A stretch of 64,000 nt of DNA from NCBI GenBank assembly GCA_032622095.1, contig CP136061.1, positions 189,912,369 through 189,976,368 on the forward strand, in the 5' to 3' direction. The translations under genes and the position numbers were made by a program. The notes beneath the pieces were generated by a model that worked only from the letters and a program-made list of their open reading frames with translations, was not told the DNA's origin and searched no databases. Each line of letters opens with the position of its first letter. Position 1 is the first letter of the stretch. Shown here piece by piece: positions 1 to 64,000 of this stretch. This stretch comes from Siphonodentalium dalli (Eukaryota; Mollusca; Scaphopoda; Gadilida; Siphonodentaliidae).

Positions 1-1012
1 CATATCAGTCACCATCTGGATAATGCTTTATTTAGTAACAAAATTATTAATTATTGTTATCTTTCATCTACATTAAATTTTGATCTTAGATCATCAAACG
101 CAGCGTTCCAAACAATCTAATAGAGCTCATTTATACATGCTATATAACTATGCGGACATCTTATTTCTGAACAGAAAGGGTGCCACTTCGGAAATGCATG
201 TTCACCATGTCACACACACAGCCAAGCAAGACACAATATCTCTTCGGCATGACTCGGATTAATCTACATTACATTTTGTTAATCAGATACATAGCGTTCC
301 AACAGACTGTAAAGACTCATGTTAATAACGGTACAGTAAATTTATACACCCTGACGTCACTTCGACCACGCCAGTTGTGCCATGTCGCACGCAAACGGCC
401 AATACACATTACCCCTCAGCGTGACTCTGGTTTTACCGTTATAATATACGAAATATTTTATTCGCTGCCTGATGATTCCACATTAAATACCCCCCCCCCC
501 CGTATTCACTATTATAAAATTCCACTTAGCTTGTGACTAGCAATGCACAATTTACAGCAACTTTATAGTGTATTTACAGACAATATATTGGCATAAAAAA
601 ATGTCTACTTTTTCGTATTACTTAGTTATGCCCCCTGATTTACACACAAAACGTTCGATAATAATTTTTGGATTAAAATTGACCATTTTAAACCCAAAAG
701 CAGACCATGTCAGATCGAGTGTCAGTAAATAAGCTATTTCTACCCGATACAGATATGATATTACTGAGAAATATTTGAAATAGAAAACAGTTATCGTAGA
801 AATTTCAATAAATTGTCTTGCGTACAAAATTAATGGAAGAGAAAGCGGGCTATTTTCTTATAGCCAAACACACAGAGTTGGCCTGCACTGAATTCGAAAA
901 TAATAAAATTACTTACTTTATTGTGAACTTTCACAGCTTTGTAAAAATAATTACAAGATACTTATCAGATACTATTTTTCTTATCTTCAGCCCCCCCCAT
1001 ATATAGTCGGAT
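1..1012. other. Non-coding, AT-rich
   Basis: No supported gene. There is a short C run at about 490. Open frames here are short and lack recognisable domains. Confidence 0.6.
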
Positions 1013-1905
1013 TCCTTATGTCGAAAAAAATGGTCGCGCGTTTTCGGAATGTTAAAAGCGATATGAGAACGGTTTAGATATCGCCAGTGTGTCTATTTTC
1101 ATAATCTACCTGTTTCCAGCTTGATATTTTAGTGGAAACAGGTTTGTGTGAGGCTTTTGTCTGTGTACCCCTCAATTTTTCCCCGTCCACCTGGTAATAA
1201 AAACATGCTATTACGCATAGAAAATTCAGTAAGTGACCTTCTTTGTTCCTGGAAATAGAAAAATAGGGAATGATCTTGCCACAAATTGCATAATTTCATA
1301 TCTTAATGTGGAATTTTATCATAAAATCATCAGATGAATTGTATTTATGACTGCATTTTCAATTTTCTTTCCAAAATATTAAGGTATTGTATATTCATAA
1401 AATCAGCTACATCACAGATAGACGAACATGAACAATATACAGGGATATCTTGATCATATGTCACAAACAAAACTCCGATACATCAATTTTTGATAAAGAT
1501 ATCGCAGAAAAGCTAACCCTACCCCCACCCTCGCTGATTTCACAAGTCAGATTCCTTTGTTGAAAAAAAAAACGGTCGCGCAATTTCGGAATGTGTAAAC
1601 ACGACATGCGAACGGTTTATTTATCAATAGCGTGTCTACTTTCAGAATCTACCTGTGACCAGTTGAAATTTTATTGGAAAAAGTGTTTTTGAACTGTTTT
1701 AAGAATTTAAAGAGCGTTTGCTTATTATACAAACATTATTCCTCATAACTAACCTTCTGGTGGACTGTGCGAGTTGAAATTAGCAAAAGTATCAAATATG
1801 GCGCTCTACTTTCAGAGTCTACCTGTTTCCAGTCTGACATGTTAGTGGAAACAAATTGTTTGGAAGGTTTTAAGAATTTAAAGAGCGTTTCCTGGTTAAT
1901 AGAAA
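1013..1905. repeat. Three diverged direct repeats
   Basis: Blocks near 1010-1145, 1550-1700 and 1800-1900 share GGTCGCGC..TTTTCGGAATG and AGAATCTACCTG followed by TTTTAGTGGAAA. Copies are degenerate, and the third is partial. Confidence 0.5.
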
Positions 1906-3711
1906 TATTAACTAACACGATTAGCCTTATCATGAATTGTGCGTGTTGAAATTATGCACATATATCAAGTATGACTCTGAAATGTATTTTTGAGAATATT
2001 GGTATCGTCAGATAAGTCTCCGCGGGTACAGTACTACAGTTGCGATCAAAATTTAACGTTGAACCATATAGATAGTTTGACAATTTACTCAAATGTTCAC
2101 AGTGATGGAACTTAATGGCTATCATATATGCATGGCTCTTACATGTAGTCTACTGTAACGATATGTGATTTAACAAATTTAACTTGCAATATATTCAGGC
2201 CACCAGCTACAGTAATTGATAAAAAAAAAATGTGGTTCACATCAATCATATACATCACAATCACGTGCTGCAGTGATAATGTCAACTATTCTACAAATGT
2301 AATGTTTATCAAGACTAAAGTTTCAGGATGTCGTTTTAAATTGATTGGTGGTGTTTTTTCATCAATTGACAAAGTTAATGTTTATTGCTAGCACGAATTA
2401 CCGCACAATACGGAGTTGTGTGGTAACAAATCTGCAAGTCATATATATGTAAGTGTCAGTCACTGTTTGTTAAAATTGTTCTGTCGCGTAGATTTTTTTA
2501 TATTTTCATGCCAAGCTATGGTGCCTATGGTCATTCTGTTTTAGTATTAAATTTGGAGAAACCCGACCAACATCAATGTAACAACTACAACAACTCATCT
2601 ATGCCAATGATATGTTTAGCCATACATGTGAATAGGGCGGTATTGTTTCAAATTTTTAAACAATGTTATCATGTCCATATGTATTGCTAAACATTGCTGG
2701 GCACAAATTGGTTGTTGTTCTATAAATCCTGGTCAGGTTTATCCAAATTGGGAGTTGAAATTATGTTGATCTGATGATAAAGAAGAAACTTTCTCCGCCC
2801 ACTCAAATTAATACATCCCCCGGGGTGCACGTTTCACATATTAAATTAACATCTTAGTCAACATAACAAATCACTCCCTCAAATCCTTTGCCACAAGAAT
2901 AAAAATAAATTGTCAGTATAAATAGGCAAGACATCTCTGGACACTTTCGAAGAGATAATTTATTTATAAGAAGACATACATATATATATATGCATTATGT
3001 GCTTGGTCTTATGTATAGTACAACACATCAAGATGCAAGTGACACAGTGCGTGGACAAAGCTTAAAAAGACTTGAATATGAATCACGATTAATGGGATAG
3101 AATAATAATGACACGTGTTGTCAATTTAACCATGTCTACTGCAAAATTAAAAATAATAAATTCTATATTTATGTGCATGTGTGAGAACTGTGGGTCTTAA
3201 TAAAAACAATGACTTTGTAGTATGGCGATAAAGTTTACTATAATTCTCTCATTTTGCGACAAGTATATGTGCCTTTACTGGACGGACAATTGTCGATATT
3301 GTGGATTGTACAGCATTGTTTATATTGTGAGGAGAGGGTTTTATATATCTTATGCTGACATGATAATGGTGCGACAAGATCACGAAGAGAAGGACGTCGT
3401 GCGTGGTGGTTTCGTGCATATCACTTGTGGATACTAGCAAAGTGTCGAAGAACATAGTTGAGGGGAACTTTCCATCATCCTTTATAATGTATCATGACTC
3501 CATCTGTTGTGAACAAACCATCGACTTGGGCTAAATGGATCGTTCTCCCACACGAATATACTTGGTCTTTGAACTGTGACTTCCCATGGCGATCAACACT
3601 CTGGGCCGTGGTATTTCCCCGTAGTGTCTATAGTCGGATGATAATGGTTCAAATGGTGACATGTGCAGATATGAAACTGAACAGGTTAATTGTTGCCCCA
3701 TGAGCCATTGA
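1906..3711. other. Non-coding
   Basis: No gene that I can support. A short TA-rich microsatellite lies near 2980. Frames up to 71 codons have no domain features. Confidence 0.55.
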
Positions 3712-3777
3712 TCATTATAAGATTGAGAAACTTAGCCTAGGCAACTACCGGGAATTCAATGGTAATTGCAATTATAG
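3712..3777 (+). repeat. Left flank copy of a split sequence
   Basis: GATCATTATAAGATTG and the terminal AATTGCAATTATAG recur, diverged, at 6791-6882. The tandem-core element 3781-6520 lies between the two copies. Confidence 0.4.
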
Positions 3778-3780
3778 CTT

Positions 3781-6520
3781 ACTAGCAGGGTTACCCGGCG
3801 TTGCCCAGGTTAATGTATGTTGTGGATATTTGTTGGGAATAGAGAATGCTCTTGCTTAATTGTCATTCTGTTTATCACGATTAATCCGTTCCACCAATAA
3901 TGAAGTATTTATTTATTTACAACTGCGTATACATTAGACGTTATAATATGATACATGAACATCATAAACACATTAGTTCGATAAAAGATTATAATTGGGT
4001 TTTACATATTGAGATGTATCAATCAATCTAGTGGGTTGGACTAAGATCTCGAGGACACCTGGCTATCATATATCCATGAAGATACAGATGTTTCAAAGAA
4101 ATTTCCAGGTGCTCCTCTGTTCATGGTGCTATATATATTGGCTAAATATTCTTAGTTTAAACGAAATGTTGCTGCGCACATATATCAGCTACATGTGCCA
4201 GGCACAGTGCGAGATTTTGAGTTGTTTATGTCAGTCGATGAGTCTGTTCTAAAACCCTTGTCAGATGTCAGTATTGGTAGGATCCCGAAAAGTCTAGTGC
4301 TACTAACTGCATTTTCTTGTATATCAGAAGAAACTATATTTGACTGCACACTGTGACCACTATTTTTGAACAGGCCTTCCATATCTCTTGACAAATTGTA
4401 ACGTTTTGTGGAAAGTGTATTGAATGGAACAGACTAAATTTTTTTATTATATATATGCAATCCTCTGACGGTTCGAGGTCTCTCAGTTTGCACGAATATA
4501 TGTATCTCTTCAATAGTATGATAAATATACGTTTAATGCTTCTTCTAGTTATCTCTTTTTGCTAGCTCATTGTGTGAATGCCTTGATTGCCATTCCCATA
4601 TTAATATGACTGTTAAGAAGATATAATTGTTCAAGTGACTTATGTGGGTCACCATATGTCGGGATTGTGAAATGTGAACGCCGAACTACTTAAAATGATA
4701 TGGAGATGGCCTGGTGACTGTATATAACTCATATGTGGATATCGGCGAATATCAATGATAGTGCATATCCGCTCGCCATCCGTGACGCAAACGACACCAA
4801 ATGTGATTTAATTCATGGTATATCATTAGAGAAAAACGTGTATGAATTTGGTGGAATTTGGTTTATTAAATCAATTGTTGATGCAACGCTGACTCGAACA
4901 ACGCCATATTGCGAAGGTGATTATGTATTCGTTTGGTGGAAATCAGCGACAAAACTATTTCACCATATTTTTTTAATTTCCCCTCCCACCAACAGCGTCA
5001 TTTTAGAAAATGTTAACCCGCACCATTATCTTCCTTGTAAAAGGTTACCCCTCTTAGAACGCCTTGGTGCCATCTCGATTGTACCGCGTGAAGTTATATA
5101 TAGAACGCACACAGACAGACAAAAAGACAGACAGACAGCACGATTTTATTTCTTGTATCATTTGAGAAGAACGTGTCTGAATTTGATGGTAATTGGTACT
5201 AAAAATATTTTGTATCAGTTTTGGTGACCCTCCCGTCCCTATTTCGGACTCAAGCTGCACACACTAAGACTCATTAGAGATTAGAGATGCATATATATGA
5301 AATTGGTGAAAATTGGCGAGTATACAAATTCGTATCAAATTTAAGGTCCCCATATCTCTCACCCATAGGGCACCAATTTTGTGTATCTAAACCACACGAT
5401 AAGATTCCTCGTATCACGGAGAAGAATATGTATCAATCTGGTGGAAATCGGCACTAAACATATAGATATAATTTGTTGTGCCCCTCTCATCTCTATACAC
5501 CACTGACTCGAATGGCCCCACTTGTGACTTCCTTAAACCACACGATTACACTCCTCATATCATGGAGATGATTGTTTATAAGTTTGGTAATAATCGGCGA
5601 CTAAACAATTTTTTTTATCAAATTTGGTGCCAATCCCTCCCCTCTCCATCTCTCACCCAAGCAGCACCACTATGGCGTCTTTAAATCACGATTAGATTCC
5701 TCGTATCATGGATAAGAACGTGTATCAATTTGGTGGAAATTGGCGCTAAAAAAATTGTGCATCAATTTTGGTGCCCCTGTCCCTTTCAATGCAACCCTGA
5801 CTCGAATGAGGCCACATTTGACAGATAAAAGTCACACCATCAGACTCCTCATACTATGGGGATGATTTTGTATAAGTGTGGTGGCAATCGGGGACTTATT
5901 ATCAAATTTAGTGCCCACCCCTCCCAATCTCTCATCCAAAAACAACAATTTGGCGTTGTTAAATCGCACAATTAGATTCCTTATATCATGAAGAAGAATA
6001 TATATCAATTTGGTGGAAATCGGCGCTAAAATTAGTTTTATCAATTTTGGTGCCCCTCTCCCCTTCCGTTCATCCCTGACTCAAACGACGCCACTTTTGA
6101 CATATTTAAACCACACCGTTGGATTCTTCATATCATGAGAATGATTATATGTAAGTTTCGTGGCAATCGGCGACAGAAAAAAAATCTGCCCCCCCCCCCT
6201 TCCGGGCACCCCTGACGCGAACGATGCGACTTTTGCCATATTTAAACCACGACATTAGATTCCTCATATTATGGGGATGATTATATATAAGTTTGGTGGC
6301 AATCGGCGACATTTTTTTTCCCGGCCCCTCCCCTTTTCTGTCCCTGACAACAACGGCGTCACTTTAGAAAATTCTAACCCCGACCATTATCTTTCTCGTA
6401 AAAAGCTACTCCTAGTAGACCCCTTTTGCATCATTTAGATGGTCCCCTGTGAATTTCTATAGAACACAGACAGACAGACAGACAGACATTCGCAAATATA
6501 GATATAAGATAGATAGATAG
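3781..6520 (+). repeat. Tandem-core element with ACTAGCAGGGTTACCCGG end
   Basis: It starts ACTAGCAGGGTTACCCGGCG. From about 4730 it consists of degenerate units of roughly 170-190 bases with recurrent TTTGGTGG(A/C)AATCGGCG and ATTAGATTCCTCATATCATG. It ends in (CAGA)n near 6470-6487 and (GATA)n near 6505-6520. The 164-codon frame at 4733-5227 is a by-product of the repeat. The same end motif occurs reversed at 29781. Confidence 0.6.
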
Positions 6521-6790
6521 CGTCGTAATTCAACGCCAGTGTTTGCGTTTCCGATGCAGTTAATACCCAAATGTGAAATTTGATATATACCTCACCATCG
6601 GATAGAACCAAATGTCATATTTAAGGTTAGCAATGGTTGCTAATCAAATACCACAATCGTGTACTAATCATTCATTGGTATTTTTGCCTTAATTTAATAT
6701 TAGTCAGTGTCTAATGACATGGTGCTGGTTTTGTTCAAAGTTAGGCACATGCATGTCTAAAACTGTGCAGGCATGATTGTTCTGCATAGG

Positions 6791-6882
6791 CCACTGATCA
6801 TTATACGATTGGGAGACTTTGCCACCCGATAGCTCCTTAGTAACGGTTACTAAGCACCTACTCGGAATTTGCAATTATAGTT
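6791..6882 (+). repeat. Right flank copy of the split sequence
   Basis: It resembles 3712-3777 (GATCATTATACGATTG ... AATTGCAATTATAG), with a short insert containing TAACGGTTAC. Confidence 0.4.
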
Positions 6883-7535
6883 GATATCTGTTTTACTCAT
6901 TAAGCTCTACTTTAGTGGAAATTTGAATTTACTTGATTGTCACAGCTATACATGAAGCGTGAAGATTAATTGTGGTTAGAATATTGATGGTGAATATTCG
7001 GTTTCAGTCGCATTAACTGGCATGAGAAGTGTGAAAGCAAAGCCTATACTGCTATGGTAAAGATCTCAGCTGCACATAAATGTCCATTTGTCAATAGCAC
7101 AAATCCCCCCAGTGTATGTGGGATAGACTCCGATTACAGCGTTGGAGTTAATTACTATGAACAACTAACATCTACCGGTATACCTGTGTGTTTGTGACAC
7201 TTCATCCCGTTATGATCAACGATGTGGCTTAAAAAAAACTAGTCAGTGGACAACAAGACAGACAAGTATCAGATAAAACAATAATTCAATGTGTAATCAC
7301 ATCGTGAAACTTCAGTCTTGTTGGGAATATTTTCGTTTGACTCAACATAATGCATATTATCGAAATTACAAAACCACTCGACACTTACTTTTGCCAATTA
7401 CTGTATATTGAAGCATAACTGTATCATATATTGCATCTATTAAATCACGGATAGTTAAAATTGGTCAAACACAGTGTTAATCTTCATATATAGTTGCACA
7501 CGATCGCCAATAAGTGATATTACAATCAACGTTTG
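6883..7535. other. Non-coding
   Basis: No gene, RNA or repeat that I can support. Confidence 0.5.
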
Positions 7536-7544
7536 AGCATAACA

Positions 7545-7800
7545 CGAAATTCGCCATAGGGTTCAGTGTTAAATTTTGATCGCAACTGTAGCCAGCAAGA
7601 ATCATTTGATCACATCCAATCTTTTTAAAACTACGTTCGTGTTTCATACTTAGTATTTTTTTTTTTAGGAATACCAGTACGAGTACATCATCATACGCAA
7701 AATGGCGCCATTTATCCAAAATACTAGAATCCCCATAGGGCTCAGTGTTAAATTTTGATCGCAACTGTAGCCAGCAAGAATGAACTGATCACATCAAAAT
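7545..7800. repeat. Two direct copies of a 65-base block
   Basis: The block CATAGGG(T/C)TCAGTGTTAA through TGATCACATC occurs at about 7554-7617 and 7735-7797, 182 bases apart, nearly identical. Confidence 0.6.
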
Positions 7801-8514
7801 TTTCAAAAATACATGTAAGGGTCATAGTTAGTAGTTTTGAGAACTTTCAAATCGCACCGATCACCATGCGCCAGATGGCACCATCTATCGGTTTCTGTAA
7901 ATACGAAACGCTCTCTAAATTATGTTGACCCCGATTTAGGCCGACCCGCCAAAATTCAAGATTGGAAACAACTCAATCCTGAAAACACACCTACTAGGCA
8001 TACAGAATCCATTTTCAGATCGCTTTTAACAAACCAAAAATGCAAAATGACACAAGGAATCCGATTAATACAACCCTTCGAAATCAGAAGAGGTCAGTTT
8101 TGCTATCTCAAACTCGAACGAGTAAATCCACGTCGATGTGTTTTTCTCATTAGGAAAAAATAGTCCTGACATTCTACGAGTATTATGGTCGTGATTTAAG
8201 AAGCCAGTCTGTAGGTCTGTGGGGTAATCTAGTTTTCATTTGCCTTTTTATTGTAGCACATTTTTGGCCAGAACATAAGTTGTTTTCAAAGCACGTGTCT
8301 TGTTATCTTGTGACGAAATTATCCCGCAATCACAGCTAGTGTAACCATCCAACTCGATCATGTTAGAATCGACCAAAAATTTGACTACTTTGGACACAAA
8401 AATTATACTGTGTCACGCACATACAGTTAGAGCGGATGATGCTTTCAGAACTGGGAGTGTGGTGTTATGTGAGGCCCTTTTCTCATTTCTCATTTATATG
8501 TGTCTATCAATTTA
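7801..8514. other. Non-coding
   Basis: A 108-codon frame (7837-8163) is present but has no domain, repeat or splice support. I see nothing else. Confidence 0.5.
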
Positions 8515-8554
8515 TTTGCGTTTAAGCGCATATCATTTGCGCTTAAGCGCAAAT
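8515..8554. repeat. Two GCGCTTAAGCGC-type palindromes
   Basis: 8535-8554 is the perfect 20-base palindrome ATTTGCGCTTAAGCGCAAAT. 8515-8530 is a diverged copy. They lie just outside the tandem duplication. Confidence 0.8.
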
Positions 8555-8619
8555 ACCTTACTTCCCTCTGATTGTGAATGATTGAGTCCATCTCATAGTA
8601 TATTATCATGGGACCATAG

Positions 8620-10613
8620 TAGTGGAAAAAATCCCTATTTTCATATTATCAGCATCCCTGTCACCAAGAATTTGTGTCTCCATCCCCGAGATCTAGTATA
8701 TTTTATAAAAGAGACATATCTATACCATTTCCATGGTCATAAAAGGGATCTTGGGGTTACTGGGGGGGGGGATTGCTTCCCTCATGTGGTGAGCCTATAT
8801 AGACTTTAGTGATGTGTTTAGGCCTGTGCCATTTAAAATTAATTCAGGGGGGGGGGGGGTCAATGCATATTAATTTTTATTTGTGCTTAAGCGCAAATGA
8901 TTTACGCTTAAGTGTAAATATTTGCGCTTAAGCGCAAATGTTAGAGGTTACTTGCGCTTAAGCGCAAATATGCAAAGGGCTTCCCATATGGTGTGGCCCT
9001 TTGGAGCAATGGCTCGTTTACAGTATAACCACCAACTAACCGCTTTAGTATACGTTAAACGTAACCCAAAATATATTTTGAATAGGTCTACAGTATATTT
9101 TCAAAGAGTGGAACCTATCGATTCAGTCGCACACTCACACGACAAGACATGTGAGTTTAGACGATATGTCTTGTTTTAAACAAGTTGTTTATCCTATGGC
9201 GATATTGTCTTATTGTAGCATGACCACACGCTGTGGTTGGGGGGGGGGGGGGGGGCTACTTCTCGATTTGGTGCTACACTAAGTTTATTTACGTGTTCTA
9301 CTGATAGAAGTTTCCGAATCATTGCATTCTTGCTCATTTTCGCGACCATATACTTTTTCTACAACGTATTTCCTCACATCATTCAAAACCAAGCGACATT
9401 GGACGCGCAAGAGAATACTAGTAATATTTGTCTAAAAATCTGGTCGGTTTAACGATAGCATTTCAAATGTGATTGGGGAAATAACTCGGTATTTGTTAAT
9501 TGCATGCATGGTCAAGGAAAATTCTTCAAATCCACATGCAGCATTTGCCAAAATTAATACTGATAGACACCCGATAGATAAACATTGAAAACAAGTCGCC
9601 CATGATATCCACTATATACATAGGGAACGCGAATAAAGAATGGTAAATTTAATATAGCTCGTTTTTTTTTTTAGAAAACATGCACATGTACCACCAAACT
9701 CGTGTTCAAACAATCACTGATTTAAAAAAAAGATATATTATAGGGCACATATTACCTAACTGTAGTTATCTTTTCACAATCATAACACATTTTGTCATAA
9801 AAAGATCACGCCATGCAAAACATCACTGAGCACAGAAGTTCCTTCCGGACGTTGTTTTCTATTTGTGTGCGCGTAAATATGACGTACCTCTTCCCTGAAC
9901 TGTTTGTTTTCTGTATTGATTCAGAGGTATCAAATCATAATTTTGAGCCAGAGGGATAAACAATTTAATTTCTGTCACTATTGGGGAAATATTTAGGAAT
10001 GTCGTTGAGAAAAAACATGGCCGCCAGCAGCCATTTTGAATTTCACAATTGAATCCATCTATACATGCACCATGCAGTTCACATTTATTGGAGAAATGTT
10101 TTGAAAATTTACAGTCATTTTGAGGATCACCTATACATGGTAGGGTTTTCCGATTTCGGTAAAAAAAAAACAACATGACCACCGGCAGCAATCTTGGATT
10201 TTCGATGACCGTTCTTTGGCACGCCCAATATATACAACAAATGTTTTTCATCCGATTCATCTCAAACTACAAATGAATCTTTGGGATGACCTCTCAGTAG
10301 TTTCATCGTCAAGTAATTCCCTTCATTGGTTACTTCAACGTTCTTCCCATTTACTGCAATGCATAACACTTTCCAAATTATTCCCTCTCCAAGTTGAGCT
10401 ATATATACAGTGTCATTGACATTTTAATTTGTTTTACTATTTTATAACCAATCTCAACTTCTCGGATTATCGTTCTTGGCACAAATTTGAACAGAAAATC
10501 ACCAAACACCAGGCGTTTCGCCCGTGTGTCAAGGAATGCTGATGCAAATATACGCCTTCAATTGGGTTTCATATAGTTTGTTGTTGTTTTTCGTTCGTTA
10601 TGCATTTCGCTCG
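8620..10613. repeat. 2-kb tandem duplication, copy 1
   Basis: It begins TAGTGGAAAAAATCCC and ends TGCATTTCGCTCG; the next base starts copy 2. The copies differ by a few substitutions, homopolymer lengths and a 14-base stretch near 9176-9190 present only here. It contains palindromes (8880-8970), G runs and mirrored short frames (for example 133 codons on the minus strand) with no recognisable domain. Confidence 0.92.
8880..8970. repeat. Array of four GCGCTTAAGCGC palindromes (copy 1)
   Basis: Palindromes at 8880-8898, 8901-8919, 8920-8939 and 8951-8970 are variants of TTTGCGCTTAAGCGCAAA. The second is TTTACGCTTAAGTGTAAA, with a paired G-to-A and C-to-T change that keeps the outer stem. Confidence 0.85.
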
Positions 10614-12594
10614 TAGTGGAAAAAATCCCTATTTTCATATTATCAGCATCCCTGTCACCAAGAATTTGTGTCTCCATCCCCGAGATCTAGTATATTTTAT
10701 AAAAGAGACATATCTATACCATTTCCATGGTCATAAAAGGGATCTTGGGGTTACTGGGGGGGGGGGGGTTGCTTCCCTCATGTGGTGAGCCTATATAGAC
10801 TTTAGTGATGTGTTTAGGCCTGTGCCATTTAAAATTAATTCAGGGGGGGGGGTCAATGCATATTAATTTTTATTTGTGCTTAAGCGCAAATGATTTACGC
10901 TTAAGTGTAAATATTTGCGCTTAAGCGCAAATGTTAGAGGTTACTTGCGCTTAAGCGCAAATATGCAAAGGGCCTCCCATATGGTGTGGCCCTTTGGAGC
11001 AATGGCTCGTTTACAGTATAACCACCAACTAACCGCTTTAGTATACGTTAAACGTGACCCAAAATATATTTTGAATAGGTCTACAGTATATTTTCAAAGA
11101 GTGGAACCTATCGATTCAGTCGCACACTCACACGACAAGACATGTGAGTTTAGACGATATGTCTTGTTTATCCTATGGCGATATTGTCTTATTGTAGCAT
11201 GACCACACGCTGTGGTTGGGGGGGGGGGGGGGGCTACTTCTCGATTTGGTGCTACACTAAGTTTATTTACGTGTTCTACTGATAGAAGTTTCCGAATCAT
11301 TGCATTCTTGCTCATTTTCGCGACCATATACTTTTTCTACAACGTATTTCCTCACATCATTCAAAACCAAGCGACATTGGACGCGCAAGAGAATACTAGT
11401 AATATTTGTCTCAAAATCTGGTCGGTTTAACGATAGCATTTCAAATGTGATTGGGGAAATAACTCGGTATTTGTTAATTGCATGCATGGTCAAGGAAAAT
11501 TCTTCAAATCCACATGCAGCATTTGCCAAAATTAATACTGATAGACACCCGATAGATAAACTTTGAAAACAAGTCGCCCATGATATCCACTATATACATA
11601 GGGAATGCGAATAAAGAATGGTAAATTTAATAAAGCTCGTTTTTTTTTTTTTTAGAAAACATGCACATGTACCACCAAACTCGTGTTCAAACAATCACTG
11701 ATTTAAAAAAAAGATATATTATAGGGCACATATTACCTAACTGTAGTTATCTTTTCACAATCATAACACATTTTGTCATAAAAAGATCACGCCATGCAAA
11801 ACATCACTGAGCACAGAAGTTCCTTCCGGACGTTGTTTTCTATTTGTGTGCGCGTAAATATGACGTACCTCTTCCCTGAACTGTTTGTTTTCTGTATTGA
11901 TTCAGAGGTATCAAATCATAATTTTGAGCCAGAGGGATAAACAATTTAATTTCTGTCACTATTGGGGAAATATTTAGGAATGTCGTTGAGAAAAAACATG
12001 GCCGCCAGCAGCCATTTTGAATTTCACAATTGAATCCATCTATACATGCACCATGCAGTCCACATTTATTGGAGAAATGTTTTGAAAATTTACAGTCATT
12101 TTGAGGATCACCTATACATGGTAGGGTTTTCCGATTTCGGTTAAAAAAAAACAACATGACCACCGGCAGCAATCTTGGATTTTCGATGACCGTTCTTTGG
12201 CACGCCCAATATATACAACAAATGTTTTTCATCCGATTCATCTCAAACTACAAATGAATCTTTGGGATGACCTCTCAGTAGTTTCATCGTCAAGTAATTC
12301 CCTTCATTGGTTACTTCAACGTTCTTCCCATTTACTGCAATGCATAACACTTTCCAAATTATTCCCTCTCCAAGTTGAGCTATATATACAGTGTCATTGA
12401 CATTTTAATTTGTTTTACTATTTTATAACCAATCTCAACTTCTCGGATTATCGTTCTTGGCACAAATTTGAACAGAAAATCACCAAACACCAGGCGTTTC
12501 GCCCGTGTGTCAAGGAATGCTGATGCAAATATACGCCTTCAATTGGGTTTCATATAGTTTGTTGTTGTTTTTCGTTCGTTATGCATTTCGCTCG
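10614..12594. repeat. 2-kb tandem duplication, copy 2
   Basis: Direct repeat of 8620-10613, nearly identical along its length, ending TTCGCTCG before unique sequence. High identity implies a recent event or a collapsed or expanded assembly. Confidence 0.92.
10874..10964. repeat. Array of four GCGCTTAAGCGC palindromes (copy 2)
   Basis: The same four palindromes as in copy 1, carried in the second unit of the duplication, including the compensated variant. Confidence 0.85.
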
Positions 12595-12840
12595 TATGTT
12601 TGGGAATAGTGATGCAAATATATACGCCTTCAAATGAGTTTGAAAAGCATTTCGGATAATTCTGACACCACTGCCGTGCGATCTGAAGAATGAATAACTT
12701 TTCCGGAATTTTTATGACATCATCAGATTAATCGCATCCGACCCAATCTGGCACCATATATTCGTGCTATAGTTTCAGTCTATCGGACGTGATAATAGAC
12801 CTGAATACGTATATGTCAATGCAGGTGGCTGTGTTACGCC
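12595..12840. other. Non-coding spacer
   Basis: Sequence between the tandem duplication and the foldback-like element; no gene seen. Confidence 0.5.
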
Positions 12841-13779
12841 AGGTTTTGATGTAACTGACGCTTTTTGATGCAACTAACGAGTTTTTATGTAAACTCTCCA
12901 GCTTTTGGTGTAAAATAGGGTCAGCATTTGATGTTAAAAAAAAACAAAAAGGGAACAAGTGTTGAAGTAACAAAAACCCGCCAGCTTTTGATGTAAAATC
13001 ACCAGTCGATTCACCTTTGATGTGTGAAGGAAGGAATTCAGTCATATCTGGAGTCTGTCCATGTACAAGACGACCAACAAATGGGGGTCGGCCATACGAG
13101 TGTGACCTGTGTCAGATGGAATTCAGGGTCGTCAAAACGAGTGTGACATAAGACATTTAGTGATCCCGAAAAACTGACAACACATAAAAAATTCACACCG
13201 GCGATCATCCATACCTACGCCACGTGTGTCAGAAGGAATTCAGTCATATCTGGAGTCTGACACTGCATTTAAGAGGACCAACACCGGCGATCGTCCATAC
13301 TAGTGTGTGGCATCTTATATATGGTGTGTGTGCCATATATAAGACATTTCGTGATTCCGAATACCTGGCAACACACACGAGAATACACAACGGCAATTGC
13401 CCATACGAGTGTCACGTGGCTATGGTCAGTCATACCGCAAGTCTATCGAGCAAAGATGACTCCACACTGGCAATCGACCATACGCGTGTGACGTGTCGGA
13501 AGGCATTTTATCAGTCCAGAAAACCTGACAGATCACAAGAGTATCCACTTTATGGCTCAATAGTATTTTACATCAAAAGCTCTCATTTTTTACTTCCAAA
13601 CTCGTTGCCTGTTTATTTTTTTACATAAAAAGCTGGCGGCTTTACTTCAAAAGTGGAGACCTCATTTTACATCAAAAGCTGGCGATTTTACATCAAAACT
13701 AGTTAGTTATATGAAAAGCTGGCGATTTTACATTAAAACTCGTCAGTTGCATCAAAAGTTGTCAGTTACATCAAAACCT
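12841..13779. mobile_element. Foldback-like element carrying a zinc-finger fragment
   Basis: Left end (12841-13025) and right end (13560-13779) are inverted copies of each other. Both start AGGTTTTGATGTAACTGAC and consist of short, loosely tandem units such as AGCTTTTGATGTAAAAT. The centre (13060-13560) is a decayed C2H2 zinc-finger sequence. Long inverted ends made of subrepeats are typical of foldback (FB/TU) elements. No transposase is seen, and I could not define a target duplication. Confidence 0.7.
13060..13560 (+). pseudogene. C2H2 zinc-finger pseudogene fragment
   Basis: Plus-strand readings in changing frames include GGRPYECDLCQMEFR, CQKEFSHIWSLTLH and repeated HTGD(H/R)PY-type linkers, with stops and frameshifts throughout. 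The GDRP linker style matches the 59-61 kb array. It lies between the inverted ends of the foldback-like element, so it was probably captured by it. Confidence 0.7.
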
Positions 13780-14014
13780 TGCTGCCTACAAGGTTTATAA
13801 TGCAGTATATTGTTATATAGTTAGAAATCATGATGGTAATAAATTATACAGTAGTTTATCTCAGGCAGAGCACCGAGCAATTGATAGGACACAGGTGCCC
13901 TCGGTATAGATTGGAATCGGAAAATAAATAAAGTCGATTTCTGCACATTTCGGGATTGTTTTTTAACTTTTTTTTATACATAATGGTTTCAAGTCACTAA
14001 AGTTGGGGACATGT

Positions 14015-15468
14015 CTCTATTCCGAAGGTTCGCTATTCCAAAGTTCACTATTCCGAAGGTTCTCTATTCCGAAGGTTCGCTATTCCGTAGGTTCTCTATT
14101 TTGAATGTTCGCTATTCCGAAGGTTCTCTATTCCGAAGGTTCGCTATTCCGAATGTTTTTGTTATTTTAAAGGTTAATTCTATATTCTAAAGTATTGAAA
14201 GGGTTCTTTATCAGGAAGACTCTTTGTATGAAGGAAATAATTTAAAACAATAAAACAATAAATGTGATTTTTGTTTGTTTTTTTCGCAGGTTTGGTTGAG
14301 ATTTAATGTCATTACGTGTGACGTTATTTCTCAATACATATTAACATCACGCAGCCCACACAATTGCTGTTTCCATACGATTTAATGTCATTATGTATGA
14401 CGTTTTATCTCAATAATCTTAGGGCAAGAATACGCCAACTAAATGCGGATTATAACAGTGGGGCTATATAATGGATACTGGAGCGCCATAACATATTGCA
14501 TAGCAGAATATCGCTGAATAGACGGGTATGAGATGAACCTAACTGCAATTGTGACTTTGTATTGACTTTAAAGGCCCACTTAATTTTCGAGTCACTGATT
14601 TTTTTTATAGTGCCTTGATATACGGTTTTAATAACAAACTATTACATAAAATATGATTAAAATAGTATAATTCATCACCATTTGAAACATCTGGTCTCAG
14701 AAGGTGCCCATGGAGTAATAGCAAATACACATGTAGCTGAAATCATACAATCATTTCCACCGTTATAGCTCCCAGAATGGAACAGAATTCAAACTATAGT
14801 TTATTTCAATTGAAGGGGAATAACTCTATATCTAAATATATAGTTATTCCCCTTCCATTGAAAATAATAGACTTTGTGTAGAAACTTCAGCACAGAACAG
14901 ACGTCGATATCTCAACGAAAACAACATGTTCACATAGAAAAATAGAAAACAGCTGAAATCATAAAAAGATTTCCCCCGTTATGGCTCCCAGAATGCAACC
15001 TAATTCAAACTAAAATGTATTTCAATGGAATTGGAATAACTCTATCTTTAAAATAAAGAGTTATTTCCTCTCCATTGAAAATAATACACTTTGCGCAACA
15101 AAACCATATGAAACTTAAGCACAAAAACACGTTGGTAACTCACCCAAAACATGTTCACAGTTTATTACACCAGATAAGTTGAAAATACAATGTTAGAGAG
15201 CTTCCTATTTCAAACGGTATATAATATGGCATATATTTTAAATATGTGATCTCGGGGCTCGAAAATTAAGTGGGCCTTTAATGTTGATGTTTCTTTCAAA
15301 TACAGATTGTCAGTTCGGACTGATACTGCCTTCTTGCTATTATATAACTGACATCTCGGACAATTTGGGTATTAGAATGGGGTGTTTAAATGTACTAGAG
15401 GGAACCTTCGAAATAATGAACCTTCGGAATAGCGAACCTTCGGAATAATGAACCTTCGGAATAGAGAA
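14015..15468. mobile_element. Foldback-like element with CTATTCCGAAGG subrepeat ends
   Basis: The left end (14015-14155) has about nine tandem 15-17-base units of TTCGCTATTCCGAAGG type. The right end (15405-15468) has about four in inverse orientation. No coding sequence is seen inside; most of the interior is a second element (14571-15283). Confidence 0.65.
14571..15283. mobile_element. Nested MITE, AAAGGCCCACTTAATTTTCG ends
   Basis: The left end AAGGCCCACTTAATTTTCGA and the right end in inverse orientation bound about 710 bases. Inside are two direct copies of a block with hairpins around GGGGAATAACTCTAT (about 14790-14890 and 14998-15100). No ORF. It sits inside the 14015-15468 element, so it inserted later. 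Confidence 0.6.
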
Positions 15469-17300
15469 CCCTACCACTAAAGTTTCATGATAGCGCTATG
15501 AATGTCACAAAATACTCTTCTAATGTTGTTTTGTTTCATATCTCTTTTTCAGCTTAAGTTGACATCAAATTGAATTAGGCTATGTTCATTAGTTTTGCTC
15601 TCTCTCTATAATATATTTTGTAATATATTTGTTCTCTACAATATATTTTTTCTCTATAATATAATATTTTTTCTCTATAATTTGATGTCAATACTTTTCA
15701 CATCTTTGTTTTCAGCTTCGACTGAGACCCAAATTAAAAAAGATGGGAACATTGAGGTCAAGACCACGAAAGTGTACAGAATGCTTACAACATATTTATC
15801 GGACTAATTACCTTGTTGACCGAAACACAGAAAACATTCCAATCTACTTATTTGTAACATCAGAATGGCGATTTGATGTCAAGATTCGATTAAAGGTAAA
15901 ATCCCTGATTTGCAGGACACTAATACAGATTCTATTAGATAATAAATCATGTGACCCAGATCAGATTAGAAAATACATTAGATATCTCAATTTTATGACT
16001 CATTAAAAATTTATATGACGCAAAAAATATAATTTAATGATTCAATAATTATGTAAAAACATATGAATTAATGTGGATGTTAGAAGAATAGAACATTCAG
16101 TGAATAATAATAGACACCTTTCGCAAAATGAACTACTACTGATAACAATTAGTAATATGGTACTTCTACATACATCACTAGAATTTGTGTTTTTTCAATC
16201 AGCTGTTGTTTTGTCATATCCGTAGTTACGAATACTGTTTCGGTTTTTAAACAATCACAAATATATCATATACTAATAAATTTGAATTTATTTCATCTAT
16301 CTCTCAGTGGCAATGATAAAACCATACATGCAATCATCGAGCCTACAACTGACTATGACCTAACAATTAAGGACACAATTAAGTACAGAATAATCATGCC
16401 AAACAGAACTATATCACCTTACTGCAAGTGGCAAAAAGTTTGAACAGTATGTATGATTTGCTCACAAATGGACTTGCAGTCATCAATGCTGCGAAAATGG
16501 TTTTGGGCTGTCTGAAAAATTACTATTAGCTATTCGTAATTCTTATCAGAAGAAGTTCATTATGTGAAATGGGTCTAATGCTGAATAGGCCCCAACCTAT
16601 GACACAAAACCAATATTGCTTGCGAATATAATGAAATGAAATGTTTATGCTGAAATGGTATTGTACAAAAATATGAATTAATGAATCAATATATACAAAT
16701 CAAATAATAATGTATATCTTCATGCGAAACAATTAAATGTAAAATGCTTGGGAATGTATAGTGATATTTAATATGCGCTGTAAAATGCTATGACATAAAA
16801 CAATTAATGGTTAAATGTATGTTAGGAACACGTAAATGAACATGAAAACCCATTGATACAAAGCAACAAACCTGCAGTATATATACGACAAATTTACGGA
16901 TTGGGAAATTATTAAATGAAAATTTTTCAATAAGCCCATAATATCAATTGAAAAATAACAATACTTGAAATGGGGATAAACCAAATTCTTCTACTGAATT
17001 ATTTACTGAAGTGAATATCTGACCCATAAGGAACATTTGTAATATATGAAATTTCATGGTGTCAGGGAATGAAACCATAGGAAGCAATTCCGAAGGAAAA
17101 GCCTCTGAACAGAATTTTGGTTGATAAAATATGAGTAACCTTATGGTTAGGTAATATCAATGTGGTATATATAGTATCAACTCATGCATATTGATTCTGC
17201 AAATCATATAAATAAAATTTTATTTTAAAATTAATACATGTATGATAGAAAGAAATCGTGAAGATGCTTGAGTAGGCCTCTTTAATATTTCAAGCTCTGT
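15469..17300. other. Non-coding, AT-rich
   Basis: It holds a TATAATATATTTT-rich local repeat at 15605-15682. Otherwise I see no gene or element. Confidence 0.5.
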
Positions 17301-17559
17301 TTAAAACCATTCCATGACTGGAACTTCCTGAAATTTAGCGAAAACCCTGTGCCAATGCATTCTCTTACATATGCGAGTCTCCCATAGGGAGCCTCACATA
17401 TATAAGAGAATACATTGGCCTAACAATATTTACCTTGTAAGCCAGTGCATTCACTTATATATGCGAGGCTTCCTATGGGGGACTCACATAAATAAGAGAA
17501 TGTACTGGCACAGGATCTTTAATGCAGCACCAGTGCAGCTCCCGTCATGAAAGGGTAAT
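17301..17559. mobile_element. MITE with double hairpin, TTAACCCTTTCATGA family
   Basis: The left end resembles TTAACCCTTTCATGACTGG and the right end is TCATGAAAGGGT. Inside are two hairpins, each built from an inverted pair of CAATGCATTCTCTTATATAT type around CCCATAGGGA. No ORF. TTAA ends followed by CCC suggest a piggyBac-type family. Confidence 0.65.
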
Positions 17560-17791
17560 AAATAAAACACAATTACGATTCCTTACCTATATTACCGTAT
17601 ATATATATTCCAAATTTGGGCTTAAATTATGGGATGATTTACTAATACGAGATATTCCCAATTGGTTGCATGGAGTGAAGTTTCCCTTGTTGGCTATAGG
17701 GTCTCATTTTCTCAAACCCATAGCGGAAACCCTAATTGAACTTTGTTGTATATCAACCATTTCAATCATTCAGATAGCAGTGATTAGTATA

Positions 17792-18065
17792 TTAAAGGTA
17801 CTCAATCCGATCAGACACTCCTAAATTACTATTTCCTTGGCTTCAGGGGTAAAAAATATTTGATTCGAGTCAAGGAACCCACCCATCAAAGCTCAGAGTG
17901 ATTAGATATCGATGTTTGAAATTTGCTGTTTCTATTGTTTGTGGTCCAGATCTTTTCCAGGAATTCGTGCCCAAACAGACAAATTGCGGTTATAGGATGG
18001 ATAACTCTAAAATCAAGTGGTTGTTATTGTTAATAGTAACCACTTGATTTTAGAGTTATCCATCT
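17792..18065. mobile_element. MITE, TTAAAGGTACTCAATCCG family
   Basis: The left end matches copies at 33299, 38035 and 51202. It includes a perfect hairpin at 17999-18061 (GGATAACTCTAAAATCAAGT and its inverse). The right end is missing, so it is truncated. Confidence 0.65.
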
Positions 18066-18124
18066 TTTAGAGTTATCCATCAAACTGTTTATTAGAAAAT
18101 TTATCAAGAAGTTTCAAAGAATTC

Positions 18125-18695
18125 AAATATCAATCTCCAATTTACCCAGGATCTCCAAAACATTGATAATAAGTAGCCAGGATCTACGAAAGTTTGATAA
18201 CAGTAGCCATGATTGCCAAACATTGATAATAGTAGCCATGATCGCCAAACATTGATAATAGTAGCCATGATTGCCATAAATTAATAATACTAGCCACGAT
18301 TTCCAAAACATTAATAATAGCAGCCATGATCACCAAACATTGATAATTGTAGCCACGATTGCCAAACATTGATAATTGTAGCCACGATTGCCAAACATTG
18401 ATAATTGTAGCCATGATCGCCAAACAATAATAATAGCAGCCATCATCACCAAACATTGATAATTGTAGCCACGATCACCAAACATTTATAATAGTAGCCA
18501 GGATTTCCAAGACATTGATAATAGTAGCCATGATCCCCAAAACATTGATAATAGTAGCTATGATCTCCGAAACATTGATAATAGTAGCTATGATCTCTGA
18601 AACATTGATAATAGTAGCTATGACCTCCAAAACATTGATAATAGCAACCATGATTCCAAAACATTGATAATAGTAGCCAGGATTTCCAAATCTTG
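18125..18695. repeat. Minisatellite, about 30-base unit, about 19 copies
   Basis: Unit CCAAACATTGATAATAGTAG plus CCATGATCG or variants, repeated head to tail without spacers. The long minus-strand frames here are translations of the repeat. Confidence 0.9.
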
Positions 18696-19351
18696 TCTAC
18701 CAGGTCATAATCAAAGATGACCGATGTTAGCATTTTTAGCAATCCATTTAATGGCTTTTTTTTATGTTCTTTTAATAATTTAAAAATTATTCTCCAATTT
18801 AACACAACAATAAATGTATATTAGTTGGTCACCCTTGGTATCCTGGTCATCCAAAGTCAATGTTTCAAGATCCTTGGCCACCTAATCATTGAAAGCTTGA
18901 CCAAGTCAGCATCAGTTGATTATTCTGAGGCGAATAATGAATTGTCTTGTGATGCAAAGAGGGTCAAGTTACCACATTTTGAGATTTTCAGAGTTTTGGA
19001 CCAGGAATCAGTCCATTCAACAAAAGACATTGCCTAATCACCAATAAGCAGACAGGAGAATCACAATGTCAGATAACAGCTTTAATATATAGCAATGTTC
19101 AATCACTGAGCATTCTTATATACTTTGAGATGATAGTCTATGATTCAAATGTAGTTTTACTTCTGCAAAATACATAATAAGACAGTTGTTGAGAATTTCT
19201 CACATTAGACTAGTCCTTGCCCCAGTCGAACTAGCCACTCGATTTGTAGTAATTTGACCCCTTTTTGCTTTTGTGATATCCACAAATATTTTTTTTAATT
19301 GGTGATGTCTCAGAATGAAGAATGATATTTATTGATGAGGAAATGAGGAAA
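18696..19351. other. Non-coding
   Basis: No supported gene; the 70-codon frame at 18825 has no features. Confidence 0.5.
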
Positions 19352-19568
19352 TACAGTAATGCCCTAAGTAATCGACTCCTTAACCACAGCAGAATTATGG
19401 GTAACTTTTCAGGATTTAGTTGGAAATATGGCTTGTTGCCATTCATCGGAAAGCTCTTACTGAGAACTTTCCGATGAATGGCAACAAGCCATATTTCCGA
19501 CTAAATCCTGAAAAGTTACCCATAATTCTGCTGTGGTTAAGGAGTCGATTACTTAGGGCATTACTGTA
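19352..19568. mobile_element. Palindromic foldback MITE, TACAGTAATGCCC ends
   Basis: Near-perfect inverted arms of about 103 bases around a short centre near 19455. The ends read TACAGTAATGCCC and its inverse, consistent with a TA-target Tc1/mariner-type miniature. The same family is at 28936, 29965 and 36551. Confidence 0.8.
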
Positions 19569-19931
19569 CCATGACAGATTCGAATGCAAACAGAAAATGC
19601 TGCAAGGGCAATTCTTACTGTGATATAGATCATGCCATGAATCTGCACTCTGGCTATGCCTGTAGAATCATATTCCACTTGTTCAAAACCTGGGAACTTT
19701 TTGATGTTCTGACCTGTCCTGACGGGGAACTTTATAACATGGAAAGAATAATGCAGGGAATATATTTCTTGTGATGTTGGTGACTTTTGTGAGCTAATTT
19801 TGCAATAATTATTGAATTCCATACCCGAGGAAATTACATGATTGTAAGCAACTGAAAGTAATATAGACCCCTAAAATCCTGCAATTTCGAGCTGGGACCT
19901 TCACCGAAACACATTAATAAGGAACAGGTTG
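19569..19931. repeat. Segment with an inverted relative at 21.5 kb
   Basis: On the minus strand, 19745-19640 reads GTTATAAAGTTCCC ... CCAGGTTTTGAAC and GGAATATGAT. A diverged copy is on the plus strand at 21490-21600. Function unknown. Confidence 0.5.
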
Positions 19932-20194
19932 TTAACCCTTTTATTACTGGAGCTTCCTGAAATTTTGCGAAAATCCTGTGCCAATGTATTCTCATGTATA
20001 TGCGAGTCTCTCATAGGGAGCCTCCCATATATAAGAGAATACATTGGTCTAACAATATTTAATTTGACCTTGTAAGCCAGTGCATTCTCTTACATATGAA
20101 AGGCTCCCTATGGGAGACTCACATATGTAAGATAATGCACTGGTACATGATCTTTAACGCTGCACCAGCGTTGCTCCCATCATGAAAGGATTAA
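19932..20194. mobile_element. MITE with double hairpin, TTAACCCTTTCATGA family
   Basis: Starts TTAACCCTTTTATTACTGG and ends CATCATGAAAGGATTAA. It contains two CATTCTC(A/T)T...ATATAAGAGAATACATTGG hairpins like the 17.3-kb copy. Target TTAA is apparent at both ends. Confidence 0.75.
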
Positions 20195-21489
20195 TATATA
20201 TCTGAACATTTACCTCCAATAAATAGGACTCCTTTTGAATTTGTACATGTATTATCTGTCATTTGCTAATTTTTCCTGAAAATCCCTCTAGATGAATAAT
20301 AGACCATTCCAATGTATAATTTTGTAACTGAATGGGAGAATTCATTTAGGATAAAAAGGGTTAAGGATCAGGGGCCCTCAACTGGAAATTCTGATGAAAA
20401 CATTTTCTGTCTTTAAAATGGCTAGCAACTCATGAAGCGCAACATTCAGTAGTCTCCATGGGTTCCTTTTTTAGCTAAATTATCAGACTGAAAGACTTTT
20501 GATAACTTAAAAGTTTGAGCTACAAAGAGGTCAGATCTGAGCATTTCAACAAAGACCGTAAACATAGAATTTTGATAGCTAAAACAAGTGAGGTTCATTT
20601 ACGATTAGGAATGCCTGTGTTTCTAAATATAACCATATAGAACATGTATGTAATGACGTAAATTTAAAGTTTGTTCTCTGTGTTAACTGAATCACATATA
20701 TGTCATGGATTCACATAGATCTATTTAAAGAATTGGGACTGTATTGGTTTCCATTTACAATCGGCCTGAAATCTAGTTTCTTAATAGGAGTATTGGTGCC
20801 TAAACATATATGCCTATGTCAATGCACGTATGGGCCTAAAAAATGTAAAAATAAATTCCCATTTGTGTGTATGCAATGCATATATTCACTGTCCTCTGAT
20901 TTTTTGTAGTATCTAATTTCCAGACATAAGATATTGCTTTTGTGTGGTAGCTAATGCAAAAATTACAACATTTTATTCAAAACAATCTATCAAGTTTTTT
21001 TATTTCTGATGTCTATACGAGGAATGGTTACGACAGGATATTTACCAGACTCAGATCATTCTGTTTTCTTACTAATCACTACCGGTTACTGAACTGATAT
21101 ATACGATTCGATTCGCGATTACTGTGCAGTATTTGATATTATGGTATTCAAATATTTGCAGGAGCCAAAAAACATTTGTAGATGTGAAATGTATAACAAA
21201 ATAAGAAATTTATCTTAAAAATGAGACATCAAACTTTCTTGTTTCCTGATTCAATGTAAACTAAATTTTCAAATAATTTCAAATATACTATTTTTTCACT
21301 ACAATTTTTACCCATCAAGCAAATAAATAAGGTGATATGGCAAGTGAATCAAAAATAATATTTTTGGTTCTAAAAAGCAAATAATTTCAAGTTGCCTATT
21401 CTCATGGTAAACGTGTGGTTCTGGTCATGTCAAGTGAGGTCCCCTGATCCTTAACTAAGAAATATATTATACCTGCATTGTCTTTTCAA
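20195..21489. other. Non-coding 3' flank of the double-homeobox gene
   Basis: AT-rich; I see only the candidate poly(A) hexamers near 20.97-21.0 kb. Confidence 0.45.
20998..21003 (-). promoter_or_regulatory. Candidate poly(A) signal for the double-homeobox gene
   Basis: AATAAA on the minus strand about 620 bases after the TGA. A second AATAAA is at 20977-20972. They are the first clear hexamers I found in the 3' flank. The region is AT-rich, so either could be chance. Confidence 0.3.
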
Positions 21490-21600
21490 TGTTATAAAGT
21501 TCCCTATCAGAACATAAAAACATTTCCAGGTTTTGAACTGGTGGAGTATGATCTCTACTGGTGTAGCCAGAGTAGAGTTTCATGGTATGATTTAACTATG
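21490..21600 (+). repeat. Inverted relative of 19640-19745
   Basis: GTTATAAAGTTCCC, then ACATTTCCAGGTTTTGAAC and GGAGTATGAT. It lies in the 3' UTR region of the homeobox gene, just past its TGA. Confidence 0.5.
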
Positions 21601-21625
21601 ATGAGGCTATCGGCAGGAGGCTACG

Positions 21626-22237
21626 TCACAAAGCAGAATGATCAACTGGCTGTAGGTTGGTAGGGGCTCGATTAAGAAGTTGACGTATCACTGGATGGGA
21701 AGTATGTGATTCATTATTGATGGGAGAGTTACTCCTTGAGGGAGAAGAATCATATTGACTGCAGGCCGCTGTAGGTGGCCATGATTTAACCACAATTGGA
21801 ATCCTCATACCAGTTTGTTTTGAAGGCGTGTGGTGCTCATCATGAGATTTTGCTATTTCTTCTTCTGTTGGACTATTCTCGGAAGAGCAATCTTCTGTTG
21901 GTTCAGTTTCAGACTTGACCAGGTTCTCTGTATAAACAGTGGGTATTGGTGGTTCGTTAGTCGGATTAACGAGTGTTAATCCCGTAGCAGGTTGTGATTG
22001 TGCAGATGGGGGTAAGTATAGTAACGTAGTTGGTGCTATAGCATGTACTGACGATGTTGTTATAACAGGTAAAGACACTGGTGCTATAACAGGTACTGAT
22101 GCTGGTGCTATAACAGGTAGACGCACTGGTGCTATAACAGGTAATGTCGATGGTGCCATAATTGGCAATATTGTCATTGGAGCATGTGAAGTGAAAGCTG
22201 CTTTTCTAATCCTTGCCCGCTTATTCTGGAACCATAC
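21626..22237 (-). CDS. Double-homeobox gene exon 6: homeodomain 2 recognition helix and C-terminus
   Basis: Acceptor AATTTGTAG|GTA. It opens VWFQNKRARIRKAA (positions 47-60 of homeodomain 2) and runs 203 codons to TGA at 21628-21626. After the homeodomain come five octapeptide repeats of LPVIAPVS type, then LLYLPPSAQ...ATGL (about 432-447), paralogous to exon 4, a VKSE motif, an acidic/Ser segment and a polar tail. A possible poly(A) signal lies at 21003-20998. Confidence 0.86.
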   Translation of the reverse strand, partial: VWFQNKRARIRKAAFTSHAPMTILPIMAPSTLPVIAPVRLPVIAPASVPVIAPVSLPVITTSSVHAIAPTTLLYLPPSAQSQPATGLTLVNPTNEPPIPTVYTENLVKSETEPTEDCSSENSPTEEEIAKSHDEHHTPSKQTGMRIPIVVKSWPPTAACSQYDSSPSRSNSPINNESHTSHPVIRQLLNRAPTNLQPVDHSAL

Positions 22238-25200
22238 CTACAAATTGAAATATTATTGATCAGACTGATAACGGAAAGCTGGGATTGAAAATGTCAGAAA
22301 CATGCAAGGCTCTTCCATATGCAAATTATTTAAGTCTTCCACATAAACATTTGTATATACAGTAATAATAATAAATCATTGCACATCTTCAATGTGTCGA
22401 GAAGGGGTCAATAACTCTAAATAAAATAAAAAACATAAAACATTTCTGTCAAAAAATGGCAATAACTCTGCTAAAATAACTCCAACTGAACTAAAAATCG
22501 CTGGTGCACAGGTTCCCATGCTGGTTGACATCTGTGCCAAATTAAAAAACAATTGATTGGAAATGACGGAATACAGGCTCGGACAAAAGATGCGTCCCAG
22601 GATGTACGATTCTATGTCGAAAAACGTCAATAAATATGTATGCTAGCATTCAACTAACCCTGATAGTGTCATAGGGAATATCAATTTCGTCACTCAATTC
22701 TACCATCCTGTCTTTACTGGGGTAGCAGTTATTGTTGTAGCAGATCCTCAGCCTGTTCAGCTGTACTTCAGAGTAGGCCGTTCTGGCCTTCAGTTTGCTT
22801 ATGGGTGACATCATTGCCCGTGCTGCTTTCACATTGGTGGACAATTTATTCACCTTGATCACACACTCTGTCATTGGGCTATCCTTAGGCGATGGTCTGA
22901 TATTGTCAACTTCCGTAGATTCCAATGGTTCACTCTTGATGTGCTTGGTTGCTAGAAAAAAACGTGTTAACTTAAATATATGTCTACAGATAATGTGCAG
23001 TAATTCTGTAAGAGGTCAGATGAAGTAAACATAAATACTGTGTTCTCAGGCACTTCCTTCTTCCCCAAAAGAGAGCCTCAACAAAATATTTTATTTACAT
23101 ATTTATCCATAATGGACCTTTCCACAGCTATGTATCAAATAATTATTTGCAGATATTTTCTACCAATCAGCAGCAGAGCTGGTCGCTTGCTGCATTGGAA
23201 ATTCTTTGTTCACCCTAATTTTGATATCTTATCACCTTTGTTTATTGTCAAAACAGAATGTACTGAAATTTTGATTTGTGGAAATTCATCCCCGACTATA
23301 AAACTATTTTTCATTTTGTGTGACACTTAGTCATATTTTACACAAAGACGAAAAAAATGTACTAGTATGTTCTTGGGTGTATTATACCATATACAAAATG
23401 TGGGGAAGCAATGTAGATAGAACGCAAGAGACGGTAAGAAACGAGTGGGCGTTAGTGCACAAGTTTCTTACCTAAACGTCTTTCGCCTCGAGTGATTTAT
23501 TTACCGGTAATGTAATTCTCGGAACTAATTGATTACTCTATTTATTACACTCCTGCATCAATTTGGATCGCATAATTATATTAAAACACCCAGAAATAAT
23601 GCATAAAATCCGGATGTGGAGAAAGATCAACCATTGAAAATTCAATCTAGATCAGTAAGCGACGAAATGCCAATGATGTCATGAGAAATAATATAATTCA
23701 CTAGTGAAATTACCTTTTTTAATTAAAGCCATTTTCAATGGAAATCGCGCATAGGAGTGTAATAAACTAATTAACCCTTTACCCAACAGAACGGCCCTGT
23801 GCCAATGAATTCTCTTATATATGCGAGTCGTCCATAGGTCGCCTCGCATATATAAGAGAATGCATTGGCTTAACACATATTAAAAATGATAAAATTGTCA
23901 AAGAATGTAGAAAAATATTATAAAAATTGTTAAAGAATGTAAGAAAAAATGGTAAAAAGTGTTAAAAAAGAATTGTTTTAGGCCAGTGCATTCTCTTATA
24001 TATGTGAGGTGACCTATGGTCAACTCGCATATATAACAGAATGCTTTGGCACAGGGCATAACTGTAACCATCACAATGTGGTCAATGAACCGGTTCCAAT
24101 GATATCCATATTTGTATGGTGTTATTGAGACAGACCGAAGATATTTTAGGCTGTTGAAGCTTTATTTGGGCGTTTTTGGCCATTTTGTTGGGTAAAGGGT
24201 TAAACTATTTCTACAGATGCCTTGTCTTGTAGCTGATTATTCAGCTCGTAATTTCAACAAAGAGCAAAAGGATGTTTGTTGATAATTTAACCCTTTCTTT
24301 ACTAAACGGATTTTCCCATTTAGTTACAAAACTATAGATTATTATTCATCTGGAGGGATGCTCAAGAAAAATGAGCAGACGACAGACAGACGAACAGATA
24401 ATGCAAGTGCAAATGTATTGCCTTTCATTAATTGGAAATGTTTAAATAATACCATTAAGTTCAACAAACAGCATATGGCCATTTGTTGAACTTATTATCT
24501 GAACATTTCCTAAGGGAACTATTTATCAATGAGTATTTAGTATAGAAAGGGTTAAACTGAGCTCAAAATACCTAGAGATGAATCAATCAGAATCAAGTGA
24601 CTAGCCAGTTATCAAAGGGTTAACCCTTTCAGTGCCAAGTCCGATTTTTGTATCAACCCATATTTCCTTGATCATTTTTCAAATTTATTGATTATAATAA
24701 TGTGATACATTGATGGAAAGAGCTCTTAGAGTTGATACAAAAATCGGACTTGGCACTGAAAGGGTTAAATGACTTTTCTAACCTGCAATTTGCATCTTCG
24801 TGAGGTTCAGACATAGGCTGTGTGCATGTTTCAACGAGCAGTGTTGCGAACTTTTGTCTGATCTGCTATGGCAATGGACTGTTTGCTTTCAAGAGCATGC
24901 TTCTTCAGCATTGCCAAGAGGGCACAGTATGTGTTCTAAACACAGTTTGGTCGATAAAGTTTATGGTTATACTGACCTGGTGAAGAGATTGTTTGGTCAC
25001 ATGGACGGATTTCTTGTTTATCTGTATGTTGTACTTTGGTGTTCACTGTCGTTTCAGCAAATGTGCTAGCTACTGGTACTACACTTGGTGAGCTAGCATA
25101 ATTGCTAGCATAATTCAATCCTGTTGCCAATTGGGGTACCTGGGCAACTGGTGGTATATAGAGTAACATCCCAGGTGATAGAGTAGGAGGCATTGTCATT

Positions 25201-28200
25201 GTTCCCATCACTGGCAGTGGTTGTGGGGTCTCTTTTCTCCTAAATTGTCCACTGGCATGCCTTGCTCTCTTGTTTTGGAACCAAATCTATAATTAGTAGT
25301 TCATCTATTAATATAGTGCTATAAGGGTGTATATGAAATGACAATGTATAATGTTGACCATGTGACATTTCTTTGGTATCAGCACATTGGGTTGGTAGAA
25401 AACATGTAACAATGACAGTATTATGTAAATATTGCCACAAATTCAAGATATAATACAAATAATTTTAGCTTATCTTTTACTAAAAACACTGTTTGTGAAA
25501 AGTTAACTGGACCTGAAAATATCAGACTAGGGTGGGTGGATCGGCCCAAAGCAGTCCAGTCCACATCACTAATTTTATCTTACTGATTTTGGTCAAGACT
25601 TAATGAAATGAAAGTGTCAATGACACTGTAGCTCAATGTTGATGGGATAATTTCAAGTGTTACAGCGATTATAAATGCAGAAAGTTCAAATGTCTAAGTA
25701 ATACTAAATGTCAACATGTAGAGATATACATGTATATAAAGTAAAAATCCACGATGGCTGCTGGTGGCCATGTTTTCCAATTAAATAAAAAAATTTGTGG
25801 CTCCCATCCAGTGGTCACCCCAAAGATCAATATGATGTTTGGTGACGAATGGATGAGGGATGTCTTCTATAGGGTGTGCAAAAGGGTTTAGTCATGCAAA
25901 GAATAAAATCCAAGATGGCCACTATCAGCCATGTTTTTCATCGGAATTCAGATAAATTTGATGCCTCCAATCTAGTGGTCACCCAAAAGATCTGTATGAA
26001 GTTTGGTGATGATTGAATGAGGGACGTGGTCTGTAGGGTGTGCCAAATCCTAAAGGATTTAGTCATGCAAAGAGTAAAATCCAAGATGGCTGCTGTCAGC
26101 CATGTTTTTCATTGAAATTCAGTCAAAATAGCAGGCTCCCATCTAGAGGTCACCCTGAAGATCTATAATCTTTAATGCTGCACCAGCGAAGCTCTCGTCA
26201 TGAAAGGGTTAAGAAGAATGGACAACTCAGTGATCAGACAGTTCACGTGTGCAATGGACCAATCAAAATCAGACAAAGAAAGCACTATCATCAACTATCA
26301 TAGTATATTCACTTTTGACGTGCAGGTCTGAATGGAGTGCGAAAGGATTTAGTCATGCAAAGAGTAAAATCCAAGACTCTGGCAGCCAAAATTTTATTCC
26401 TTCCATCTAGAGGTCAATCAAAAGATCTGTATGAAGTTTGGTGATGATCGAATGAGGGATGTGGTCATGCAAAGAGTAAATACCAAGTTGGTTGCTGGCA
26501 GCCATGCTTTTCACTGAAATTCGGTCAAAATAGGAGGCTCCCATCTAGAGGTCACCACAAAGATCCATATGAAGGTTGGTGACGATCGGATGAGAGATGT
26601 GGCCTGTAGGGTGTGCCAAATGATTTAGTCATACAAAGAGTAAATTCCATGATGGCTGCTGACGTCATGTTTTTCAATGAATTTCGGTCAAAATAGGAGG
26701 CTCCAAGCTAGAGGTCATCCTAAAGATCCATATGAAGTTTGGTGATGACCGGATGAGGGATGTGGTTTGTAGGGTGTGCCAAATTATTTAGTCATGCAAT
26801 GAGTAAAATCCAAGATGGCTACTGGCAGCCATATATTTCACTGAAATTCGGTCAAAATAGGAGACTCCCATCTAGAGTTCACCGCAAAGATCCATATGAA
26901 GTTTCAATCTCTACCAGAGCGCACCAGTCATTCCTTTCTGACTGTCACCGGCTGGGTACCAGTCTGTGGTTTCTATATTTAGAGTGGGGAAAACCGATCG
27001 CCCCAAAGTCAAATTTCATATGCGCTTCGAGAACAATTCCTGCGCTAAAAACTTAATGATAGAATGGAGAATCAGAGCGGTAGTTTTGTTGATGATTTTC
27101 GCAAGCTACTCGTCAAAATTGCAGCAAATTAGAACTCTTGTGTTTGACTTGCTATGAATGTTGTCATCCATGTGCGTTTAGACATTTGTGTCGATAAAAT
27201 AATCGGAGAACCAAATCACATCATTTCGCAATATAGTTCTTTGGTTCTAGTGGGACTTTCCAAACTTAAATTACGAAATTACACAAATTTTATCTGATAT
27301 TTTGTGTGCTTAATGAGGGCAGAATGTTGCTACGCTAGCTTAGTATATATCTTAATATCGCGGAAATCCACCAAATGTGGGTAAAATGTCACCAGCAGCA
27401 GCAGCAGTCTTACCAATTCATCAATGGAAGTAAAACCTGCATGGTTAGATGAAGTTTGGTGATGATCGGATGAGAGATGTGGCCTGTAGGGTGTGCCAAA
27501 GGATTTGGTGGGAGAGGGGGGTACCCATAAGTGAGTCAGCACTTGTCCTCCAATCCCATTGTCTGTATATACAATGTTTGTGTCATATATAATATGTTAC
27601 ATAAATTAGACAAATAAATATGTTTAAACTAAAGGATTTGGTCACACAAAGAGTATATTACAAGATGGCCGCAGGCTTCCATGTTTTTCAACAAATTTCG
27701 GTCAAAATAGGAGGCTCCAAATCTAGAGGTCATCCTGAAGATCCATATGAAGTTTGGTGATCATCAGCTGAGGGATGTGGTCTGTAGGGTGTGCCAAAGG
27801 ATTTAGTCATCCAAAGAGTAAAATCCAAGATGGCCACTGACGGCCATGTTTTTCATCAAAAATCGTTCAAATTTGATAGCTCTCATCTGGAGGTGAACCT
27901 AAACATGCCTGTAAAGTTTCAAAACAATTCTCCATTAAATGCGGGCTGCAGGGTGTGCCGATTGATTCAAATTTGAAATCGAAGATGGCTGCTGGTTATA
28001 GCTCCAATTTACAGGTCACCGTGAAGCTACATATGAAGTTTGGTGAAGATCAGATGAGGGATGCGGCATGTAGGGCATGTCAAAGGAAATTTTGGACACA
28101 CGCATGGACACACTCACACACGGACGATGGACGCCAACCCATTTGTAAAGTTGAGCTAAAAAGGTTATTTTGAAAAAATCTATATTATATCTCATTACAT

Positions 28201-31200
28201 AATATAAAATAGATTAATTAAAATCCTTCCTGTTCAGGTCAATAGTGTATGAGTGTTTTGCATGTGTAAGATCATTTGAACTACATGTTCTTTAGGGAAT
28301 AGTCATGCTCTGATCAGTTTTAAATGTATATATATACATGTATATCTCACTGACCTTTATATGTTGTACAGAACAGCCGACTTCACAACTCAAATTTTCC
28401 AGTACCTCTCTGCTGGGATATGGATTTTCTTGAAATGAGCGCCTTAATTTCTTGACTTGTTGAACAGAGTAGTTCGTCCGGCGGTGTCTTCTTATTTGGT
28501 CATCACAGGGTACATCTGGGACAACAGGTGTATCCAAGCTTGGTTCGCCCTGATTATTTTCTACTATATCTGATATCTGTTGTGAAACCGATACAGAGTC
28601 ATGATTGTGAGAAGTGCCATTGGTTAGATATTCAGTTGTCAAATTATTTTCCACTGATGATAAGTTAGTGTCATCTTCAGAATAATGAGTGTCCTCTTCA
28701 CTGCTATCTGCTGTTGATGTTGCTATGAAAATAAAAATCTAGCCTATTTGAACGTCCCTATTATCAGCTGAGCATCTCTCTATCCTCTCTACACACAAAC
28801 AACAACTTGCAAAGTTCATTTTTTATTTAATTAACCCTTCCATGAATTGAGCTTCCTGAAATTTTGCGAAAACATGCCAATGCATTCTCTTATAAATGCG
28901 AGTCTCCCATAGGAAGACTCGCATATATAAGAGAATACAGTAATGCCCTAAATAATCGACTCCTTAACCACATCAGAATTATGGGTAATTTTTCAGGATT
29001 TAGCTGGAAATATGGCTTATTGCCATTCATCGGAAAGCTCTCAGTGACACGGGGGTTAATTGACCTGGGGAGTATCATGAGATAGGTTCTGTTGACATTA
29101 GCTGTCTTGAAAGGCACTAATAATTAATTTAATTAAATAATTAATTATATACCCAAAATAGTTGTAATCTGGTTGTTGAAAATTGATTCACGGTGAGGAG
29201 TGCCATGTGATTGGTGCTGTTGACCTCAGGTGAATTAAACGGGCACTATTAAACAGGTGTAAACTGACCTGGGGAGTACCATTGGATAGGTGCCATTGAC
29301 CCTATAGGGCAACTTAAAAATTATATTAATTTTATTATTCTAAATCTGTATTTGAATGTCCATAGAGGGAAAATAAATACTGTTTAAACTATAAATTATA
29401 TTATCATATATGAGCATTGAAGAGTATTTCTTTTCAGCTTAGATGATTTGCAGGAAAATTGGTATACAGGGGTCACATGATCAGGGGAATATCATGGGAT
29501 AGGTGCCTTTGACCTCAGATGTCATAAACGGGGACTAATAATTTATAGAACATAGATGATAAATGAAGACCATTTATTATTGGCTCAGAAGATATATGGG
29601 CAAATTGGCACAATAAATAGTGTTTAATATCAACTTAAAAGATAGAGGTAACTTCATCTGGAGATTGTCATGCAGTAGGTGATGTTTACCTCAGGTGACT
29701 AATAATTAATTTAAATGACTTGAAGGGGCACTAATAATTCACTCATTCTTTACCCGAGCAATGCTGAGTACCCCAGCTAGTATTCCATATAAATGAATAG
29801 GTAAACATATAAAACCAATGACTTGAAGGGGCACTAATAATTTACTCATCCATTACCTGAGCAATGCGAGTACCCAGGTAGTATTCCATATACACAAATA
29901 TATAAAACCAATGACTTAATTGTTAGATGGTAATTTATTTTTGAAGAAATAAGGCATATTGGTGTACAGTAATGCTCTAAGTATTCGACTTCTTAACCAC
30001 AGCAGAATTATGGGTAACTTTTCAGGATTTAGTTGGAAATATGGCTTGTTGCCATTCATCAGAAAGCTCTCGGGGCTATTCATCGGAAAGCTCTCGGGGA
30101 GAGCTTTCCGATGAATGGCAACAAGCCATATTTCCGACTAAATCCTGAAAAGTTACCCATAATTCTGCTGTGGTTAAGAAGTCAATTACTTAGAGCATTA
30201 CTGTATGTTGTGTGTTGCCAATCTTTCTTACAAAATGTATCTGTCTTTCTTATAAATGTTTACTTTTGGCAGGTCATAAATATGCTTGATGATCAGGTAT
30301 TTTAGGAAGAAGCTTTCTTTGTGAAACTGTTTTCTTTATCTGGCCTAACCAGTTGATAACAAGAGCATCGCTAGGGCGTGGCAAAATACGCCCTTTAGCC
30401 ATTTCGAATTGTACTACCGCAAAATAAAATAATACTTTGAGCTTACATTTGAAGAATATCTAATATACCCCTAATTTCAATGCCAATATGTGGTCAAATT
30501 ATAAGTCGAAAAATGGCCGTGACTCATTCGAAATAATTAAACAGAACCTATATTCGAACTTGGCCTGTCGTTTTAGCTGGAAAATACACATACCAACTTT
30601 GGTTCAGATCAAATAATCCAAACTGGAGTTATCGGTCGGAAACCAAAAATGTTTACTGACGGTCAAATTCTAAGTCGAAAAAGGACCGTAACTCATGTAA
30701 AAATAATTGGACGGAACCCATATTCGAACTTGGCCTGTATCTTTAGCTGGGAAATACACATACCAACTTTGGTTCAAATCAAATAATCTAAACTGGAGTT
30801 ATCGATCGGAAACCAAAAATGTTAACGGACGGACAGATGCCCGGACGGCTCAACAGACGGTACGACAGATGGATGGACTGATTACATAATACAATTTTTT
30901 TTTTTAAAGGGCGTATAAAAACACAGAGATAATCGATAATGATTTAAACAGGTATCAAGTTAATATTGGGCTAACTTATGGTACTGCATCAGATAATCTC
31001 CAAACTCAGGACATTTTTCAGAAAAATAAATCAGAATTATTTGATCTAATTTTATGAGAATAGATGAGCAAAAAAGCTATACAAATATAAGAAATGAACG
31101 TAGTGTCTCTGTGTATTATTGAGGAAGACGGCGCTGCGACCATCAGGCACATTTAGTGTCAACTAACACAATGTAAACACTGGGCATAAAACAATCACAC

Positions 31201-34200
31201 ACTAAGTTCATGACACATTAAGCATCACACCCAATAGTCCAGTCAACATAGGGTTTGACTAGACAAAATTTGTACAGAAATGATTTTATAATTTTTAGAA
31301 TCAGTACACAATTCCGATCAACATAACAAAACGACATTTCATAATCGAGCATATTCTGGGTGTACCTGATATTGGCAAATTCAGTGATTATCGTCAAGGG
31401 TAGGGTTAGGTATAGGGCATATGTCGCTACAGTTTTGGAGAAAAACTGGTCCTAAATGATTACTCATGCCACATGGATCACCAGTCATGGAATATCATTG
31501 CGCTTAAAATCAAAATAGCATCCAAAAGGGACCAAATAAAATAAAAGGTTGCAGACCACATGTCCCCCGACTCGAGTGGTAAACTTCATGATTGGATTTG
31601 TTAGAAGGATACTATTTGCAACAATGTTATACAGTATATAGATGTTGCAAACCACCGCAAAATTTCTTGGACAAAACAACCCGATGAACAAACGCATACA
31701 AACGCGAAAAAATGATATTTTTGTATTAGCTATATAGATGTTGCAAATCACCAACATGTTAGGAACAATATCCCAGAGTTTCAAATCTCTACATTTAAAA
31801 CTGTAGGAGGAGTTGATTACACCATGAAGATACCCAATCTCATCCAAAAGGCAAAAATGTTCCAAATTTTCTAAGTCGAAAACCCCCCAAAAATATGGAA
31901 AAAATGATATTTTTTATTAGCTATATAGATGTTGCAAATCACCAACATGTTAGGAACAATATCCCATAGTTTCAAATCTCTACATTTAAAACTGTAGGAG
32001 GAGTTGATTACACCATGAAGGTATCCAATCTCATCCAAAAGGCAAAAATGTTCCAAATTTTCTAAGTCGAAAACCCCCCCAAAAATATGGAAAAAATATA
32101 TTTTTGATTAGCTATATAGATGTTGCAAATCACCAACATGTTAGGAACAATATCCCAGAGTTTCAAATCTCTACGTTTAAAACTGTAGGAGGAGTTGATT
32201 ACACCATGAAGGTACCCAATCTCATCCAAAAGGCAAAAATGTTCCAAATTTTCTAAGTCGAAAACCCCCCCAAAAATATGGAAAAAAATTTATTTTTGAT
32301 TAGCTATATAGATGTTGCAAATCACCAACATGTTAGGAACAATATCCCAGAGTTTCAAATCTCTACGTTTAAAACTGTAGGAGGAGTTGATTACACCATG
32401 AAGGTACCCAATCTCGGACGCACGGACGCACGGACGCACGGACGCACGGACGCACGGACGCACGGACGGACGGACGAGGGTCATTTCTATAGTCCTCCGA
32501 CGGAAACGTCGGGGGACAATAAAATTTACACTCCTATAAAAGTGAACAAATGCTCGAATTGGAAAAATAACAAGTTTTATTTGCGTTATTTAGTGTCAAT
32601 CATGTGATATATGTGTAAATAAACAGTTAATGGTATTTAGTTGGGATCTATGGATTATGTGACCTTTTCTAGAAGCAGAAATATATGTGTTCAGAGCAGT
32701 ATCACGAATGTGACCGATCATCGTTTATTTTGATATCTACATAATAAAACCTTTCGAGATCAACTCCTATAGAACAGTATGCTATATATTCATAGAGTAC
32801 TGGGTAAAATGTGTAGATCATATTGTCCCTGTCTCAAAATAGTAGTCATATTTGCCTCCGATCAAGTGAAGAAACATGCATACTTCGCTTGTATCACAAG
32901 AATGCATGGTGGTATTCTATGAACGCAATTATCAAAACACAAAGGAGTATCATAGACTATCTTCAATAAATTCTAAACTTAACCAAAATAGCCTACATAT
33001 TCTGGTTATATTCGCCAATGCGACATATACCAGAAAGGTACATGTACTACGTTTTCTGCAACTGCATCAACGCGTTTACCCATACTCCCTAATGATACAT
33101 ATATCTGCTGCAAGCAAAACCATAAATAGCAACATTGAGTGAATTGTCAATGCTGATATAACAACTTTATACACTGATCAACTGATATTTAGCACATGTG
33201 GTGGTATTGGCAAGATATTTAAAAAAACAAGATACTGAAAACGAATATTGTGCATTGCGCAGTATCATAATCCAGTTGTAAAGTGCCGACTGAAGTCATT
33301 TAAAGGTACTCAATCCGAACAGAGGGTCCCCATCTCAACAGATTCCAACAACAACAATCCGATCAGAGGGTCCTATATTACTATTTCTTTGGCTTTGGGG
33401 GTAAAAAATATTTGATTCGAGTCGAGGAACCCATCAAACAAAGCTCAGAGTTATTAGATATTGCTTTTTGAAATTTGTTATTTACTCGAGATGAGTACTA
33501 ATAATTGCCTTCAACTACCGTAATATGCTCGGGATGTGTACACCAAAATCTATTCAAACAGACAAGGATGGATAACTCTAAAATCAAGTGGTAATAATAA
33601 CGCAATTTTGACTGAGTTCTAGGCCAGAAAGTATTCCCGATAATGAAAAATAATAGATTTCTAAAATCGATATCTAACAAATCTGAGCTTTGATGTGTGA
33701 CTTCCTCGACTCGAATCAAATATTTTTGACCCCCGAAGCCATTGAAATAGTAATTGAGAGGAGTTTTATCGGATTGAGTACCTTTAAATAAAACTGTCTA
33801 CTAAGAAACTGGTTTGGTAGCAGCACGAAAATTAGTCTTACATAAATTGTATGATGTGCCATCTCATTGACCTGGTGTGATGGGGTGCTAATCTATTGAA
33901 GAAATGAGTGTTTCTTTATAGTAGTACATATAAGCATGCGACATACATACATGGTTTATTATCACAGAGAGCATTGAAAATTCTGGAAATGTAACCAGTA
34001 TGTATACGGCAAGGATATGCACTTCAGTTTCTGCGTTACATTCAACAATTTATCGAATGAAACTACCACACACATTACTTCATGTGCTGCATACCTGAAA
34101 TTATTATTTTTGACCCGACTGTTGGATATTCATATATTCCAAGCAGAAAACCCAAACTTTTAAAGACATAAATCATTTGGCTTTATTTCTGTTGCAGTGA

Positions 34201-37200
34201 CCTATAAATCCTTCAGATGGCATTAACTAGAGGTGTGACTGTCCCAATGGGACTAAGGATACCCCCCCCCCCCCCCCCCCCCCCCCCCGTGTTTTAAAAT
34301 ACTAAGATGTTTCACATGTCAGTAAACATTTAGTTAAATAATAAAATAACAGTTCCCATCCTACGGATGAATAAACTATTAATAAACAGGTATTAACAAG
34401 GAAATTTTTTGCAGGTGCACAACCCTTACCCTAATCTTAAACCTATTGACCGAAAAATGTAGGAATAAAAGCTTGGACAAAAATTGTGCATGTTGCGAAA
34501 ATGTTCTAAGTCGAAAAAGGGAGATAACTCCACAAAAAAAAAGTCAGACAGACATCATAATCGCAGGTGCGCAGGTTCTCATGGTACTAAATATCTGTGC
34601 CAATTTTTAAAATAATTGACCTAAAAATGTAGGAATAAAAGCTCGGACAAAATTATACATGTTGCGAATAATTTTCTAAGTTGAAAAAGGGGGGATAACT
34701 CCACCAAAAAAAGTCCGACAGATGATATAATCGCACAGGTTTCCATGGTGGTTGATGTCTGTGCCAAGTGTCACGGAAATTGATAAAAAAAACGACTGAG
34801 AAAAACTCCGGACAAATTTGTGTCCACGGACGGACGATGGACGGATGGCACGACAGACGAATGGACAAGCTGATTCCAGTATACCCCCCCGCAACTTCGT
34901 TACGGGTGGTATAATGAGCTGTGTACCTTTAAAGCTATTTAACAAGAGACTTGTATATTACCAACACATATATTTTGTACTGAAGACTCTCCTGTCTTTT
35001 GACATCAAAATTGCTTTCTTACCATTTTCTTCTGGGTTAACATATCTTTTCGCATTCCACAACCATACTATCAAATGTTTTGAACTCCCTATGATCTCTG
35101 CAGCTTCATGTCTAATCATGATGCAATTAGAAATTCATTTCCTTCATTTTGAATATTATGACACAGCCCCATAACAGAATTCTACCGAAAACTCACATGG
35201 GTACTACCAGAAACGATGTCAGTTTTCATATTTTGCACACAGATCTCGTGGATGATTTTTTATATGTGGTGTGCAAAAGGTCCCCTCACATCATGAATAT
35301 AATTTCAATTCTGTACAAAATCTAGGTTAATAGGCCATATTTCTCGTATTTTGACTGGACTACAACCAAGTGCATATCTGACATCATAATACAGGAAAAT
35401 GAATAATACTATAGTATACATGTTAATATGATGCCACCCCCCCCCCCCCAAAAGGTTTTGGTTCTCAGGCCCCGCCGCATTGAATAAAAAGGGCCGCATT
35501 AGGCATTTTTATAGCAATGCCTGATGTTATGACAAAAAAACTTACAAAAAAAAAATTTATATTATTTTTTTTAATTTTATCAACATGTCCATAGCAGATA
35601 TGTGTTAAATATTAGTGTGAATTGAGCTCTAACATATAATGGGTTAAAAAGTGACTTGCAGGCTTACAACATGAAGTAGATGACTACAATTAAGAAAATG
35701 ATTAGCAGATCCTCATGATCTTCTTTCAATTAGTCATTGTGAACAACTTACACTAATTGTAACTTTATACAATTGAAAGGCACAGGACTAAATTCAGGAT
35801 CACATATTAGAATGGGGAGGTATCAGTTTTCAGACAACAATAACAGTAGTTAATGTCAGGGGCATTATATATTGTTAGGTAATCCCAGTCATACACTGGT
35901 AGTACAATGTCATTTTTATATAAGACTAAATGAGTTTATATGCATAACAGTTCACTCTACCTTTCTGGTTATTACTAGACAGAGGAAGGTATCTTTGTCC
36001 ATGCTTACTATGTGCAGAATAAATAAAAAATAAAAATAAAACCCTCCCTCCCTCATTGATTTGAAAAAAAAATTGCCCGAGAACCAAAACACTTTTTTTT
36101 GTTTTGCCTTACCAGGGAATCTATATTTATTTTGAAATTTAGCCCCAACTAAGTGGTGGATGTTTTTTTATTTCCATCTACATGTACTTACTGATGCTGT
36201 CGTTGAGGAGAAACTTTTTGTCTTCAGGAGATAGTGGGTCAACGTCTGTTCTTTCTTCGATCAGACTACGCTTCTGAAAAATGCAGCATGAAATTTTTTT
36301 ATTCTCATATTATATTTTCTGAGTTGTACATTTCAAATTATGCCAAACTGAACTTAGTTGAAAAGAAAGATTTCTATTATTATATCTTTATTATCACTTT
36401 TCTCTGTCCAGTATCACAATTTTCCCAGCCATTAAGAGACGGTAATGCTCAAGTTACTCAAAACATCTGGTAACACCGATTTCAACTTGATGCATAGGGC
36501 CAGTAATTAGCTGTCAACTTACTATTGGCTTTACTCGTTACATGACTGGCACAGTAATGCCCTAAATAATCGACTCCTTAACCACAGCAGAATTATGGGT
36601 AATTTTTCAGGATTTAGTCGGAAATATGGCTTGTCATTCATCAGAAAGCTCTCAGCTTTTCTAATTCCATCGTTTTATGGTGCGAAGTATGTCATTGTGC
36701 TCATGACTAAAATGTAGACATCACGCTCCAAAACTGAGTTCATTTATCTATTATACGGTATATTTTGGAACTTCTATCTCTATGTATGTATGTGTGTATG
36801 CGTGTTATAGACTCGAAAACTGCTCGACCAATCCAACTCAAATTTGGTATGTAGGCATACTTTGATCCCGGGAACAATATGGGTGGGTCCAATTTCTTGT
36901 GCGACTGTGTTCTTGACCTTGCTCATATATGCTCATATAGGCATGTTTCTGGACCGATCGAACAATAATATTTTTCTTTCTCCTGATACTTTTCAACGTT
37001 GTTTGCTCAGTATTCTTCAACGTTGTCACTTTGAATTAGTAGATCAATCTCTCATTGTCAATAGTTTTCTCAATATTTCTTTTTCTTTCTCTTAAGACTT
37101 AATACTTTTCAATGCTGTATATTCTGCCCAGATGGAGTCGATCACAAAGAAATCCCTAAATAGCCTGGACGAAGATGGGCATATTAGCTAGTTAACCTCT

Positions 37201-39760
37201 TCGCTGCTATGACGTCCGTAACTATTACGGACGTAAAAGTGCACGCCGTGTGCTATATGGTCCGTAGATACTACGGACCTACTTCAGCACACTAGAAGTA
37301 GGCCATTATACATAACTGGAACTCAGAGATTAGTGCATCGGAATAACTGTATCTCTACGTTTCAAAAAGTGTATGATGTCCCACGATTGTGAACGATAAT
37401 AGCTTTCAGCTGAGTCAGTTGTATGGTTCTTGTGACATTCCCGCTATATTTTCCCATTAGAAAATGCCAATAACGTCAACAGCCCAGCACACGACGTCAT
37501 AACGTCATTTAGCAGCGAAGAGGTTAAGATATATTTGAATAGAATTCGAGCATTTTCCCCTGTCATTAATTGAAAACCTTAGGTTATTAGATTAACTAAT
37601 ATTGCAGTTAAATTTATGTTGTTTTTCATTCATCAACTCAAAAATGTGATTAGCCTAACTAGTCTCTTTTATTAGGCCCGGATGAATCTGAAAAGCTGGC
37701 TACATATGTGATCGCCATAGAAAAGCTAGGTACAATTTAAAAAGTTGGTTACGAATGTGATTGATGCCTTGTGACAATGACCCCATCAGTGTTAATAACT
37801 TAATGTTCTAATAGAACACAATGCATTCCTAAAGAATGTTACTGTATTGTTATATTAGGAAGAGAACTGCTGCCCAAAAGTTGAGAAGATAAAATAAAAA
37901 GATATCTTCCAAGATCTTTGTGGTGATGAAATGAGTCGGAATAATAAATTTCCTAGATGTAAATGGAACTTTTTCATATTCTCCAGGTGTGGCACAAACA
38001 AAATACAACTATTATACCCTAGAGCTCGGAATTATTAAAGGTACTCAATCCGATTAGACGCTCCTAAATTACTATTTCTTTGGCTTTGGGGGTAAAAAAT
38101 ATTTGATTCGAGACGAGGAACCCACCCTTCAAAGCTCAGAGTGATCAGATATCGATTTTTGAAATGTGTTAATTTTTGGAGATGTGGGCCACTTCCCCGT
38201 CCCAAACGGACAAATTGCGGGTGTAAGATGGATAACTCTAAAATCAAGTATTTTTTACCCCCGAAGCCAAAGAAATAGTAATTTAGAAGCGTCTAATCTG
38301 AGTACCTTTAACAAATCTTGTACCTATTAGTATTAGTTTTGCTGAATTGTCAAGTTTGCACGTGTGCATTTATTAGAGTACCCAGAACATTGTTTAGGGT
38401 ACCCAGAATCTCTGAAACCGTTTTTTTTATTTAGTGTATCAAGGACCTCAAAATATCGCTCAATTAGGGCCCTGTGAATCAGCACTTTTCTGCGGATTTG
38501 AAATCCAATATCAAATTTGGAGGCTGATGTTGAATCAAATCTGCTAGCCGCCGATGCATTGTATAGGTCTATGATGGGGAAATTCAAAAATATTCAAATC
38601 AGGAGTCATATTGGGTTGTGACATCAAATCAAATCTAAAATATTTCTAATCCATTGTATTTAATTCGCACCCATTTTGACTAAAATAAAAAAAAATTCAA
38701 TATCATTTTAAGTGTTTCTCATTCAACACCAAACCCCTTGCAAATTTCGTTACCAGCCTCTTGACCGACATTATATTCTTGGATTAGCCTCAGTCGGCTA
38801 CTAGTACTATCCTTAGAACCATTTTCTGCCTGAGACTCATGAAGTTCACCATGCACATGTTGGTTTCATAGATCCAACTTTCCAATGAAATAGCAGTTCA
38901 ATTAAGGGACCCAAATCGGCATCTTTGTCAATGTCAATATGCAAACCCAAACCTGACAGTCCTATGAATTTTCATTGGTACTGTATCAGGCGTTCTTTCA
39001 CAAATATCTGTCTGTAGATGACTCTCAAACCGGTAGATACTCTGGCTGTAGACCTACATGTGCTTCAATTGCATCAATGTTTTTTGTACGTGACCATTAT
39101 AGTTATTTTCAGAACTATAAGATTGTTAAAGTCCAAAACAGTGAAAACTAAATTGTTTGACGTTACATCGGTTATCTCGTTTGTGAAGAGCTGAAGAAAA
39201 ACATTTGTACCCGTAGTTATGAAATATTCCGGAAGTGAAAATTAAGCAGGTACATGTATGTTTTTACTTAAGTATAAATAATTATAATAATCATGTCTCC
39301 CAATTTCGTTCCAAAGAACTGGCCATAAAAATGCATGGGTTGGCAACTAAGCTTCCAGTTGGAGGTGGTGAAAACCAAACTCACTGTTGGATGTATTGAG
39401 CGAAACGAAGATTTGGAAAAACGTGAGGCCTCTTATACCCTCGAGTGTGGGGGGCGCTCGTTTTGGCAAAGCCAATCAGAGATGCCTGCACACCTGAGGC
39501 CAATGAGAATCAAGCTTCCATATCGCCGATGGACCAAAAAGTTGACGTGGTGACTATACTGTTCAGTGGTCAGTTATACACATACCATAGTACACATAGT
39601 ACCGGAAAACATTTTAGAATTATTTTGAAATCATTGGCATCTTGTTGTCTTTTTGATAGAGGTCGCCTGTTGATAAAGTCCGTAGCAATCATGTTATGAT
39701 TGCCAATTATCATCAGATTCAAAATGTACTCACTGTTTTTTCTTCAGAACCCTCAATCAT
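21626..39760 (-). CDS. Double-homeodomain protein gene, six-exon model
   Basis: Predicted nuclear DNA-binding transcription factor of 563 residues, assembled from six exons: 39760-39734, 36273-36192, 28722-28355, 25286-24977, 22951-22659 and 22237-21626. Every junction has GT/AG signals and matching phase (0, 1, 0, 1, 0). The order is a Ser/Asp/Glu-rich N-terminus (about 42-56), homeodomain 1 (114-173), a Pro-rich linker, homeodomain 2 (315-374), octapeptide repeats (392-431) and an acidic/Ser-rich tail. Both homeodomains keep L16, W48, F49, Q50, N51 and R53. Canonical SUMO-type sites (IKSE near 267, VKSE near 467) are visible. The 46/47 intron is typical of PRD-class homeoboxes, and the NPYPS...IWFQNKRARH stretch recalls DUX-like domains, but I cannot assign a family. 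Exons 3-6 are strong. Exons 1-2 rest only on splice signals and phase. An alternative is two separate single-homeobox genes. Confidence 0.72.
22050..22160 (-). repeat. Coding 24-base minisatellite in exon 6
   Basis: GGTGCTATAACAGGTA-type units spaced 24 bases on the plus strand encode on the minus strand five octapeptides, (L/V)PVIAPxS. It is within the reading frame, so length changes keep frame. Confidence 0.85.
22380..22640. repeat. Intron 5 remnant of an AATAACTC-type element
   Basis: CAATAACTCT, AAATAACTCC, GGTGCACAGGTTCCCATG and CTCGGACAAA match the repeat at 34.43-34.82 kb in inverse or degenerate form. It fills most of the 421-base intron. Confidence 0.5.
22659..22951 (-). CDS. Double-homeobox gene exon 5: N-terminal part of homeodomain 2
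   Basis: Acceptor TTTTTCTAG|CA, donor AGG|GTTAGT. The first bases (CAACC) match the start of exon 3 (CAACA), and the phase is the same. It encodes TKHIKSEPLESTEV, a spacer, then homeodomain positions 1-46 from KLKARTAYSEVQLNRL to YDTIR. L16 is present, the aromatic at 20 is Tyr, and YPS occurs at 25-27 as in homeodomain 1. The phase-1 entry joins exon 4 (G + CA gives Ala). Confidence 0.87.
23771..24203. mobile_element. MITE, TTAACCCTTTACCCAACA ends
   Basis: 18-base perfect terminal inverted repeats bound 433 bases. It contains two GCATTCTCTTATATATG-type hairpins shared with the TCATGA family. Lies in intron 4 of the double-homeobox gene. Confidence 0.8.
24287..24555. mobile_element. MITE, TTAACCCTTTCTTTACTAAA ends
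   Basis: Imperfect 20-base terminal inverted repeats bound 269 bases, with TTAA at both ends. An internal hairpin surrounds GCATATGGCC (AAGTTCAACAAACAG and inverse). Intron 4. Confidence 0.75.
24620..24768. mobile_element. MITE, TTAACCCTTTCAGTGCCAAG ends
   Basis: A 149-base element with about 37 bases of perfect inverted repeat at each end and TTAA at both borders. Intron 4, about 200 bases from exon 4. Confidence 0.85.
24977..25286 (-). CDS. Double-homeobox gene exon 4: homeodomain 1 recognition helix and linker
   Basis: Acceptor AATTATAG|ATT, donor CCAG|GTCAGT (phase 1). It starts IWFQNKRARHASGQFRRK, completing helix 3 of homeodomain 1, then a Pro/Met/Thr-rich linker with LLYIPPVAQ...ATGL (about residues 200-216). 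If the donor is not used, the frame reads 13 more residues to a stop at 24936, giving a possible single-homeodomain isoform of about 275 residues. Confidence 0.85.
25741..28150 (+). repeat. Tandem-core element in intron 3
   Basis: About ten degenerate units of 160-175 bases with CCAAGATGGC(T/C)GCTG, GCCATGTTTTTCA, AGGTCACC and GAAGTTTGGTGATGATCGGA. It ends with GGACGATGGACGCC. Interrupted by a MITE right end (about 26167-26212) and unrelated sequence at about 26900-27440. Confidence 0.8.
26167..26212. mobile_element. MITE right-end fragment
   Basis: CTTTAATGCTGCACCAGCG through TCATGAAAGGGTTAA, matching the right end of the 17.3 and 19.9 kb elements; the left part is absent. Confidence 0.6.
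28355..28722 (-). CDS. Double-homeobox gene exon 3: N-terminal part of homeodomain 1
   Basis: Acceptor TTTTCATAG|CA, donor AAG|GTCAGT. It encodes a Ser/acidic segment (ADSSEEDTHYSEDD) and then homeodomain positions 1-46, starting RRHRRTNYS with L16, F20 and NPYPS at 23-27, ending QHIK. Position 40 is Cys rather than the usual Leu. The exon ends exactly between homeodomain positions 46 and 47. Basic RRHRR at the start of the domain probably serves as nuclear-localisation and minor-groove arm. Confidence 0.88.
28831..28935. mobile_element. Truncated TTAACCCTTTCATGA-family MITE
   Basis: Starts TTAACCCTTCCATGAATTG and runs through the first hairpin, then is cut at 28936 by the TACAGTAATGCCC foldback family. 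Confidence 0.65.
28936..29050. mobile_element. Single arm of the TACAGTAATGCCC foldback
   Basis: Only one of the two arms is present, ending GGAAAGCTCTCAGTGA. It abuts the 28831 MITE and the 29.05-kb repeat. Confidence 0.65.
29051..29886 (-). repeat. Tandem-core element, reversed ACTAGCTGGGGTAC end
   Basis: Degenerate units with CCTGGGGAGTA(T/C)CAT, GGATAGGTGCC and TTGACCTCAGGTG occur near 29067, 29197, 29273, 29486 and 29659. On the minus strand it begins with ACTAGCTGGGGTACTCAGCA (29781), the counterpart of the start at 3781. A second copy of the end is at 29853-29886. Confidence 0.6.
29965..30205. mobile_element. Palindromic foldback MITE, TACAGTAATGC ends
   Basis: Two inverted arms of about 105 bases around a centre with duplicated CATCGGAAAGCTCTCGGG. 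Same family as 19352. Confidence 0.8.
30386..30916. mobile_element. Tandem-core element with ATACGCCCTTTA inverted ends
   Basis: ATACGCCCTTTA at 30386-30397 and its inverse at 30905-30916 bound two direct copies (about 30500-30670 and 30671-30830) of a block with AACTTGGCCTGT and AACTGGAGTTATCG, followed by GGACGGACAGATGCCCGGAC. Confidence 0.65.
30917..31557. other. Non-coding, intron 2
   Basis: No element or gene that I recognise. Confidence 0.45.
31558..32518. mobile_element. Tandem-core element with TGTCCCCCGAC inverted ends
   Basis: TGTCCCCCGAC (31561) and GTCGGGGGACA (about 32507) bound four direct copies of a 191-192-base unit starting TTAGCTATATAGATGTTGCA at 31725, 31917, 32108 and 32300 (the last truncated). 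It is followed by (GGACGCAC)n at 32417-32475. The minus-strand frames spaced 191 bases are repeat by-products. Confidence 0.85.
32519..33298. other. Non-coding, intron 2
   Basis: I see nothing supportable. Confidence 0.45.
33299..33788. mobile_element. MITE, TTAAAGGTACTCAATCCG family, both ends
   Basis: Starts TTTAAAGGTACTCAATCCG and ends CGGATTGAGTACCTTTAAA. Inner arms share TATTTCTTTGGCTTTGGGGG and its inverse. No ORF of note. Confidence 0.8.
34261..34288. repeat. Poly(C) run of about 28
   Basis: An uninterrupted C tract; length may be unreliable in sequencing. Confidence 0.9.
34430..34900 (+). repeat. Two-copy AATAACTC-type repeat with GGACGG tail
   Basis: Two direct copies of a block with AAAAATGTAGGAATAAAAGC and GTCGAAAAAGGGAGATAACT, about 180 bases apart, ending GGACGGACGATGGACGGATG. 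Same design as the 30.4 and 31.6 kb elements. Confidence 0.7.
34901..36191. other. Non-coding, intron 2
   Basis: Contains a C run at about 35438. The 118-codon frame at 34818 is partly repeat and has no domain. Confidence 0.45.
36192..36273 (-). CDS. Double-homeobox gene exon 2
   Basis: An 82-base exon with acceptor TTTTTCAG|AAG and donor ATCA|GTAAGT. It reads KRSLIEERTDVDPLSPEDKK and then FLLNDSI; the other two frames stop at once. It ends in phase 1, exactly what exon 3 needs (A + CA gives a Thr codon). The charged peptide has no domain I recognise. Intron 2 downstream is about 7.5 kb and full of repeats. Confidence 0.55.
36551..36655. mobile_element. Single arm of the CAGTAATGCCC foldback
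   Basis: One arm only, ACAGTAATGCCC through GAAAGCTCTCAG, slightly diverged. Located in intron 1. Confidence 0.6.
37192..37527. mobile_element. MITE, TTAACCTCTTCGCTGCTA ends
   Basis: 18-base perfect terminal inverted repeats with TTAA at both borders bound 336 bases. Inner palindromes include GTCCGTAACTATTACGGAC. Intron 1. Confidence 0.85.
38035..38311. mobile_element. MITE, TTAAAGGTACTCAATCCG family, complete
   Basis: Starts TTAAAGGTACTCAATCCG, ends GAGTACCTTTAA. Arms of about 65 bases carry TTTCTTTGGCTTTGGGGGTA and its inverse. The shortest complete copy in the window (277 bases). Confidence 0.82.
38312..39733. other. Intron 1 without recognised elements
   Basis: Includes two CCAAT words (39467, 39500) on the plus strand, but no gene starts nearby on that strand that I can support. 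Confidence 0.4.
39734..39760 (-). CDS. Double-homeobox gene exon 1 (start codon)
   Basis: The exon encodes MIEGSEEKT. The ATG has G at -3. The frame is closed upstream by TAA about 54 bases 5' of the ATG, so this ATG is the natural start. The exon ends ACA|GTGAGT, phase 0, which fits the phase-0 acceptor of exon 2. It is only 9 codons long and has no homology support, so it is the least certain part of the model. The 5' UTR and promoter would lie to the right of 39760; I see no convincing core promoter there. Confidence 0.42.
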
Positions 39761-40690
39761 ATCAGTATTGAAGACAGGTACAGGAATCGGGAGACATTTA
39801 ATGACTCGACATTAGAAATGACGCTCGTGCTCGATATATTAACGCCACTACCAATGGTAATCGTTTTGTATCCCGATTCGTGATGTGCAAATCCGATATA
39901 TATAACTTATGTCTTTCGTTCAACAACACTGACTGACTGATTCACTAATATGTAGTAATCACTTCAACTTCAAGTTAATTCACTAATTGTTCGAACAAAT
40001 CTGAAACCGGATAAAGTTCTCCGGCTTTGCCATCAATAAGATGACGCTACGTAGAAAACTAGCAATGTGTTTTTATCAGTTTTCTATAGCCCAAATCTTT
40101 CTTTGAAGTGATCATCGGGTTGTTGTCCAGAATGTAACTCGAACTGGAAAATTAAATAAATTTTGGTCTCAAATAACAGCACCCTCTGCAGAGCCAAACT
40201 ATAGTTCATTTCTTAATGGTACTTCAAGGACAGCCGGAAATAAACACATTTGGGTAATTTATTTGATTTTAAAATTACCCATGAAATTAATCAATTTGAT
40301 TATTGTATTATTATTCATACTATAAACAACGGGTTTGATATCCAGACATCTGCGTTGTTAATAAACGTTCATATGAACGATCCTTTTTGCGAAACCACAT
40401 TTTATTTTTGGTCATTAACACCCACACCATTTGCAGCTTTATAATCATAGACGCAGCCCATATTGTAATTTGGAATATTCTATAATTAGGCCAAGATGAT
40501 TGAAAATAACAATTTTCGGGACAAAATCACGCACAATAAATTATTATAGATATCTTGAAGCATAAAACGAAACGAAGATCGAGAGGCCGCAGAAGTGCAG
40601 TTTTATATACCGAAACCTGAACTTAAAGGATCACATGCATGTGGTACGTTATCTCGGAAATGGAGTTATCGTGTAATTATCATCATGTAG
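39761..40690. other. Presumed 5' flank of the double-homeobox gene
   Basis: No clear TATA box, CpG-rich stretch or exon seen. Confidence 0.35.
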
Positions 40691-40691
40691 G

Positions 40692-41010
40692 CCTAATATT
40701 AAGATTCAAGATTCAATAAGATTTATTTCGTATTCAATATAATTATAATAGATATATAACAACAGGACCCCATAAAAAGTTTGACTTGCAAGGGCAGTGC
40801 CCTTATGCTTGTATAATGATACAGTGTTATGTGTACGTATAGCCTAGCTATTGGGTGTACACAGTGCGGGTGCGTATAAAAAATTGGCCTAAAATTCCTT
40901 AAATCGACATGTAGTTTGCAATCAAATCGAAAAAATAAATTTTCGATATGCCGGTTATCATCATCATAATATGAAAATATAGTATGTGTGGAATGTGTCA
41001 CGTTAAAATG
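40692..41010 (-). mobile_element. Possible LINE 3' tail
   Basis: On the minus strand the segment ends AATAAATCTTATTGAATCTTGAATCTT-like, a poly(A) signal followed by short terminal repeats as in CR1-like LINE tails. No coding remnant is visible, so this is tentative. Confidence 0.35.
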
Positions 41011-42309
41011 AGCACCGGAGGATCATGTTCCTATTTTTCAGATGCCATGAAAACGGTAGGCATTTTTATGCATGTTTTCTCCGTTACCAACCCGAAAAAG
41101 TAGCATATGGTTACGTGCAGTCCATTTAAACATGTGGCAACAGTTTTATATTGTCAGAATCAATACACAATGGTGGCTATAGTCACATGCATGCAATTTT
41201 ATAAAATACTCATGATTCTAGCTGTCACTAGCCATATATTTAGGGTCAATGGCTACCCGTATATCTTAGGATTACCGTGCAATTAAAAATTCATTCCGAA
41301 TCGAACACTCTCTATCACTCTATATGGTTTATAAGCAGACAAAATTGGCCAATTTCTTATGTGGGGATATATACGTTTTCGAAAACAAAACATGTGGAAA
41401 ATATTGATGTGGCGTTTGTGATATGCGACACACATATATTATAGTGGGCGTGGTAACGGAGAAAACACATTTTGGGTCTTTATGTTCCTAAATATTGCGA
41501 ATCGTTGATACACACTAAAGTTTGAATAATATGTGACACAAACGTGTTCGGTTGAATTTCTAACTTCGCTGGAAACATATTAACTATTATTTGAAACTAC
41601 ATGCATGCAGTCCCATGTACTTTGAATGTGTATGTGTTTCCAGTAAACCCATATCATTGATCTATGCTGGTGCACACAATTCTGTGCATCTAAAAATAAG
41701 ACCTGCATAATCATGGCATTCAATTTTATTTAATTACATAAATATAAGAATGTGTTAATATATGTCGAACAAGGAATACCTGACAATTCAAACGCCCGAT
41801 GTAATATTAGCATGGACATGATGGTAACGGAGAAAAAACCTATATATAGCTATATACGACATGTATGCAAGTTTATGAATGAGGAATATTTTGCTATACT
41901 CAAACCGGTTTTGGACAAGTTTCCAAAACAAGACAGTCAATGACTGTGTGGTCGCCCACCAGACTGCAAAGAATGATAAGACTGGGACTCTGGAGATCAC
42001 AACAGTCAGAACTTTTCATAATCACTTTAAAAGAAGTAGATCTAAACAGGATATGTGGCTAGAGAGACTTCACGTATGTATATTGGTGAAAATCCACCTT
42101 GAAATTACCCACTGTACACTACTGATCACCCCCTCCTCAAACCCAACAAGTCCCCTCCCGACTGGGCTTCAGACTCCCAAGTCTTAGGTTGGAATTTCAC
42201 AACAGACAATTCGAAATTAATTTTAAATAGCTAGTAGCCTTCAATTAATTCCTGCCTATATAAATCAATATAATAAATGTCATCGTTACTAGTGTCATCA
42301 CATTGAGTC

Positions 42310-42790
42310 TATATGTCTAAACATGACAGACACGTGAAATTATCGCCGTTGTCAAAGACACCGTAATCCTCTCCGCAACTTTCATGAAACCACTTGCCAC
42401 AATCTGAACACAACACCCATTCGTCGCGTTTACTGGGGTCGAGTGGATCATCATAAACACATCCTCACTTCCCACAAGGGTACGCATCTTGACAGTTATT
42501 TTCCGCACTCTTTTTTAAAGCTCGCTTGCCTTTGATGACCGTGGACCATTATAGACTCGCGAACATGTGGTGCAGACATCGTTGTAAACTTCCAATTGCA
42601 TTTCAGTTCGGATTCACCATTTGAAGCTAGAAACTTTAAACAATTGGCGCAGAAACATGACGTTTCTCTGGTAGCGGTGCCGTTTGCGTGTTTGGTAGGA
42701 ATAACCGCGTGTACCTTGAGTGTTCTAGGAACGGGTAGGACATCGGGAAAACCAATTACAGGGCGCTTTCGTTGAGGTGAATAAATACGA
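42310..42790 (-). pseudogene. Decayed ORF with PHD-like zinc-binding end
   Basis: Minus-strand readings are QRKRPVIGFPDVLPVP, then TSCFCANCLKF, a frameshift, then KRALKKSAENNCQDAYPCGK, an in-frame TGA and GCVYDDPL. It closes with EWVLCSDCGKWFHESCGEDY and FTCLSCLDI before TAG. The C-x2-C / W-x2-C-x2-C-x3-H-x2-C / C-x2-C pattern is PHD-like and resembles the C-terminal domain found after some pogo-like transposases. No DDE core is seen, so the parent is uncertain. Confidence 0.6.
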
Positions 42791-43064
42791 CATTAACCTT
42801 GGTGTGATTGCCCCAATCACAAAATGCGGCGGTGTTCTGCATAACACATTTACCGGTCTTCACTGCAACGTCAACCAACCTCTTGGAGGTCCCTCCAACT
42901 CCATCACACGGCCCCTTTCCATGACCTGCTTCCAATTATTGCCAGGTAGCTTTCACGCCCATCTTAGAATGATTACTGACAAGGAAGAAGATATGTCTGT
43001 TTCGATATTGGCTGGTGGGTGAATCCGAAATGTATAGTGGATGTATTTGACACCAGGAACAATA

Positions 43065-43610
43065 TATAACACCCTTTGTTTGACCTAAATCGGCCAAGGG
43101 GCTGAGAGATAGCATGGGTGTCCTATTTTGAACCCCTCTGGACAGCGACAATTCTGGATTAGGTTGAGGTGTGTGAGGTATTTGGAAAGATTGCCTGGGG
43201 AGGCGCACCCTACAACACCCTTTGTTTAACCTAAATCAGTCATGGCACGGATATCCTATTTGAACCCTTATGATCCGGGGTGGTGTGAAAGGGGTGAATA
43301 TTTAGATTATCTTGGGGCATCCTTTGTTTTACCTATATCGACCAAGGGGTCGAGAAATGCCATGGGTGCCCTATTTGAACGTCTCTGGTGTCCATTTTGG
43401 ATCGTGGTGTGGTGAAGGGGGGGTCGGTATTTAGATTGGCTCCATACACACACCTTTTGTTTGACCTAAATCGGCTGAGAAAAGGCATGGTGCCCTATTT
43501 GTACCCTTCTGGATGGCGGCCACTTTGGATCTGGATGGGTGCGTGTGGATAGAATATATGTGGGGGGGGGGGGCACCACACAAAACCCTTTGTTTGACAT
43601 AATTATACAA
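43065..43610. repeat. Degenerate tandem repeat, about 135-base unit, four copies
   Basis: Units carry CCCTTTGTTTGACCTAAATC, GGTGTCCTATTTGAACCC and GGTGTG near 43070, 43205, 43325 and 43450, with a fifth start near 43588. Confidence 0.65.
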
Positions 43611-43967
43611 ATTTCGAATAAGTAATAAGGAATGGAAGTAACCTTTTAATCGGTACTGTAACGGGGTGAATATATCGTTAAGATAGATAACTCTGGTCGC
43701 CAGACAAGAAATCCATCATACATAACCCAACAGAAACTCATCTGCAACTCAGAGCCCGTCTGTCTGTAGCAGTGTGAGCAATGGCAACCCGCACTGTCTC
43801 TTTGATTTTGCTATCCCATTTTGCCCGGATAGCCTGGCACAGTGTCCCACTTTGCCCAGTGCGGTGTCCTGATTTGCCCAAAGGCACGGTCAAAGTGGGA
43901 CAACACAAGAGGTTCCGAAAGGGACATACCTAAATGGTGTTTGATATCAATGATCACCCGAGTATAT

Positions 43968-44426
43968 TGTGAGATAACGACCCATTATAATCTCACAACT
44001 TGATTCAAACTATACGAATGTCCCAATATATAAAACCACAAACTCAGATATTCGTGTTCGGTTCTTAACGAAACCTCACACGTCTTACTCCCAGCGAAGA
44101 CATACACACAATGAAGATGGCTCCCAAATATGATCAAGGGAGATGACCATAACGGAAGAACCAATCCAGATGTGTATTGCCAAACGCCTCATCTAATATG
44201 CATCCCAAATAGTATATAAGAAACAACCACATCCTATCACCTCATGCTTTCACTAGACTCATCTCATCTCGAGGTTATCTCCAGGCATCACCCACACCAG
44301 GCATCACCCATTCGGGGACCTCACTTCGCGGCGACTCTTGATCATCATATTTGTACACACTGCTTATCTTATTCACAACATAATAAAGACTTGTACCTAC
44401 TATATATATGTGTTCATTACCTCACA
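43968..44426 (+). repeat. Left LTR of the TRIM
   Basis: 459 bases, TGTGAGAT ... CTCACA. Contains AGTATATAAG at about 44210 and AATAAAG at about 44381. Differs from the right LTR by few substitutions and by lacking about 8-10 bases (TAAGTCCA) near 45052. Confidence 0.88.
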
Positions 44427-44612
44427 TAGTATTAATGGTACCGTGAACAGTTCTACGTCTCACCACACAACTTGAAGTCTCGGCCACTAGACGATCACTA
44501 CAGAGCAGAAACAATCTCAAACCGCTACTCAACCACGGGGATACAGCTTTACACTCCAGCCACGGAGAGACAGCCTCACACACTAGACCACTGCATCGGT
44601 CAACTATAACTC

Positions 44613-44728
44613 AACCCTTCGGACACACAGGACCGCATACCAACCCTTCGGACACACAGGACCTCATACCAACCCTTCGGACACACAGGACCGCACACCA
44701 ACCCTTCGGACACACAGGACCGCATACC
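44613..44728 (+). repeat. Internal 29-32-base tandem repeat of the TRIM
   Basis: About four copies of CAACCCTTCGGACACACAGG plus ACCGCATAC. Confidence 0.85.
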
Positions 44729-44869
44729 ACACTCATCTGATATAGACGAATCAACCTTCTGTTCTCATACAACCAGCTCACATCGTGTATCCAGCTAAAA
44801 AACATTACTCACGCCTCTTGCAGACCAGATTCAGACCCACATAAACATTAACATCCGATTTGGACAATA

Positions 44870-45338
44870 TGTGAGATAACGACCCATTATAATCTCACAA
44901 CTTGATTCAAACTATACGAATGTCCCAATATATAAAACCACAAACTCAGATATTCGTGTTCGGCTCTTAACGAAACCTCACACGTCTTACTCCCAGCGAA
45001 GACATACACACAATGAAGATGGCTCCCAAATATGGTCAAGGGAGATGACCATAAGTCCATAACGGAGGAACCAATCCCGATGTGTATTGCCAAACGCCTC
45101 ATCTAATATGCATCCCAAATAGTATATAAGAAACAACCACATCCCATCACCTCATGCTTTCACTAGACTCATCTCATCTCGAGGTTATCTCCAGGCATCA
45201 CCCACACCAGGCATCACCCATTCGGGGACCTCACTTCGCGGCGACTCTTGATCATCATATTTGTACACACTGCTTATCTTATTCACAACATAATAAAGAC
45301 TTGTACCTATACTATATCTATGTGTTCATTACCTCACA
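44870..45338 (+). repeat. Right LTR of the TRIM
   Basis: 469 bases, near-identical to the left LTR, followed by ATAT. No clear polypurine tract precedes it. Confidence 0.88.
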
Positions 45339-45926
45339 ATATGCGCCAATGAATTATATACAAATCAACGGCTTTCCAGATTTTTCCGGCGAAAATCCTA
45401 TATAAAATTCCTTGAAAACATTTGGTGTCTCCCCTATTTGTAATTAACCGGGTTAGTTTTTTGTGTTGAACTGAGTCAAACAAACCCAGACTGCCGATAT
45501 AGTATCACCAAGGGTTCAAATGTGCCTAAAGAATGACCTTCTGATGTTCGCTGGTAACGGAGAAAACGGTAACGGAGAAAACCGCATATTGTTTACAACC
45601 ATATACAAAAGTCTTGTGATATTAATTTCAACATGCTCACGTGATATTTTGGGCTTGACAGACGTTCCGTCAGATGAGATTAGCAGTTGTAGTTAACTCG
45701 TCTATTTTCTATGTTTTATGGTGGTAACGGAGAAAACATCCTTAAATAAACTGTTTTGGGAGTGGCAACTCATCTCTTGTTATTTCTACATATGATTCAT
45801 TTGTATTTAGAGCTATATGTTCCCCCGGTTACACGTGATACTGCGTTTCTTTGTATAAAATTAGGCACGTACAGCAAGTTGTGTCTGTCAGTTATGACGA
45901 TTTAAATTGATGGTAACGGAGAAAAC

Positions 45927-46904
45927 ACCGTTTTCACGGACAACATACCATGGTGGACTGCTTCCAAATATAGTAACGTTATAGAATACTCGGTTTTTAA
46001 TGCGAGAATCGGTCATACAAGTGAGATAATTACATAGCACTTGTATAATATAGTAACGGATTACTCAAGTTTCTGAGCTCATGAAATCAGATACCCAACA
46101 ACGGACATCCCAAAAACAGCCAATTTTGTCACTCAAACCTCCCATTTGTGAAATATAAGGAAGCCAACCGGATTTTTCTATGTGATATATATCTGCCATA
46201 AGACCCCTGTTTAATGATATGTTGCCATTGAGATGGCGGTCGGGACATGCATGAGATACACCCCTCGGACACGTATTTGCCATTTTTGCTCTATAAGGAA
46301 TTTTGGGCCATTTACAATGTGTGTATAGTATCGTATAGAGATGGGCACGAAAGGGTGGGGGTGTGGGGGGGGGGGGGGGGGGGGGGGGTCGGTTGTGAGA
46401 TGGCGATTATCGTCATTTTTTTTTTAGTTGTTATGCTTTATCTGGTAGCCAATATGATTATCTTGAAGACTTGATGTCTTTATGCTGAGACCTGCGCGAT
46501 CGTCTTGCAATTTTCAAGAATGTGGGGAATACCAGTATTTTAAGGTGATTAATGAAATATGGGTGTGAATACTGCTTGATTTGGTTGAGGAATTGGTTAT
46601 GGTTATAAACAAGTTGATTAATTTTGCACTGTTGTTCAGATGAGTGACAAATAGTGACACATGGACGAAGTGTGGCATAAATTTGGTTGGCCTGTTCCTC
46701 ACCGGGAGAGCTGACCAGGAGAGGGAGGATTATACTATGAGAATATAGAGAAGTTCATTAATTTCTGCCCCCTCTTCTGGACAGTCTCTGTCGTATAAGG
46801 GACTGCTGGCTGGTATTGCCTTAGTATATATATATAATAGGGAGAGAATACATACAAACTAGATTGTTATTTGATATTTGGGGTGTATTTATTAATGAAA
46901 TGTG
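45927..46904. other. Non-coding with a long G run
   Basis: A G-rich tract at 46355-46389, including a G run of about 21. No gene is seen. Confidence 0.5.
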
Positions 46905-47395
46905 TTTTTAGGTACTTATGATATTTGTCACTAGTTTCTACGCGAAGCTTACAATCACATGGGAGTTCATTCCATCGACATCTGGCTCTGGTTGATATAA
47001 CACTTCTTGCTTTTTTTGTTCTTCTGAATTCACAATACAGATTTGAATTTGTTTTGAACCGTGCGTAATGTGGTTATGGATATAATGTATATTAGTAAAT
47101 ATTGAACACAGCGATTTGGGGAGTTTCTTTTGATGGAAATCATGTAAAATTTGTATTAGTTGCATGTTTCCAATGTCATTCATTAATAGCAAATTGTGGT
47201 CCCTGCATATTTCTGGTAGACTTTATTTTTGTAAGATAGTGTGGCGATAGCTTTGTTTTGTATTTTTTCAAGGTTTTCTTTGTTGTTGCACTCCATATGG
47301 CATTGCAATATGTGAGATGTGGGATAATCAGTACAGAGTAGATTGTTTGTATTGTATCTCTGGCTATGAAATCACTGATTTTTCTCATGACTTCT
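46905..47395 (-). mobile_element. LINE fragment, reverse-transcriptase C-terminal region
   Basis: The minus strand reads MRKISDF...IYSVLIIPHLTYCNAIWS (from 47388), then a frameshift, then LLMNDIGNMQLIQILHDFHQ...LPKSLCSIF (to 46938). PHLTYCNxIWS and the LP-xx-F pattern are typical of the region after the RT domain in non-LTR elements. 5'-truncated and frameshifted, so inactive. Confidence 0.75.
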
Positions 47396-47572
47396 AAACT
47401 GATTGGAGGTTAAACTGAAAATAAAGCTATGTACGTATAAATACAGTTCCTTTGCATATTGGGGCAGATATAGTGTGAAACGCATTCTGAAGAAGAAACG
47501 CTGAATGGGTACAAATTATGCATGTTTTATTCTTCTGTAAATAATTAAACCCGATAAAATATCCCGATTCTA

Positions 47573-47641
47573 GATCATGCCATGAATGGACGCCACGGGC
47601 GCGTTAGACAGCTAGGGTATAGAGATTCATGGCATGATCTG
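47573..47641. repeat. Short hairpin
   Basis: AGATCATGCCATGAAT and its inverse ATTCATGGCATGATCT, about 35 bases apart. Confidence 0.6.
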
Positions 47642-47749
47642 CCAGAAATGGGTCAATCATTTGGAGCATAATATTATCATCATAACCACAAATTGTGTAC
47701 CGGTACGTATGTGTTATGGTTCTATTTCAAGCCAATCATGGCTGTTACG

Positions 47750-48420
47750 TATGGGCGGCCATTCGGTCGGAAATTACATGAAATAAAAGTTAATGGTGGT
47801 TTGTGAAAACAATAATCTCTATTTTCAGACCAATAGTCGTTCTTGGATTCAATAAGAGTCAGTTCCGTTTCAATAGCCATATTTTATTAATTAATGGCAA
47901 TCTATTTCAAACCAATAGACTCCATTTCCAAACCAATAATCGTTCCTGGATTCAATAAGAGACAGTGCCGTTTTAATAGATATAGATTCATAATCAATGT
48001 TGACCTATGCAAAATTAATGTTCTATTTTAATTTAATAGTATTCATTGTTCAACTAATATATAACAACACAAAATTAGTAAGATTCGCGCATATTCAATA
48101 AACGTACATTCCGTTTCAATAGCCATGTTTTCTTAATCAATAAAGATATTTCAAACCAATAGACTATTTCCCACGATCAATGATTATCGTTATAAAACTA
48201 ATAGACCTTATTGTCATTCTTATATTTAAAAGATATAAATTATCACCAATGCACAATAATTAATAACGTTCGTATTCGAATCAATATCTAATAGCGGAAT
48301 CAACTATTTCCGTTGAAACCAATGATTAAAAATGCAGAATTAATGGACGAGTCTACAGAATTAATAGCTTCCGTTTACAAACCAATGAACAATTCTTAAA
48401 CTAACGAACGCTAGGGGCGC
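47750..48420. repeat. Dispersed CCAATAG-rich repeat
   Basis: It begins with ATTACATGAAATAAAAGTTA and contains many TTTCAAACCAATAG-type words. A shorter relative is at 62400-62560. Confidence 0.55.
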
Positions 48421-48813
48421 CACCAATCTTAAATTAACGCTAGGGGCGCCACCAATCTTGTTGGAGTCACCGAACTGCAAAATCCGTGACGTCAACATGG
48501 GATACCCCCCTGCCAAAAAAAAAATGCATGTTCTCGAACATTTTCGTTTCAGAAAGTGACCCTGAACATGAAAACTGCGATGATATACGGACTGTGGACT
48601 ATATCCTGTACCTGTAGCAGATACCGAAGATCCAATTGAGAGGTTGTTTTTAATATTGTCATTATTATTGACCCAGAATGCCGACGAAGATCTGAATTAA
48701 GCAACCGAATTTGAGGACTGTATGATGTTGATCACTTAATGTATCACTGTCAGTATCTATAACTCATTCACTGTCAGTATTACTGTGATTATCACTGTTC
48801 CCAACTGACCTAC

Positions 48814-49371
48814 ATGTGCCAGCTCAGAAACCAGATCATACAAAGCGTCACTCAATCACCATATCTTGGAGTCACGCTCTCAAACGATATGAAATGGTCG
48901 CCACACATAGACAAGATCACGAAGAAGGCTAACAGCACGCTCGGATTCATCAGAAGAAACATTAGGAAGGCACCATTCAAGAGTAAATGCGTAGCGTATG
49001 AGACACTCGTAAGATCGACGACGCTGGAATACGCAGCCGTCGTGTGTGATCCTCACCAGCAGCAGAACATCGACGCCCTGGAGAGAATACAGAGAGGAGT
49101 TGTACGGCTCATGACCGGCGATTACCAATCGAAGGACATGGCCAAACTGATGAATGACTGCGAGATAAGACCACTCGAAGAAAGAAGGAAAGACCAGAGG
49201 CTGGAGCTCTTTCACAAGATGGATAAGGGGAAGGTGTCGGCTGTAAACACTCACTGCTTAATTAAACCAAAAAAGGTGGGCAGAAAAATCCGAGTCAAGA
49301 AATTTGCAGATTTCAGTGCCACAAATATAGTCTCAAAACAGGAATGTAATAATTCACTGTCCTACCGATAA
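48814..49371 (+). mobile_element. LINE fragment, post-RT C-terminal region
   Basis: A 185-codon frame: SPYLGVTLSNDMKWSPHIDK, KANSTLGFIRRNIR, LVRSTTLEYAAVVCDPH, NIDALERIQRGVVRLMTGDY and LEERRKDQRLELFHKM. This is the conserved stretch after the reverse-transcriptase palm in CR1/Rex-like non-LTR elements. The catalytic part is missing, so it is a 5'-truncated copy, though this segment is open. Confidence 0.85.
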
Positions 49372-50235
49372 GAGCTACTGGTGACAAACTCTGCTGAATA
49401 CTCAAATTCATTCTTCCCACGGACAATTATTCAGTAGAACACTCTAAACGAGATGGACGCATGCGAAATTCAAAATAGAACAGCAGCGGACAACTCAACA
49501 GTCCCGCAAAGAACATAATTCTCTCTCTTCCGGCGTTCTACACATCCGTGAGGATCATACGCCGTACACCATCCAGATCCAGATCCAGATGCAGGGATTG
49601 TCTGTCAAAATCCGGTGGAGAACTTAGGATGTGTTCGACAAGTACTAACAACAGCAGTATGAATATGATTATGTCAACAATAACAACAACAACATCTCTA
49701 ACACCGTAAGATAATCGTTCGATCTACTGTGTAGTGCGTACTGTATAGCACTGTACATTGCGACGACTTCTTCTGAAAACAACCATTGAGTGGAACCGCT
49801 TCAAACAGTCAGATGTTGATTCAGGCGATCGGTAATATTGAATGTCTGAAGGATTTATTAAATATGGATTCTATTTTCTAGACGTTTCATACGAGCGTCG
49901 TGGAATAGGATTCTGAACATTGCTGGAGTATTGATCAAGTAAACCTGACAGTGCGAAGAGCACTTCAGAACTCAATCATAAGCCAACTAGAACAGAGGTC
50001 ATGTCAACTTACAGGTTGCATTATACATGCATATATTGTGACCACATAAATGATATATACAACTGCAGTGACTTCTTCATTATTTCAGTATTTAATACCA
50101 TAACCATGGTCGTTCCATAGTAATCCATACCATAATTTTTGGTTTTACATACCGGTACGGTACCCGATTGTTTGGTTACATTTTTTTATTTCGTACTTTG
50201 TAGAAAATCATTTATTTGTTTCCATATGGTGTGAC
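49372..50235. other. Non-coding, probably LINE 3' UTR then unique
   Basis: AACAACAACAAC-type runs near 49680; no gene seen. Confidence 0.4.
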
Positions 50236-50365
50236 ATACATGTAGTAACATGGTACGAAATGACCAATTGATTTCCTACATGGTACGAAACGACCAAACA
50301 ATAAGGTATGAAACTACCAAAAATATGGTACGAAACTACCAAAAATATGGTACGAAATGAGTTAA
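50236..50365. repeat. Minisatellite ATGGTACGAAACTACCAAAA
   Basis: About five diverged copies of a 20-26-base unit. Confidence 0.8.
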
Positions 50366-50451
50366 GATGATACAAAACGTCCTGTACCCATTTATATCTC
50401 CTCGGCAAGGGGAACAACCAGACAGTGACCCTATAGACTAGCAGCGCCAAC

Positions 50452-50575
50452 ATCGTTGGTTTGATATTAGGCCCTATATCACCCCGAGGTAACCTCATAT
50501 CACAACCAGCCTGACGTCGAAGGCTGATATATGAGGCTACTAAGGACTGAAATCAGGCCTATAATATCAAACCAA
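50452..50575. mobile_element. Hairpin MITE-like element
   Basis: TTGGTTTGATATTAGGCCCT and, inverted at the right, AGGCCTATAATATCAAACCA. Inner GTAACCTCATAT pairs with ATATGAGGCTAC. Confidence 0.6.
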
Positions 50576-51201
50576 CCAAGTAATACCCTACATGTATATA
50601 TTAATTATGGTAGTTCGCCTCTTAGTAACAGTGTAATATTGACAACTTTTTCTAATGAGTGACATCACACAAAAATGGTATCTATGCCTATTCTAATAGT
50701 GAAATAGAATTACACCATGTCAAAGCCATACCATACCGTGTATTACTCAGATCGTGATGTCATAAAATCATACATGTATTACTCTTAATTAGTGATGTCG
50801 TAAAATGATATTACTCGATTTAGGGCAAATTGAAGTGATATTCAACTAAGTACAAATGGAGTGTGATAACAAGCCATATCGTGCAAAAATGTCATATCTA
50901 ATTAATAATTTTCGAACAAATTTTGGACCGATATACATTTACCCTGTAGCCATCTGTAGGAAACTTCCTTCCAATGGGGTGCTGTCGGAACATACATGTA
51001 TCAAGGTGGACCCCCTCCCCAATGGGAGACTCGTATCCATGCCCATTGGAAATAAATGATAATGTGCAATGGATGAATAGGTAGCTGGCATTTCATACCA
51101 TGGAAGTTTGACATAGAGATGTTTCGCACCAGGGTTCTGGACATTTCATTTCGACAATTCGTACCTTTGAGTATACCGGTATTATTTAAAACAAAATGAC
51201 A
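50576..51201. other. Non-coding
   Basis: No supported gene. Confidence 0.45.
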
Positions 51202-51641
51202 TTAAAGGTACTCAGTCCGATTCGATGGTTCCCATATCATCATATTTCAACAACAACAACACCATTTTTTTTAAATGCCACTTCTTTTACCAGAATCGAT
51301 TAATGCCCCAAAAATAATGCTAACCAGTCAAATATAGTATACAATTGCCCAAAACCTGTTATTTATCAATATTTTGTTCAATGAAATTTTGCGGGTTTGT
51401 CAAATATCTGACACAACAAAAGCCACTTGCTTTTTGAGTTATCCATCTTCATCCGTCCTCTTTCGACTTTTTATTGGGCCACTAAAAATTATCGATGGTG
51501 AAAAATAATAGATTTCAAAAATCGATATCTGATCATTCTCAGCTTTGATGGGTGGGTTCCTCAACTCAAATCACATATGTTTTACCCCGAAGCTAAGGAA
51601 ATAGTAATATTCAAGCGTTAATTCGGATTATGCATCTTTAA
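51202..51641. mobile_element. MITE, TTAAAGGTACTCAATCCG family, diverged
   Basis: Starts ATTAAAGGTACTCAGTCCG, ends CGGATTATGCATCTTTAA. Inner AAGCTAAGGAAATAGTAATA corresponds to the right arm. Confidence 0.7.
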
Positions 51642-51789
51642 CTTTGTCACGACAATTTCAATTGGTTCATTTTGTTTCAAAAAAAAAAGAAGAAGAAATA
51701 TGTTAACATGTAAATGTCGGGTTGTCATCATCACGAACGTTAAATCATGATCATGTTCACTTTCATTAAGTTAACACGATTAAAATAAT

Positions 51790-52640
51790 TTTCCACATGT
51801 ATACCGGCACGTTCCAGAGAACGATCGGATTATAACCTTAGATTTCCAAATAAATTTTATTCCTATTTCGCTAATACTGAGCATTTTAAACACTCATTTC
51901 TCCCATCTGTTGTTCTGGAATGGAACAAATTACCTGTGTATATAATCAATGCAACCTCCATTTCCGATTTCAAAGCCAATTTAGGGATTATAGACCCAAT
52001 AATAAAACCCCCCTCTTATTTTTATACAGGAAAAATGAAAATCAATACAATACAATGTAAAATTCGGAATCAGTGTAGTGATCTCCGTTCGGATATGTTT
52101 GATAATCACATATCAGATTCGCCTATATGCCCCTGTAACTTAGACATTGAAGACGCCAATCACTATTTTCATGTTTGCCCTTTATTTGTAGATCAGAGAA
52201 TTGACTTCTACCGAAATTTAAGTATTAATGGCTTTCAATCATTAGAAGCAAATAATTTCTTATATGGGGTAAAAGGTATATCAAATCAAAAGAACACTAC
52301 TCTTTTCCGCATTACTCAATCTTTTATAGCTAAAACAGAGCGTTTTGAACAAACCCATGTATGATAACAGGGTAAATTTCGCCATTCATCTTTCAACTCA
52401 CTGAGTCCTATAGGGTTTTCCTCATAACCGAGATTGGAATACAGATGGAAACCCGACATCCGCAGCACACACACTCTGCACTCTTCTTTATAAACAGTTT
52501 GCTATATCTGCTATGTATTTTTATGTATGTTCCATGATTGTGTTAGGAGAGGGGCAAGTTTGTAAGTTTTGTAACTTGTGCCCTGATCCCTATGTATATT
52601 TTTTCTAAATACATTAAAATATGTTTAAAGTAAAATCACC
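51790..52640 (+). mobile_element. LINE 3' fragment
   Basis: The plus strand reads NTEHFKHSFLPSVVLEWNKL, then INATSISDFKANLGI, INTIQCKIRNQCSDL, HISDSPICPCNLDIEDANHY and FHVCPLFVDQRIDFY. This C-x-C...H-x4-C arrangement is the usual C-terminal zinc-knuckle of RT-encoding non-LTR elements. A likely 3' tail ends near 52635 with ATTAAAATATG. 5'-truncated. Confidence 0.8.
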
Positions 52641-53249
52641 AGAAGTTCTCTCATCGAAAGAATTTTGTACAGTCTTCATAGCTGATGGAAGTTTACAACA
52701 CCAGACCCCAAAACATGTGTGAAAATGGAGCCTCAATGTGACTTGTGGTGGAAATTCTATTTTTGTTTAATGTTAAAATGGGTGGGGTTAAATTGTGTGT
52801 AATAAATAAAGAACCACAGAATTTATTTTTATTTTTGAACACATTTTTTACATTGAGGGGTAATTCTGAAGAAATGTAGGGAGTTACAATTATTCCACGA
52901 AAAAGCGCGCTATCGCTTTATGTTACACTGGTGCAAATATGGTTCGGAGTGATATCTAGCGGATGTGGGAGGAATATTTAGGAGAGAATAAAACAGACAC
53001 TAGGCCCTTGTTGGTCAATAGCATTGTGTTTGTTGCATAAAAATCAGCACACGTACATCTTCCCTATGATTTTGCATAGGTAAAATAGCCATTGACACAG
53101 GAATTAACCCTTTGTAGTGAAGATTGAATTTTGTGGTGTGATCTAAAATATGACATAATTTATTTAGTGCGGTTCTGACACTAGTTACGAAAACACTAGA
53201 TTTAAAGGTGAATTCCCTGCTAGACGGACTTGATATGTTTGGTTTTTTT
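52641..53249. other. Non-coding
   Basis: I see nothing supportable. Confidence 0.45.
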
Positions 53250-53479
53250 TTGCATAAAAAGTTTCCGCAAATGTCAATCTTTCAGATTTAAAGAAAATTT
53301 TGGACCTAATCTGGATCGTGTTATATCCCTTATAAACCATGCATGTATTCATTTTGTCTATTGTATCTTTACATGTAGGTTGTCCTACACTAATGTTTGT
53401 TAAAAGACCATTAAAACGTATCTTATCTTATCTATTCAATCGGATAAGGAGATGGTACTATACCCACACAATCAGATAT
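53250..53479 (+). repeat. Left 230-base direct repeat flanking the LINE
   Basis: Runs from TGCATAAAAAGTTTCCGC to CCCACACAATCAGATA; near-identical to 58466-58697. It contains TTAAAACGTATCTTATCTTA, a LINE-tail-like end, and then further sequence. Confidence 0.85.
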
Positions 53480-53809
53480 GTATCTTTATTAACCTCCATT
53501 AACGGAGAGCATACATCAATACATTGTATGTGATGTATAAACGAATTGGGGCGTTTTGTACACATAAAGGTGAGCAAGGTCGTTTCGTATTTACAAACAT
53601 TATATAGTATATATACAAACAATATTTGAGCATAGAAAATGGGGGCAAAAAGTAACAACACTGAATTCCCCTAAATCACAGCCGTATGGTCTATGTACCA
53701 TATTAGAGTTTGAGCACATTTAAATAAGGAAAGTGTATATCGCATGCACATGGATGTAGATCCTATGTTCACTAAGTCATGCTCCTTTTCATCCTAAAAC
53801 ATTTTAATG

Positions 53810-54664
53810 TCAACAAGACTTGCTTTTATGGCAGACAGTAAGCACGCGCAAGCAGTCGGTTATAGTCTTAACGGGCAATGTTTCGTAAAAGTTGGCATCC
53901 TTTGTACATGAATTTCGCGGCGAATGTGATAATATCTCCCCAAGCGTTGATGACAGCGAGTGGAGGAACGAAGGCTGTGCCGCCGAGTAGGAAGTCACAT
54001 ATATGGTTTTGCGAGAGAGAATCGATAAAGACAAACATTCTACTCCAAAGAAGTCAACGATGATTGACCAGAAACTGTATCTCAACTGATGCATAGCTGG
54101 CGCATTACATGTAAATAATACATGTTCAATTTCGTTGTGATACGTTGATCTGCAGGCACCGCAATTCGAGTTGTTATTGAACATCGATCTGTTCAACAGC
54201 CGTGAAAGATTTCGCAGTTCCTGTGAGATTTCAGGGCGGCCAGCAAGTAATCTCCATATACTCCAGGTGGCGAGAGGATCGCTGTGAACGTTCAACATAT
54301 GTACAAAAGTATCTGTGTTTGTAGCAGAATGCCATTTCAAGGAATATGCGTCTCGAATAGTGTCTGTGATGATGCGCTTCCAGATAGCCTTCTCTGGGAA
54401 GAAGCCACTTTCAAGAAAAACTGTAAGAAATGTGTCAATGGCGTAGTGTTCAAGAATTTGGAGGATGTCAAGAACAAATCCTGATGTGTTGCTATGGAAG
54501 AGTTTGTACATGTAGAGGTTGTGAAGAAATTTTTTCAGCGGAGTATCCTTTGTAACAGGTAAGTGGATACGTTCAGCCAGGAATGTTAGTTTCCGCATAT
54601 GTAGTTGAAGATCCATTGGTAAAGTAACAAGGAGACTGAGCGATAGCCTCGTTCCTGCCCTCAT
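53810..54664 (-). pseudogene. LINE ORF2, C-terminal region
   Basis: A 284-codon open stretch with SIWRLLAGRPEISQELRNLS and NSNCGACRSTYHNEIEHVLF followed by TCNAPA. The C-x2-C...H-x4-C pattern is the usual terminal zinc-knuckle of such elements. It is joined to the RT core only through stops at 54665-54861. Confidence 0.72.
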
Positions 54665-54861
54665 AGGGAGGTTTTGAATATGTTTGATGCACGTACGAAA
54701 TGACTTCTCGATTTGGTTGATTGCCTGATCACTCGGTGTGTACAGGAGTTCGGAACCTTATAAGGCCTTGGGAAGTACTATATACGGTGTAGAAGCTTCT
54801 TCATTGTAACGGGTGTACACATTTGTAAGGCCTTCCGTCCAGCCATTGAAAAATATGCTTT

Positions 54862-55767
54862 TCACATGACGTCAGATACCAGCGAGGCACGGTTGGTACA
54901 ATTGTTAAATGTGTGCTGCATTATGCCAAGATGGCGAGCTTCCGTAACTTCATCAAGTTTATTTGTTCCAAGGAACCACGTCCTATCACGCTGTTCATGT
55001 TGAGTGCGCGTTTCATTGAAAACAATGACGACACTTTTCTCTGTTGAGTATCTGAATCTCCACTTTATGCTGTAATCAAAACAGAGGCTCAATAGATGAT
55101 CAAGGCCCGACTTGTGCAGAGCCATTAAGCAAATGTCGTCAGCAGTGGTTGGGGGTGTGCAGTTTATATTTCCGACCCGGAGACCACATCTCGACTGTTC
55201 TAGCTCAGTGAGAAGTTCATTAATGAACACCAAGTAAAAGAACGGCGAGGTCACTGATCCTTGGCGATTTCCTTGACATATGGAAAATGGTTCTGACTGG
55301 CAGCCATTGTAGAGAACACGACTAGTACACTCCTCGTGCATATTCTGAATTACACGAAGAATTTGGCCTTTAAAACCGAGGTTGTTGAGTTTGATGAGAA
55401 GTACATCGTGCCACACTCGGTCGAATGCCTTTTGAGAGTCTAAAAAGCAAACATAGAGTTTAGAACCATGGTCACATGCGAAGTGTATTGATTCTTCGAC
55501 AACGAAAGAATTCATGTTGCATCCCACGTGTTTCTGGAATCCAAATTAGAGGCAATGTGGAAATTGTTGAAGGGTTTCCGATCTCAGAAATCGCGATAGA
55601 AGCACAGATTCGAACAGTTTATATATTGATGATAGAAGTGTAATCGCACGATAGCTGTCCGGATTGTGTTTAGGCTTGGGGTCTCCTTTATAAAGCGGAA
55701 TGGCGATCCCAAGTTTCATATCTGCCGGTATCCATTCAAATGCGATGATGCTGTTATAATTGACATT
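54862..55767 (-). pseudogene. LINE ORF2, reverse-transcriptase core
   Basis: MKLGIAIPLYKGDPKPKHNP and SYRAITLLSSIYKLFE (RT1-2), a stop at about 55548, then VCFLDSQKAFDRVWHD (motif A), GNRQGSVTSPFFY (motif B) and TADDICLMA (motif C, normally YADD). Polymerase residues are mostly retained, but the frame is broken on both sides. Confidence 0.82.
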
Positions 55768-57383
55768 TTATATGGACTTAGTGTCTGAGAAAAATAAATA
55801 ATAATAAAGTAAACACAGGACATCTACTAGCGATTCAGGCGCATACATAAAGTGCTCATTTACTACGTCGTCATGACCACCTGCCTTATTTCTCTTCATT
55901 GCTCGAATTGCAGTAGATACTTCCGCGTTTGATATTATTTCGCAGAATATATCATCGTCATAATTTGCATGCGATTTAGACATGAGCAACCGAAGTTCGT
56001 TACATACTATTTTCTCAACTGAAGGGTCTTGGTGTGGGTCGGCACTATATAACTGTTGAAAGTAGTTTTTCCATCCCTGGGATAGAATATCAGGTTCATG
56101 GCATAACCCGGATCCAAAATCTATTCCTGTTGCAATTTTGTCTTTTTTAGATTTATCCTTCGTCATACGCCAGAAATCTGATGAATTCAGATTGGCGGCG
56201 GACTCGATGTCCAAGAGGACTTGCTTCTCGTACTGATGTATTGTGTTCCGAATGGTCCGTCTAAATATACGTTTGGCGTCTTTGTATGCACAATATGATT
56301 CGCATAATTCAGAATGTTGCTTCCCGTCCGCTATCCAAAGCGCCCGAGTTGACTTTACCTTCACGTGAAGTTCAAAAAGGTGAGAGTTCCAATATGGCTT
56401 CCTAAACTTGTAGAATTTTCGTTCACCGGCCGCACGATCGGAAGCGTTATGGAGTAATGACACAAGTTCAGCATACAACCGTTGAATGGGTTTACGTCGC
56501 ATTTCTACACATGCGTAATGTAACAGTGTTTGATAAGCCACAATGTCGATATTTTTCCAGCTGTATAATTTACGATCATACTCGGGAGAAATCCGCATAG
56601 GTTGGCACTGGAAGCTAAGCTTGCATCTCACAGGCAAATGGTTAGACACATTTAATGAGTTATCGCCGATTATGGAAGAGTTTGCGATAGCATGATTTAG
56701 TAGTTCAGGAACCAGTATGTGATCAATGAGAGAAGGGGTGGCTACTGTTGCGAATGGGCTAAATGTGTATATGGGGGCACTGCACATCCGTGTGGTCGTC
56801 GTGGACATCATTTCTGCACGTGAAAGAAATTCACCGAGCATCTTTGTTCGCGAGCCGTGAGTGGCTAGTGTTTCGCTGTTATCGGGACCTGGCCAGTGTG
56901 CATTAAAGTCACCCATCAGGATAACGGGTCCCGTTGTGATAGAAAATCGGTGTAGTCTTCCAGTGACTTCAGACTGTCGCCAAAATAATCATCTGAGTGG
57001 TTGGTACTCGGTAAGTATATCTGTACTACACTAATATTTACATCATCAGAGAGTTTGAGTTTGACTCCGATAAAGCGCTCTTCTTGTAAGTCAATGATCG
57101 TACACCTTGAGAATAGGTCATCTCTAATAAGTATCGCAACTCCGTCCCGCGTGAAAGAACCGCCATTTTTTGTGACAATTTTCCTGCCAGGTTTGGAAAT
57201 GACACTGTGTGAATGGCTTAGATCATTCAACGAGGACGTATTTTCTTCATTCAGCCAGTGTTCTGACACACCAACAAAGCTATAGTTATTTGCTGCTATA
57301 AGTTTGGAGAGGTAGAACTGTGACGTTGAGAAACATGTCATGTTCCACGTTAATAATTCAAGTTCATGTGTCTGTGTTCCCAT
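55768..57383 (-). pseudogene. LINE ORF2, endonuclease and RT start, frameshifted
   Basis: ATG at 57383 gives MGTQTHELELLTWNMTCFST. SEHWL, DGVAILIRDD and VVQIYLPS follow, a frameshift at about 56935, then ILMGDFNAHWPG, SLIDHILV and NVSNHLPV. These are the Asn, Glu, Asp-x-Asn and His positions of an APE-type endonuclease that nicks target DNA. The tail has AIRAMKRNKAGGHDDVVNEH, the start of the RT domain. Confidence 0.8.
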
Positions 57384-58473
57384 TGTTGTTTCGCCGAGGT
57401 GGTTCGTTGCGCCATGGTCTGGCAACAATTCCTTTCGGCCAAAAGTTTTGCTCATACAATCGGTCCAACTCTCCCACAGGAATATGGACACGAGCGGATT
57501 GTGTCCCCTGTCTCGATCTGGATATGAGACGAACAAACGTTGGATGCACACCTCTGTTGTTAAAGAAGTTCCAAATGTCTACTTCTTTTGAGCTTGTAGA
57601 GATACGTCCAATGAATATTTTGCGTGTTTTCTTGGCTTGTGGAGAGGGCACGCCTTTAAAGCCAGATAATCCATCGTGTTTGGATCTGTCACCTCTGTCA
57701 GAAATATCAGGGACAGGAGAAGAATGTGTGTTTGTCAGGATGGCCACAGAATCCAAATAGGATAGCACGGATGCGTGCTGCACGTCGGGATCAGGGTTGT
57801 GCAGATCGGGGTCGTCCTGACCATTTACATGCGATGAGGTATCTCTGTCTTTCTGATGATCCGAGAATGAGATAAACTGAATACTGTTAGCATCAACCTC
57901 GTTTTGTGACTGTGGAAGTAAAGCGTCTGATTTCTCTGGGCGTCGTGTATCATTGCCGTGTTTTAATGAGTTAATATTGTCACATTCTGAATTTATGACT
58001 GGTTCATTTGGTGTTGATGTACACGGTTGAATATCAGAAGGCTTAACAGCTGGTGACGACTTTGACTTTTATCGTTTGGAGACGATTTCTCTGAGGATCT
58101 GACTCATGTCGTTAGACCAGTTTATCGGGGAGGAGAAAGGTCCCGTTGTAGAGCTTTTCTCTTCGCGTGAAGGCGAGGTGGAACGTCTGTCATCACTGGA
58201 TTTCTGGCGAGTAGGTTCTTTTTCAGATGAGTCCTTTAGAGTTGCAGGATTTTTGCTACTATTCGCCTGTGGTTCCCCAATAGTTGATAATTAACTATTA
58301 GTTGACATATCAGGGGCTTTCCATAGTAGACGACTGAGTTGTTTGATTGTGTTCGAACACAGGATTGAACAAATATGAGCCAAGTGTGTTATACTTAGTG
58401 ACAGTATATTGGGCAAGTAGTTCGAACATTGTAGAAAGGTGTCGCTGAACTCCTTCTATGTGTTTTTGCATAA
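57364..58473 (-). pseudogene. LINE ORF1, broken
   Basis: It begins MQKHIEGVQRHLSTMFELLA (possible coiled coil), has stops near 58290 and at 58069-58071, then an open frame to 57364. The late part reads KTRKIFIGRISTSSKEVDIW, GVHPTFVRLISRSRQGTQSA and NFWPKGIVARPWRNEP. This resembles the RRM-like RNA-binding domain of LINE ORF1 proteins. It ends NNNGNTDT and its TGA overlaps the ORF2 start by 20 bases. Confidence 0.7.
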
Positions 58474-58697
58474 AAAAATTCCGCAAATGTCAATCTTTCA
58501 GATTTAAAGAAAATTTTGGACCTAATCTGGAACGTACATGTTATATCCCTTATAAACCACGCATGTATTCATTTTGTCTATTGTATCTTTACATGTAGGT
58601 TGTCCTACACTAATGTTTGTTAAAAGACCATTAAAACGCATCTTATCTTATCTATTCAATCGGATAAGGAGATGGTACTATACCCACACAATCAGAT
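58466..58697 (+). repeat. Right 230-base direct repeat flanking the LINE
   Basis: Same orientation as 53250-53479, with few differences (an ACAT insertion and homopolymer length). Confidence 0.85.
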
Positions 58698-59460
58698 AAG
58701 GCGCTGGTATAGACACCCACAACATATAGTGAGCGTCAATGTGTGTTAAACAATATCCAATCGTCACACAAAAGAAAGGGTCGAGGGCCATGCGTCAGAG
58801 ATAACACGTGATAATGAGTATGTGCGTGGCCGAACGGGTGAGATAACTCGTGGGCATTTGGTTTGGGCGTGGTATTGAATAATTCGCACCCATGTGCAGC
58901 CGTGATCCAAAACTGGTATACAGCTATACATAAATGTCATGAATGTTTTCCTGAACATCCTGCAGGCGTTGGACGCAAAGTGAATCAAACGACCAATAAG
59001 AGAACCCATTATTCAGTGCCATATAACTTTTCTGACGCAGGGAACAAAGAAGAGATTCGATTGAACGATACCGGTAGTAGCCTCTGTTAAACTCATGTAC
59101 ATGTAGCCTATGTAGTATTCATCTACGGTTTTGATGCTAGAAAGCATTTGTTCTCCAATCGGCACATGGAAATGTTTGCCGACATGTTTTTGTTTGCAAA
59201 TATTCTTCTCTGAAATGATTTTCCTGAGTGAGAGAAATAATCACACGTCGATTCATTTTCGCCTATTTGTTAACTTTAAAATCCGAGATTTACGAGAAAA
59301 GGTTGTGTTAATTTGGTGACAAAACGGGAATTCCATCAAGGAAATTAACTGCATATAAGTGGATCCGTACAGGTTTACAAGGACATTAACTGCATAGAAG
59401 TGGATCTGTGTACAGGTGTGCAATTCCGTTGTGACATTTGAGAGATAATTCAACCATTTC
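58698..59460. other. Non-coding spacer
   Basis: Small TTAACTGCATA(T/G)AAGTGGAT direct repeat at 59345-59405. No gene seen. Confidence 0.45.
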
Positions 59461-59695
59461 ACCAATAGGCCTATGTTGTACCATTGTGATATTTGCGGGA
59501 AATTATTTACACAGTTGGACTGTTTCTCTTTATCGTCTCTGTAAATTCCTCCTGAATAAGAAGAACGGGAGCTTCGGGACCAGATTCCTTTGCACCTGTG
59601 ATCGTCCGTATGAATGTGATGTTTGCAGGAAAATATTCAATATTTCAGACACGGTAGTGGGATAAGAATCCACCCCGGCGATCGCCCATATTAAT
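59461..59695 (+). pseudogene. Degenerate upstream zinc fingers
   Basis: In-register remnants read YHCDICGKLFTQL (about 59478), YECDVCRKIFNIS (about 59610) and an HPGDRPY linker leading into a finger with a nonsense codon. Each lacks its His pair or has a stop. They share the style of the intact array to the right and show that the array was once longer. Confidence 0.7.
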
Positions 59696-60697
59696 GTGAT
59701 ATTTGTGGTAAATCATTCACCGACTCAATCGACAATCAATTTGTCTGCACACATGATGAATGATACCAATGATCGGCCGCACCAGTCCAGTTCGCTAACG
59801 AGTCATAACATGATACACTCTGGTGATAGCCCGTATCAATGTGGTATTTGTGGGAAATCATGTAATGACTCGAGCAATTTGTCTGCACACATGGTGGACC
59901 ATCCTGATGATCGACCGTATCAGTGCGATATATGCCACAAAGCATTCAAAAAGTCAAGTCACCTGACAAGTCATAAAATTACCCACTCCGGCGATCGCCC
60001 GTATCAGTGCGATATATGCGACAAAGCATTCAAACAATCACATGCTCTAACAGTTCACAAAAGAATCCATTCCGGCGATCGCCCGTATCGCTGTGATATT
60101 TGTGGCGAATCATTCACGGTCTCGAGCAATTTGGCTGTGCACATGATGAACCATACCGGTGCTCGCCCGTATCAGTGCGATATATGCCACAAAGCATTCA
60201 AAAAGTCAAGCAACCTGACAAATCATAAAATAGTCCACTCCGGCGATCGCCCGTATCAATGTGGCATTTGTGGTAAATCATACACCCAGTCAGGAAATTT
60301 GATCGCCCACAAGAGGATACACACCGGCGATCGACCGTATCAGTGCGACATATGCGACAAAACATTCAAACAATCAAGTACACTAATAAATCATAAAAGA
60401 ATCCACTCCGGCATTCGCCCATATCAATGTGATATGTGTGAGAAAACATTCATACTGTCAGGTGATCTAACACGTCATAAAAGAATCCACTCTGGTGATC
60501 GCCCGTATAGATGTGATATATGTGAAAAATCATTCAGCAGATCGGGACATTTGACATTACACAAGATGATTCACACTGGAGATCGACCGTATCAGTGCGA
60601 TATATGCGGGAAAGCATTCACGACATCACGCGATATGGAAAGACATAAACGAAGAAGAACACACTCCGGCATTCGCCCGTATCAGTGTGATATGTGA
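59696..60697 (+). CDS. C2H2 zinc-finger array, ten intact fingers, frameshifted end
   Basis: An open frame of 333 codons holds ten consecutive C-x2-C-x12-H-x3-H fingers (residues 47 to about 326), starting YQCGICGKS. Linkers are H-(S/T)-G-(D/I/A)-RP rather than TGEKP. Finger 10 ends HKRRRTH, with H-x5-H spacing. Such arrays bind DNA in the nucleus. Both edges are decayed. Upstream, the previous finger has TAA in place of the Gln codon (59692-59694) and an indel, so the frame start used here (GTG at 59696) is not a convincing translation start. Downstream, the eleventh finger loses two bases in its second Cys codon and stops at once. It is probably one exon of a zinc-finger gene now degenerating; a truncated functional product cannot be excluded. 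Confidence 0.75.
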   Translation: MIFVVNHSPTQSTINLSAHMMNDTNDRPHQSSSLTSHNMIHSGDSPYQCGICGKSCNDSSNLSAHMVDHPDDRPYQCDICHKAFKKSSHLTSHKITHSGDRPYQCDICDKAFKQSHALTVHKRIHSGDRPYRCDICGESFTVSSNLAVHMMNHTGARPYQCDICHKAFKKSSNLTNHKIVHSGDRPYQCGICGKSYTQSGNLIAHKRIHTGDRPYQCDICDKTFKQSSTLINHKRIHSGIRPYQCDMCEKTFILSGDLTRHKRIHSGDRPYRCDICEKSFSRSGHLTLHKMIHTGDRPYQCDICGKAFTTSRDMERHKRRRTHSGIRPYQCDM

Positions 60698-61040
60698 AAA
60701 AGCATTCAAACAATCTTGAGCTCTAATAAGCAATAAACAAATCCACTCCAAATGCACTTTGACGACCGTCCGTATCAATGTGATATCTGTCCAAAATCAT
60801 GCATCCAGCCAGATGCTTTGATCGAACACAAGAGGATTCACACAGATGATCGCCCGTATCAGTGTGATATGTGACAAAGTATTCAAACAATCATGTGATC
60901 TCCTGTAGCAATGTGATACTTGCGTGAAATCATTCACATTGTCAGGAAGTTTGACTAAACACATATGGATATGTCTACACACTGGAGTTCGCCCGCATGA
61001 GTGCGATATATGCGAGAAAGCATTCATTACAGCAAACATA
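60698..61040 (+). pseudogene. Degenerate downstream zinc fingers
   Basis: The frame continues as broken fingers: KAFKQS after the frameshift, DRPYQCDICPKSCIQPDAL (about 60766), then YQCDM followed again by a stop, a remnant [14 protein letters not shown], and finally [14 protein letters not shown] before TAG at about 61041. The finger at 60866 has the same two-base loss as the one at 60695. Confidence 0.7.
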
Positions 61041-61360
61041 TAGCGATAGGGATCATTATGTTGTTCCCATAGCTATGCTCCGAACGTCAAGTGTCCGAGA
61101 TTGATTGTTTTTTATTAGTATCATACATAGACTTAGTTATAAGCGATAATGAGTCTAATTGACGTTTATTTGTGAGAAAATTACGCAATAAATAGTCTGC
61201 TCTCTGTTAACAGTAACCACTATTGTTCGTTAGCTAAACAACCACACACGTCTTTAGACCAGAAAATATTTGAAAAATAATTATTATAAATCAATAGAAG
61301 CATTTCCAGACAAGGGTGTTCGATTCATATATAATATTTTATACCCCGTCGGATTGTAAA
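61041..61360. other. Non-coding
   Basis: Nothing recognised. Confidence 0.4.
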
Positions 61361-61615
61361 ATATCTAACATAAGCCACTTGATTTCAGAGTTATCCATCA
61401 TCATCCGCAAGTTGATCCGAGACCGTCGGCTTGACGAATATCTGACAGGCCGCCAAAATTTACACATCTCGGGGAAATAACAAATTTCAAAAATCGTCAT
61501 CTGATCACTCTGAGCATTGATGTGCGAGTTTCTCGACTCGAGTCAAATATTGTTTACCCCAGAAGCCAAAGAAATGGTAATTTAGGAGCGTTAATTCGGA
61601 TTATGCATCTTTAAA
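61361..61615. mobile_element. MITE, TTAAAGGTACTCAATCCG family, 3' half
   Basis: Contains CACTTGATTTCAGAGTTATC, then AGAAGCCAAAGAAATGGTAA and the end CGGATTATGCATCTTTAA. The left end is not found. Confidence 0.65.
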
Positions 61616-62399
61616 GTAAAACATCATCATTTGCTAATTGACATTTGTTGTTATTGTTGATTTTTTGCACAATTTATTGAGGAAAAAAAACACCTTGCTG
61701 TTTACTTGTATGCTATATCAGAAATCGTGATAACCAACTTAGTGATTCATGACAATTATGATAACATTGTCATAACCGAACCCAATGGGCCAGGAATACT
61801 TCTGAACTATTACTACTTGTATTATATGTTCGGATGTCTGTCTTCTGCTTAGATTTCCTGAACACCCCTCCAAATAAATTATAGACCATTCTATAACTAT
61901 GTACATATTACTGTTATTTCTTAATATATTTATGTTAAGTGTTGTGTCTTAATACTCATGTCTTTTTGTGAGTCTGGAAAATAAACTTGATTGAATGGGA
62001 GCATCCGTTCAGTGTAGAAAGGTTTAAAATATTGATAGAATTCCATAAATCGTTCACGTGCGCAGTTATAGAGAGGTTCTCTGTTGGGATACAAGCTTTT
62101 GTGAAACGAGTTTGATAAATTTGATTCACAACGAGTCGTATACGAGTTGTGAACAAAAAATTATCAAACGAAAAAAAAACTAAGAGCTGTATTACTTTTT
62201 ACAAACCAACAGACGCTTTAAAATGCACACATTTACATTGTTGGCTGAGACGCTTCACAACCTTATACGAGAGTATATAGTCCCCCATTTTGCCTCTTAG
62301 TTTTGTGCATATTTTCGATAGTGCAAAGAAGTTGGACAAGAATTTAATTTGAATGAACAAAGAAATCATTTTGCATTGTCTGGTGTTGTAGTTGTGTAT
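61616..62399. other. Non-coding
   Basis: A near-palindrome TTCACAACGAGTCGTATACG...GTTGTGAA lies at 62125-62153. No gene. Confidence 0.45.
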
Positions 62400-62560
62400 G
62401 GGCGGGCCTTCGTCGTTAATTACATGAAATAAAAGTTAATGGTGCATGGTTTGTTTAAACAATTACATGCACCACACATTCAATATAAGTCCAATCCGTT
62501 TTAATAGCAATCTTTTTCAAACCAATGGTGTCCATTTTCAAACCAATAGTCATTCCCTAT
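62400..62560. repeat. Shorter relative of the 47.75-kb repeat
   Basis: ATTACATGAAATAAAAGTTA and TTTCAAACCAATGG/AATAG words in the same order as at 47.75-47.95 kb. Confidence 0.55.
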
Positions 62561-62633
62561 TCTTATATTGTATACTAGGGAATGGTACGGTATTAAACAC
62601 ACTATATATTCTTTATAAATTGAACATAAAATA

Positions 62634-62639
62634 TTTATT
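62634..62639 (-). promoter_or_regulatory. Candidate poly(A) signal for homeobox gene 2
   Basis: AATAAA on the minus strand, about 125 bases past the TGA at 62762. The distance is normal for a short 3' UTR. Confidence 0.45.
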
Positions 62640-62761
62640 AGCAGATATATAAATATGTACATAACAAAAACATATACTCATTTGCAGTCCTTAAAAAAAT
62701 GTACTTAATTCCAGCGACATGTATTTCTGGTCGAAGAACTTTGACAAAAATAGAACAACTC

Positions 62762-63346
62762 TCAGTAAGATGGACACCCATGTATATGGATGTACGGCAG
62801 ATTAAACTGGTTAACCAATTGCTGTTGCGATGACATCGAGGCGGTGGTAGAGGGTTGTTGGTAGTCAACCTGGTTATAGCTGTGTGTGAGCCCTGGTCGA
62901 ATGCTGGGCGGTGAAATGTTTGCTGGCACGTAATGGTTGTAGGACATCGGATATAGGTTCGCCGGAGGGGATTCCTTGTATGGATTGTGTTCTGACGTCT
63001 GCGTTTGATGCAATTGGATTGGCACACCGGGCTGACGGTCGAACTTCAATGGCTCATCCTGGAGCGATGTGGTCTCATCGTTGGTTTTCGGATGTTTTAT
63101 TGGCTGTTCTTCTGTGGTTTCTGACGACGAACTTGATTTCAATGCTGGAGAAGCTCCACTCGAGTACCAGTGTGGTGAAGTGGTAGGCGGTGGTGAAATC
63201 TGCTGGTAAGTCGGTACGTACTGGTGGAATGGTGGCATCATATGCGGCATGGCGAGTGGTAGTACCATTGCCTGTGTCGACGGCGTCCAATCTACGTCCG
63301 TGACCTGCCTGGTTCTTTTTCTCGCTCTTTTGTTCTGGAACCATAT
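62762..63346 (-). CDS. Second homeobox gene, terminal exon (partial gene)
   Basis: The frame starts IWFQNKRARKRTRQ, that is homeodomain positions 47-60 with W48, F49, Q50, N51 and R53. It continues as a Pro/His/Tyr/Ser-rich tail (MPHMMPPFHQYVPTYQQISP and onward) to TGA at 62764-62762, 194 residues in all. The rest of the gene should lie to the right, beyond the window or the RT fragment at 63.7 kb. Its start at position 47 matches the 46/47 intron of the double-homeobox gene, and the WFQNKRAR helix is shared, so the two are probably related. The expected acceptor AG is replaced: a good pyrimidine tract ends in CAT, not CAG. The gene may be damaged, use another acceptor (TTCCAG|AAC, losing four residues) or carry a sequencing error. 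Confidence 0.8.
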   Translation of the reverse strand: MWFQNKRARKRTRQVTDVDWTPSTQAMVLPLAMPHMMPPFHQYVPTYQQISPPPTTSPHWYSSGASPALKSSSSSETTEEQPIKHPKTNDETTSLQDEPLKFDRQPGVPIQLHQTQTSEHNPYKESPPANLYPMSYNHYVPANISPPSIRPGLTHSYNQVDYQQPSTTASMSSQQQLVNQFNLPYIHIHGCPSY

Positions 63347-63685
63347 ATGGAAAAAAAAGAAAGCAATTTCAATAAATATATGAAAATAAATACATCAATA
63401 TAATTAATGAGAGTAGCGACCATATACGGAAATATTATTTCCATCACACGCGTGGGGATCTGTACACCCTATATTTCGTATTCTTATTAGTAATATAGCT
63501 AGTTCTCACACGCGCTTTGGCTTTGGCTCCTTCGTTGTACATAGTAACACCGATCTAGTATCGATAATATATTTTAAAATAATTAATTTGAGTCGATGAT
63601 GTTTATTGAAAACGTTCCGGTTAACAGAAATCATACAATTCAAATTGAATGATTTAATATAAATTTATGTCTGCATGAAGCATAA
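63347..63685. other. Presumed intron of homeobox gene 2
   Basis: A TTTCTTTTTTTTCC tract next to 63347, then AT-rich sequence. The homeodomain 1-46 exon was not found. Confidence 0.4.
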
Positions 63686-64000
63686 GGCGTTAGACAAGGA
63701 TATATTATTTCTCCCACAATTTTCAAAATATTTATTGATGACATTAGCGCCAAATTTGATGATTCGTGCAAACCGGTTAAAGTTGGCGAAAAATCTAAGT
63801 CATATGCTATATGCAGTTGATCTGGTTATGCTATCTGAAACTGCTGAAGGTATGCAAAGATGTTTGAATAAATTGGAGAATTACAGCATAAGGAACAAAG
63901 TAGAAGTGAATCTTCAGAAAACTAAATGCCTGATATTCAGGAAACGAGCAACAAAAAAACTAACTGCCTTTAAATTAAGCAACACTCCGTTGGAAACAGT
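63686..64000 (+). mobile_element. Reverse-transcriptase fragment running off the window
   Basis: The plus strand reads GVRQGYIISPTIFKIFIDDI (motif B) and CKPVKVGEKSK, a frameshift near 63797, then LYAVDLVMLSETAEGMQ (motif C, YADD changed to YAVD), LNKLENYS and VEVNLQKTKCLIF. A LINE copy, inactive at motif C; it continues past 64000. Confidence 0.82.

Follow-up and report, generated by a model that had tools for sequence, protein, structure and literature searches.

Exon anatomy and likely origin of a candidate PRD-like double-homeodomain gene beside a homeobox cluster in a lophotrochozoan genome

The window (the whole stretch of 64,000 nucleotides that was analysed) carries four homeodomain-coding exons on the minus strand, here called A to D, with two elements with terminal inverted repeats lying between B and C. 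The earlier note had described two homeobox exon pairs in the same orientation that join in one frame, and the exon edges, the phases and the frame were found as described, as were the phase-1 donor of exon B and the phase-1 acceptor of exon C. The features are as follows (window positions; splice junctions are marked by a slash).

29296-29269, minus strand: weak candidate for a first coding exon, 9 codons plus one base, with a phase-1 donor (CAG/GTCAGT)
28722-28355, minus strand: exon A, 368 nt, coding for an acidic N-terminal region and residues 1-46 of homeodomain 1 (HD1); phase-1 acceptor and phase-0 donor (AAG/GTCAGT)
25286-24977, minus strand: exon B, 310 nt, coding for residues 47-60 of HD1 and a tail; entered in phase 0 (weak acceptor), with a phase-1 donor (CCAG/GTCAGT)
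24976-24936, minus strand: read-through of exon B to a TAG, used only without splicing at the B donor
24620-24768: TTAA-ended element of 149 bp whose 38-bp terminal inverted repeats match perfectly
23771-24203: TTAA-ended element of 433 bp whose 26-bp terminal inverted repeats are 92% complementary
22951-22659, minus strand: exon C, 293 nt, coding for residues 1-46 of homeodomain 2 (HD2); phase-1 acceptor after TTTTTTTCTAG and phase-0 donor
22237-21626, minus strand: exon D, coding for residues 47-60 of HD2, a repeat-rich tail and the C-terminal block MRIPIVVKSWPP

Joined, the four exons give a single open frame of 527 residues without a stop (including one G from a presumed preceding exon), which ends at the TGA of exon D (21628-21626) and is interrupted by introns of 3,068 nt (A-B), 2,025 nt (B-C) and 421 nt (C-D). 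HD1 occupies residues 78-137 and HD2 residues 279-338, separated by a linker of 141 residues. The Pfam domain PF00046 matches the joined protein (526 residues searched) in two stretches (E 3.7e-33), and PF05920 (Homeobox_KN) also matches over the first homeodomain stretch (E 4.4e-12). Both homeodomains are 60 residues long with no loop insertion, retain W48, F49, Q50, N51 and R53, and are split in phase 0 at the same point (K46 and I47 in HD1, R46 and V47 in HD2). Many, not all, PRD-class genes are described, in the accessible part of the source (PMC2211742), as having an intron that separates codons 46 and 47 of the homeodomain, and both homeodomains here have it. A six-frame scan with a homeodomain model built here recovered the pieces in A to D and a second-half exon near 63346, all with at least 10.8 bits; the rest of the window gave at most 9.0 bits (the flanks were also scanned). 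The tail of exon D contains a coding minisatellite of 24-nt units (22031-22161, minus strand) that encodes repeats of the LPVIAP type and is possibly polymorphic.

The A+B and C+D units align by blastp with 29% identity over 176 residues (E 9e-18). The tails of B and D compared on their own score 35.0 bits, against 28.1 for the best of 500 shuffles (0/500 as good), in an alignment that reaches to within two residues of the exon B donor. These alignments show that A+B and C+D are homologous to each other, and that this extends to their tails. A further relative, gene N, lies on the same strand 32 kb downstream (C1:189901988-189896962) and has one homeodomain, split in the same way. Gene N and exon D have in common the C-terminal block MR[IV]PIV[IV]K.WP (41.6 bits, with 33.5 as the highest score among 500 shuffles), which is lacking in the A+B unit; the tail of gene N does not match that of B, as 394 of 500 shuffles were equally good. 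The tails of the type I and reg2 genes compared alongside do not have the block either, and its absence from A+B is therefore only mild support for a fusion. In the homeodomain tree (see below) HD1 and HD2 are not sisters, and a tree constrained to join them is worse by 1.0 lnL (p-AU 0.215); hence, the units may be long-standing neighbours and not each other's most recent copies.

Splice sites were scored with a donor/acceptor matrix built from splice-site frequencies taken as general background. On this scale the exon B donor (6.13) is within the top 0.11% of the 3,590 GT sites of the minus strand, and a phase-1 site as good anywhere in the 351-nt frame of B is expected with p ~0.007; the remaining donor-like sites of that frame have values of 1.53 (phase 0) and 0.34 (phase 1). 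For a control, all donors in the open frames of 16 second-half exons with the motif [IV]WFQNKR were scored: B has 6.13 and the other 15, of which 7 are near copies in one cluster, all have 3.68 or less, this best control value being that of the type I genes and also in phase 1. The exon C donor is in the top 3% and its acceptor in the top 5.8% of AG sites, the exon D acceptor is middling (17% of AG sites are as good) and the exon B acceptor is poor (43% score equally well). By eye, a phase-1 acceptor at the first-half homeodomain exon is also found in gene N (which has two possible acceptor sites, both phase 1), in a reg2 gene and in one unit of the C6:156 array described below; therefore, exon C needs a phase-1 partner.

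Upstream of exon A, the best phase-1 candidate for a first coding exon is the weak one at 29296-29269, which sits in a local repeat (family D8/D10). The ATG at 39760, the far edge of the region singled out in the earlier note, was rejected as a first exon: its donor (score 2.7) is in phase 0, so that no in-frame join to the phase-1 acceptor of exon A is possible. A conserved short exon (peptide LLFDDSIDVNSISLGDVSFPLDS) precedes the homeodomain exon in the reg2 genes and in a type I gene (C1:189981715), and a tblastn search for its homologue upstream of A gave nothing convincing. A scan of reg2 for ATG-led phase-1 exons was also discarded, since it returned one worthless match, the reg2 short exon not being ATG-led. 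The window also has a 191-bp tandem repeat (31706-32415, 3.7 copies, 97% matches), followed by an 8-bp CGGACGCA repeat that runs to 32476.

The genome (2.23 Gb in nine contigs) has a Hox cluster on C7 that includes a Lox5-type gene, recognized by KLTGP following the homeodomain, a motif that we take to be of the Lox5 type. The animal is thus a lophotrochozoan, in agreement with the invertebrate genome suspected in the earlier note. Genome searches scored the best candidates only, and the counts that follow are therefore lower bounds. The locus adjoins a homeobox cluster of 0.33 Mb (C1:189.98-190.31 Mb) in which at least 24 further first-half homeodomain exons, related, of two types and in mixed orientation, are spread over C1:189980931-190304866; several of these are identical in length and score, which suggests recent duplication. 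At least seven more relatives are found at C1:220.67-220.76 Mb. Within the window, positions 62700-63346 (minus strand) contain a type I second-half homeodomain exon (IWFQNKRARKRT), the first half of which seems to be outside the window, at C1:189981077; the bases before this exon are TTTTCCAT, whereas its near copies carry the AG of an acceptor at this place. A single-homeodomain relative at C1:189907680-189908881 seems to change frame inside the homeodomain, in its first homeodomain exon, and is perhaps a pseudogene. Two arrays were observed on C6. One (C6:156350826-156496033) is a head-to-tail PRD-like homeobox array of at least 33 rows, mostly spaced by ~4.2 kb, macrosatellite-like and with a layout reminiscent of DUX arrays; one of its units (L018) has a split homeodomain with IWFQNKRYRSK in the second exon, a stop and an AATAAA. 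The other (C6:167238319-167380353) is a TALE-type tandem array of at least 21 rows, mostly with a 275-residue open frame, in one unit of which (L019) the frame is without introns and has WFANKRNR near its end.

The earlier note had called the NPYPS...IWFQNKRARH stretch DUX-like. NPYP and IWFQN.RARH do resemble DUX, but kinship is unsupported: HD1 has 36-39% identity to the two DUX4 homeodomains and HD2 31-32%, lower than to paralogues of the same genome (up to 48% for HD1, with a paralogue at C1:220.73 Mb, and up to 43% for HD2). Nor did a homeodomain tree that includes DUX4 bear the suggestion out. This tree is weak, with 34 rows, 60 columns and long branches (L016, L019, L020, L024, L026, L031, L033, L039, L042-L046 and L053 were left out of it). 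Both HD1 and HD2 fall into a group of 12 rows together with divergent clusters of the same genome (94/94, not starred), and the DUX4 homeodomains are on the other side. The group includes one row labelled CUT and is apart from nine rows labelled canonical PRD, classes that we presume from recognition. Forcing HD1, HD2 and DUX4 into one clade costs 11.3 lnL (AU p = 0.094), so that the joint clade is not formally rejected. In a PDB search, the best domain score of HD1 was to an engrailed construct (36.7 bits, versus 36.3-36.4 for DUX4 entries), and among single-domain chains engrailed also came first (43.6 versus 37.6). When the whole genome was searched with each unit, there was no close paralogue among the best candidates scored: other homeodomain rows reached at most 44% and 41% identity, and further rows of the 41% search, with up to 50% identity, are low-complexity tail matches. 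The layout itself is similar, since the DUX family also has each homeobox split at the equivalent position and four exons in all, but the homeodomains here are not closely linked as in DUX4 (141 residues against 15, the DUX4 matches beginning at 20 and 95 in 5z6z) and do not cluster with those of DUX. Considering the grouping with same-genome paralogues, with DUX4 outside, and the difference in linker length, the double-homeodomain layout is most likely convergent with DUX, of separate origin.

The double-homeodomain gene of the earlier note stands as the best-supported reading of the exon anatomy, its basis being splice signals and homology. Alternatively, the locus would hold two adjacent genes with one homeodomain each, A+B stopping at the TAG (24938-24936) and C+D having its own promoter, a non-coding or short first exon and translation from a Met in exon C. 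Some features agree with such an arrangement, which we hold unlikely, if well worth weighing. Each of the relatives that were read, namely gene N, the reg2 genes and one unit of the C6:156 array, carries a single homeodomain. Exon C has four in-frame Met codons, three of them before the homeodomain, which could begin a single-homeodomain protein, and exon A has none. The 116 residues of the B read-through fall inside the range of the second-half exons of relatives (68-203 residues to the stop), so that B is plausible as a terminal exon and A+B could be a gene of its own. From the B stop to C there are seven AATAAA/ATTAAA motifs, the first at +247, where base composition alone would give about four, and a donor of 4.66 at 23472, the sole one of any kind scoring at least 4 in the B-C gap, is found inside a short palindrome (by eye). 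No convincing start exon precedes A, and the B acceptor is weak. However, the B donor would then be an accident (p ~0.001-0.007) seen in 0/15 relatives, and the gap (1,443 nt of other sequence once the two TTAA-ended elements are discounted) yielded no ATG-led phase-1 coding exon whose donor exceeds 3.2, as scored with a slightly different matrix that gives B 5.2. A separate first exon for HD2 between 24977 and 22951, named in the earlier note as fatal to its proposal, thus has no good coding candidate.

Decay is another matter to consider, as one or both units could be degenerating pseudogenes in a fast-changing homeobox cluster. The neighbour at C1:189907877 shifts frame within its homeodomain exon and the second-half exon at 63346 has AT where relatives have the AG acceptor, but at the present locus 527 codons run without stop or frameshift, GT and AG are found at every joint and the invariant homeodomain residues are retained in both units despite only 29% identity, making decay very improbable. 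Descent from DUX itself, either as a true orthologue or as a horizontally acquired gene, has the motifs NPYP and IWFQN.RARH, the 46/47 introns and the unrejected joint clade in its favour. Yet both homeodomains are nearer to same-genome paralogues, the exon D tail is common to the neighbouring gene N, the linker has 141 residues against the 15 of DUX4 and DUX doubles are described, in the accessible part of the source, from placental mammals and as sDUX-derived (PMC3004920). We give such descent hardly any credence.

For the double-homeodomain gene, what is seen directly is the order A-B-C-D, the matching phases, the homologous units, the intact homeodomains and the single, terminal C-terminal block. 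We infer that the locus is probably a PRD-like double-homeodomain gene that arose in this lineage. In this scheme a single-homeodomain unit would have been duplicated in tandem, and splicing would cross the junction, from the phase-1 donor of B to the phase-1 acceptor of C, to give one protein with two DNA-binding domains. With the homeodomains on a 141-residue linker, such a protein might bind a pair of TAAT-type sites, either cooperatively or by bridging them. A+B measures 678 nt and is in phase 1 at both ends, a symmetric cassette whose skipping would give an in-frame isoform with one homeodomain; the gene could make both forms, with two homeodomains when A+B is included and one when it is skipped.

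According to the accessible text of Leidenroth and Hewitt, the intron-containing DUX genes (DUXA, DUXB, DUXC and Duxbl) have two homeoboxes over four exons with equivalent splits, and the proposed origin of DUX is the joining of two tandem sDUX copies by deletion or by read-through or intergenic splicing (PMC3004920). The splicing model suits the present locus, where a stop is still visible right after the B donor. The locus differs from those four genes in a longer middle intron (2,025 nt, or 1,443 nt if the two elements are discounted; the reported mean is 634) and in its lophotrochozoan host. The earlier note knew two-homeodomain proteins mainly from mammalian DUX; mouse Crxos is a second mammalian case, likewise a duplication-born PRD-like double-homeodomain gene, but it is a eutherian ETCHbox gene (PMC5787275, compared by description only, from the accessible text). 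As for the claim that no named invertebrate counterpart exists, it holds for PRD-class doubles in the open-access literature searched, where those found, as far as the accessible text of the sources goes, are the mammalian DUX (PMC6118893) and Crxos (PMC5787275). It does not hold for multi-homeobox genes at large. These are rare, the accessible text of one survey naming Hdx, dve/Compass, Zfhx, Zhx/Homez, amphioxus Muxa and Muxb, mammalian Dux and TALE-IV (PMC6118893) and that of another adding HOCHOB and a Dictyostelium group (PMC4901127); of these, TALE-IV, Muxa/Muxb, dve/Compass, Zfhx and HOCHOB are invertebrate genes in print. The spiralian TALE-IV genes are, like the present candidate, lineage-restricted two-homeodomain genes of lophotrochozoans (PMC6118893), but belong to the TALE class, whose loop is extended by three residues that neither homeodomain has here. 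The lophotrochozoan PRD clades I-VIII are similar as divergent PRD-like homeoboxes, although the accessible text of their descriptions, on which the comparison rests, has no double-homeodomain member (PMC5322547, PMC6118893). Gene N is like the present gene in its phase-1 acceptor, split homeodomain and C-terminal block, and unlike it in having one homeodomain.

DUX drives embryonic genome activation. We lean towards regarding this locus as an independent, non-mammalian birth of a PRD-type double homeodomain by intergenic splicing in a homeobox array under active duplication; its read-through stop, middle intron and skippable symmetric cassette would still be present. Such a birth would raise the questions of whether the B-C junction is used, at which stage, and what the linked pair binds that the skipped single-homeodomain form does not. 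If true, the locus would be a living case on which the fusion model put forward for the birth of DUX could be tested, and a further origin in another phylum, by duplication followed by splicing, would make the double-homeodomain layout a repeatable outcome of PRD-gene arrays.
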